The notes beneath the pieces are model-generated. The model was not told the origin of the DNA and searched no databases. It worked only from the letters and a program-made list of their open reading frames with translations. From the NCBI GenBank assembly GCA_020848745.1, contig JADLHM010000144.1, forward strand, positions 1 through 37,989: a stretch of 37,989 nucleotides of DNA, given 5' to 3'. The translations under genes were made by a program, and so were the position numbers. Positions 1-37,989 of this stretch are shown here, piece after piece (the first letter of the stretch is position 1; the number at the start of each line of letters is the position of its first letter). The stretch comes from Deltaproteobacteria bacterium (GTDB lineage Bacteria > Desulfobacterota > Binatia > UTPRO1).

Positions 1-1
1 C

Positions 2-75
2 GGGCCTATAGCTCAGCTGGTTAGAGCGACCGGCTCATAACCGGTTGGTCCCAGGTTCGAGTCCTGGTGGGCCCA
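2..75 (+). tRNA. tRNA with CAU anticodon, probably tRNA-Ile2 (lysidine type), else elongator tRNA-Met
   Basis: A complete cloverleaf can be drawn. The acceptor stem pairs 2-8 with 68-74 (one G-T wobble), and the discriminator base is A75. The anticodon stem pairs 29-33 with 41-45 around a loop with CAT at 36-38. The T arm is CCAGG/CCTGG with loop TTCGAGT. CCA is not encoded. The paired first acceptor position argues against initiator tRNA. The overall sequence resembles bacterial tRNA-Ile2, whose CAU is modified to lysidine-AU by TilS, but elongator Met is not excluded. Confidence 0.96.
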
Positions 76-101
76 TTCTTCACGGTGCGCGAGGAGAGCG
101 A

Positions 102-830
102 TTGGGAAATCAGATCGAGCTGCTGGTAAATCTACAGATCATCGATCTGCAGCTTCGCGAGCGGACCGACGCCATCGAGGCGCTCCGGCGTGAGATCGCC
201 GAGCTCGAGGGGTCGCTCGCGACCCAGCGCCAGGCGCTCGATGGGGTCCGGGCCGAGCGCACCGAGCTCGAGTCGCGGCGCCGCGACATCGAAGGCACGC
301 TCGCCGACGAAGAAGCGAAGATGAAGGACCGGCGGATGCGTCTGAACCGCATCCGCAACGAGAAGGAAGCCTCCGCCGTGCGCCGCGAGATCGAGGTCGC
401 GAAAGAGGGTACGGGCCAGCTGGAGGAAGGCCTGATGGCGCTCTTCGAGCAGCTCGACGGCGTGAAGGCGCGCGAGACCGAGCTCGCGACCGCCTACGAG
501 GCGCTCGAGGGTCGGCGCGCCAGCGAAAGCGAGCGCGTCGAGCTCGAGATCGGCGAGCTTTCGTCGGGACTCGACGAGGCACGGACGCAGCGCGAAACGC
601 TCGCCTCCGGCCTCGAGGCGAGCCTGCGCCGTCAGTACGAGACGATCCTCGCGCGCAAACGCGGGCAGGCGGTCGTCGAGGTGCGCGGCGGGACGTGTGA
701 GGGCTGCCACATGCGCATCGCGCCGCAGCTCGCGAACGAGATCCACCGCAATACCCGGGTGATCGCGTGTCCGAGCTGTCACCGCATCCTCTACGTGCGC
801 CCCCCCGACTCCGCGACCTCCATCGCGTAG
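102..830 (+). CDS. Coiled-coil protein with C-terminal C4 zinc ribbon (CT398/zf-RING_7 type)
   Basis: The protein has 242 residues. Residues 1 to about 185 are heptad-rich and strongly charged, as expected for a long antiparallel coiled coil. The C terminus is a C4 zinc ribbon with C199, C202, C223 and C226. This matches the CT398 / 'C4-type zinc ribbon domain' family, which is widespread and of uncertain role; nucleic acid binding is usually suggested. The TTG start at 102 is chosen because GAGGAG at 91-96 sits 5 nt upstream; an earlier in-frame GTG or ATG would lie inside the tRNA. The gene begins 26 nt after the tRNA and may share its transcript. It is followed by the RNase P RNA. Confidence 0.88.
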   Translation: MGNQIELLVNLQIIDLQLRERTDAIEALRREIAELEGSLATQRQALDGVRAERTELESRRRDIEGTLADEEAKMKDRRMRLNRIRNEKEASAVRREIEVAKEGTGQLEEGLMALFEQLDGVKARETELATAYEALEGRRASESERVELEIGELSSGLDEARTQRETLASGLEASLRRQYETILARKRGQAVVEVRGGTCEGCHMRIAPQLANEIHRNTRVIACPSCHRILYVRPPDSATSIA

Positions 831-874
831 CGGCGCGCTTGCGATCCGCGGCGGCGCGGGGCACTCTCGGGCCT

Positions 875-1260
875 TCGAGAGGCCGGACCGGGCCGGACGG
901 TCGCCGGGCGGGTTGTCCCGCCGGGAGGAAAGTCCGGACTCCGCAGGGCAGGGTGGCCGCTAACGGCGGCTCGTCGTGAGGCGGGGAAAGTGCCACAGAA
1001 ACGAGACCGCCGGCGGAGCGATCCGCCGGCAAGGGCGAACCGGTGAGGTAAGAGCTCACCAGCCCCCGGGGTGACTCGGGGGGCTCGGCAAACCCCACCC
1101 GGAGCAAGATCAAATAAGAGGGTTCGGCTGCCCGCCGCAGGCCCTCGGGTATGGTCGCTTGAGCCGTCCAGTAATGGCCGGCCTAGAGGAATGACCGTCG
1201 GCCTCCCCCTCGGGGGAGGCGCACAGGATCCGGCTTACAGGCGCGGTCCGGCCGTCTCGA
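875..1260 (+). ncRNA. rnpB: RNase P RNA, class A
   Basis: This is the catalytic RNA that matures tRNA 5' ends. The diagnostic conserved blocks are present in order: GAGGAAAGTCCGGACTCC near 926, AGGGCAGGGTGGCCGCTAACGG near 945-966, the ACAGAAA block near 995, GGTAAGAGCTCACC near 1047, the GAGCAAGATCAAATA block near 1101, GAGGAATGACCG near 1187 and the 3' ACAGGATCCGGCTTAC near 1223. P1 is explicit: GGCCGGACCG at 881-890 pairs with CGGTCCGGCC at 1244-1253, and it extends through 875-880 with 1255-1260 around one bulged G. Ends are set from this stem. The RNA fills the gap between the zinc-ribbon gene and mraZ. Confidence 0.96.
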
Positions 1261-1301
1261 AGGCACCCCGCAAAAGAAATTTCAAGCCAGGACGATTTTC
1301 C

Positions 1302-1330
1302 TTGACAGCGGCTGACCACTCTCTTAAACA
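1302..1330 (+). promoter_or_regulatory. Candidate sigma-70 promoter of the dcw cluster
   Basis: A perfect -35 hexamer TTGACA (1302-1307) is followed after 17 bp by a weak -10 TAAACA (1325-1330). The expected start site, near 1337, lies just upstream of the GTGG boxes and about 70 nt before mraZ. The stretch is locally AT-richer than its surroundings. Only the -35 is strong. Confidence 0.5.
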
Positions 1331-1342
1331 CTCGTCCGCTGG

Positions 1343-1377
1343 GTGGGGCAAAGTGGTGGGTAGTGGGAGCAGGTGGC
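1343..1377 (+). promoter_or_regulatory. MraZ operator: four GTGG boxes at exact 10-bp spacing
   Basis: GTGGG (1343), GTGGT (1353), GTGGG (1363) and GTGGC (1373) recur with a strict 10-bp period, so all lie on one face of the helix; an extra GTGGG starts at 1356. MraZ of other bacteria binds direct GTGG-type repeats with 5-nt spacers upstream of its own gene. The array lies between the candidate promoter and the mraZ start, consistent with autoregulation of the cluster. Confidence 0.78.
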
Positions 1378-1406
1378 ATAAATGAGTGAGGGTCGGCGGA
1401 GCTGAT

Positions 1407-1856
1407 GTGGATCTTTGCGGGAACTTCAGCCACACGATCGACGGCAAGGGCCGCGTCAGCGTCCCGGCCGGTTTCCGCGATCAGCTCCTCGACGATCATC
1501 GTCTGGTCCTCGCGCCGTTCACGGTCATCGGGCAGCGCTGTGTGGACGTCTACCCATACGGCGAATGGCGGAAGCTGCTCGAGAGGTTCGAAGCACGTCC
1601 GAAGTTCAGTGCCAAGTCCCTCAAGTTCCAGGTGGGCTACATCGGGCGTTCCCACCGCACTGAGATCGATTCGGCCGGGCGTATCCTTCTGCCGCCGGGA
1701 TTGCGGGAGCATGCGAGCTTGAGGCGGGACGTGGTGGTGATGGGGCAGTCGCACATGTTTCGGCTGATGGATGAGGAGACGTATCGCAAGGTGATGGGCG
1801 AGCTGGATGCCGAAGCGGCGGAAGATCAAGGCCTCTTCGAGGATCTGAGTCTCTGA
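1407..1856 (+). CDS. mraZ: Transcriptional regulator MraZ
   Basis: MraZ is an AbrB/SpoVT-like DNA-binding protein that assembles into a ring and regulates the dcw operon. The protein is 149 residues, normal for the family. It carries two repeated motifs: HTIDGKGRVSVPAGFRD near the N terminus and RTEIDSAGRILLPPGLREHA in the second half, the duplicated D-x-x-G-R-[IV]-x-[IVL]-P half-barrel signature. The GTG start at 1407 has GGAG at 1398-1401, 5 nt upstream; an in-frame GTG at 1386 would add seven residues but lacks a ribosome site and departs from the family N terminus. It lies directly downstream of phased GTGG boxes and is first gene of the cluster. Confidence 0.94.
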   Translation: MDLCGNFSHTIDGKGRVSVPAGFRDQLLDDHRLVLAPFTVIGQRCVDVYPYGEWRKLLERFEARPKFSAKSLKFQVGYIGRSHRTEIDSAGRILLPPGLREHASLRRDVVVMGQSHMFRLMDEETYRKVMGELDAEAAEDQGLFEDLSL

Positions 1857-1901
1857 GCTCGCTCGGACGACGTGGTGGAGCGGTGGGGTGGTGGTGGAAA
1901 A

Positions 1902-1949
1902 CGGGCGCGCCCGGAGTAGCGGACCGGGGGGTCGCCGGGCGCGCCCGGA
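1902..1949. repeat. Two self-complementary GC palindromes between mraZ and rsmH
   Basis: The 14-mer CGGGCGCGCCCGGA occurs at 1902-1915 and again at 1936-1949. Because its first 12 bases are self-complementary, each copy can form a small hairpin, or the two copies can pair as one long stem with a loop of about 22 nt. The structure ends 21 nt before the rsmH start codon, so it could affect readthrough or rsmH translation. There is no T run, so it is not a standard terminator. Confidence 0.6.
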
Positions 1950-1970
1950 TTATCGACAAGGTGAAAGGTC

Positions 1971-2957
1971 ATGTCGGAGGACCAAGTTCGGCCTTCTCCG
2001 GGCGGCGGTGGGGTGGATGCGGAGGCGGAGGTTGGTCGACGGCATGCTCCGGTGATGGTGGAGGAAGCGGTGCGCTTCCTCCACCTGAAACCGGGGGGCT
2101 TCTACGTCGATGGGACCCTCGGTGACGGCGGCCACGCGCAGCGGATGCTCGAAGCCGACGCCTCGGTGGCGGTCCTCGGCGTCGACCGCGACGCCGTCAC
2201 ACTCGAGCTGACGGCGCGCCGTCTGGCCGGGTTCGGGTCGCGCTTCCGGACCTTCCACGGCAACTTCAGCGAGCTCGACCGTGCGCTCGCGGCCGTCTCG
2301 CGGAGCGGCGCCGACGGCATTTTGCTCGATCTCGGCATCTCGTCGCGCCAGCTCGACGATCCCGCCCGCGGGTTCGGTTTCCGCGCCGCCGGACCGCTCG
2401 ACATGCGTATGCACGGGGGCGCCGGGGCGTCGGCGGCGGATCTGGTCGCGACCCTCGACGAGCGCGAGCTCGCCGACATCTTCTGGCGCTACGGCGAGGA
2501 GAAGGCCTCGCGCCGGATCGCGCGCGCCATCGTTCAGGACCGGGCGTCGGCGCCCTTCACGACGACGAGCGCGCTCGCGGACCTGGTCGCCCGCATCGTG
2601 CGCCGCCACGGCGGCACGCACCCGGCGACGCGCGTCTTCCAGGCGCTCCGGATCGCCGTGAACCGCGAGCTCGAGCACCTCGAGATCTTCCTCGAGCGGG
2701 TGCTCGACTGGTTGTTGCCTGCCGGTCGGCTGGTCGTTATCGCGTATCACTCGCTCGAGGACCGGATGGTGAAGCAGGCGATGCGGTCGTGGCTCGCCCG
2801 TTGCACTTGCCCGCCGACCTTGCCGCGCTGCGCCTGCGGCGCGCGCGCGCGGGTGACGATTCTCACCAAGAAGGCCGTCGCGCCGCGCCCCGAGGAGATC
2901 GCGGTCAATCGGCGCGCGCGCTCGGCGCGCCTCCGCGCCGTGGAGCTCGTGGCGTGA
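1971..2957 (+). CDS. rsmH: 16S rRNA (cytosine-1402-N4)-methyltransferase RsmH (MraW)
   Basis: RsmH methylates N4 of C1402 in the ribosomal P site using S-adenosylmethionine. The protein has 328 residues, with about 22 extra at the N terminus before the family start HAPVMVEEAVRFL. The SAM-binding loop DGTLGDGGHAQ is near residues 44-54. Other family blocks are LDLGISSRQLDDPARGFGF, FQALRIAVNREL and VIAYHSLEDRMVK near the C-terminal third. A cysteine cluster CTCPPTLPRCAC follows; similar cysteine pairs occur in many RsmH. The ATG at 1971 is preceded by AAGGTGAAAGG. It sits between mraZ and ftsL, its usual place. Confidence 0.96.
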   Translation: MSEDQVRPSPGGGGVDAEAEVGRRHAPVMVEEAVRFLHLKPGGFYVDGTLGDGGHAQRMLEADASVAVLGVDRDAVTLELTARRLAGFGSRFRTFHGNFSELDRALAAVSRSGADGILLDLGISSRQLDDPARGFGFRAAGPLDMRMHGGAGASAADLVATLDERELADIFWRYGEEKASRRIARAIVQDRASAPFTTTSALADLVARIVRRHGGTHPATRVFQALRIAVNRELEHLEIFLERVLDWLLPAGRLVVIAYHSLEDRMVKQAMRSWLARCTCPPTLPRCACGARARVTILTKKAVAPRPEEIAVNRRARSARLRAVELVA

Positions 2958-2982
2958 GCCGGAGAGAACGAGGAGCCGAACC

Positions 2983-3339
2983 ATGAGCATCGCTGCGGTG
3001 TGGGAACGATCGGGGCCTTTGGCGGGTCGCGGCGCGGCCGCCAGCGTCGGTGCGGCGCGCGCGCGCGGGACCGATCGCCGCGTCGTGCTCATGGCCGGAC
3101 TCGGCGTCTCGATGGTGGTCGGGGTGGCGCTGCTGCTCGTGTGGGTACGCCTCCAGGCGGTGCACACCGGCTATCAGCTTTCGGCCGCCCGCCATCTCGT
3201 CCACAAGCTCGAGCAGGAGCAGCGCGAGCTCGGGATCGAGATCGCGACGCTGACGTCACCGCGGCGCCTCGAGACCCTCGCGCGGGAACGGCTCGGCATG
3301 GGGCCGCCGACGCCGGGCCAGATCGTGAGCGTGCCGTGA
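2983..3339 (+). CDS. ftsL: Cell division protein FtsL
   Basis: FtsL is a small bitopic protein of the FtsQLB subcomplex that activates FtsWI at the septum. The 118-residue product has a cytoplasmic tail, one transmembrane helix at about residues 34-56 (VLMAGLGVSMVVGVALLLVW), and a heptad-patterned periplasmic helix (LSAARHLVHKLEQEQRELGI) ending in RRLETLARERLGM, a typical FtsL ending. Primary sequence is poorly conserved in this family, so position between rsmH and the septal PBP is part of the case. GAGGAG lies before the ATG. The stop overlaps the GTG of ftsI. Confidence 0.9.
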   Translation: MSIAAVWERSGPLAGRGAAASVGAARARGTDRRVVLMAGLGVSMVVGVALLLVWVRLQAVHTGYQLSAARHLVHKLEQEQRELGIEIATLTSPRRLETLARERLGMGPPTPGQIVSVP

Positions 3340-5261
3340 GGGCGCGCATCCTCGCCGTCGGCGGCGGCATCGCGGTGCTCCTCGCGATGGTGGCGCTGCG
3401 GATCGTGCAGTTCACCCTCACCCAGAGCCCCGATCTCGCCGCGCTCGCGCGCCGCCAACACCACGAGCAGATCCACATCGCGGCCCATCGCGGCGCCATC
3501 CTCGACCGCCACGGCGAGACGCTCGCCTCGAGCGTCGAGCGGCCGTCGGTCTACGTCCGGCCGCGACGCGTGAATGCCGCCGACCGGGCGCGCGCCGAGG
3601 CCGGGCTCGGCGCGGCTCTCGGGCTGCCGTCGCACGACGTCGCCGCGAAGCTCGCGAGCGCGTCCAACTTCGTGTGGCTGAAGCGCGCGGTGTCGCCGCG
3701 CGAGCAATCTGCCGTACAGGGTCTCGGTATCGGCGGCCTCGGCGAGGTGACCGAAGCGCGCCGCTTCTACCCGCACGGCGCGGTCGCGGCGCAGGTGATC
3801 GGCGTCGCCGACGTCGACCTCCGCGGCTTCGAGGGCATCGAAAGCGTCTACGAGCGGGACCTGCGCGCCCTCACCCGCACCCTCGAGATCGAGCGCGACG
3901 CGCTCGGCCGTGAGATCCTGACCGAGGGCATGGACGATCCGCGCGCCCTCGACGGCGCGACCGTGCAGCTCACGATCGACGTCGGCCTGCAGACGATTGC
4001 CGAGGGCGCGCTCGAAGCGGGCGTCCGCGAGGCGCAGGCGGCGGCCGGCACGGCGATCGTGCTCGACCCGTGGACCGGGGAGGTCCTCGCGCTCGCCAAC
4101 GCCCCCACCTTCGACCCGAACCACCGCGGGACGATCCCGCCCGCCAACCGCCGGAACCGCGCCATCAACGACTTCTACGAGCCGGGCTCGACCTTCAAGG
4201 CGATCCTCGCCGCGGCCGCCCTCGAGCACGGCGTGGTGCGCCCCGACGAGATGATCTTCTGCGAGAACGGCGCCATGCCGGTCGGCAAGTGGGTCATCCA
4301 CGACCACCACCGCCACGGCTGGCTCTCGATGTCGGAGGCGATCGCGGTGTCGAGCAACATCGCGGCGGCGAAGATGGGCGAGCGCCTCGGCCGCGACCGC
4401 TTCCATCCGTTCCTCGTCGACCTCGGATTCGGAAAACCGACCGGCGTCGACCTGCTGGGCGAGGTCGGCGGCATGCTCCGTCCGGCCCGCGACTGGTCGC
4501 GCATCAACCTCATGACGACCAGCTTCGGCCAGGGCATCGCCGTGACCCCGCTCCAGATGGCGCGCGCCTTCGCCGCGATCGCGAACGGCGGCCAGCTCGT
4601 CCAGCCCTACGTCGGTCTGCGCGCCACCAGCGCGGCCGGTGAGGAGCTCTGGACGCACCGGCCGAACCTCATCCGCCGGGTCATGAGGCCCGAGACCGCG
4701 AAGGCCGTGACGGCGATGCTCGAGCAAGTGGTGGCGGAAGGGGGCACCGGCACCAAGGCGCAGATCGCGGGCGTGCGCGTCGCGGGCAAGACCGGCACCT
4801 CGCAGAAGGTCGAGCGGGGTACGGGACGCTACTCGTCCGACGCGCGCGTCGCGTCCTTCGTGGGGTTCCTGCCGGCCGACGCTCCGAAGTTCGTCATCAT
4901 GGTGATGGTCGACGAGCCCCAGACGTCGAAGTACGGCGGCATGGTCGCGGCGCCGATCTTCCGCGCGATCGGCGCGGCGGCGCTCGAGCGCGAGGGCCTC
5001 GTCCCGGCGCAGCCGTCGCCCCTCTTGCAGCGGGCCGCGATGGAGCGCGACGAGCCCGCTCTGCCGGCGGTGCCGCTCGGCGTGCCGTCCTTCCTCGGCC
5101 TCAGCAAGCGCATGGCGGTCGAGCGTGCCCGCGACCTCGGCTGGATGGTGCAGGTGACGGGCGAGGGATACGTCCAGAGCCAGACCCCGGCCCCTGGCGC
5201 CGCGGAGGCTCCCGGGAAAGAATTGGCCCTCAGCCTGGCCCCCTCGAGCGACCTCTTGTGA
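3336..5261 (+). CDS. ftsI: Septal peptidoglycan transpeptidase FtsI (PBP3, class B PBP) with PASTA domain
   Basis: FtsI cross-links septal peptidoglycan in the periplasm together with FtsW. The 641-residue product has an N-terminal anchor (about 5-27), a PBP dimerisation domain with the AHRGAILDRHGETLA block, and a transpeptidase domain with all three motifs: S285-T-F-K (acylated serine), S339-S-N and K485-T-G. A single PASTA domain starts near residue 583 (VPSFLGLSKRMAVERARDLGW); enterobacterial FtsI lacks it, but it is common in FtsI/SpoVD-like proteins of other phyla. The GTG at 3336 overlaps the ftsL stop as GTGA, pointing to translational coupling; a longer upstream reading frame would run through ftsL and is not used. 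Confidence 0.95.
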   Translation: MRARILAVGGGIAVLLAMVALRIVQFTLTQSPDLAALARRQHHEQIHIAAHRGAILDRHGETLASSVERPSVYVRPRRVNAADRARAEAGLGAALGLPSHDVAAKLASASNFVWLKRAVSPREQSAVQGLGIGGLGEVTEARRFYPHGAVAAQVIGVADVDLRGFEGIESVYERDLRALTRTLEIERDALGREILTEGMDDPRALDGATVQLTIDVGLQTIAEGALEAGVREAQAAAGTAIVLDPWTGEVLALANAPTFDPNHRGTIPPANRRNRAINDFYEPGSTFKAILAAAALEHGVVRPDEMIFCENGAMPVGKWVIHDHHRHGWLSMSEAIAVSSNIAAAKMGERLGRDRFHPFLVDLGFGKPTGVDLLGEVGGMLRPARDWSRINLMTTSFGQGIAVTPLQMARAFAAIANGGQLVQPYVGLRATSAAGEELWTHRPNLIRRVMRPETAKAVTAMLEQVVAEGGTGTKAQIAGVRVAGKTGTSQKVERGTGRYSSDARVASFVGFLPADAPKFVIMVMVDEPQTSKYGGMVAAPIFRAIGAAALEREGLVPAQPSPLLQRAAMERDEPALPAVPLGVPSFLGLSKRMAVERARDLGWMVQVTGEGYVQSQTPAPGAAEAPGKELALSLAPSSDLL

Positions 5262-5298
5262 TCGATACCGACATGGCGGCGGCCCGCGCGGTCGCACG

Positions 5299-6822
5299 AT
5301 GCTGACGCTGGATGAGCTCCTCGCGGGAGTCGAAGGAATCGCGTGCCAGCTGCGGGGTGACGGCCGTGTTCTGATCGAGCGCTTGACCGCCGACTCACGG
5401 GACGTGCGTCCCGGCGACCTCTTCGTCGCCCTCCCAGGGACACGGACCGACGGGGGGCGTTTCGTCGACGAGGCGTGCCGGCGCGGCGCCGCCGCCGTCG
5501 CGGGCCTCGCGGCGACGGGGACGCCGGCGGGCGTGCCGACCGTGGCCGTCGCCGAGCCCGCGCGTTTCCTGGCGCGCGCGGCGGCGCGCTTCCACGGCGA
5601 CCCGGCCGCCGCGCTCACCATGGTCGGCGTCACCGGCACCAACGGCAAAACGACCGTCACGTATCTGCTCGAGGCGATCTGGCGCGCGGCCGGCGTCCGC
5701 CCGGGCGTCATGGGCACGATCAACTACCGCTTTGGCGGCGTCGTCGACGCGGCGCCCCTCACGACGCCGCCCGCGCACGAGATCTTCGCGCGCTTGGCCG
5801 CCATGCGCGCCGCCGGCGCGACGCATGTCGCAATGGAGGTCTCGTCCCACGCGCTCGCGCAGGACCGCACCTTCGGCATGCCCTGGGACGCCGCGATCTT
5901 CACCAACCTCGGCCGCGACCACATGGACTTCCACCGCGACCAGGACGACTACCTGCGCGCGAAGGCGCGGCTCTTCGCGGCGCTCGACGCGAGCCCGAAG
6001 GGGCGCAAGGTCGCCGTCCTGAACGCCGCCGACGCCAAGGTCGCCGGGCTCAAGCCGGCGATCGCGAGCCGCGTCGTGACGTTCGGGGCCGAGGGCGACG
6101 TGCGCGCCGAGAGCGTGCGCATGACGCTCGCCGGCGTCGAGGCGACGCTCGTCGCCGCCGGGGCGAAGATCGCCGTCGCGACGCGCCTCGTCGGGTCCGG
6201 GCACCTGGAGAACGTGCTCGCCGCGACCGCCGCCGCCCACGCGCTCGGCGTCCCGCTCGCGACGATCGCGGCCGCGCTCGCCGGCTTCGCGGGCGTCCCC
6301 GGACGGCTCGAGACCGTCGTTGCGGGCCAGGACTTCACGGTGCTCGTCGACTACGCCCACACGCCGGACGCGCTCGCGGGCGTCTTGAGCTCGCTGCGCG
6401 CGCTCGTGTCGGCGCGCCTCATCTGCGTCTTCGGCTGCGGCGGGGACCGCGACCGCGGCAAGCGACCGCTCATGGCGGAGGCCGTCGGCCGCCACGCCGA
6501 CCTGGCGATCCTGACCTCCGACAACCCGCGCACCGAGGACCCGACGCGCATCCTCGCCGACGCCGAGCCCGGTCTCGAGCGCGCCGGCCTGGCGCTGCTC
6601 CCGCATCTCGGCAGCGCCAAGCGGGGCTATCTCGTGCAGGCCGATCGCGCGCAGGCGATCGCGAGCGCGCTCACGACGGCGCGCGCCGGCGACTGCGTCG
6701 TGATCGCCGGCAAGGGCCACGAGGACTACCAGATCATCGGCGCCGCGAAGCAACCGTTCGACGATCGCGCGATCGCGCGGCGCGTGCTCGCCGGCCGCGG
6801 CGCCGGGGCGGGGCGCGCGTGA
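5299..6822 (+). CDS. murE: UDP-MurNAc-L-Ala-D-Glu:meso-diaminopimelate ligase MurE
   Basis: MurE adds the third stem-peptide residue to UDP-MurNAc-L-Ala-D-Glu with ATP. The 507-residue product has the N-terminal UMP-binding region (LTADSRDVRPGDLFVALPG), the ATP loop GVTGTNGKTT with K117, a central Mur ligase domain, and the C-terminal domain with D408-N-P-R. DNPR is the motif that selects meso-diaminopimelate, so the cell wall should be of the usual Gram-negative A1-gamma type. The carbamylated-lysine region (YLRAKARLF) is also present. The ATG at 5299 follows a 37-nt gap after ftsI; the stop overlaps the murF start as GTGA. Confidence 0.97.
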   Translation: MLTLDELLAGVEGIACQLRGDGRVLIERLTADSRDVRPGDLFVALPGTRTDGGRFVDEACRRGAAAVAGLAATGTPAGVPTVAVAEPARFLARAAARFHGDPAAALTMVGVTGTNGKTTVTYLLEAIWRAAGVRPGVMGTINYRFGGVVDAAPLTTPPAHEIFARLAAMRAAGATHVAMEVSSHALAQDRTFGMPWDAAIFTNLGRDHMDFHRDQDDYLRAKARLFAALDASPKGRKVAVLNAADAKVAGLKPAIASRVVTFGAEGDVRAESVRMTLAGVEATLVAAGAKIAVATRLVGSGHLENVLAATAAAHALGVPLATIAAALAGFAGVPGRLETVVAGQDFTVLVDYAHTPDALAGVLSSLRALVSARLICVFGCGGDRDRGKRPLMAEAVGRHADLAILTSDNPRTEDPTRILADAEPGLERAGLALLPHLGSAKRGYLVQADRAQAIASALTTARAGDCVVIAGKGHEDYQIIGAAKQPFDDRAIARRVLAGRGAGAGRA

Positions 6823-8234
6823 GCGGACCGACGACCCCGGCGGCCGTGCGGCCCCCGAGCCCGTGGCGGATCGACGACGTGGTGCGCGCGAGCCGCGGGC
6901 GCGTCGTGCGCTGCGGCAGCGCCGAGCGCTTCGGCCGGATCACGACCGACACCCGGACGCTCGCGGCCGGCGACCTCTTCGTGGCGCTCGCGGGCGAGCG
7001 CCACGACGCGCACGACTTCGCGGCGGCCGCGGCCGCGGCGGGCGCCCGTGGGCTCGTCGTCGCGCGCCCCGTGACGCTGCCGTCCGAGGCGGATGTCGTG
7101 GTCGTCGAGGTCGACGACACGCTGCGCGCGCTCCAGGCGCTCGCCGCCGATCTCCGCCGGCGCGTCGCTCCGCGCGTCCTCGCGCTCACGGGATCGAACG
7201 GCAAGACCACGACCAAGGAAATGCTGGCGGCGATCCTGGAGGAGGTCGCCCCGGGTCGCGTCCTCAAGACGCAGGGGAATCTCAACAACCTGATCGGGGT
7301 GCCGCTCACCCTCCTCGGGCTCGCGGGAGACGAGGCGTATGCCGTCGTCGAGATGGGGATGAACGCATACGGCGAGATCCGTCGGCTCACCGAGATCGCC
7401 GACCCCGACGTCGGCCTGATCACCAACGTCGGCCCCGCGCACCTCGAAGGGCTCGGCTCGGTCGAGGGCGTGGCGCGCGCGAAGGGAGAGCTCTTCGCCA
7501 CCATGCGGCGCGACGCCACGATCGTCGTGAACGCCGAGGACCCGCACGTACGGGCGCAAGCGGCCGCGTTTCCCGGGCGGCAGGTCGCCTTCGGCGCGGG
7601 CACGGACGTGACCGCGGAGGCCATCACGTGCGACGCCCGCGGCGCGGCGGCGTTTCGGCTGCGAATCGCGGGCGGCGCCGTCGACGTGCGGCTCCGCGTT
7701 CCCGGCCGCCACAACGTCATGAACGCGCTCGCGGCGGCGGCGGCGGCGTGGGTCGTCGGGGCCGCGCCGGCCGCGATCGCCGCCGGCCTCGCCGCCGCCG
7801 AGCCCGTCGGCGGCCGCATGCGCGTGGTCGCGCTCGCGAGCGGCGTCACGGTCGTCGACGACAGTTACAACGCCAACCCGGCCTCGGTCGCGGCGGCGCT
7901 CCGCAGCCTCGCCGACGCGCCGGCGATCCGCCGGATCGCGGTCCTCGGCGACATGCTCGAGCTCGGATCCGCGAGTCCCGCGCAGCACCGCGCGGTCGGC
8001 GCGCTCGCCGGGACGGTCGGCCTCGCCGCGCTCTACCTCCACGGCGACTTCGCTCGCGAGACCGCCGCCGGCGCCGCGACCGGGATGGCCGCCGCCGCCA
8101 TCCACGTCGCGGCGAGCCACGCCGCCATCGCCGACGCGCTCGCCGCCGACGCGCGTCGCGGCGATTGGGTGCTCGTCAAGGGATCGCGCGGCCAGCGCAT
8201 GGAAGAGGTCGTCCGCCTCCTCGGAGCCCACTGA
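6819..8234 (+). CDS. murF: UDP-MurNAc-tripeptide:D-Ala-D-Ala ligase MurF
   Basis: MurF attaches D-Ala-D-Ala to UDP-MurNAc-tripeptide, completing the pentapeptide. The 471-residue product has the N-terminal domain (ITTDTRTLAAGDLFVALAGERHDAHDF), the ATP loop LTGSNGKTTTKEML with K129, and the later blocks QGNLNNLIGVPLTLL, VEMGMNAYGEI, NVGPAHLE and VVDDSYNANPASV. The GTG at 6819 overlaps the murE stop (GTGA). The product of the cluster's own ddl gene is its substrate. The frame is open well upstream, but the part before 6819 lies antiparallel in codon position to murE and is not coding. Confidence 0.96.
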   Translation: MSGPTTPAAVRPPSPWRIDDVVRASRGRVVRCGSAERFGRITTDTRTLAAGDLFVALAGERHDAHDFAAAAAAAGARGLVVARPVTLPSEADVVVVEVDDTLRALQALAADLRRRVAPRVLALTGSNGKTTTKEMLAAILEEVAPGRVLKTQGNLNNLIGVPLTLLGLAGDEAYAVVEMGMNAYGEIRRLTEIADPDVGLITNVGPAHLEGLGSVEGVARAKGELFATMRRDATIVVNAEDPHVRAQAAAFPGRQVAFGAGTDVTAEAITCDARGAAAFRLRIAGGAVDVRLRVPGRHNVMNALAAAAAAWVVGAAPAAIAAGLAAAEPVGGRMRVVALASGVTVVDDSYNANPASVAAALRSLADAPAIRRIAVLGDMLELGSASPAQHRAVGALAGTVGLAALYLHGDFARETAAGAATGMAAAAIHVAASHAAIADALAADARRGDWVLVKGSRGQRMEEVVRLLGAH

Positions 8235-8237
8235 CCG

Positions 8238-9317
8238 ATGCTCTACGCCGCCCTCTACTCGCTGCGCGCGACCCACACGATCTTCAACGTCTTCCGCTAC
8301 ATCAGCTTCCGGACGCTGCTTGCCGCGCTGATGGCGCTGACCATCTCCTTCGTACTCGGCCCCGTGCTCATCCGCCGGCTCACCAAGAACCGCATCGGCC
8401 AGCCGATCCGCTCCGACGGCCCGGCGCGCCATCAGGTGAAAGCCGGGACGCCGACGATGGGCGGCACGCTCATCCTGTTCTCGCTGCTGCTCTCGACGCT
8501 GCTGCTCGGCGACCTCAGGAATCCCTACGTCTGGCTGGTGCAGTTGGTGACGCTCGGCTTCGGGCTGGTCGGATTCGTCGACGACTATCGGAAATATCGC
8601 CGCGGCAACTCGGCGGGCCTGAGCGCGCGGCAGAAGCTCCTCGCCCAGTGCGCCATCGCCGGAGTCGCGGCGTTCCTCCTCCTGCAGGTGCCCGGCTTCC
8701 CGCCGACCGTCGTCATGCCCTTCTTCAAGGAGGTGCACCTGAATCTCGGCTGGCTCTACCTGCCGTTCGCCATGCTCGTGCTGGTCGGGGCGTCGAACGC
8801 GGTGAACCTGACCGATGGTCTCGACGGACTCGCGATCGGGCCGGTCATGATCGCCGCCGGGACGTACATGATCTTTGCGTACGTCGCCGGCAACGTGAAG
8901 CTCGCCGAGTACCTCCAGATCTCCTACGTGCCGGGCGCGGGCGAGCTGTGCATCTTCTGCGGGGCGCTCGCGGCGGCGGGCCTCGGCTTCCTCTGGTTCA
9001 ACGCCTACCCGGCGCAGATGTTCATGGGCGACGTCGGTTCGCTGCCGCTCGGGGGCGCGATCGCGATGGTCGCGCTCATCACCAAGAACGAGATCGTCCT
9101 GGTGCTGGTGGGCCTCGTCTTCGTCGTCGAGGCGCTCTCGGTGATCGCGCAGGTGACGTACTTCCGCTGGACCGGCGGCAAGCGGATCTTCCTGATGGCG
9201 CCGATCCACCACCACTTCGAGCTCAAGGGCTGGCCGGAGCCTCAGATCATCGTCCGCTTCTGGATCATCTCGATCATCTGCGCGCTGCTCGCGCTCAGCA
9301 CCCTGAAGCTGCGGTGA
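8238..9317 (+). CDS. mraY: Phospho-N-acetylmuramoyl-pentapeptide transferase MraY
   Basis: MraY is an integral membrane enzyme that transfers phospho-MurNAc-pentapeptide to undecaprenyl phosphate, making lipid I. The product has 359 residues and about ten hydrophobic helices. Active-site residues D115 and D116 lie in [10 protein letters not shown], at the same numbers as in E. coli. [21 protein letters not shown] and the [11 protein letters not shown] loop are all intact. The ATG starts 3 nt after the murF stop. Undecaprenyl phosphate for this step would come from UppP, encoded at the far end of the window. Confidence 0.97.
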
Positions 9318-9322
9318 CGGCC

Positions 9323-10672
9323 ATGGCGACCGCCGCTCCCGCGCTCGCGCGCGACCTTCCCGTCCTCGTGATCGGCCTCGCTCGCACCGGAATCGCAGTC
9401 GCGCGCTTCCTGGCCGGGCGCGGCGCGCGCGTGCGCGCCGTCGACCGGCGCTCGGAGGCCGAGCTCGGTGGGGCGGTCGAGGAGCTGGCGGGGATCGCCG
9501 AGCTCCGGCTCGGGGCCGAGGATCCGGCGGCGCTCGACGGCATCACGCTCGTCGTGCCGAGCCCGGGCGTCCCGGCGGACGCGCCGCTGCTCGCGGCTGC
9601 GGTCGCGCGCGGCATCCCGATCGTGAGCGAGATCGAGCTCGCGGCCCGTCATCTCGAGATCCCGCTGCTCGCCGTGACCGGGACCAACGGCAAGAGCACG
9701 ACCACGACCCTTCTCGGCGCGATCCTCCGCCAGGCCGGCCGGCGTCCGTTCGTCGGCGGCAATCTCGGCACGCCGCTCATATCGGCGGTCGGCGCCGACC
9801 ACGACGTCGCGGTGGTCGAGGTGTCGAGCTTCCAGCTCGAGTGGGTCGACGGCTTCCACCCGACCATCGGCATCTTCCTGAACCTCACCGACGATCACCT
9901 CGACCGCTACCCCGACCTCGACGCGTACGGACGGACGAAGCTCCGCCTGTTCGCGCGCCAGACCGCGCGCGACACGGCGATCCTGAACGGGGGCGACCCG
10001 TGGATCCGCCGCCACGCCGGCGCGCTCCGCGCTCGTGTGCTCCGGTTCGGGGCCGGCGAAGGTGTGGCGATCCGCGCGGACGAGGCGGCGATCCGGCTCC
10101 GGCTCGGCGGCGGCGACGAGCTCTATCCGCTGGCGCGCGTGACGCTCACCGGCGCCCACAACCGCGAGAACATGATGGCGGCGATCGCGGCGGCGCGTGC
10201 CTTCGGCGTACCGATGGCGCGCGTGCAGGAGGCGCTCGAGGCGTTTCGCGGCCTCGAGCACCGGTTGGAGCTCGTGCGCGAGCGGAGCGGCGTGCGCTGG
10301 GTGAACGACTCGAAGGGCACGAACGCGGGCGCCGTCATCAAGTCGCTCGAGAGCTTTCCCGGAAACGTCATCCTGCTCGCGGGCGGCGTCGGCAAGGGCG
10401 GCGACTACGGCGTGCTGCGCGCGCCGGTCGCACGGTGCGCGAAGCACGTCGTGCTCTTCGGCGAGGCGCGCGACGTCCTCGCGCGCGCGCTCGAGGGCGC
10501 CGCGTCGATCGAGATCGTCGGCGGCCTCGCGGCGGCCGTCGCGGCCGCTGACGCGCACGCGGCCGCCGGCGACGTCGTGTTGCTTTCGCCGGCGTGCGCC
10601 AGCTTCGACATGTTCCGCGACTACGCCGACCGCGGCCGGCAATTCAAAGCTCTGGTGGAGGCTCTCCCATGA
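9323..10672 (+). CDS. murD: UDP-MurNAc-L-alanine:D-glutamate ligase MurD
   Basis: MurD adds D-glutamate to UDP-MurNAc-L-Ala. The product has 449 residues: an N-terminal Rossmann-like domain (VLVIGLARTGIAVARFLAGRGA), the ATP loop VTGTNGKSTTTTLLG with K124, the block NLTDDHLDRYPDLDAYGRTKLRLF, and C-terminal VNDSKGTNAGAVIKSLES. The ATG at 9323 has GGTGA about 5 nt upstream. An alternative GTG at 9314 overlaps the mraY stop as GTGA, a junction style used elsewhere in this cluster, and would add three residues; the choice is not certain. The stop overlaps ftsW as ATGA. Confidence 0.95.
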   Translation: MATAAPALARDLPVLVIGLARTGIAVARFLAGRGARVRAVDRRSEAELGGAVEELAGIAELRLGAEDPAALDGITLVVPSPGVPADAPLLAAAVARGIPIVSEIELAARHLEIPLLAVTGTNGKSTTTTLLGAILRQAGRRPFVGGNLGTPLISAVGADHDVAVVEVSSFQLEWVDGFHPTIGIFLNLTDDHLDRYPDLDAYGRTKLRLFARQTARDTAILNGGDPWIRRHAGALRARVLRFGAGEGVAIRADEAAIRLRLGGGDELYPLARVTLTGAHNRENMMAAIAAARAFGVPMARVQEALEAFRGLEHRLELVRERSGVRWVNDSKGTNAGAVIKSLESFPGNVILLAGGVGKGGDYGVLRAPVARCAKHVVLFGEARDVLARALEGAASIEIVGGLAAAVAAADAHAAAGDVVLLSPACASFDMFRDYADRGRQFKALVEALP

Positions 10673-11835
10673 CGGCTCGTGCCGCCGCGCTCACCGCGCC
10701 CATCCTCACCCGCCGTGTCGCTCCGCGCGCCAAGGCGCATCCCGTCGTCGCGCGCGGCGGCGACCGCTGGATCGTGCTCGCGGTGGCGGCGCTCGTGACG
10801 GTGAGCGTCGTCATGGTGTTCAACACCAGCTATTTCTTCGCGGGCGAGCGCTTTGGCGACCCCCTGCACGTCTTCAAGAAGCACCTCGCGTCGATCGGGC
10901 TCGGGATGCTGGCGTGCTTCGTGGCGTCGCGCCTGCGCTCGACGACCTACGAGCGCCTTGCGTACCCCGCGCTCGCGGTGATCGTGGTGCTGCTGGTCGC
11001 CGTGTTGATTCCCGGGGTCGGGATCGTGCGCGGCGGCGCGCGGCGCTGGATCGGGCTCGGCATCATCAACCTGCAGCCCTCCGAGATCGCGAAGATCGTG
11101 GCGGTGCTCTACCTGGCGCACTCGATGGTGCGGAAGGGCCCCCGCCTCACGACGTTCTCCCTCGGCGTGCTGCCGCACGTGATCACGATCGGCGTGCTCG
11201 CCGGCCTGGTCGTGAAGGAGCCCGATTTCGGCACGGCGGCGCTCCTCGGCGTGACGCTCTTCGCGATGCTGTTCGCCGGCGGCGTCCGGTGGCGGCACCT
11301 CGTCCTCCCGGTCCTGCCGATCGTTCCGCTCGCCGTCTGGGCGGTCGCGTCGAGCCCGTACCGCCTGCGGCGTGTGCTCGTATTCCTCGATCCCTGGCAG
11401 CACCCGCGCGACGCCGGTTTCCAGCTCGTACAGTCGTTCCTGGCCTTCGGGTCGGGCGGTCTCTTCGGGACGGGGCTCGGCGAGAGCAAGCAGAAGATGT
11501 TCTATCTGCCCGAGGCGCACACCGACTTCATCTTCTCGGTGATCGGCGAGGAGCTCGGGCTGGTCGGCGCGCTCGTCGTCGTCGGGCTCTTCGCGGTGCT
11601 GGCGATCCGTGGTCTGCGCGTGGCGCTGAACCATCCGACGACCTTCGGACAGCTGGTCGCGTTCGGCGCGACGACGGTGCTCGTGCTCCAGGCCGGCATC
11701 AACATGGCGGTCGTGCTCGGGCTCCTGCCGACCAAGGGCCTGGCGCTGCCGTTCGTGAGCTACGGCGGCTCGGCGATGATCGGCGCGATGACGGCGGTCG
11801 GCGTCCTGCTCGCGCTCTCACGCGAGTCGGGTTGA
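10669..11835 (+). CDS. ftsW: Septal peptidoglycan glycosyltransferase FtsW (SEDS family)
   Basis: FtsW polymerises lipid II into glycan strands at the septum and pairs with FtsI. The 388-residue product has a cytoplasmic tail of about 32 residues and about ten membrane helices. SEDS signatures are present: GGARRWIGLGIINLQPSEIAK, KEPDFGTAALLG, FQLVQSFLAFGSGGLFGTGLG, LPEAHTDFIFSVIGEELG and TKGLALPFVSYGGSAM. The aspartate in HTDFIF matches the conserved catalytic-cavity residue. The ATG overlaps the murD stop (ATGA) and has GGTGGAGG upstream inside murD. FtsW is favoured over RodA because of its place between murD and murG. Confidence 0.95.
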   Translation: MTARAAALTAPILTRRVAPRAKAHPVVARGGDRWIVLAVAALVTVSVVMVFNTSYFFAGERFGDPLHVFKKHLASIGLGMLACFVASRLRSTTYERLAYPALAVIVVLLVAVLIPGVGIVRGGARRWIGLGIINLQPSEIAKIVAVLYLAHSMVRKGPRLTTFSLGVLPHVITIGVLAGLVVKEPDFGTAALLGVTLFAMLFAGGVRWRHLVLPVLPIVPLAVWAVASSPYRLRRVLVFLDPWQHPRDAGFQLVQSFLAFGSGGLFGTGLGESKQKMFYLPEAHTDFIFSVIGEELGLVGALVVVGLFAVLAIRGLRVALNHPTTFGQLVAFGATTVLVLQAGINMAVVLGLLPTKGLALPFVSYGGSAMIGAMTAVGVLLALSRESG

Positions 11836-11839
11836 GGAG

Positions 11840-12937
11840 GTGAAGCTCCGGATGATGATCGCGGGCGGCGGTACGGGCGGGCACCTCTTTCCGGGGATCG
11901 CGGTCGCCGAGGCGGCGCGCCGCCGCGACCCGATGACCGCGGTGCTCTTCGTCGGGAGCCCGCGTGGCATCGAGGCGCGCGTGGTCCCGACGACGGGCTT
12001 CGACCTGGAGCTTCTACCCGGCGCGCCGCTCCGGGGGCGGAAGCTCGCCGGCAAGCTCGCCGCGCTCGGCGCGCTCGGCGCCGCGACGGCCCGGGCGCGG
12101 ACGCTCGTGCGCCGCTTCGCGCCGGACGTGGTCGTCGGGCTCGGTGGCTACGCGTCGGCGCCGGCGGTGATCGCGGCGCGGCTCGCGCGCGTGCCGATCG
12201 TCCTCCTCGAACAGAACGCCAAGCCTGGCATGACGACGCGGCTCCTCGCGCGCCTCGCCGACCGCGTCTGCGTGAGTTTCCCCGACACGCGCGCCGGCTT
12301 CCCTCCCGGACGGGCCGTCCTCACCGGGAATCCCGTCCGGACCTTTGCGGCGTCCTCGGGCGCGCCCACACGCGGCGGTCTCGCGATCGCGATCGTCGGC
12401 GGCAGTGCCGGCGCCCACCGGCTGAACGAAGCGGGACCGGCCCTCCGCGCTGCGCTCGCCGACCTCCCGGGGCTCACGATCGTCCACCAGACCGGGCTCG
12501 CCGAGGAGGCGGACGTCCGGGCTCGCTACGCCGGCGCGCCGGGTGTCGACGTCCGGCCGTTCGTGACCGACATGGGAGCGGTCTACGCCGCCGCCGACCT
12601 CATCGTCTGCCGGGCCGGCGCGACGACCATCGCCGAGCTCGCCGCGCAGGGGCTGCCGGCGATCTTCGTGCCGTATCCCCATGCTGCCGACGACCACCAG
12701 CGCGCCAACGCCGAGGCGCTCGTGCACGCGGGGGCGGCGCGCATGGTCCTCGACCGCGACGCGACCGGGAAGCGCCTCGCCGAGGAGGTCCGCGAGCTGA
12801 TCGCCGCGCCCGAGACCCTCGCCGAGATGCGAGGCCGGATGCGGCAGTTCGCCCGCCCCGACGCCGCCGACCGCGTGCTCGAGGTGGTCGAGTCCCTCGC
12901 GGGTTCGACGTCGCCCGCGGCTCGGCATAAACAATAG
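11840..12937 (+). CDS. murG: Lipid II synthase MurG (UDP-GlcNAc transferase)
   Basis: MurG is a GT-B glycosyltransferase at the inner face of the membrane that adds GlcNAc to lipid I. The 365-residue product has the N-terminal loop AGGGTGGHLFPGIAVAE, LLEQNAKPGMTTRLLAR, the second G loop VGGSAGAHRLNEAGP, and the UDP-GlcNAc site CRAGATTIAELAAQGLPAIFVPYPHAADDHQ. The start is ambiguous. GTG at 11840 gives MKLRMMIAGGG, which preserves the first beta strand, but it lies against the ribosome site. ATG at 11852 is 11 nt from AGGAGG but would leave only four residues before GGG. Confidence 0.94.
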   Translation: MKLRMMIAGGGTGGHLFPGIAVAEAARRRDPMTAVLFVGSPRGIEARVVPTTGFDLELLPGAPLRGRKLAGKLAALGALGAATARARTLVRRFAPDVVVGLGGYASAPAVIAARLARVPIVLLEQNAKPGMTTRLLARLADRVCVSFPDTRAGFPPGRAVLTGNPVRTFAASSGAPTRGGLAIAIVGGSAGAHRLNEAGPALRAALADLPGLTIVHQTGLAEEADVRARYAGAPGVDVRPFVTDMGAVYAAADLIVCRAGATTIAELAAQGLPAIFVPYPHAADDHQRANAEALVHAGAARMVLDRDATGKRLAEEVRELIAAPETLAEMRGRMRQFARPDAADRVLEVVESLAGSTSPAARHKQ

Positions 12938-12951
12938 ATGAAGGGTCGTCC

Positions 12952-14352
<1,401 letters not shown>

Positions 14353-14367
14353 CCGGAGGAGGGGGCC

Positions 14368-15411
14368 GTGGGGGACGCGGGACGGGGGGACGAGGGAGTG
14401 GTCGGGACGCAGGAGGCGACGCACCGGCGCGCGCGCTCCCTCGTGTCGGTGCCATTGCCGCCGCCCGCGCGTCGGACGTCTCCGGCGCCCGTGCCGTCGT
14501 CGCCCGCGCTGCTCGCCGCGCTCGCCGCGGCCGGCGCGACGCCGCGGCCCGGAGAGCCGCTCGGTCGCCACACGAGCTTCCGCATCGGCGGCCCCGCGGA
14601 CGTCTTCGTCGAGGTCGCGAGCGTGCCGGAGCTCGCCGGCGTGCTCGCCGCCTGCGCGGCGCACGCCGCCCCGGTGTTCTTCCTCGGCGGCGGGACGAAC
14701 CTGCTGGTCAGCGACCGGGGGGCGCGCGGCGTGGTGGTGAAACTCGGGCGTCCGTTCGATTTCGTCGAGTGGCAGCTCGCGGGCGACGTGCCGCGTCTGC
14801 GCGTCGGCGCGGCGGTGCCCTTCAAGCGGCTCGTGACGCAGACCGTCGCGGAAGGGCTCGCGGGCCTCGAGTTCGGGGAAGGCATCCCCGGCACGATCGG
14901 CGGCGGTCTCCTCATGAACGCCGGTGCGTTCGGCGGCGAGATCGGGCGCACCGTCGACGCGATCGAGGCGGTGACCGAGCGCGGCGAGGTCGTGGAGCTG
15001 TCGCGCGAGCGGCTCGGGTTCGCCTATCGACGGCTCGAGCTGCCGATGCGGGCGATCGTGACCGCCGTCCGGCTCCGGCTCGAGCGGGGCGAGCCCGCGG
15101 CGCTCAAGGCCCGCATCCTCGATGCGAAGACGCGTCGCGACCGCCTCCAGCCGAAGGGCCATCCGAACGCGGGGTCCATCTTCAAGAACCCGCCGGGGGC
15201 GCCGGCCGGGAAGCTCCTCGAGGCCGTCGGGCTCAAGGGCGCGCGTCTCGGCAACGCCATGGTGTCGCTCCGCCACGCGAACTTCATCGTGAACCTCGGC
15301 GGGGCGCGCGCGAGCGACGTGAAGGGGCTCATGGACCTCGCGACGCGGGTCGTCCGCCAGCGGCTCGGCGTCGAGCTCGAGCCCGAGGTACGGCTGGTGG
15401 GGGACTGGTGA
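14368..15411 (+). CDS. murB: UDP-N-acetylenolpyruvoylglucosamine reductase MurB
   Basis: MurB is the FAD enzyme that reduces UDP-GlcNAc-enolpyruvate to UDP-MurNAc with NADPH. The FAD-binding part shows HTSFRIGGPADVFVEV, LGGGTNLLVSDRG and LEFGEGIPGTIGGGLLMNAGAFGGE. The substrate domain has NAGSIFKNP, whose serine is the expected proton donor, and ends ELEPEVRLVGDW. The short substrate loop suggests type II MurB. With the GTG at 14368, supported by GGAGGAGGG at 14355-14363, the 347-residue product carries about 65 extra N-terminal residues rich in Arg, Pro and Ala before the conserved domain; an internal start remains possible. The stop overlaps ddl as GTGA. Confidence 0.93.
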   Translation: MGDAGRGDEGVVGTQEATHRRARSLVSVPLPPPARRTSPAPVPSSPALLAALAAAGATPRPGEPLGRHTSFRIGGPADVFVEVASVPELAGVLAACAAHAAPVFFLGGGTNLLVSDRGARGVVVKLGRPFDFVEWQLAGDVPRLRVGAAVPFKRLVTQTVAEGLAGLEFGEGIPGTIGGGLLMNAGAFGGEIGRTVDAIEAVTERGEVVELSRERLGFAYRRLELPMRAIVTAVRLRLERGEPAALKARILDAKTRRDRLQPKGHPNAGSIFKNPPGAPAGKLLEAVGLKGARLGNAMVSLRHANFIVNLGGARASDVKGLMDLATRVVRQRLGVELEPEVRLVGDW

Positions 15412-16340
15412 TCCGACGCTTCCGGAACCAGCGGGTCGCGGTGCTCCTCGGCGGCCTCTCGGCCGAGCGCGAGATCTCGGTGCGGAGCGGCAAGGCGGTC
15501 GCCGCGGCGCTCCGCGAGCGCGGCTATCGCGTGACCGAGGTGCCGGTCGGACGCGACCTGGCGGCGCGGCTCGTACGCCTCGCGCCCGCCGTCGCCTTCA
15601 ACGCGCTCCACGGGCGGTACGGCGAGGACGGCGCGGTGCAGGGCGTGCTCGAGCTGCTCGCGATTCCCTACACGGGCCCCGGCGTCCTCACGAGCGCGCT
15701 CGCGATGGACAAGACGATGGCGAAGGCGGTCTGGCGGTCGCAGGGCCTGGCGACGCCGCGGTGGGTCGTCGTCGATCCGAAGGCGCGCCGCCTCCCGCTG
15801 CTCCCCGCGCCGTTGCCGCTCGTGGTGAAGCCGAACAGCGAGGGGTCGAGCGTCGGCGTGTCGATCGTCCACACGCGGGGCGCGCTGCCGGCGGCCGTGC
15901 GGCTCGCCGGGCGGTCGGATCGCCGCGTGATCATCGAGGAGTACGTCCCCGGGAAGGAAGTGACCGTCGGCATCCTCGACGGACGGGCGCTCGGCGCCCT
16001 CGAGGTCGTCGCCAAGGGCGAGTTCCACAGCTACGACGTCAAGTACACGGCGGGTCGCGAGGAGTTCTTCATGCCGGCGCGCCTGCCCGCGGCCGTGACC
16101 GCGCGCGTCCTCGCGCTCGCGACGGCGGCGCACGCGGTCCTCGGCGGCGGCGCCTACAGCCGGGTCGACCTGCGCGTCCACGGCCGGCGCCCGTACCTCA
16201 TCGAGTTGAACTCGCTACCGGGGCTCACCACGCTCTCGTACCTCCCGATGATCGCGAAGCACGTCGGCATGGACTTCGGCGACCTCTGCGAGGCGATCCT
16301 CACGCGCGCGACCCTCGGGATCCAGGAAAGCCGGCGATGA
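15408..16340 (+). CDS. ddl: D-alanine:D-alanine ligase
   Basis: This ATP-grasp enzyme joins two D-alanines for MurF. The 310-residue product has VAVLLGGLSAEREISVRSG at the N terminus, LHGRYGEDGAVQGVLELLAIPYTGPG, the ATP-binding block VVKPNSEGSSVGVSIV, IIEEYVPGKEVTVGIL, and the Mg/product site RVDLR...LIELNSLPGLTTLSYLPMIA. All key blocks are intact, unlike the second Ddl-like protein at 29873-30892. The GTG overlaps the murB stop (GTGA) and the stop overlaps ftsQ (ATGA). Position between murB and ftsQ is the classic dcw order. Confidence 0.96.
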   Translation: MIRRFRNQRVAVLLGGLSAEREISVRSGKAVAAALRERGYRVTEVPVGRDLAARLVRLAPAVAFNALHGRYGEDGAVQGVLELLAIPYTGPGVLTSALAMDKTMAKAVWRSQGLATPRWVVVDPKARRLPLLPAPLPLVVKPNSEGSSVGVSIVHTRGALPAAVRLAGRSDRRVIIEEYVPGKEVTVGILDGRALGALEVVAKGEFHSYDVKYTAGREEFFMPARLPAAVTARVLALATAAHAVLGGGAYSRVDLRVHGRRPYLIELNSLPGLTTLSYLPMIAKHVGMDFGDLCEAILTRATLGIQESRR

Positions 16341-17380
16341 AGCACCCGGATCCGAAACGCCGACGCTCCGGCCGCTCGGTGCTGCGCGACACCCGCTTCG
16401 ATTGGGCGGGCTTCTTCGCCTGGCGGCCGGCGCGGCCGGGCTGGACGCGCCCTGACGCCTGGACGATCCGTCGCCCGCGCTGGGCCCGACGCCACGCGTG
16501 GAGGCTCCCGCGTCCGACCCTGTGGTCCTTCGGACGCCTCTCGCAGCTCGATCCCGCGGCGTGGCTGGCGGGCCTCCGGGCTCGCATCGACCCGTTCCGA
16601 CGCACGCGGGCCGCGCGGCGGCTCGTGTGGACCGGCGCCGGCGTCGTCGCTCTCGCGGCGGTCGGTGCGGTCGGGCTCTACGGTCCCCGCCTCGCGGCCG
16701 CCATCGCCGACCACCCGTACTTCGCCGTCAGCGAGATCGTGGTCACGCCGACGACCCACGTGCGGCCGGGCGCGCTCCTCGAAAGCGCCGACCTCCGCCC
16801 CGGCCTGAGTCTCTGGCGCCTCGATCCCGACGCGCTGGCCGCGCGGCTCGAGGCGCACCCCTGGATCCGGCGCGCCATGGTCCGGCGCGAGTTCCCCCGC
16901 CGCCTGGTCGTGGACGTCGTCGAGCGGAAGCCGGTCGCGATCCTCTACCTCGACCAGCTCTACTACGTGGATACGACCGGGCTCGCCTTCGTCCGCGTCG
17001 GCGACCGCGACCCCCTCGATCTCCCGTTCGTGACCGGGGTCGAGGCGGCGATCGTCGCCGACGAACGGCCGTTCGCCCGCCACGCCATCCGCCAGGCGCT
17101 GCGCGTCCTCGACCTCATGCAGGCCGCGGGACTTCCATTCCGCGTCTCGGAGGTGCATATCGAGCGGGAGCAGGGGGTGACGGTCTTCCCCGTCGAGCCG
17201 CGGGTCGCGTTGACGTTCGGCTGGAGCGGGTTCAAGACCAAGCTCGCGCGTCTCGAGCGCGTGCTGCGGGATTTCCGGGGACGAGAGAGTCGGATCCGCG
17301 AGATCGATCTGACGATGGGAGCGGCGGCGGTGGTGCGGTTGCGGCAACCGGGCGCGAAAGGCAAACGCACGCGCACCTGA
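16337..17380 (+). CDS. ftsQ: Cell division protein FtsQ with long Trp/Arg-rich cytoplasmic tail
   Basis: FtsQ is the bitopic scaffold of the FtsQLB complex. The 347-residue product has a transmembrane helix at about 96-117 (VWTGAGVVALAAVGAVGLYG), a periplasmic POTRA domain (YFAVSEIVVTPTTHVRPGALLESADL ... HPWIRRAMVRREFPRRLVVDVVERKPVAI) and the FtsQ beta domain ending in a basic tail. The cytoplasmic part is about 95 residues, far longer than the roughly 25 of E. coli, and has eight tryptophans in repeated W-x-R/R-P contexts. The ATG overlaps the ddl stop (ATGA). The name rests on domain order and synteny; sequence identity in this family is low. Confidence 0.9.
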   Translation: MKHPDPKRRRSGRSVLRDTRFDWAGFFAWRPARPGWTRPDAWTIRRPRWARRHAWRLPRPTLWSFGRLSQLDPAAWLAGLRARIDPFRRTRAARRLVWTGAGVVALAAVGAVGLYGPRLAAAIADHPYFAVSEIVVTPTTHVRPGALLESADLRPGLSLWRLDPDALAARLEAHPWIRRAMVRREFPRRLVVDVVERKPVAILYLDQLYYVDTTGLAFVRVGDRDPLDLPFVTGVEAAIVADERPFARHAIRQALRVLDLMQAAGLPFRVSEVHIEREQGVTVFPVEPRVALTFGWSGFKTKLARLERVLRDFRGRESRIREIDLTMGAAAVVRLRQPGAKGKRTRT

Positions 17381-17405
17381 GCCGCGAGAAGCGAGGGGTG
17401 GGGGG

Positions 17406-18635
17406 ATGACGAAGCGGACCGGAATGGTGGCGGCCCTCGATCTCGGCACGGCGAAGACGTGCGTCGTCGTCGGCGAGGTGAGCGAGCGCGGCATCGAGGT
17501 GTCCGGCCTCGGCGAAGCGCCGTCGCGCGGCCTCCGCAAGGGCGTGATCGTGCACGTCGAGTCGACGGTGCAGGCGATCCGCAAGGCCGTCTCGGAGGCG
17601 GAGCGGATGGCGGGCTGCGAGATCCGCCACGTGACCGCGTCGATCGGCGGCGCCCACATTCGCGGTCTCTCGAGCCATGGCGTCGTCGCCGTCCGCAACG
17701 GCGAGGTGTCGACGGGCGACATGAGCCGCGTCCTCGACGCCGCGCGCGCGGTCGCGCTCCCGGCCGACCGCGAGGTGCTGCACGTGCTGCCGCAGGAGTA
17801 CATCATCGACGACCAGGACGGCCTGCGCGAGCCGATCGGCATCGCCGGCGTCCGCTTGGAGGCGAAGGTCCACATCGTCACCTCGCAGGTCGCCGCCGCG
17901 CAGAACCTGGCGAAGTGCTGCAAGCAGGCGGGGCTCGTCGTCGACGACGTGGTGCTCGGCGCGCTCGCCTCGGCCGACGCGGTCCTCACCGCCGAGGAGA
18001 AGGACCTCGGCGTGGCGCTCGTCGACGTCGGTGCGGGGACGACCGACGTCGTGATCTTCCACGGTGGCGCGGTGCGCCACACGGCGAGCCTGCCGCTCGG
18101 CGGTCAGCACCTCACCAACGACATCGCGGCCGGGCTGCGCACCCCGACCGCCGAGGCCGAGAAGATCAAGCAGCGCTTCGGCTGCGCGCGCGCGGCGGTG
18201 GTCGAGCGCCACGTCGAGATCGAAGTGCCGAGCGTCGGCGACCGCGATCCGCGGGTGCTCTCGCGCCACATCCTCTGCGAGATCATCGAGCCGCGCGTCG
18301 AGGAGATCTTCCAGCTGGTCGCCCGCGAGATCATCCGCTCGGGATACGAAGAGGTCCTGGCCTCGGGCATCGTGCTGGTCGGCGGCACGGTGCTCCTCGA
18401 TCACATCGCCGACGTCGCGGAGCAGGTGTTGCGCCTGCCGGTGCGGATCGGGGTCCCGCACCACGTCTCCGCGCTCGCGGACCTCGTCGCGAGCCCGATC
18501 CACGCGACGTCGATCGGGCTCCTCCTGGCGGGTGGCAACGGGGGCAAGCCGGTGCGATTGCACGCGGCGCGGGCCGATGGTCTGCTCGGGCGCGTTCGTC
18601 ATCGCATGGAAGAATGGCTGCGGGATTTTTTTTGA
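17406..18635 (+). CDS. ftsA: Cell division protein FtsA
   Basis: FtsA is an actin-like ATPase that tethers FtsZ filaments to the membrane. The 409-residue product has the phosphate 1 loop AALDLGTAKTCVVVGEV, the family-specific 1C domain (GCEIRHVTASIGGAHIRGLSS...), phosphate 2 ALVDVGAGTTDVVIF and the adenosine motif GIVLVGGTVLL. It ends in an amphipathic helix (LLGRVRHRMEEWLRDFF), the membrane-targeting sequence. The ATG at 17406 follows a G-rich ribosome site. A 195-nt spacer separates it from ftsZ. Confidence 0.96.
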   Translation: MTKRTGMVAALDLGTAKTCVVVGEVSERGIEVSGLGEAPSRGLRKGVIVHVESTVQAIRKAVSEAERMAGCEIRHVTASIGGAHIRGLSSHGVVAVRNGEVSTGDMSRVLDAARAVALPADREVLHVLPQEYIIDDQDGLREPIGIAGVRLEAKVHIVTSQVAAAQNLAKCCKQAGLVVDDVVLGALASADAVLTAEEKDLGVALVDVGAGTTDVVIFHGGAVRHTASLPLGGQHLTNDIAAGLRTPTAEAEKIKQRFGCARAAVVERHVEIEVPSVGDRDPRVLSRHILCEIIEPRVEEIFQLVAREIIRSGYEEVLASGIVLVGGTVLLDHIADVAEQVLRLPVRIGVPHHVSALADLVASPIHATSIGLLLAGGNGGKPVRLHAARADGLLGRVRHRMEEWLRDFF

Positions 18636-18675
18636 TCGTGCGGCACCTCGTCGCGATCACGCGGGGCGAAATTGC

Positions 18676-18704
18676 GTGACAGCGATTTTGAATTGCGGTA
18701 CAGG
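18676..18704 (+). promoter_or_regulatory. Possible internal promoter for ftsZ
   Basis: GTGACA (18676-18681, one mismatch to the -35 consensus) and TACAGG (18699-18704) are separated by 17 bp. They lie in the only spacer of appreciable length within the cluster and in a locally AT-richer patch. The leader before ftsZ would be about 120 nt. Independent ftsZ promoters are common in bacteria, but the -10 is weak. Confidence 0.3.
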
Positions 18705-18830
18705 GGGTGAGGCATGGGGCGGCGGCATGGACGTGGGCAGGGGGGGAAAGAGGGCGCCAACTCGCTCAAGAGCGAACGCTCGATCGATTCGGTCGATGGG
18801 CGTCCTCTCCAGGTTGAAGGAGGTGGGGTG

Positions 18831-20108
18831 ATGCAAGACCTTGAAGGCGTCCAGCTGGGCGCTCGGATCAAAGTGATCGGCGTCGGTGGGGGTGGCGGCA
18901 ACGCAGTCAACACGATGATCGCGGCCAGCCTCCAGGGCGTCGATTTCATGACCGCCAATACCGATGCGCAGGCGCTCAAGAACAATCTCGCGTCCGTGAA
19001 GCTCCAGCTCGGCACGGCCTTCACGAAGGGCCTCGGCGCGGGCGGCAATCCCGAGGTCGGCCGCAAGGCCGCCACCGAAGACGTCGAGCGGATCCGCGAG
19101 GTGCTGACGGGCGCGGACATGGTGTTCGTCACCGCCGGCATGGGCGGCGGCACCGGCACCGGCGGTGCGCCGGTCGTGGCGCGGGTCGCCCGCGAGCTCG
19201 GAGCTCTCACGGTCGGCGTCGTGACCAAGCCGTTCCACTTCGAAGGCAAGAAGCGCGGGCGCCAGGCCGAAGACGGTATGCGCGAGCTCAAGGCCAACGT
19301 CGACACCCTGATCGCGATCCCGAACCAGCGCCTCCTCGCGGTCGCCGGCCGTAACATGTCGATCCTCGAGACCTTCAAGAAGGCCGACGACGTGCTGCTG
19401 CAGGCCGTCCGCGGCATCTCCGACCTCATCACCGTCCACGGCCTCATCAACCTCGATTTCAACGACGTCCGCACGATCATGTCCGAGATGGGCATGGCGC
19501 TCATGGGCGCCGCCGTGGCGAGCGGCGAGGACCGCGCGGTCGAGGCCGCGCAGAAGGCGATCTCGAGTCCGCTCCTCGAGGACGTCTCGATCCAGGGCGC
19601 GCGCGGGGTCCTCATCAACATCACCGGAGGTTCGGATCTCACCATCCACGAGGTGAACGAGGCCGCGACTCTCATCCAGGAGGAAGCCGACGACGAGGCC
19701 AACATCATCTTCGGCGCCGTCATCGACGAGACCATGTCGGATCAGATCCGCATCACGGTCATCGCGACCGGCTTCGGCGAGGGGCGCGAGGACGTGAAGC
19801 GGCCTCCGAGCGTCACCGCGCAGCCGGTGGCCCAGGCGCCCGCGCAGCATGCGCAGTACGCCCCGGCCGCTCCGGCCGCTCCCGCGCCCCGCGTCGCCTT
19901 CACGCGCGAGCCGGTCCGCGAGGCCGCCCAGTCCGCCGCTGCGATGGCGCGCAAGGTGGTCCGCGTCGGCGGGATCAACGATCTCGACGGCACGATGTGG
20001 ACGCGGTCGAGCGGCGGGAACGAGCGGGGCGAGCCGATCTCGCTGACGGTGCCCGAGGACGACGACAGCCTCGACATCCCGACCTTCCTGCGCAAGCAGG
20101 CCGACTGA
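18831..20108 (+). CDS. ftsZ: Cell division GTPase FtsZ
   Basis: FtsZ is the tubulin-like GTPase that forms the Z ring. The 425-residue product begins with the usual nucleotide-binding strand [18 protein letters not shown]. It has the tubulin signature GGGTGTGG near residues 105-112, and the catalytic T7 loop [16 protein letters not shown] Pro/Ala-rich linker at about 325-400 leads to the C-terminal peptide DIPTFLRKQ, the FtsA-binding tail. The ATG at 18831 has AGGAGG at 18820-18825, 5 nt upstream; an upstream in-frame ATG at 18714 has no support in the family. It is last gene of the cluster and is followed by a strong hairpin. Confidence 0.97.
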
Positions 20109-20130
20109 CGCCGCACACGGCGGACGGCTC

Positions 20131-20172
20131 CACGGGGCACGCGGGCATCGCTCGCGTGCCCCGTGTCATTTG
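20131..20172 (+). terminator. Hairpin terminator after ftsZ
   Basis: CACGGGGCACGCG (20131-20143) pairs perfectly with CGCGTGCCCCGTG (20153-20165) around a 9-nt loop, 22 nt after the ftsZ stop. The following GTCATTTGG has only a weak T stretch, so termination may be inefficient or factor-assisted. It marks the end of the dcw transcription unit. Confidence 0.78.
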
Positions 20173-20222
20173 GTGGCGTCCTCTTCGCGGCCCGCACCGC
20201 GCCGCGCGATGCACTTTGCGCA

Positions 20223-20251
20223 TTGAGGCCGATGGCCGCAACTGCTAGCGT
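20223..20251 (+). promoter_or_regulatory. Possible promoter for the small zinc-ribbon gene
   Basis: TTGAGG (20223-20228) and TAGCGT (20246-20251) are separated by 17 bp. The same -10 variant TAGCGT with a 17-bp spacer occurs in front of the acyltransferase gene at 33919. The leader to the GTG at 20344 would be about 85 nt. Confidence 0.35.
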
Positions 20252-20343
20252 GCGCCGGTCGCTGATCGTCGTGAGCGTGCCCCCGGGCGTCGGCTCCACG
20301 ATCCCGCGCCGCGCGCGTGGCGTCGTCATTCGAGGAGGGGTAC

Positions 20344-20562
20344 GTGATCGGACCAAGCAAACGACAGGCACCGTCCTGTGAGAACTTGAACCACCGGCGG
20401 GCCAATGCGCCCGTCGCGCATTGCCCGCAGTGCGGCGGGGTCGTGAACCAGAGCCTGCGTGCGGCCTCGCGCTGCGACGACGCCAAGCACCTCCAGGCGC
20501 GCCGGACGTTCGCCGCGTTCTGCATCCATTGCGGCACGCAGCTGATCGCGGCGCTGCGCTGA
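20344..20562 (+). CDS. Small double zinc-knuckle protein, function unknown
   Basis: This is a 72-residue basic protein. It has two CxxC knuckles, C27-P-Q-C30 and C60-I-H-C63, plus C12 and C44, so one or two zinc sites are likely. The opening CENLNHRRANAPVAHCPQCGGVVN resembles short uncharacterised zinc-ribbon proteins that I associate with deltaproteobacterial-grade genomes; this is recollection, not a search. The GTG at 20344 is chosen because AGGAGG at 20333-20338 is 5 nt upstream; an in-frame ATG at 20317 would bury that site. It has no membrane segment or signal peptide. It lies 12 nt before the next gene and may be cotranscribed with it. Confidence 0.8.
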   Translation: MIGPSKRQAPSCENLNHRRANAPVAHCPQCGGVVNQSLRAASRCDDAKHLQARRTFAAFCIHCGTQLIAALR

Positions 20563-20574
20563 GCGCGCGGCGCC

Positions 20575-21090
20575 ATGGAGCCGCCGCCGGCCGATGACGC
20601 GCGGTTGCCGCGCGCCGTCGAGGCGAGCCCGCGCGCCGAGGCGGTCCGCGCCGCGCTGCGAGCGGACGCCCGCCCCCTGCGGACCGGCGGCGCGCTCGCG
20701 GTGGCGCACGTGCCCATGACCGCGACGCTCCGGTCGATGCTCGCCACGCTCGGCGCGGCCGGGCGGCTCGTGCGCGGCCTCGAGACGGCCGAGGAGGCGC
20801 TCGCCGGCGAGCGTCGGGGGCTCGCGGCGTTACCGGAGGAGATCCGCCGGCGGCAGGGGTCGCGCGTGTCCCGCGTGCTGGTGATGAGCGCCGACGGCGC
20901 CGACCGGTTCCACCGCCAGGTGGAGCGCCTGGTGCTCGCACACGCACCCCGGGTGGTGGCATGCCGGGTCGACTGCACGAGCGCCGAACTCGGCGCGGCC
21001 GCCTTCGGCCCCGGGGAGGTCGCGAAGCTCGTGTTGAGCGGTCGAAAGGCGGCGGCCGTCGCTCTGCTCGAAGCGCTCGCCGGGCCCTGA
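20575..21090 (+). CDS. Hypothetical protein
   Basis: I do not recognise a named family. The 171-residue product has an Ala/Arg-rich N-terminal third. The better-structured C-terminal half has alternating hydrophobic strands and helices (RVLVMSADGADRFHRQVERLVL, RVVACRVDCTSAELGAAAFGPGEVAKLVL, KAAAVALLEAL), like a small alpha/beta domain. It has no signal peptide or transmembrane helix. The start is uncertain because no ribosome site precedes the ATG. Codon use (GC-rich third positions) is like its neighbours, supporting a real gene. It follows the zinc-knuckle gene by 12 nt and precedes motA by 100 nt. Confidence 0.65.
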   Translation: MEPPPADDARLPRAVEASPRAEAVRAALRADARPLRTGGALAVAHVPMTATLRSMLATLGAAGRLVRGLETAEEALAGERRGLAALPEEIRRRQGSRVSRVLVMSADGADRFHRQVERLVLAHAPRVVACRVDCTSAELGAAAFGPGEVAKLVLSGRKAAAVALLEALAGP

Positions 21091-21114
21091 GCGCGGGCAC
21101 CCTGGCGTTTCAGC

Positions 21115-21142
21115 TCAAGTTACGGCCCGCTCCGGCCGAGAA
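21115..21142 (+). promoter_or_regulatory. Sigma-28 (FliA)-like promoter for motAB
   Basis: TCAAGTTA (21115-21122) and GCCGAGAA (21135-21142) match the flagellar sigma-28 consensus TAAAGTTT / GCCGATAA at 6/8 and 7/8 positions. The 12-bp spacer is one more than the usual 11. The expected start is about 40 nt before motA, whose ATG lacks a good Shine-Dalgarno. motAB are late flagellar genes in other bacteria, which fits, but the spacer deviation keeps this tentative. Confidence 0.5.
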
Positions 21143-21190
21143 CATGTACGCACGGCGGGGACGTCCCGCGCGCGGCGCACAGCACATCGC

Positions 21191-22051
21191 ATGTTCACGA
21201 TCATCGGCATCGTCGTCGTCCTCGCCTGCGTGATCGGCGGGTTCGCGTTCATCGACGGGCCGATGCACGTCCTCTTCCAGCCCGGCGAGCTCATCATCAT
21301 CGGCGGCGCGGCGGTCGGCTCGCTGTTGATCTCGGCCCCCGGCAAAGCGCTCGGGCTCGTCGGCAAGGGCTTGGGATCGGCCTTCGGCTCGAGTGCGCCG
21401 AGCAAGGGCGACTACCTCGACCTCTTGAAGATGCAGTACGAGGTCTTCCAGTTCATGCGGAAGAACGGAGCCGTCGCGCTCGACGAGCACGTCCAGGATT
21501 TCCACAAGAGCGCCATCTTCTCGAAGTACCCGAGCTTCCTGAAGAACCATCACGCGGTCGAGTTCCTGCGCGACGCCTTGAAGCAGATCGTGAACGGCAC
21601 GGCGTCGGCGGAGGAGCTCGACACGCTCCTCGACACCGAGCTCGACACCCACCACGAGGAGCACATGATCCCGGTCGGTCTCATCCAGAAGACGGGTGAC
21701 GCGCTTCCGGGTCTCGGCATCGTCGCCGCCGTGCTCGGCATCATCGTGACGATGGGCTCGCTCGACGCGGGGCCGGAGGAGATCGGTCATCACATCGCCG
21801 CAGCGCTCGTCGGGACGTTCCTCGGCGTCCTCCTGTCGTACGGCATCCTGAATCCGATCGCGACCAACATCGAGGTGCAGGGCGCCGCTGCGGCGAAGTA
21901 CCTGCGCTGCATCAAGGACGGCGTGGTCGCCTCGCAGCGGGGGACGTCGCCGATCGTGGCCGTCGAGTTCGCGCGCAAGGCGATCTTCGAGAGCACCCGT
22001 CCCACGGGTGACGAGCTCGACGAAGCGGTGCGCAGTCTGAAGAGCGCCTGA
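21191..22051 (+). CDS. motA: Flagellar motor stator protein MotA
   Basis: MotA forms the five-fold stator ring around MotB and couples ion flow to rotor torque. The 286-residue product shows membrane helices at about 2-20 and 33-50 (PGELIIIGGAAVGSLLI) and two near the C-terminal half (LPGLGIVAAVLGIIVTMGS and IAAALVGTFLGVLLSYGIL). PGLGIVAAVLGI and GTFLGVLLSYG are MotA/PomA signatures. The cytoplasmic loop between helices 2 and 3 is charged. It overlaps motB by one base (TGATG). No other flagellar gene is in the window, so the flagellum itself is inferred. Confidence 0.95.
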   Translation: MFTIIGIVVVLACVIGGFAFIDGPMHVLFQPGELIIIGGAAVGSLLISAPGKALGLVGKGLGSAFGSSAPSKGDYLDLLKMQYEVFQFMRKNGAVALDEHVQDFHKSAIFSKYPSFLKNHHAVEFLRDALKQIVNGTASAEELDTLLDTELDTHHEEHMIPVGLIQKTGDALPGLGIVAAVLGIIVTMGSLDAGPEEIGHHIAAALVGTFLGVLLSYGILNPIATNIEVQGAAAAKYLRCIKDGVVASQRGTSPIVAVEFARKAIFESTRPTGDELDEAVRSLKSA

Positions 22052-22938
22052 TGTCGGCCAAGGGCCAGCCGCAGGTCGTCGTCCGCTGGAAGAAGAAGAA
22101 GGGCCATGGCGGCGGCCACCACGGCGGCGCGTGGAAGGTCGCGTACGCCGACTTCATCACGTGCATGTTCGCGCTCTTCCTGGTGCTCTGGCTCCTCACC
22201 CAAGCCGACTTGAAGCTGCGCCAGGAGCTGGCGCGCTACTTCCGGAACGCGGGCGTGCAGTCGGGCGGCTCGATGCTCGGCGACAAGCTCGAGAACGCGA
22301 AGACCGAGAACAAGCGGCCGCTCGAGGCGGCCCTCACGATCGTCCAGGGCGTGGGGGAGGAACTCGAGGCGCTGCGCGGCTCGGCCAAGGAGATCCAGGA
22401 AGCCCTCGAACACGAGCCCGAGTTCGGCGCGATCAAGGACCACGTCCGCGTCGAGGTGACGTCCGAGGGGCTCGAGATCCAGATCGTCGACTCCGGCGCG
22501 AGCGGCCGCAAGGGCCTCCTCTTCGACCTCAGCAGCTCGGCGTTGAAGCCGGAGCTCGTGGCGCTCCTGAAAGAGCTCGCCGGCCACCTCAAGACGCTGC
22601 CGAACCACATCGAGATCGGTGGTCACACCGACGCGCGTCCGTTCGCCGCCGGCGCGGGGCTGAGCAACTGGGACCTGTCCTTCGAGCGCGCGAACAACGC
22701 GCGCGCCGTGCTCGAGCAGTCCGGCATCCGTTCGAGCCAGATCCTTCGCATCAGCGCGTACGGAGCCGAAAAGCCCCTGAACGTCGCCGACCCGCTCGCC
22801 GACGAGAACCGCCGCCTCAGCATCCTCGCCCGCCGCGAGAAGACCGACAAGGACGAGCAGGCGGGGCCGGCGTCGGCGGGTTTCGGCGGGCAACCGGTCG
22901 CGCCGCGCATCGTCGACCCCGGCACGCCGCCGGTGTGA
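22051..22938 (+). CDS. motB: Flagellar motor stator protein MotB
   Basis: MotB is the peptidoglycan-anchored stator subunit. The 295-residue product has a basic His/Gly/Lys tail (RWKKKKGHGGGHHGGAW). One transmembrane helix at about 35-53 follows the proton-carrying aspartate D34 (YADFITCMFALFLVLWLL), then comes a plug/linker region and an OmpA-like domain (LLFDLSSSALKPE, IEIGGHTDARPF, WDLSFERANNARAVLEQSGI, NRRLSILA) that binds peptidoglycan. The last 30 residues are Gly/Pro-rich. The start overlaps the motA stop, giving translational coupling for the fixed subunit ratio. Confidence 0.95.
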   Translation: MSAKGQPQVVVRWKKKKGHGGGHHGGAWKVAYADFITCMFALFLVLWLLTQADLKLRQELARYFRNAGVQSGGSMLGDKLENAKTENKRPLEAALTIVQGVGEELEALRGSAKEIQEALEHEPEFGAIKDHVRVEVTSEGLEIQIVDSGASGRKGLLFDLSSSALKPELVALLKELAGHLKTLPNHIEIGGHTDARPFAAGAGLSNWDLSFERANNARAVLEQSGIRSSQILRISAYGAEKPLNVADPLADENRRLSILARREKTDKDEQAGPASAGFGGQPVAPRIVDPGTPPV

Positions 22939-23013
22939 TGCGTCCGCGGCGTCCGCCCGCGGCTCGCAGCCAGGCTCCCTGCGCCGCAGCCGGCGGCAGG
23001 CTCTCAGCCTCGA

Positions 23014-23712
23014 TCACGCCAGATCGAACAGCAGCAGCTCACTCGGCTCCGCGGCGACGATCGCGAGCGTGCGTTCGTCGCTCACCGCCGCGCCGTCGCC
23101 CGCCGCGAGCGTCGTGCCGTTCGCCGCAATCCGTCCGTGCGCGATCTGCACCCACGCGTATCGTCCCGGCGCGAGCGCGTGCGTGACCCGCATGCCGGGC
23201 TCGAGCACCGTTGCGTAGAGCGCCACGTCTTGGTGGATGGTGACGGACCCGTCCCGACCGTCGGGTGCGCCGACCAGACGCAACCGGCCGAGCTTCTCGT
23301 CGCGACCGAACGTGCGTTGCTCGTAGCTCGGCGGCGTGCCGGTCGTCGCCGGCAGGAGCCAGATCTGAAGCAGGTGCACAGGGGTGGTCGCCGACGCGTT
23401 GTGCTCGCTGTGGGTGACGCCGGTGCCGGCACTCATACGCTGGACGTCGTCGGGGCGAATGACCGAGCCGTTCCCCATGCTGTCTTTGTGCGCCAGGGCG
23501 CCCTCGAGCACGTACGTGACGATCTCCATGTCCCGGTGCGGGTGGGTGCCGAAGCCGCGCCCACCGCGGACGACGTCCTCGTTGATGACGCGAAGGGCGC
23601 GAAATCCCATATGTCGCGGGTCGTGGTACTCCCCGAACGAGAACGTGTGCCGGGTATCGAGCCACCCGAAATCGAAGTGGCCGCGGTCGTGCGCCTTGCG
23701 GATGGTGAGCAT
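23014..23712 (-). CDS. Pirin family protein (YhhW-like bicupin)
   Basis: The product is 232 residues with the pirin N-terminal cupin: ARKAHDRGHFDFGWLDTRHTFSFGEY-type opening, GTHPHRDMEIVTYVLEGALAHKDSMGN, and QRMSAGTGVTHSEHN. Metal ligands can be assigned as H57, H59, H101 and E103, the same numbers recalled for E. coli YhhW, which supports the start at 23712 (MLTIRKA) over upstream in-frame starts. YhhW has quercetin 2,3-dioxygenase activity in vitro; the physiological role of such proteins is unclear. The C-terminal cupin is shorter and less conserved. The gene converges on motB and diverges from the radical SAM gene. Confidence 0.9.
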   Translation of the reverse strand: MLTIRKAHDRGHFDFGWLDTRHTFSFGEYHDPRHMGFRALRVINEDVVRGGRGFGTHPHRDMEIVTYVLEGALAHKDSMGNGSVIRPDDVQRMSAGTGVTHSEHNASATTPVHLLQIWLLPATTGTPPSYEQRTFGRDEKLGRLRLVGAPDGRDGSVTIHQDVALYATVLEPGMRVTHALAPGRYAWVQIAHGRIAANGTTLAAGDGAAVSDERTLAIVAAEPSELLLFDLA

Positions 23713-23741
23713 GACGAGGGAGATGCACATGCTTCCGGCGC

Positions 23742-23770
23742 TCGTCAACGGAACCGCCGGGGCCTATACT
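23742..23770 (+). promoter_or_regulatory. Candidate promoter for the radical SAM-acpS operon
   Basis: TCGTCA (23742-23747, 4/6) and TATACT (23765-23770, 5/6) are 17 bp apart. The ATG at 23781 starts 10 nt after the -10 box, so the transcript would have almost no leader; no Shine-Dalgarno is present. On the other strand TTGACG overlaps the same -35 position and could serve the pirin gene. Confidence 0.45.
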
Positions 23771-23780
23771 CGCGCGTTCG

Positions 23781-25508
23781 ATGCCGGAGTCCCTTCGCGA
23801 CCGCAATCGCGACCGCCACGCGCAGGAGCGCTTCCTGTTCACGCCTACCGGCGGAGGCGACGTGTCGGTCTGCCTCGTCTATCCCAACACCTACCCGGTC
23901 GGCATGGCGAACCTCGGCTTCCAGTCGGTGTTCGAGATCCTGAGCCGGCACCCGCGCGTGCGCTGCGAGCGTGCGTTTCTGCCCGACTCCGACCAGCGCG
24001 GCAGCGAGGTCGTGAGCTTCGAGAGCGGGAGGCCGCTGCGCGACTTCGAGATCGTCGCCTTCTCCATTTCCTTCGAGACGGACTATCTGCACGTGGTCGA
24101 CATCCTCGCCGGCGCCGGCATTGCGCCGCTCCGCGAGGAGCGGCAGGGCGGCGGGCCGCTGCTCCTCTGCGGCGGACCGGCCACGTTCCTCAATCCCGAG
24201 CCGATCGCGGACTTCTTCGACGTCTTCTTCGTCGGAGAGGGCGAGGAGATGATTCCCGAGCTGCTCGCGCAATTCGTCGCGGCGCGCGACGCCGGGGCGG
24301 GCCGCGGCGGCGTGCTCGAGGCGATCGCCGAGGTGGGCGGCGCCTACCGCCCGGATCGTTACGCGGTCGAGTACGCGTCCGACGGGACGATCGCCTCGGT
24401 GGCGTACCATGGCCCCGGCTCGGGCGTCGTCACGCGTCGCCTCCTCGCCGACCTCGACCGCTTCACGACGGCGAGCAAGGTGCTCGCCCCCGGGGCGGTC
24501 TTCGGCGACATGTACCTCGTCGAGGCGAGCCGCGGCTGCGAGTGGGGCTGCCGTTTCTGCGCCGCCGGCTACATGTACCGTCCGATCCGCCATCGGAGCG
24601 TCGGTGCGCTCGAAGCCGCGATCGACGAGGGCCTCGCGCATCGCTCGACGATCGGGCTCGTCGGTGCGGAGATGGCGAGCGTACCGGGGGTCGCGAGCCT
24701 CTGTGAGCGCGTCGTCGCGGCCGGCGGGCGCGCCTCTCCGTCGTCGCTCAAGGCCGACGTCCTCACGCAGCGCCTCGCGCGCGCGCTCGGGCGGAGCGCC
24801 AACCAGAGCGTCACGGTCGCGCCGGAGGCGGGCTCGGAGCGCATGCGGCGGATCATCAACAAGAACCTGACCGAGCCCGAGATCCTGCGTGCCGCCGATT
24901 GGCTCGTCGGCGCCGGCGTGCGCGCCATGAAGCTCTATTTCATGATCGGCCTCCCGACCGAGACGCCCGAGGACGTCGACGCCATCGTCGACCTCAGCCG
25001 CAGGATCGGCGAGCGCTTCCAGCGCGAAGGCCGGGTGCAGCAGATCAAGCTCTCCGTGAATCCCTTCGGCCCGAAACCCTGGACGCCGTTCCAGTGGGAG
25101 CCGATGGAGGATCTGCGCTCGCTGAAGGCCAAGATCGGCCGGCTCCGGCGCGCGATCGGGCGGTTGCGCGGGGTCGACATCGACGTCGGGTCGCCACGCG
25201 AGGCGTACTACGCGACCGTATTGTCGCGCGGCGACCGTCGCGTATCGCGTCTGCTGCTCGCAATCCACGCGGCGGACGGCGACTGGTGGAGCGTGCTCCG
25301 CGCCTGGGAGCGGGAGCCTCCGGAGGGCGGCGTCGACCCGCGCGTCTTCTCGCATCGAGCCTACGCCGCGGACGAGATCCTGCCGTGGGACATCCTCGAC
25401 CACAGCCTGCACAAGCGCTTCCTCTGGGCGGAGCGCGAGCGGGCACGGGTCGAGCGCCAGACGATGCCGTGCGACGTGACCACCTGTCGCGTCTGCGGGG
25501 CCTGTTGA
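23781..25508 (+). CDS. B12-binding-type radical SAM protein (TIGR03960-like)
   Basis: The 575-residue product has an N-terminal cobalamin-binding-like Rossmann region (about 25-160: VYPNTYPVGMANLGFQSVFE, LLLCGGPATFLNPEPIADFFD, FVGEGEEMI). It continues with a radical SAM core with the CxxxCxxC cluster C253, C257, C260 (SRGCEWGCRFCAAGYMYRP). The C terminus has four more cysteines (CDVTTCRVCGAC) that may bind metal. This matches the uncharacterised TIGR03960-type family; many relatives continue into a DUF2344 domain, which is absent here. The substrate is unknown. The ATG is near-leaderless relative to the TATACT box. The stop overlaps acpS (TGATG). Confidence 0.85.
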   Translation: MPESLRDRNRDRHAQERFLFTPTGGGDVSVCLVYPNTYPVGMANLGFQSVFEILSRHPRVRCERAFLPDSDQRGSEVVSFESGRPLRDFEIVAFSISFETDYLHVVDILAGAGIAPLREERQGGGPLLLCGGPATFLNPEPIADFFDVFFVGEGEEMIPELLAQFVAARDAGAGRGGVLEAIAEVGGAYRPDRYAVEYASDGTIASVAYHGPGSGVVTRRLLADLDRFTTASKVLAPGAVFGDMYLVEASRGCEWGCRFCAAGYMYRPIRHRSVGALEAAIDEGLAHRSTIGLVGAEMASVPGVASLCERVVAAGGRASPSSLKADVLTQRLARALGRSANQSVTVAPEAGSERMRRIINKNLTEPEILRAADWLVGAGVRAMKLYFMIGLPTETPEDVDAIVDLSRRIGERFQREGRVQQIKLSVNPFGPKPWTPFQWEPMEDLRSLKAKIGRLRRAIGRLRGVDIDVGSPREAYYATVLSRGDRRVSRLLLAIHAADGDWWSVLRAWEREPPEGGVDPRVFSHRAYAADEILPWDILDHSLHKRFLWAERERARVERQTMPCDVTTCRVCGAC

Positions 25509-25906
25509 TGGCGATCGTCGGCACGGGCGTCGACGTCGCCGAGGTGGCGCGCGTACGCGCCGCGCTCGAGGAGCCGACGACCGGCGCGCGCTTCAGGGCG
25601 CGCGTGTTCACGCAGGACGAGCAGCGCTACTGCGAGGCGCGCGGCGCCGGTCGATTCCAGAGCTACGCCGCCCGCTTCGCGGCCAAGGAGGCGGTCATGA
25701 AGGCGCTCGGCCTCGGGTGGGGGCGTCACATCGGCTGGCTCGACGTCGAGGTCGTGCGCGCGGAGGACGGACGCCCGACGCTCCGCCTGCACGGCAAGGG
25801 GGGGGCCGCCGCGGGCGCCGCCGGGGTCGCGCGCTTCCACCTGGCGCTCAGCCACACCCGCGAGATCGCGATCGCGCAGGTGATCGCCGAGGGCGCCGCC
25901 GCGTGA
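25508..25906 (+). CDS. acpS: Holo-[acyl-carrier-protein] synthase AcpS
   Basis: AcpS transfers 4'-phosphopantetheine from CoA to a serine of acyl carrier protein, activating fatty acid synthesis. The 132-residue product has the two family motifs: GTGVDVAEVARV with metal ligand D9, and ARFAAKEAVMKALGLG with the conserved Glu and Lys. The C terminus LALSHTREIAIAQVIAE is also typical. Length is normal for group I (bacterial AcpS) enzymes. It overlaps the radical SAM stop by one base, so the two are probably translated together. Confidence 0.95.
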   Translation: MAIVGTGVDVAEVARVRAALEEPTTGARFRARVFTQDEQRYCEARGAGRFQSYAARFAAKEAVMKALGLGWGRHIGWLDVEVVRAEDGRPTLRLHGKGGAAAGAAGVARFHLALSHTREIAIAQVIAEGAAA

Positions 25907-25981
25907 TCCGGGTATCGCGGCGTCCGCCGGACGGCGCGCGCCGCCTCGTTCGGCGCGGCACGCTCGCCGCCGCCGGCGGGA

Positions 25982-26773
25982 TCACTCGCCGCGAAAGCTC
26001 GGCTTGCGCTTCTCGAGGAAGGCGCGGACGCCCTCGGCATAGTCGGCGCTCGCGAAGCAATCGGCGATCAGCCGCCGCACCGCTTCGAGGTCGCGCCCGC
26101 CCGGGTCGCGCTGGGTCTCGGCGATCGCGCGCTTCGCGGCGCGGATCGTGAGCGGCGCGTTCGCGGCGATGCCTTCGGCATAGCTCCGGGTGAAGGACGC
26201 CAAGTCCGCCTTGGCCACCACCTGGTTCACGAGGCCGATGCGGAGCGCCTCGTCGGCGGTGTAGGTGCGGGCCGTGAAGAAGAGCTCGCTCGCGGCGGAG
26301 GGGCCGACGAGGCTCGCCAGGCGCTCGACGCCGGCATACGCGTAGCCGAGGCCGAGCCGGGCCGGTGGAAGCGCCATGCGGATGTCGTCGGCGGCGACGC
26401 GGAGGTCGGCGCAGGCCGCGATCGCGAGGCCTCCGCCGATGCAGACGCCCTGGAGCATGGCCACGACCGGCTTCTCGAGCGCGAGCAGCGCCGCGAAGGC
26501 CCGGCCGTTCGTCTGCTCGTACGCGGCGGCGGAGGCGGGGTCCTTGCGATGGGTCGCGAACTCCGAGATGTCCGCGCCGGCCGCGAAGGCGTCGTCGCCG
26601 GCACCGCGCAGCACGACGACGCGGACCTCCGGGTCGGCCGCGAGCTCCGCGACGAGCCCCGGGATCGCTTCCCACATCTCGAAGCGCACTGCGTTCAGGC
26701 GCGCCGGGTTGCGGAGCACCATCCACGCCACACCCGCCGGGCCACGCTCGATGTCGATGCCGAACTCGCTCAC
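25982..26773 (-). CDS. Crotonase-superfamily protein (enoyl-CoA hydratase/isomerase fold)
   Basis: The 263-residue product has the crotonase fold with both oxyanion-hole segments, AAGADISEF (about 65-72) and the glycine loop VCIGGGLAIAACADLRVA (about 110-127). The two glutamates of classical enoyl-CoA hydratase (rat 144 and 164) are replaced: A117 stands at the first position and A138 (in PPARLGLG) at the second. It is therefore unlikely to be a standard hydratase; isomerase, hydrolase, decarboxylase or another CoA chemistry is possible. The GTG at 26773 gives the usual family N terminus; an ATG at 26815 would add 14 residues. The gene is convergent with acpS. Confidence 0.85.
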   Translation of the reverse strand: MSEFGIDIERGPAGVAWMVLRNPARLNAVRFEMWEAIPGLVAELAADPEVRVVVLRGAGDDAFAAGADISEFATHRKDPASAAAYEQTNGRAFAALLALEKPVVAMLQGVCIGGGLAIAACADLRVAADDIRMALPPARLGLGYAYAGVERLASLVGPSAASELFFTARTYTADEALRIGLVNQVVAKADLASFTRSYAEGIAANAPLTIRAAKRAIAETQRDPGGRDLEAVRRLIADCFASADYAEGVRAFLEKRKPSFRGE

Positions 26774-26877
26774 GCCGCTTTCCCTTTCCGCGGCACCTCG
26801 TACACGAGCATTCACGGTTCCGCCAGGCGCCCGAGCAATGTCTCGGTTTCATCCGCGCGCACGAACGAGCGGTGGCA

Positions 26878-27014
26878 GCAAGCAGGCGGGTCGGGGAGGG
26901 TTTCTACGGTCGCCGGGTCGCTGGTCCCGGCGCGTAGAGCCCGCCGGAGCTTCTCCGTCTTGCGCACACGCGAGCTGACGGCTCCCCGAAGCCATCCCCG
27001 ACCCGCCTGCTTGC
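26878..27014. repeat. Palindromic intergenic element, copy A (137 bp)
   Basis: The element is bounded by a perfect 20-bp inverted repeat: GCAAGCAGGCGGGTCGGGGA at 26878-26897 and its complement at 26995-27014. Inside, reading on +, are TTCTACGGTCGCC (26911-26923), a small internal hairpin GCCGGG/CCCGGC, CGCGTA, GCCCGCCGG, TCTTGCGCAC and GCGAGCTGACGGCTCCCCGA. Copy B at 27111-27251 has the same blocks in the same order on the other strand. It has no coding potential and no obvious target-site duplication. It resembles ERIC or MITE-like imperfect palindromes in size and symmetry, but the sequence is not one I recognise. It lies 104 bp upstream of the crotonase start. Confidence 0.85.
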
Positions 27015-27110
27015 CGCATCCATTCGAACAGAGCCAACTCGATCGCGGCCGCTATGCGCACGCCGAGTCGGCGAGCCGCCACGGCCTCGACGGTCGTGTG
27101 TGATTGGAAT

Positions 27111-27251
27111 CGCCGGCGGGTGGGTCCGGGAGTGCTTCGGGGAGCCGTCAGCTCGCGCCGTGCGCAAGACAGGGAGGCACCGGCGGGCAGTACGCGCTGG
27201 GTGCCAGGAACTGGGCGACCGTAGAACCACTCCCTGACCCACCCGCCGGCG
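27111..27251. repeat. Palindromic intergenic element, copy B (141 bp, inverted relative to copy A)
   Basis: A 24-bp terminal inverted repeat, 23 of 24 matching, runs at 27111-27134 and 27228-27251 (outer part CGCCGGCGGGTGGGTC). On the minus strand it repeats the internal blocks of copy A in order: TTCTACGGTCGCC, GCGCGTA, GCCCGCCGG, GTCTTGCGCAC, GCGAGCTGACGGCTCCCC. Between the copies the core is nearly identical while the arms differ in a pairing-preserving way. It lies 136 bp upstream of the PH-domain gene, with the same end facing the gene as copy A has toward the crotonase. The 614-bp gap 26774-27387 holds no gene I can support. Confidence 0.85.
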
Positions 27252-27387
27252 CCATCGAACGAAGACCGATCGCGGCAGATCGAAACTCTGGTGCACGATC
27301 AACCTGAGACGCTACCGGCGTGCGGCGCGACTGGCGGTGCGCCAGCTCTTGCGAGTACAATTCGGCCGGTCGAGGGGAGGGGGCGCG

Positions 27388-27903
27388 ATGGAGCATCGCT
27401 TCCGGACGAGCCGGTTCACGCGCGGCAACGTGGTCTTTCCGACAGAGATGGTCGTGACCGATCGCCACGTCAGCCGCATCAAGCCGTCCCTCGTCGGCTC
27501 CATCGAGGAGAGCATCAGCTTGCGCCAGGTGTCGTCGGTGACGGTGAGCCACGGGGCCCTCTTCGCGGACGTGACCGTCCACTCCTCGGGCGGCACCGAC
27601 CCGCTCCGCAGCCACGGACTCACCAACGCCGAGGCGCGACGGTTGAAGGAGCTGATCGAGGAGCTCCAGAGCAACATCCTGAGCGCCGGGGTGGCGGACC
27701 TGAGCGGCCTCCGTCCCTGTCCGCGTTGCGCCGAGACCATCAAGGCGGCGGCGCAGGTGTGCAAGCACTGCGGCGCCGACATCCCGATCGTCCTCACCGA
27801 GGAAGCTCCGCCCGAGCCCGTCGCGGAGCCTGCCGACACCTTCGGTGCCGAGCGCGCCGCCGGCCCGGCGGCCGGCGACGACGAAGACTGGACCTGGAGC
27901 TGA
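27388..27903 (+). CDS. PH-like domain protein with C-terminal zinc ribbon
   Basis: The 171-residue product begins with a region that looks like a bacterial PH (bPH2-type) fold (about 1-95: FRTSRFTRGNVVFPTEMVVTDRHV, ESISLRQVSSVTVSHGALFADVTVHSSGG). A C4 zinc ribbon follows, C111-P-R-C114 ... C125-K-H-C128 (TIKAAAQVCKHCGADI), then an acidic Pro/Glu-rich tail. Such pairs of domains occur in uncharacterised proteins. There is no membrane helix. GGAGGGGGC lies upstream of the ATG, and TACAAT (27356-27361) is a good -10 candidate without a clear -35. The assignment of the PH fold is by pattern only. The next gene starts 2 nt after the stop. Confidence 0.75.
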   Translation: MEHRFRTSRFTRGNVVFPTEMVVTDRHVSRIKPSLVGSIEESISLRQVSSVTVSHGALFADVTVHSSGGTDPLRSHGLTNAEARRLKELIEELQSNILSAGVADLSGLRPCPRCAETIKAAAQVCKHCGADIPIVLTEEAPPEPVAEPADTFGAERAAGPAAGDDEDWTWS

Positions 27904-27905
27904 TC

Positions 27906-28148
27906 ATGGCCGACGAGTTCGCCCCCGCCAAAGCGCGCTTCGTCGCTCTCGTGCGCGAGATCGATCCCGACGTCGCGGTCGTCATCCCGGAGCGTTCGAC
28001 CCAGGACGCCTTTCTCATCTCGCTGACGCGCGGGGCGAATCGCCGCTTCCTCACGCTCTCCGAGGACGACATGCTCGATCTCGTGGAGGATCCGCGGGCG
28101 GCGGCAACCATGCACGCCCGCCTCCGTGCCGAAGTGGCGGCGCTGTAA
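27906..28148 (+). CDS. Small hypothetical protein
   Basis: This is an 80-residue protein of no family I recognise. It is a compact mix of predicted helix and strand (APAKARFVALVREIDPDVAVVIPER, DAFLISLTRGANRRFLTLSEDDMLDLVED) and ends in an Ala/Arg helix. It has no cysteines, signal peptide or membrane helix. It starts 2 nt after the PH/zinc-ribbon gene and is therefore almost certainly in the same operon; it could be a partner of that protein. Codon use matches its neighbours. Confidence 0.65.
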   Translation: MADEFAPAKARFVALVREIDPDVAVVIPERSTQDAFLISLTRGANRRFLTLSEDDMLDLVEDPRAAATMHARLRAEVAAL

Positions 28149-28282
28149 CGCGCCGAACGCCGCGACAATCGAGCGTTGTCGACCTCCCAGGCACGGAGGC
28201 GGCCGCCTAGACTGGGATCTGGCCACAGGCGGTGCGGCGTGAGGCTATCAATGGAACGCTGGCTGGTGCGGGCAGCGCGAGT

Positions 28283-28660
28283 TCAGGCGCGGGCGTCAAT
28301 GGGGCGGCGGGGCGGGGGCGGCTCCTCGTCGGCGTCGTCGGACGGGCGGCGCCGCGTGCGAGCTACCGCGTCCTCGTCTTCCCCCTTGGCGTCGATGCTC
28401 TTGGGGCGGGGCGCGGGGTTGCTCGCCGACTTCGCGAGGGCGAGGGCCTTCTGTGAGAGGTGCACCACGACGTCGCGGGTGACGTCTCCCGCGGGGCGGA
28501 GCCCAGGCGAGGTGTAGCGGGCGCGGTCGGTCGTGCGCGCGACGGCTTCGCGCTCGACCTCCGGCGGCGTCATGCCGCGGCGGGCGTCGGTCGCGAGGGC
28601 CGTCGCCGTCCGGCTCGGACCGGCGGTGCCGGGACGGCCGCTCGTGGGGTCGAGGTCCAT
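28283..28660 (-). CDS. Small disordered hypothetical protein
   Basis: This is a 125-residue, Arg/Asp/Glu/Pro-rich product with low predicted order. The middle (VVVHLSQKALALAKSA) could be one amphipathic helix, loosely like the end of FlgM-type or export-regulator peptides; this is too weak to name it. The C terminus is charged (DDADEEPPPPRRP). The ATG at 28660 has GAGG only 3 nt upstream. An overlapping + strand frame exists at 28460-28909, and neither is certain. This one is preferred because it follows the minus-strand kinase gene and has an end-to-end plausible composition. Confidence 0.42.
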   Translation of the reverse strand: MDLDPTSGRPGTAGPSRTATALATDARRGMTPPEVEREAVARTTDRARYTSPGLRPAGDVTRDVVVHLSQKALALAKSASNPAPRPKSIDAKGEDEDAVARTRRRPSDDADEEPPPPRRPIDARA

Positions 28661-28803
28661 CGACCTCGAGCAAAGCAACCGCGGGCGGGATCGCCTAGCC
28701 CGCACTCGTCCGAAATGCGCATCGTGACGAGCGCAGTGCGCGGACGCCACGGCGCCCGCCGCGCGACCTCGTGTGGCCCGTCCTTCGCTTCACCGGGCGC
28801 GCT

Positions 28804-29859
28804 TCAGGCGGCGCGCGTCGCGGTCGCGATCTCGGCGAGCCGGCGCACGTGCTCTCCCATCGCCGCGAAGCGCTCGTCCTGCGTCTGGCCGCGCGCGAAA
28901 CGCACGTAGATCTGCTGGAGGACGACGGCGAGCTTGAAGAGCGCGAAGGTCTCGAAGAAGGCGATGGCGCCGAGATCGCGGCCGCTGCGGGCGGCGTAAC
29001 GTTCGATCACTTCGCGGCGCGTGGGGAAGCCTTCGAGGTAGGTCGGCTGCATGGCGATCGCGAGCCGCTCCGGCGGGTCGGTCGCCTCGGGCCAGTAACC
29101 GAGCAGCGTGCCGAGGTCGATCCGCGGGTCGCCGAGCGTCGTCATGTCCCAGTCGAGCACGGCGACAACGCGTCCCGGGTCGTGTCGGTCGAGCATCATG
29201 TTGTCGAGCTTGAAGTCGTTGTGGACGACCGTCGCTTCGAGCGCGGGCGGGATGCGCGCCGCGAGCCACGCCGCCAGGTCTTCCATGGCGGGCAGCTCCT
29301 CGGTCTTCGCGCGCTGCCAGCGTTCGGACCACCCGGCGATCTGTCGGGCGACGAAGCCCGCCGGCTTGCCGAGCGCCGCGACGGGCGTGCCCGCGACCGG
29401 CACGGCGTGCAGGTCGGCGAGCGCGTCGACCGCGGCTTCGCCGATGCGGCGCCGGACGGCGGGGTCGTCGGCGATCTCGTCCGGCATGGTGCGGCGTACG
29501 ACGATGCCGCGGCGCCGCTCCATGACGAAGAACGGCGCCCCGATGACCGCCGGGTCCTCGCAGAGCGCGTACACGCGCGGCGCGGGCGCGTAGTACGGCC
29601 CGAGCGCGGCCAGCGCGCGGTACTCGCGCACCATGTCGTGCGAGCGCGGCGCCACGGGACCGAGCGGCGGCCGGCGCAGCACGTACTCACGGTCGCCGTA
29701 GCGCAGGAGGTAGGTGAGGTTCGCGTGACCGCCGGGGAATTGCAGGATGTCGAGTGGCCGGTCGCTCTCCGGGAGCTTGCCGCGCAGATAGGAAGCGACG
29801 ACGTTCGCGTCGAGCTCCTCGTCCGGTCGAACCGGCGCGACGTCCGACGACTCGCTCAC
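28804..29859 (-). CDS. APH-type phosphotransferase (ACAD10/11 kinase-like)
   Basis: The 351-residue product has the aminoglycoside phosphotransferase/choline kinase fold. The nucleotide loop is FPGGHANLTYLL (about 41-52), the catalytic loop H213-N-D215-F-K-L-D-N220 carries the catalytic aspartate, and D236-W-D238 binds metal (VLDWDMTTLGDPRIDLG). The YVLRRPPLGP and LGDPRIDLG blocks resemble the kinase domain fused to acyl-CoA dehydrogenases ACAD10/11 and their bacterial homologues, which act on hydroxyacyl-CoAs. A lipid or acyl-CoA substrate is therefore more likely than an antibiotic. The ATG lies 13 nt after the ATP-grasp gene, so they form an operon. Confidence 0.85.
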   Translation of the reverse strand: MSESSDVAPVRPDEELDANVVASYLRGKLPESDRPLDILQFPGGHANLTYLLRYGDREYVLRRPPLGPVAPRSHDMVREYRALAALGPYYAPAPRVYALCEDPAVIGAPFFVMERRRGIVVRRTMPDEIADDPAVRRRIGEAAVDALADLHAVPVAGTPVAALGKPAGFVARQIAGWSERWQRAKTEELPAMEDLAAWLAARIPPALEATVVHNDFKLDNMMLDRHDPGRVVAVLDWDMTTLGDPRIDLGTLLGYWPEATDPPERLAIAMQPTYLEGFPTRREVIERYAARSGRDLGAIAFFETFALFKLAVVLQQIYVRFARGQTQDERFAAMGEHVRRLAEIATATRAA

Positions 29860-29872
29860 GGCCGTCGACCGG

Positions 29873-30892
29873 TCACGCGCCGTAACGCGCGATCGCGAGC
29901 TGCACGATCTCGGTGATGAGATCGCAGTGGGACCGTCCGGACTTCTTTGCGGCCTTCGCCAGCTCCGCGGTCGAGAGCAGCCAGGGGTTCGGGTTGCACT
30001 CGATGACGTGCGCCTTGCCCTCGGCGTCGAGGCGAATGTCGATACGGCCGTAGTCGCGCAGGCGCAGCGCCTGGTACGCGGCGATCGCGGTCTGCTCGAT
30101 CTCGGCCTCGACCTCGTCGTCGAGATCGTCGGGAAAGAAGGGCTGCGTCCGCCGGTAGACCTCGGTGCCTTCCTCCCACTTCACCTCGGTGCCGGCGATG
30201 CGGGGCGTACCTTCCGGCAGCTGCGACAGGTCGAGCTCCACGATCGGCAGCGCCTCGGGGTCCTGGTTGCCGAGCACGGCCACGTAGATCTCGCGGCCCT
30301 CGATGTACTCCTCGATGAGGACGGGCCCGTCGAAGTCGGCGTGCACCTGGTCGATGCGCTCCATCAGCTCCTTCAGACTCCCGACGACGGCGCTGAAGCG
30401 GATGCCGATCGACCCGTCCTCGAGCCCGGGCTTCACGATCACCGGGAAGTGGATGTCGTGCGCCCACTCGAGCCGGCCGCGATGCCCGGTCATGAACGAC
30501 GGCGTCCGGATGCCGTGGAACGCGAAGATCTTCTTCGCGAGCGCCTTGTCCTGGGCGAGGAAGAGTCCCTGCGGTCCGGCGCCCGTGTAGCGCCGGCCGA
30601 CGAGCTCGAGATAGGCGGCGACGTGCATCTCCTTCGTGTCGTCGCCCGCGTAGGACTCGGTGAGGTTGAAGTAGAGGTCGGCGCGCTCGGTCGCGAGCGA
30701 GTGCAGCGAGTCCGGGGTGCCGTCGAGCGTGTGATAGAAGGGCTCGTGTCCCGTCTTCTTCAGAGCGTCGTAGATTTCTTCGTGATCGTGCTTGGGACGG
30801 CGCCGCTTGCGACGTGACGACTTCGCCTCGGCCGCTTCCTCCGCCCCGCTGTCCGTTGCGTCGTACACGACGCCCACGCGCAGCTTTGGCAT
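29873..30892 (-). CDS. Ddl-like ATP-grasp ligase, substrate unknown
   Basis: The 339-residue product resembles D-alanine ligase but departs at key places. It has VGVVYDA at the start, FNLTESYAGDDTKEMHVAAYLELVGRRYTGAGPQG in place of the Ddl N-terminal site, an ATP-binding block VIVKPGLEDGSIGIRFS, LIEEYIEGREIYVAVLGN, and RIDIRL...HVIECNPNPWLLSTAEL. The last segment replaces the Ddl N-x-x-P-G-[LM]-T product loop found in the cluster's own Ddl. A basic insert (SSRRKRRRPKHDHEE) near residue 25-40 is unusual. It likely ligates an amino acid or other carboxylate, not D-Ala-D-Ala. It is cotranscribed with the kinase gene downstream. Confidence 0.85.
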   Translation of the reverse strand: MPKLRVGVVYDATDSGAEEAAEAKSSRRKRRRPKHDHEEIYDALKKTGHEPFYHTLDGTPDSLHSLATERADLYFNLTESYAGDDTKEMHVAAYLELVGRRYTGAGPQGLFLAQDKALAKKIFAFHGIRTPSFMTGHRGRLEWAHDIHFPVIVKPGLEDGSIGIRFSAVVGSLKELMERIDQVHADFDGPVLIEEYIEGREIYVAVLGNQDPEALPIVELDLSQLPEGTPRIAGTEVKWEEGTEVYRRTQPFFPDDLDDEVEAEIEQTAIAAYQALRLRDYGRIDIRLDAEGKAHVIECNPNPWLLSTAELAKAAKKSGRSHCDLITEIVQLAIARYGA

Positions 30893-30952
30893 TGGCGGAC
30901 CGTATCGCGACGCCCCGTGAAAAAAAAGCGGAAAGTCGATGTGCGGCGCGTG

Positions 30953-31192
30953 TCAGCGGCGCTTCGGCGCTACCAGCACGGCGGCCACGGCCCACACGCC
31001 GAATACGAACCCGAGCCCGAGCCAGAGCCGTGGCGGATGGCCGTTGTTGCGCGCGACGATGCGGCAGACGATGGCGTCGCAGGTATTCACCAGCAACGCG
31101 GTGGCGACGAGCGTCGGCCAATCGAGCGGCGTCGCGGTGACGAGACGGAGGCCGGTGAGCCAGCCGAGCGCGGTGTGGAGGGAATCGAGCAC
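30953..31192 (-). CDS. Small membrane protein, function unknown
   Basis: This is a 79-residue product with two hydrophobic segments (TLVATALLVNTCDAIVCRIVA and LWLGLGFVFGVWAVAAVLVA) and a short basic tail (PKRR), so it is likely an inner-membrane hairpin. The GTG at 31192 is selected because a good promoter (31227-31255, minus) overlaps the upstream extension of the frame; a TTG at 31255 would fall inside the -35 box. The ribosome site is poor, so the exact start is uncertain. A run of eight T on the minus strand (30918-30925) follows the gene and may help termination. Confidence 0.55.
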   Translation of the reverse strand: MLDSLHTALGWLTGLRLVTATPLDWPTLVATALLVNTCDAIVCRIVARNNGHPPRLWLGLGFVFGVWAVAAVLVAPKRR

Positions 31193-31207
31193 GATCGACG
31201 CGCTTTC

Positions 31208-31234
31208 TTGACCGCGAAAGCGCGCCACTATAAA
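31208..31234 (+). promoter_or_regulatory. Overlapping promoter for the phasin-like gene
   Basis: TTGACC (31208-31213) and TATAAA (31229-31234) each have one mismatch to consensus, with a short 15-bp spacer. The leader to the ATG at 31271 would be about 30 nt and contains the GGGAGGAG ribosome site. The -10 shares four bases with the opposing promoter. Confidence 0.42.
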
Positions 31235-31255
31235 CGGCGGCCTTTCCGCTGACAA
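31227..31255 (-). promoter_or_regulatory. Sigma-70 promoter for the small membrane protein gene
   Basis: Reading the minus strand, TTGTCA (31255-31250) and TATAGT (31232-31227) are separated by 17 bp; each has one mismatch to consensus. The start site would be near 31220, about 28 nt before the GTG at 31192. Its -10 box overlaps the -10 of the opposing promoter. Confidence 0.6.
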
Positions 31256-31270
31256 TCGGGAGGAGCAGAG

Positions 31271-31621
31271 ATGGCGCGACGTGAAGCGACGCTCCTTTCC
31301 TGGATCGTCGAGATGGGCGAGGCGAGGCTCCTGCAGTTCGCCGAGGAGCTGCTCGCGAATCCCAAGATGGCCGAGGCGTTCTCGTCCGCGCTGCAGCGTG
31401 CGGCCAAGACCAAGGGACAGGTCGATCGAAACATGCAGATGGTGCTCGGACTGCTGAATCTGCCGTCGAAGGCCGACTACAATCGGCTGCTGTCGAAAAT
31501 CGAGGCACTGCAGGGCAGCCTGGTCAACCTCAACATCAAGGTCGACCGCCTGCTCGCGGAACGCGACCGGCCGAAGCCGCGGCGACGGCCGTCCGCCAAG
31601 TCCGAAGCCGCGTCGAGCTGA
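31271..31621 (+). CDS. Phasin-like / PHA granule-type small helical protein
   Basis: This is a 116-residue, mostly helical protein with a Lys/Arg/Pro-rich tail. The segment LLNLPSKADYNRLLSKIEALQGSLVNLNIKVDRLLAE recalls the C-terminal segment of phasins and PhaE-type proteins (a 'LNLP-x-x-x-[DE]' turn, then a coiled coil), which coat polyhydroxyalkanoate granules. No PHA synthase is in the window, so the role is a suggestion. The ATG at 31271 has GGAGGAG about 6 nt upstream. The gene faces the ArsA pair tail to tail. Confidence 0.65.
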   Translation: MARREATLLSWIVEMGEARLLQFAEELLANPKMAEAFSSALQRAAKTKGQVDRNMQMVLGLLNLPSKADYNRLLSKIEALQGSLVNLNIKVDRLLAERDRPKPRRRPSAKSEAASS

Positions 31622-31690
31622 GCCGGGACCGCGTCTCGCGGACGCGGCCGTCGGGTGGCGCTGGGCGACGCCCGCGCCCGCCTCGCCGCG

Positions 31691-32890
31691 TCAGCCCCGC
31701 GGGCCGAAGGTCTCGCTCAGCCCGACGAGGCGCGCGAGCGAACTCGGCTCCTCGGGCGCGAGCGGGATCTCGACGACGAGCGCGTCCGGCGCCGCCGCCC
31801 GCAGGCGCTCGATCTCGGCGCGCTCGGCGCGCACGAGCGCGGTGAAGCGACGGTGCAACGTGGCCAGCTTCTTCCCGAGCGCGAGATCGGCCCGCTCCGC
31901 GCCCTGGACGTCGGGAAAGGGGGGATGGCCGAGCAGGCTCGGTGGCAGCACGCGGTTCACGACGAAGCCGGCGAACGGCAACCCGGCGCGCACGAGCTCG
32001 CGGTGGAACGCGATGGTCTCGGCGACGCGCGCGCTCTCGGGCGTCGTCACCAGGACGAAGGATGTCTCGGGCGCGCGCAGGAAGCGCGCGACGCTCGCGG
32101 CGCGCTCCTGGAATCCCGCCGAGAACTCCTCGAGGCCGCCGACGAATTCCGCGACGTCGCGCAGCAGCTCGAAGCCGGTGAAGCGCTCGAGGCCGCGCAG
32201 CACCGCGCCGAGCGCCGCCTGCGCGAGGCGCGAGCCCTCGCGGGCCAGGATCAAGCTCGGGTTCTGCAGGATGGCGGCGGCGCGCGAGGTGAGGAGCGCG
32301 GTCAGGCGCTCCGGAGCCTCGAGGAAATCCAGCGCGTGTTGCGTCGGCGGCGTGTCGACCACGAGGAGGTCGTAATCGCCGCTGCCGGCGAGCGCGTGCA
32401 GCCGCTCCATCGCCATGTACTCCTGCGAGCCGGTGAGCGCGGTCGAGATGCTCTCGTAGATGCGGTTGGCGAGCACGCGCTCGGCGGCGGCGCGAGTCGG
32501 CGCGTAGCGCTCGATCAGCTCGTCGAAGGTGCGCTTGGTGTCGAGCACCATCGCGTCGAGCGAGCCGCCGTGCAGACGGCGCCCGAGCGGCACCCGGTGC
32601 GGCGCGCCGTCGGGGCTCGAGATGCCGAGCGCGTCGCGGAGCCGGCGCGCCGGGTCGATCGTGAGGACGGCGGTGCGTCGTCCGTGACCAGCGGCGGCGA
32701 CGCCGAGCGCGGCCGCCGTGGTGGTCTTGCCGACGCCGCCGCTGCCGACGCACACGAGCAGCCGCTGGCGGCGCAGGAGCGCGACGACCGCCGCGGCCCC
32801 CGCGCAGCCGGGCGCGGAGCGTTCCTTCCCGCGCCGGTAGTCGATCGGACCGGTGTGGCGCTCGGGACCGTTCACGACGATGCTCGTCAC
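31691..32890 (-). CDS. ArsA/Get3-family ATPase, Walker-competent subunit
   Basis: The 399-residue product belongs to the ArsA/Get3 (SIMIBI) ATPases. Its P-loop is VGSGGVGKTTTAAAL: Walker lysine K55 is present but the signature lysine at position 50 is serine. Switch I is D80-P (LTIDPARR), and switch II is VVDTPPTQHALDFLEAP. It lacks an obvious metalloid-binding cysteine triad, so arsenite transport is not implied; similar heterodimeric pairs occur in Actinobacteria. The GTG at 32890 overlaps the upstream ATPase stop as GTGA, so both subunits should be made together. The N-terminal 40 residues before the P-loop are not conserved. Confidence 0.88.
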   Translation of the reverse strand: MTSIVVNGPERHTGPIDYRRGKERSAPGCAGAAAVVALLRRQRLLVCVGSGGVGKTTTAAALGVAAAGHGRRTAVLTIDPARRLRDALGISSPDGAPHRVPLGRRLHGGSLDAMVLDTKRTFDELIERYAPTRAAAERVLANRIYESISTALTGSQEYMAMERLHALAGSGDYDLLVVDTPPTQHALDFLEAPERLTALLTSRAAAILQNPSLILAREGSRLAQAALGAVLRGLERFTGFELLRDVAEFVGGLEEFSAGFQERAASVARFLRAPETSFVLVTTPESARVAETIAFHRELVRAGLPFAGFVVNRVLPPSLLGHPPFPDVQGAERADLALGKKLATLHRRFTALVRAERAEIERLRAAAPDALVVEIPLAPEEPSSLARLVGLSETFGPRG

Positions 32891-33843
32891 GAGACCCGCC
32901 GGGAGCCGCGCGCGTGCGGCCGGGCGAGCGCGTCGGCCAGCGGCTCGAGCGTCGCGAGGGTGATGCGTCCGGGCGGCGCTTGGGGGAGGCACACCGGGCG
33001 CTCCGGCAACGCGTGCCGCAGGCGGCGGATCTGGCGCTCCGCCGCGCGTTGGCGCGCCAGGTTGAAACGCGCGACTCCGAGATGGGGTTGCCACGCGGGA
33101 GGGACCTCGGCCGGCTCCGCTCGCAGGCGGTGTGCCTCGACGCGCGTGAAGCGGAACGGATCGACCGCATTCACGATCACGGGGAGGAGCGCGACCCCGA
33201 CCCGCATGAGCGCGGTCGCGAGTTCGAGCGTCTCGTTCACGGCCATTTCCTCGGCGCGCGTGACGACGGTGACGGCCGCCCGCTTCGGGTCGCCGAGCAG
33301 GAGCGCCAGGTCGCGCGCCGTGTTGGTGAGCGGACCGAAGGGCAGCATCTTGAGGAGCGCGCCCGGCGTCGAGAGCAGCGGCACCGAGTGCCCGGTGGCG
33401 GGCGCGTCGACGATCACGAGGTCGAAGCGGTGCCGCTTGCGCTTGAAGCCCGTGCGCTCGTCCTCCCATTCGGCGATGCGCACGAGCGTGAGGAAGTCCT
33501 CGAGGCCGGGCGCGGCCGCGGCCACGACGCGGAACGTATTGCTCTCGAGCAGTCGGCGGGCGAGCGCGCGGATGCGCAGCATGCCCGTCAGGAAATCCTC
33601 CATGATGACAGCCGGCGCGATCGCCGCGGCGGCGAGCTCGGGCGTGAGCTCGGTCGGGTCGGGCCCGAGCGTGAGGTCGCCGAGGTAGTCGCCGAGCCGG
33701 CCGAGCGGGTTGATCTCGACGACGAGCGTGCGCTTGCCGGCGCGCGCGGCGGCGAGCGCCAGGGCCGACGCGACCGCGGTCCGTCCGACGCCTCCCTTGC
33801 CGGTGATGAAGACGAGTCGGCGTTGCAGCACGGCGTCGAGCAT
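32887..33843 (-). CDS. ArsA/Get3-family ATPase, degenerate-site partner subunit
   Basis: The 318-residue product has the ArsA/Get3 P-loop FITGKGGVGRTAVASAL. The signature lysine K16 is kept, but the Walker lysine is R21, and the switch I aspartate is N45 (VEINPLGRLGD). Switch II is VIVDAPATGHSVPLLSTP. Its own nucleotide site is probably inactive, while K16 could reach into the partner's site. It starts at ATG 33843, 10 nt after a TAGTAA -10 box, with no ribosome site, so the message would be nearly leaderless. It is divergent from the LPLAT gene and first of a two-gene operon. Confidence 0.88.
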   Translation of the reverse strand: MLDAVLQRRLVFITGKGGVGRTAVASALALAAARAGKRTLVVEINPLGRLGDYLGDLTLGPDPTELTPELAAAAIAPAVIMEDFLTGMLRIRALARRLLESNTFRVVAAAAPGLEDFLTLVRIAEWEDERTGFKRKRHRFDLVIVDAPATGHSVPLLSTPGALLKMLPFGPLTNTARDLALLLGDPKRAAVTVVTRAEEMAVNETLELATALMRVGVALLPVIVNAVDPFRFTRVEAHRLRAEPAEVPPAWQPHLGVARFNLARQRAAERQIRRLRHALPERPVCLPQAPPGRITLATLEPLADALARPHARGSRRVS

Positions 33844-33853
33844 CGGGATCGCC

Positions 33854-33882
33854 TTACTACGCGCGGGTTCCGGCGCGGTCAA
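33854..33882 (-). promoter_or_regulatory. Promoter of the ArsA-pair operon
   Basis: On the minus strand TTGACC (33882-33877) and TAGTAA (33859-33854) are separated by 17 bp. The start codon at 33843 begins 10 nt beyond the -10, giving a leader of about 4 nt. The -35 lies back to back with the -35 of the opposite promoter, together forming GTCAA-A-TTGAC (33878-33888). Confidence 0.6.
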
Positions 33883-33883
33883 A

Positions 33884-33912
33884 TTGACATTCCGGAAACG
33901 CTTCCCTAGCGT
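33884..33912 (+). promoter_or_regulatory. Promoter of the acyltransferase gene
   Basis: A perfect TTGACA (33884-33889) is followed after 17 bp by TAGCGT (33907-33912, 3/6). The ATG at 33919 is exactly where the start site is expected, so the mRNA may be leaderless. No Shine-Dalgarno precedes the ATG. Confidence 0.5.
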
Positions 33913-33918
33913 CCCGCC

Positions 33919-34992
33919 ATGGCCCGACGGGTGGTGGATCTGCGTCCCGCTGACGTCGCCCCGACGCCGCCGCGCCGCCGCCGTCGCAGGCGGGGTGACG
34001 CCGACCACGAGGCGTTCGGCCAGCGGCTCCGCGAGCTCGAGCGCGAGATCGAGGAGGCACTCGCCGGGATCGCGGAGGGCGCCGACTACGGGGCCTGGCT
34101 GCGCGGCGTCGGCGAGGAGGTGCTCGGCTTCTACGCCGACCTCGGCCGCGCCTTCATGGAGAGCGGCCTCGGCGGCGCGTTCGTCCGCCTCCGCATGGTC
34201 GGCACCGCCGATCGCGTCGACGACTTCGGCTACGATCCGGCCTTTCATGCCCGGGTGGAGCCGCTCGTGCGCGCGCTCTACGAGCAGTGGTGGCGGGTCG
34301 AGGCGGCGGGGCTCGACCACGTACCGCTCTCGGGTCGCCTCCTGCTCGTCGGCAATCATTCCGGCGGCGTGTTTCCGTACGACGGCATGATGATCGCCGA
34401 GGCGCTCCGCGCGCACCATCCGGGCGGGGGACGGCAGGCGCGGCCGCTCGTCGAGGACTTCGTCTACCAGGCGCCCTTTCTCGGGCCGCTGCTCGCCCGG
34501 ATGGGCGTCGTGCGTGCCTCCTCGCAGAACGCCCGCCGCCTGCTCGCGCGTGAACAGGCGGTGATCGCGTTTCCCGAGGGAGCGAAGGGGCTCGGCAAGT
34601 ATTACCGGGAGCGCTATCGACTGCAGCGCTTCGCGCGCGGCGGCTTCGTCTCCTTGGCGCTCCAGAGCGGGGCGCCGCTCGTGCCGGTCGCGGTCGTCGG
34701 GGCGGAGGAGATCCACCCCGTGCTCGCGCGCTGGGGCTGGGCGGCGCGCGGCCTGGACCTGCCGTATTTTCCCGTGACGCCGACCTTTCCATGGCTCGGC
34801 CTGCTCGGGCTCGTGCCGCTGCCGACGAAGTGGCGCGTGGTCTTCGGGGCGCCGATCGACCTCGCCGCGCAGTATGGGCCGGACGCGCATCGTGACGAGC
34901 TCCTGGTGAATCGCCTGAAAGAGGAGATCCGCGAGCGCATCCAGCGCATGCTGGTCGCCGCGCTCTCCGAACGGCGGTCCGTCTTCGCCTGA
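33919..34992 (+). CDS. Lysophospholipid acyltransferase family (LPLAT, MGAT-like) protein
   Basis: The 357-residue product has a basic N terminus (RRRRRRRG) and a charged helix (30-60). The acyltransferase domain carries G-N-H147-S-G-G-V-F-P-Y-D155-G, the wider-spaced His/Asp motif of the MGAT-like LPLAT subfamily in place of classic HxxxxD. F218-P-E-G221 follows and matches the glycerolipid-binding motif. The later segment LVPVAVVGAEEIHPVLARW is also typical. It probably esterifies a lipid hydroxyl with an acyl-CoA or acyl-ACP at the inner membrane; the acceptor is unknown. It is divergent from the ArsA pair and is a single-gene unit. Confidence 0.88.
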   Translation: MARRVVDLRPADVAPTPPRRRRRRRGDADHEAFGQRLRELEREIEEALAGIAEGADYGAWLRGVGEEVLGFYADLGRAFMESGLGGAFVRLRMVGTADRVDDFGYDPAFHARVEPLVRALYEQWWRVEAAGLDHVPLSGRLLLVGNHSGGVFPYDGMMIAEALRAHHPGGGRQARPLVEDFVYQAPFLGPLLARMGVVRASSQNARRLLAREQAVIAFPEGAKGLGKYYRERYRLQRFARGGFVSLALQSGAPLVPVAVVGAEEIHPVLARWGWAARGLDLPYFPVTPTFPWLGLLGLVPLPTKWRVVFGAPIDLAAQYGPDAHRDELLVNRLKEEIRERIQRMLVAALSERRSVFA

Positions 34993-35021
34993 GAGAAGCG
35001 AGCGGCCGGCCGCCGAACCCT

Positions 35022-35040
35022 GCCGCCGTGGTCCGGCGGC
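35022..35040. terminator. Hairpin between convergent genes
   Basis: GCCGCCG (35022-35028) pairs with CGGCGGC (35034-35040) around TGGTC in the 53-bp gap between the acyltransferase and response regulator genes, which converge. There is no T run on either side, so it is at best a weak bidirectional terminator. Confidence 0.35.
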
Positions 35041-35045
35041 GCCTC

Positions 35046-35429
35046 TCAGGATTCGCCTCGGCGCAGCACGCGCCGCACCGTGTTCCCGAGGTCGCGCAGA
35101 TCGATCGGCTTCGCGAGGAAGGCGGCGGCGCCGAGCCGCGTCGCGAAGCGTTGGGTCTCCGGGTCGCTCTGCGCCGAGATGACGATCACCGGGGGCCGCC
35201 TCGGCGGCGACGATCCCGGGTGCTGCGTATTCCTGAGTCGTCGCAGCACCTCCCAGCCGTTCATGCCGGGCATCCGAAGGTCGAGGATCAGGAGCTCGAC
35301 CTGGCCGCTGGCCAGCGCGGAGAGGACGAGCTGCCCGTCGGTGACCGGCGCGACGTCGTATCCGGCGCGGGCGAGAGCGCTCGCGAGCACGGTCCGCGTG
35401 CCGTCGTCGTTCTCGGCGACCACGATCAT
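35046..35429 (-). CDS. Single-domain (REC-only) response regulator
   Basis: The 127-residue product is a receiver domain without an output domain. The acidic pocket is formed by D8/D9, the phosphoryl acceptor is D50 (LLILDLRMPGMNG), S85 lies in the Thr/Ser position (VIVISAQSD), and K107 is in FLAKPIDL. The whole length is REC, so it must act by protein contact, as CheY- or DivK-type regulators do. GAGGTG precedes the ATG. No histidine kinase is next to it. It lies 87 nt downstream of nothing but the porin stop on the same strand, so it could be in the porin transcript. Confidence 0.92.
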   Translation of the reverse strand: MIVVAENDDGTRTVLASALARAGYDVAPVTDGQLVLSALASGQVELLILDLRMPGMNGWEVLRRLRNTQHPGSSPPRRPPVIVISAQSDPETQRFATRLGAAAFLAKPIDLRDLGNTVRRVLRRGES

Positions 35430-35516
35430 GCGACACCTCTGCGCGAGCCTCTCGCCCGTCGGGCCGTCATGCGGCGCCGTCGCCGATGCGTCCCGTCTTC
35501 CGTCCTCATGGCGTCC

Positions 35517-36800
35517 CTAGAACACGTACGACAGCTCGGCGGCGATGGTCTGCTGATCGTTCTGGAAGTCGTCGTCGGCGCCGACCAGCGACTTCTCGTA
35601 GAGCTGGTGCTGGCCCTTGTCGTAGCGGTACTCGGTGCGGAACATCAGGCCTTCCGCGAGCACGACCTTGAAGGTGGCCGTGATCTCCCAGGCGCTCTGA
35701 TGGTTGCCGAATCCGTCGCCGTTCGGCGTCGGCAGGCGCGTGCCGTCCGAGTCGTCGAAGTACTCGCCGCGGAGCGCGAAGCCGATCGGCACCGGCAGCG
35801 CGTCGACGAGATCGTAGGCGAGGATGCCGGAGAATGTGTTCCACTCCGCGTCGCCGCCGACGTCGAGGTCGGTCTCGTTGCCGTAGTCGTAGTTCAAGAT
35901 GATCCCGAAGTTCTCGACCGGCTTGATGGTCGCGACCAGATCGATCAGGCCGCGCTTCGAATCGCCCCGATCGGGTTGCTCGGCGCCGTAGATGCCGTTG
36001 ACGAGGAACGTGAACTGCTCGACCGGCGTGAGTCCGAGGCTGCCGACGAACGTCTTGCCGTCGTTCGAGTCGACGACGTTGTCCCAGCCGTTCACGATGC
36101 CGAGCATCAGGCTCGCTTGCGTGCCGAACGCGTAGGTCGCCGTCGCGCCTGCGTGCGTGAAGGGATTGGCCCACGAGAACGTGAGCGAGCGGCTGATGTT
36201 CGGGTTGCTCCAGGGCTCGATGACCTCGGGCCCGATGTGGGTCACGAACTTGCCGGCCTTCAGCTGGAGATCCGGAAGCCCCGGGAAGTTGTAGGTGATG
36301 TAGGCTTCCTGGAGGTCGACCGAATTCTGCTCCTCGGCGACGTTGCCGCTCGTGCCGTCGCCGTCCCAGTCGGTGCCGAGGCGTTCGGCGAGCTTGCCGA
36401 AGTCGACCTTGGTCACGAAGCCGACGCCGTCATCACCCGGCGCGCGCGAGATCTGCAACTGGAAGAGATCGAGGACGAAGCTGTTGTGGTCCTGGTCGAA
36501 GGAGCGCAGCGAGATGCGCTTCGAGTCCGGATCGTTGAAATCGTACTTGTACGAGGTCGCGATGCCGCCGCCGAGCTTGATGCCGAACGGCAGATGCTTG
36601 ATGTGCGCCTCGATCTGGTCGAGCCGGCGCTGCAGCTCCGAGGTGTCGCAGCACCCCGCCGGCTCGCCCTTGCGCTCGAGCCGCTCGAGCCGCTCTTCCA
36701 GCGTGAGCCCTCCTTCGGCCCGCGCGTCGGTGGCGACGGCGAGGCTCGCTGCTGCGGCCACGACGGCCATGTACGTCGGCAACCATTTCGTCTTCGTCAT
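35517..36800 (-). CDS. Outer-membrane beta-barrel porin with N-terminal coiled coil
   Basis: The 427-residue product has a signal peptide (about 1-28, TYMAVVAAAASLAVATDARA), then a short coiled coil (LTLEERLERLERKG and SELQRRLDQIEAHI), then a barrel of alternating strands ending in SYVF, with the C-terminal Phe needed for BAM recognition. Segments such as FSWANPFTHAGATATYAFG and LKAGKFVTHIGPEVIEPWSN resemble 'putative beta-barrel porin-2' (OmpL-like) proteins. The solute is unknown. The ATG at 36800 is chosen for its GGAGG ribosome site; an in-frame ATG at 36827 lacks one. It is preceded by a sigma-54 type promoter. Confidence 0.88.
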   Translation of the reverse strand: MTKTKWLPTYMAVVAAAASLAVATDARAEGGLTLEERLERLERKGEPAGCCDTSELQRRLDQIEAHIKHLPFGIKLGGGIATSYKYDFNDPDSKRISLRSFDQDHNSFVLDLFQLQISRAPGDDGVGFVTKVDFGKLAERLGTDWDGDGTSGNVAEEQNSVDLQEAYITYNFPGLPDLQLKAGKFVTHIGPEVIEPWSNPNISRSLTFSWANPFTHAGATATYAFGTQASLMLGIVNGWDNVVDSNDGKTFVGSLGLTPVEQFTFLVNGIYGAEQPDRGDSKRGLIDLVATIKPVENFGIILNYDYGNETDLDVGGDAEWNTFSGILAYDLVDALPVPIGFALRGEYFDDSDGTRLPTPNGDGFGNHQSAWEITATFKVVLAEGLMFRTEYRYDKGQHQLYEKSLVGADDDFQNDQQTIAAELSYVF

Positions 36801-36856
36801 GATGCCCTCCTCGATGGCGGTGCGCACCGATGCGCGTGGTCAGACGAGGTCCGTCG

Positions 36857-36873
36857 AGCAAGGCCGGTGCCAG
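36857..36873 (-). promoter_or_regulatory. Sigma-54 (RpoN) -24/-12 promoter for the porin gene
   Basis: The minus strand reads CTGGCACCGGCCTTGCT: TGGCAC, 5 nt, TTGC, then T. It matches every conserved position of the YTGGCAC-N5-TTGCW consensus. The start site is expected near 36846, giving a leader of about 46 nt with the porin ribosome site. Such a promoter would need an AAA+ enhancer-binding activator, none of which is encoded in the window. Confidence 0.78.
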
Positions 36874-36910
36874 TCGGCGGCGACGAATCGTCCGGCCAGG
36901 CGTCGGAAAT

Positions 36911-36927
36911 TCCGTGGTGTCCACGGA
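36911..36927. promoter_or_regulatory. Dyad upstream of the sigma-54 promoter, possible activator site
   Basis: TCCGTGG (36911-36917) and CCACGGA (36921-36927) form a 7-bp inverted repeat with a 3-bp centre, about 40-50 bp upstream of the sigma-54 core on the minus strand. Enhancer-binding proteins bind dyads upstream of such promoters. It also lies about 140 bp ahead of uppP. No second copy was seen nearby. Confidence 0.4.
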
Positions 36928-37066
36928 TCCCGCATGCTCGACCGGCGGGCGGTGATGAGAAAATGGGCAGCGTAGGACGTGCGCGGTCTCGCGCCACGGC
37001 AGCGGACCCGCTCTACCGGCCGGATGCCATGTGCTATCGACGAGCGGTGCGGGGAAGGGGGTGAAC

Positions 37067-37867
37067 GTGGGGACGCTCTTCTGGGTCGCGGTGGCGCTCG
37101 GGGTCGTCGAGGGGGTGACGGAGTTCGTGCCGGTCTCGTCGACGGGGCATCTGATCCTCACCGGCGCCTGGCTGGCCTTTCCCGACGAGAAGGCGGCCGC
37201 CTTCGAGATCTTCATCCAGCTCGGAGCGGTGGCGGCCGTCGTGTGGTTCTACCGCGAGCGCATTGGCGCCCTCGCGCGTGACGTATGGCGGGATGCCGGG
37301 GCGCGGGCCTTCGTCGGGAAGCTCCTGGCCGCGTTCGTGCCCGCGGCGGTCGTCGGGCTCCTGCTCCACGACTGGATCGTGCGCATGCTCTTCGGGCCGC
37401 TACCGGTCGCCGTCGGGCTCGCCGTCGGCGGGGTCGTGCTGCTCGCGGTGGACGGACCGCGGCGTCCGCCGGGCCGTACGACGCGCCTCGACGACGTCAC
37501 GTGGGGGCAAGCGCTCCTCGTCGGCTGCGCCCAGGCCGCGTCCCTCTGGCCGGGCGTCTCGCGCTCGGGCGCTACGATCATCGGCGCGTTGCTCGCGGGC
37601 CTCGCCCGCCCGACCGCCCTCGAGTTCTCGTTCTTCCTCGCGATCCCGACCCTCGGCGCCGCGTCGGTCTTCGCGCTCTGGGAGTCACGTCACGTATTGG
37701 CCGCGGCGGACGTGCCGATCTTCGCCGTCGGCCTCGTGACCTCGTTCGCCGTGTCCCTCGCCGCGATCGCGGTTCTGCTCCGCTACGTGCGCGAGCACGA
37801 CCTCCGCGCTTTTGGCTGGTATCGCCTCGCCCTAGCAGCCCTTCTCCTCGCCCTGGCAGGTTGCTGA
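37067..37867 (+). CDS. uppP: Undecaprenyl-diphosphate phosphatase UppP (BacA)
   Basis: UppP removes one phosphate from undecaprenyl diphosphate at the inner membrane, regenerating the carrier used by MraY. The 266-residue product has about eight hydrophobic helices and both family motifs: GVVEGVTEFVPVSSTGHL (E15, E19, S25, H28) and LWPGVSRSGATIIG with the catalytic-region Arg. The GTG at 37067 is placed by GAAGGGGG at 37054-37061, 5 nt upstream; in-frame GTGs at 37031 and 37061 are less likely. The last codons (GCAGGTTGCTGA) fall in the palindromic repeat that follows, so the C terminus may have been reset by that repeat. Confidence 0.95.
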   Translation: MGTLFWVAVALGVVEGVTEFVPVSSTGHLILTGAWLAFPDEKAAAFEIFIQLGAVAAVVWFYRERIGALARDVWRDAGARAFVGKLLAAFVPAAVVGLLLHDWIVRMLFGPLPVAVGLAVGGVVLLAVDGPRRPPGRTTRLDDVTWGQALLVGCAQAASLWPGVSRSGATIIGALLAGLARPTALEFSFFLAIPTLGAASVFALWESRHVLAAADVPIFAVGLVTSFAVSLAAIAVLLRYVREHDLRAFGWYRLALAALLLALAGC

Positions 37868-37989
37868 AAAAGGGGCATCTGCTGCGTTGCTCCCTCCTTC
37901 GCTTGCCGTGCCCTCGGAGAGGGTGCGGCGTAGCTCCGCTACGCCTCCGCGCTCAGTCGGTCGCGCCTTGCATCTGCCCCTTTTTGAGC
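37863..37989. repeat. Palindromic repeat/terminator at the end of uppP, reaching the window edge
   Basis: AAAAAGGGGCA (37867-37877) pairs with TGCCCCTTTTT (37975-37985), and the pairing resumes beyond one mismatch as GCT/AGC at the outermost bases. The centre has a perfect hairpin GGCGTAG/CTACGCC (37928-37934 and 37940-37946). Both arms also contain GCATCTGC as a direct repeat (37875-37882 and 37970-37977). A/T ends on a GC stem make it a plausible bidirectional terminator. I recall similar 'TTGCTGAAAAAG...' palindromes scattered in other genomes. It may extend past the window. Confidence 0.75.

Follow-up and report, generated by a model that had tools for sequence, protein, structure and literature searches.

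REP, BIME and REPIN sequences are conserved palindromes that occur as inverted pairs; RAYT enzymes move their units, which measure about 20–40 nt, and leave the target unduplicated; Y1 transposases produce no duplication. IS1 elements typically carry GGnnnTG tips and 8–9-bp duplications. Among larger repeats, ERIC, YPAL/RU-2 and the Rickettsia palindromic elements are small palindromic intergenic sequences of 100–170 bp that form long stem-loops, and the CIR repeats of Caulobacter and Brucella are non-autonomous intergenic repeats consisting of two long inverted-repeat arms and a linker (PMC2229807). IS-derived MITEs such as QMITE2 of Coxiella burnetii combine 20–29-bp terminal repeats and 7–9-bp duplications with stable folds, and are presumed to be mobilised in trans by an IS transposase; QMITE2 is about 190 bp at full length, and MITEs are typically A+T-rich (PMC10969869).

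Here we describe an intergenic element of 483 bp in a window of 37,989 nucleotides (the whole stretch of DNA analysed), using its own genome (G000), two sister genomes (G001 and G002) and further relatives from the class. When compared by architecture alone, the element resembles the CIR repeats, but each of its arms is a compound hairpin of ~150 bp, one arm repeats the other in inverted orientation, and its ends are GGTAGTG with 8-bp duplications. The original prediction had likened the sequence to ERIC or MITE elements; the likeness to MITEs stands, whereas ERIC, a ~127-bp single palindrome of enterobacteria, is set apart by architecture and ends. YPAL/RU-2 and the Rickettsia elements are likewise single hairpins, in contrast to the two inverted hairpins enclosed here within one terminal-repeat element. 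The units are longer (~150 nt) than those of REP, BIME and REPIN sequences, and the 8-bp duplications do not support membership of the REPIN/BIME group, with its Y1-type insertion without duplication. The element also differs from QMITE2 in its length and paired-hairpin interior, and from typical MITEs in the base composition of its hairpins (>70% G+C). It is closest in architecture to the CIR repeats and closest in origin to IS-derived MITEs such as QMITE2. We read it as a genus-restricted MITE, a gene-less transposon that would have been moved in trans by an IS1-type transposase, and place the probability of this reading at roughly 0.86.

Two inverted hairpins within a 483-bp element

Two copies of one sequence on opposite strands had been predicted at 26878–27251, and the analysis bore this out: 42-nt blocks are 79–88% complementary between the copies, and copy A, read on the plus strand, is colinear with copy B, read on the minus strand, over ~150 bp that can be aligned end to end (BLAST E = 5e-27 in a search of the whole own genome). 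Each copy is itself a long hairpin, with arms at 26866–26904/26988–27026 in copy A (82% complementarity) and at 27111–27138/27224–27251 in copy B (93%). Both fold with z-scores of −5.0 to −7.9, and no shuffled sequence folds as well.

The predicted interval covers the hairpin interior but is too short, as the element ends 44 and 65 bp further out. These ends were found by extracting hairpin pairs with their flanks and aligning them in one orientation. Similarity among the pairs extends past the hairpins to a common end, GGTAGTGTCTCAGTTTGATC, which is inverted at the opposite side, the ends common to the elements reading GGTAGTGTCTCAG... The element has a left and a right, since the outer stem is of the 'P' type in one hairpin of each pair and of the 'Q' type in its partner. 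The features of the locus, with the evidence for each, are:

25982–26815, minus strand: left neighbour, enoyl-CoA hydratase (crotonase) gene, outside the element (PF00378, E 1.6e-53)
26826–26833: left target-site duplication remnant, GGCGCCCG, 6/8 identical to the right copy (flank comparison; permutation test over eight elements)
26834–27316: whole element (MITE), 483 bp (alignment of 14 elements; G002, which lacks the stretch; conserved ends)
26834–26853, plus strand: left terminal inverted repeat, decayed, AGCAATGTCTCGGTTTCATC against the consensus GGTAGTGTCTCAGTTTGATC (element alignments)
26872–27020, plus strand: copy A of the hairpin, with an outer stem of the 'P' type and the TTCTACGG end facing out (covariance model match of 149.8 bits; folding)
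27021–27105: inter-hairpin spacer, poorly conserved among elements (alignment of elements)
27106–27256, minus strand: copy B of the hairpin, inverted, with an outer stem of the 'Q' type and the TTCTACGG end facing out (covariance model match of 144.1 bits; folding)
27297–27316, minus strand: terminal inverted repeat on the right, GATCAACCTGAGACGCTACC, which differs from GTAGTGTCTCAGGTTGATC at one position (end-sequence search)
27317–27324: right target-site duplication remnant, GGCGTGCG (flank comparison)
27388–27903, plus strand: right neighbour, zinc-ribbon protein gene, outside the element (UPF0547/Zn_ribbon_3, below curated cut-offs)

When the own genome was searched for the end sequence (≤3 mismatches), seven of eight matches belonged to hairpin-pair elements. 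Target duplications were compared in the eight elements with readable ends: three are exact and three have one mismatch in 8–9 bp. The duplication score summed over all eight was 48; when left flanks were shuffled against right flanks, 7,287 permutations averaged 12.5 and never exceeded 29. Better preserved elements in class relatives show 8-bp duplications (CCTTTATC, GTCTGGTC, AGACAACA and TATCATTC) beside GGTAGTG...CACTACC, and we therefore take 8 bp as the true length; the ninth duplicated base seen in some own-genome elements coincides with a mutated tip. No transposase was found in the reading frames through the 483 bp, which are intergenic. Several marks of a MITE are accordingly present: the element is short and without a transposase gene, with terminal inverted repeats, target duplication at the level of the family, dispersed copies and empty sites.

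Copy number, pairing and distribution

A BLASTN search with copy A yielded 30 good matches in the own genome, followed by a weaker tail, so the sequence is not limited to two local copies; most of these matches are paired, plus strand first and minus strand second. Altogether, the own genome holds about 45 hairpin copies on many contigs. Seventeen close pairs account for 34 of the 45 copies counted, all in the same outward orientation and 205–326 bp apart from start to start, while 0.2 close pairs would be expected at random.

The proposed covariance model search, run with a model of the whole hairpin on 29 genomes, gave about 50 matches in G000 and 16 in G001, including some in which one hairpin was matched on both strands; G002 and 26 other relatives had no match. 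A model of the core alone matched 45 times in G000 and 12 times in G001, with no match in the 56 other genomes, G002 included (58 searched; stricter filters apply with more than 40 genomes). Among the relatives searched, the hairpin element is genus-restricted, being found in G000 and G001. An exact DNA pattern recovered two contigs of sister genome SJ588 and four further matches from the GTDB collection. One of the latter (L109) lies within an apparent efflux-pump coding sequence, and the remaining ones, from a planctomycete and two Streptomyces, are presumed to be due to chance. Plasmid and phage collections contained no match to the element, and a scan of Rfam 15 at a relaxed threshold gave chance matches only (best 28 bits, against a gathering threshold of 168). 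The earlier statement that the sequence belongs to no known repeat family thus holds for the collections tested (Rfam, plasmids and phages).

Empty sites, shared insertions and neighbouring genes

In G002, the crotonase and zinc-ribbon genes are adjacent and window bases 26830–27321 are missing, with 13 bp separating a match whose last base is 26829 from the next one, which starts at 27322. The divergent spacer exists there without the element, which indicates insertion into a spacer that was already in place. The window insertion is present in G001, where the spacer and most of copy B have been lost. Other insertion sites are also common to G000 and G001, and the C98 and C45 elements of the own genome are absent from G001. 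Taken together, the shared and the missing insertions show that the family was mobile before G000 and G001 split, and very likely also afterwards; precise deletion of C98 and C45 from G001 is the less likely alternative.

Two shared elements, at L036 (G001:C59) and L136 (G001:C51), have collapsed in G001 from a pair to a single hairpin through loss of the spacer region. What remains there of the window insertion is one hybrid hairpin, its left arm of the P type and its right arm of the Q type; the C125 element has collapsed in a similar way. Another G001 hairpin carries a further insertion of ~67 nt (L158:354-420, G001:C16), itself a near-perfect hairpin with 26-nt arms (96% complementary), which its own-genome orthologue, C141, lacks.

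Divergent, tandem and convergent gene pairs are all present around the copies (genes were called by codon-position G+C and are approximate). On account of this mixed orientation, divergent-gene regulation was rejected as a candidate role. The weight originally given to the divergent arrangement is likewise not supported, in view of the mixed contexts, the insertion into a pre-existing divergent spacer and the neutral drift at shared sites described below. The alignments show, beside the right-hand gene, a TACAAT box that lies beyond the element and that G000, G001 and G002 all retain, so that the promoter of this gene probably does not depend on the element; a promoter scan at the same gene gave no consensus match.

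Element ends across the class and a candidate transposase

The end sequence is present in 39 of 98 class relatives, with copy-rich genomes far above a reversed-pattern control, in which matches were rare. In G018, identical 18-nt ends enclose an element of 2.7 kb that encodes an AAA ATPase and a transposase of 284 aa. The latter scores above the cut-off of Pfam DDE_Tnp_IS1 (PF03400; 27.2 bits against 24.1) but under that of NCBIfam IS1 (NF033558; 1e-14 and 54.9 bits against 100). A 710-bp derivative in this genome retains both ends and an 8-bp duplication (CCTTTATC), but of the transposase no more than the 3' part; in class relatives there are also short elements that share these ends and have exact 8-bp duplications.

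The ATPase of the IS1-type element (L083:188-2964, G018:C44) is a 420-aa protein encoded on the opposite strand, an unusual feature for this type. Ends of the form GGTAGTGTCTCA or GGTAGTGGGTCA were seen on many short elements in G015, G021, G028, G061, G079, G085 (genus g13) and G063 (genus g20); such ends are therefore widespread across the class. A literature search on the ISMhu11-type IS1 subgroup was without result.

With its GGTAGTG tips and 8-bp duplications, the element fits the rule for IS1 (GGnnnTG; 8–9 bp) and resembles the single-ORF IS1 family, the more so as the same ends surround an IS1-type transposase gene in G018. It differs from that family in having no transposase gene, and no IS1-type transposase was found in G000 (Pfam family and protein query), G001 or G002. 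Judged from the shared ends, the copies were most likely mobilised in trans by an IS1-type enzyme.

Covariation between copies and drift at fixed sites

An alignment of 31 copies supports a stem of 33 pairs, with 94.6% of cells paired. As many as 23 of the 33 pairs have changed on both sides, and none of 500 shuffles matched the cells paired, the both-side changes or the covariation score; shifting the pairing partner by one to three columns abolished the covariation signal. Covariation support for the inner helix (CAGCGC/GCG-AG-CTG) is weak because this helix is mostly invariant.

The comparison at insertion sites common to G000 and G001 covered four orthologous hairpins that are intact in both, and hence small counts. 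Changes affected 25/210 stem and 36/335 apical positions (12% vs 11%; Fisher p = 0.68), with 13 pairs broken, seven kept via a one-sided change and two via a both-sided change. The idea that stems are frozen between orthologues, derived from one inner stretch (C32/C61), was contradicted over the four hairpins. At fixed sites, therefore, we see drift and no host-level selection on the fold, and the covariation between copies must have arisen in lineages that were still moving. Its source in those lineages may be selection for mobility or palindrome-restoring repair. Mismatches on the TTCTACGG strand (12 G.U vs 25 A.C) point to no convincing RNA strand.

The weaker matches are distant copies that share the apical core and have different, sometimes perfect stems of 26–27 bp. 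Relatives with near-perfect other stems that lack recognisable terminal repeats are L149, L150, L151, L152, L153 and L155 in the own genome and L156 and L157 in G001. The end-less pair L151 (C25) is absent from G002, where 63 bp remain; a further end-less pair lies at C125:2.2k. Such distant copies (L149, L150, L151, L152 and L155) may point to a history of the hairpin apart from the GGTAGTG ends. A related extra stretch, CCCTCTCCGAGGGCACGGCGAG, itself a small palindrome, was found in the apical loop of two hairpin copies (L008:1725-1891 and L148:304-464).

Discussion

Three roles had originally been considered for the repeat. The mobile palindrome is the one that the data favour, given ~45 copies, terminal repeats, 8-bp duplications and empty sites, while a structured RNA and a regulatory site are not supported, given the mixed orientation of flanking genes and stems that drift as fast as loops at shared sites. 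The element is an ordinary kind of mobile DNA with an unusual two-hairpin interior. The transposase responsible, of the IS1 type and no longer to be found in G000, would have acted in trans, binding the ends and thereby moving the copies. Several observations count against this reading: no such transposase was found in G000, G001 or G002, the duplication of the window element is only 6/8 identical, several distant hairpin copies have no recognisable terminal repeats, and the G018 transposase scores below the NCBIfam IS1 cut-off. As pairing is kept between copies but not after insertion, the hairpin pair appears to be retained for spreading: lineages that keep the pair would continue to spread, irrespective of the needs of neighbouring genes. 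Transposition might require the pair in cis, or might be accompanied by repair that restores the palindromes.

If the hairpin were instead a conserved structured or regulatory RNA used by the host (a leader, attenuator or sRNA), with the element as a mere carrier, one would expect the long stable folds, the strong covariation between copies (23/33 pairs, 0/500 shuffles) and the apical core conserved in copies with unrelated stems. We nonetheless regard this as improbable, since no Rfam family comes near its gathering score and the hairpin is genus-restricted, being absent from G002 and 55 further class relatives. The balance of change at shared sites (12% in stems, 11% in apical parts; 13 pairs broken, two compensated) also speaks against a host RNA, as do the G.U and A.C counts of 12 to 25, which single out no clear RNA strand, and the retention of the right-hand gene's TACAAT box outside the element in all three genomes.

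The hairpin pair could also be a mobile unit of its own, REPIN-like and served by a RAYT-type single-strand transposase, with only some pairs lying inside IS1-type ends. Such a unit would account for the distant pairs L151 and L155 without recognisable ends, for the lack of the L151 pair in G002 and for the single orientation of 17/17 pairs, but elements with intact margins end at GGTAGTG with 8-bp duplications, which fits a DDE transposase, and we consider this explanation slightly less probable still than a host RNA. The two copies in the window, taken by themselves, could also stem from one recent inverted duplication at this place, from chance or from faulty assembly; with about 45 copies spread over many contigs, the window insertion present again in a second, separate genome (G001) and the empty sites, the likelihood of this is practically nil.

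It is conceivable, though rather doubtful, that the compound hairpin is a functional part of transposition or moves as a unit by itself. Its structure, a conserved apical core on freely exchangeable, near-perfect stems that always occurs in outward inverted pairs, would then be selected on mobile lineages, and recognition would be of the folded DNA, either single-stranded or as a cruciform. We know of no structural cis requirement of this folded-hairpin kind for DDE-type MITEs; if movement does depend on the hairpin pair in cis, DDE transposons would have a type of signal that is new for them.

The family provides a copy-rich example of a bacterial MITE that carries an elaborate folded interior and whose insertions can be placed relative to two sister genomes. 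It separates compensatory evolution between mobile copies from host-level selection at a fixed site, two processes that are often confused. For the discovery of RNA families in dispersed repeats this calls for caution, as covariation alone would have pointed to a host RNA.
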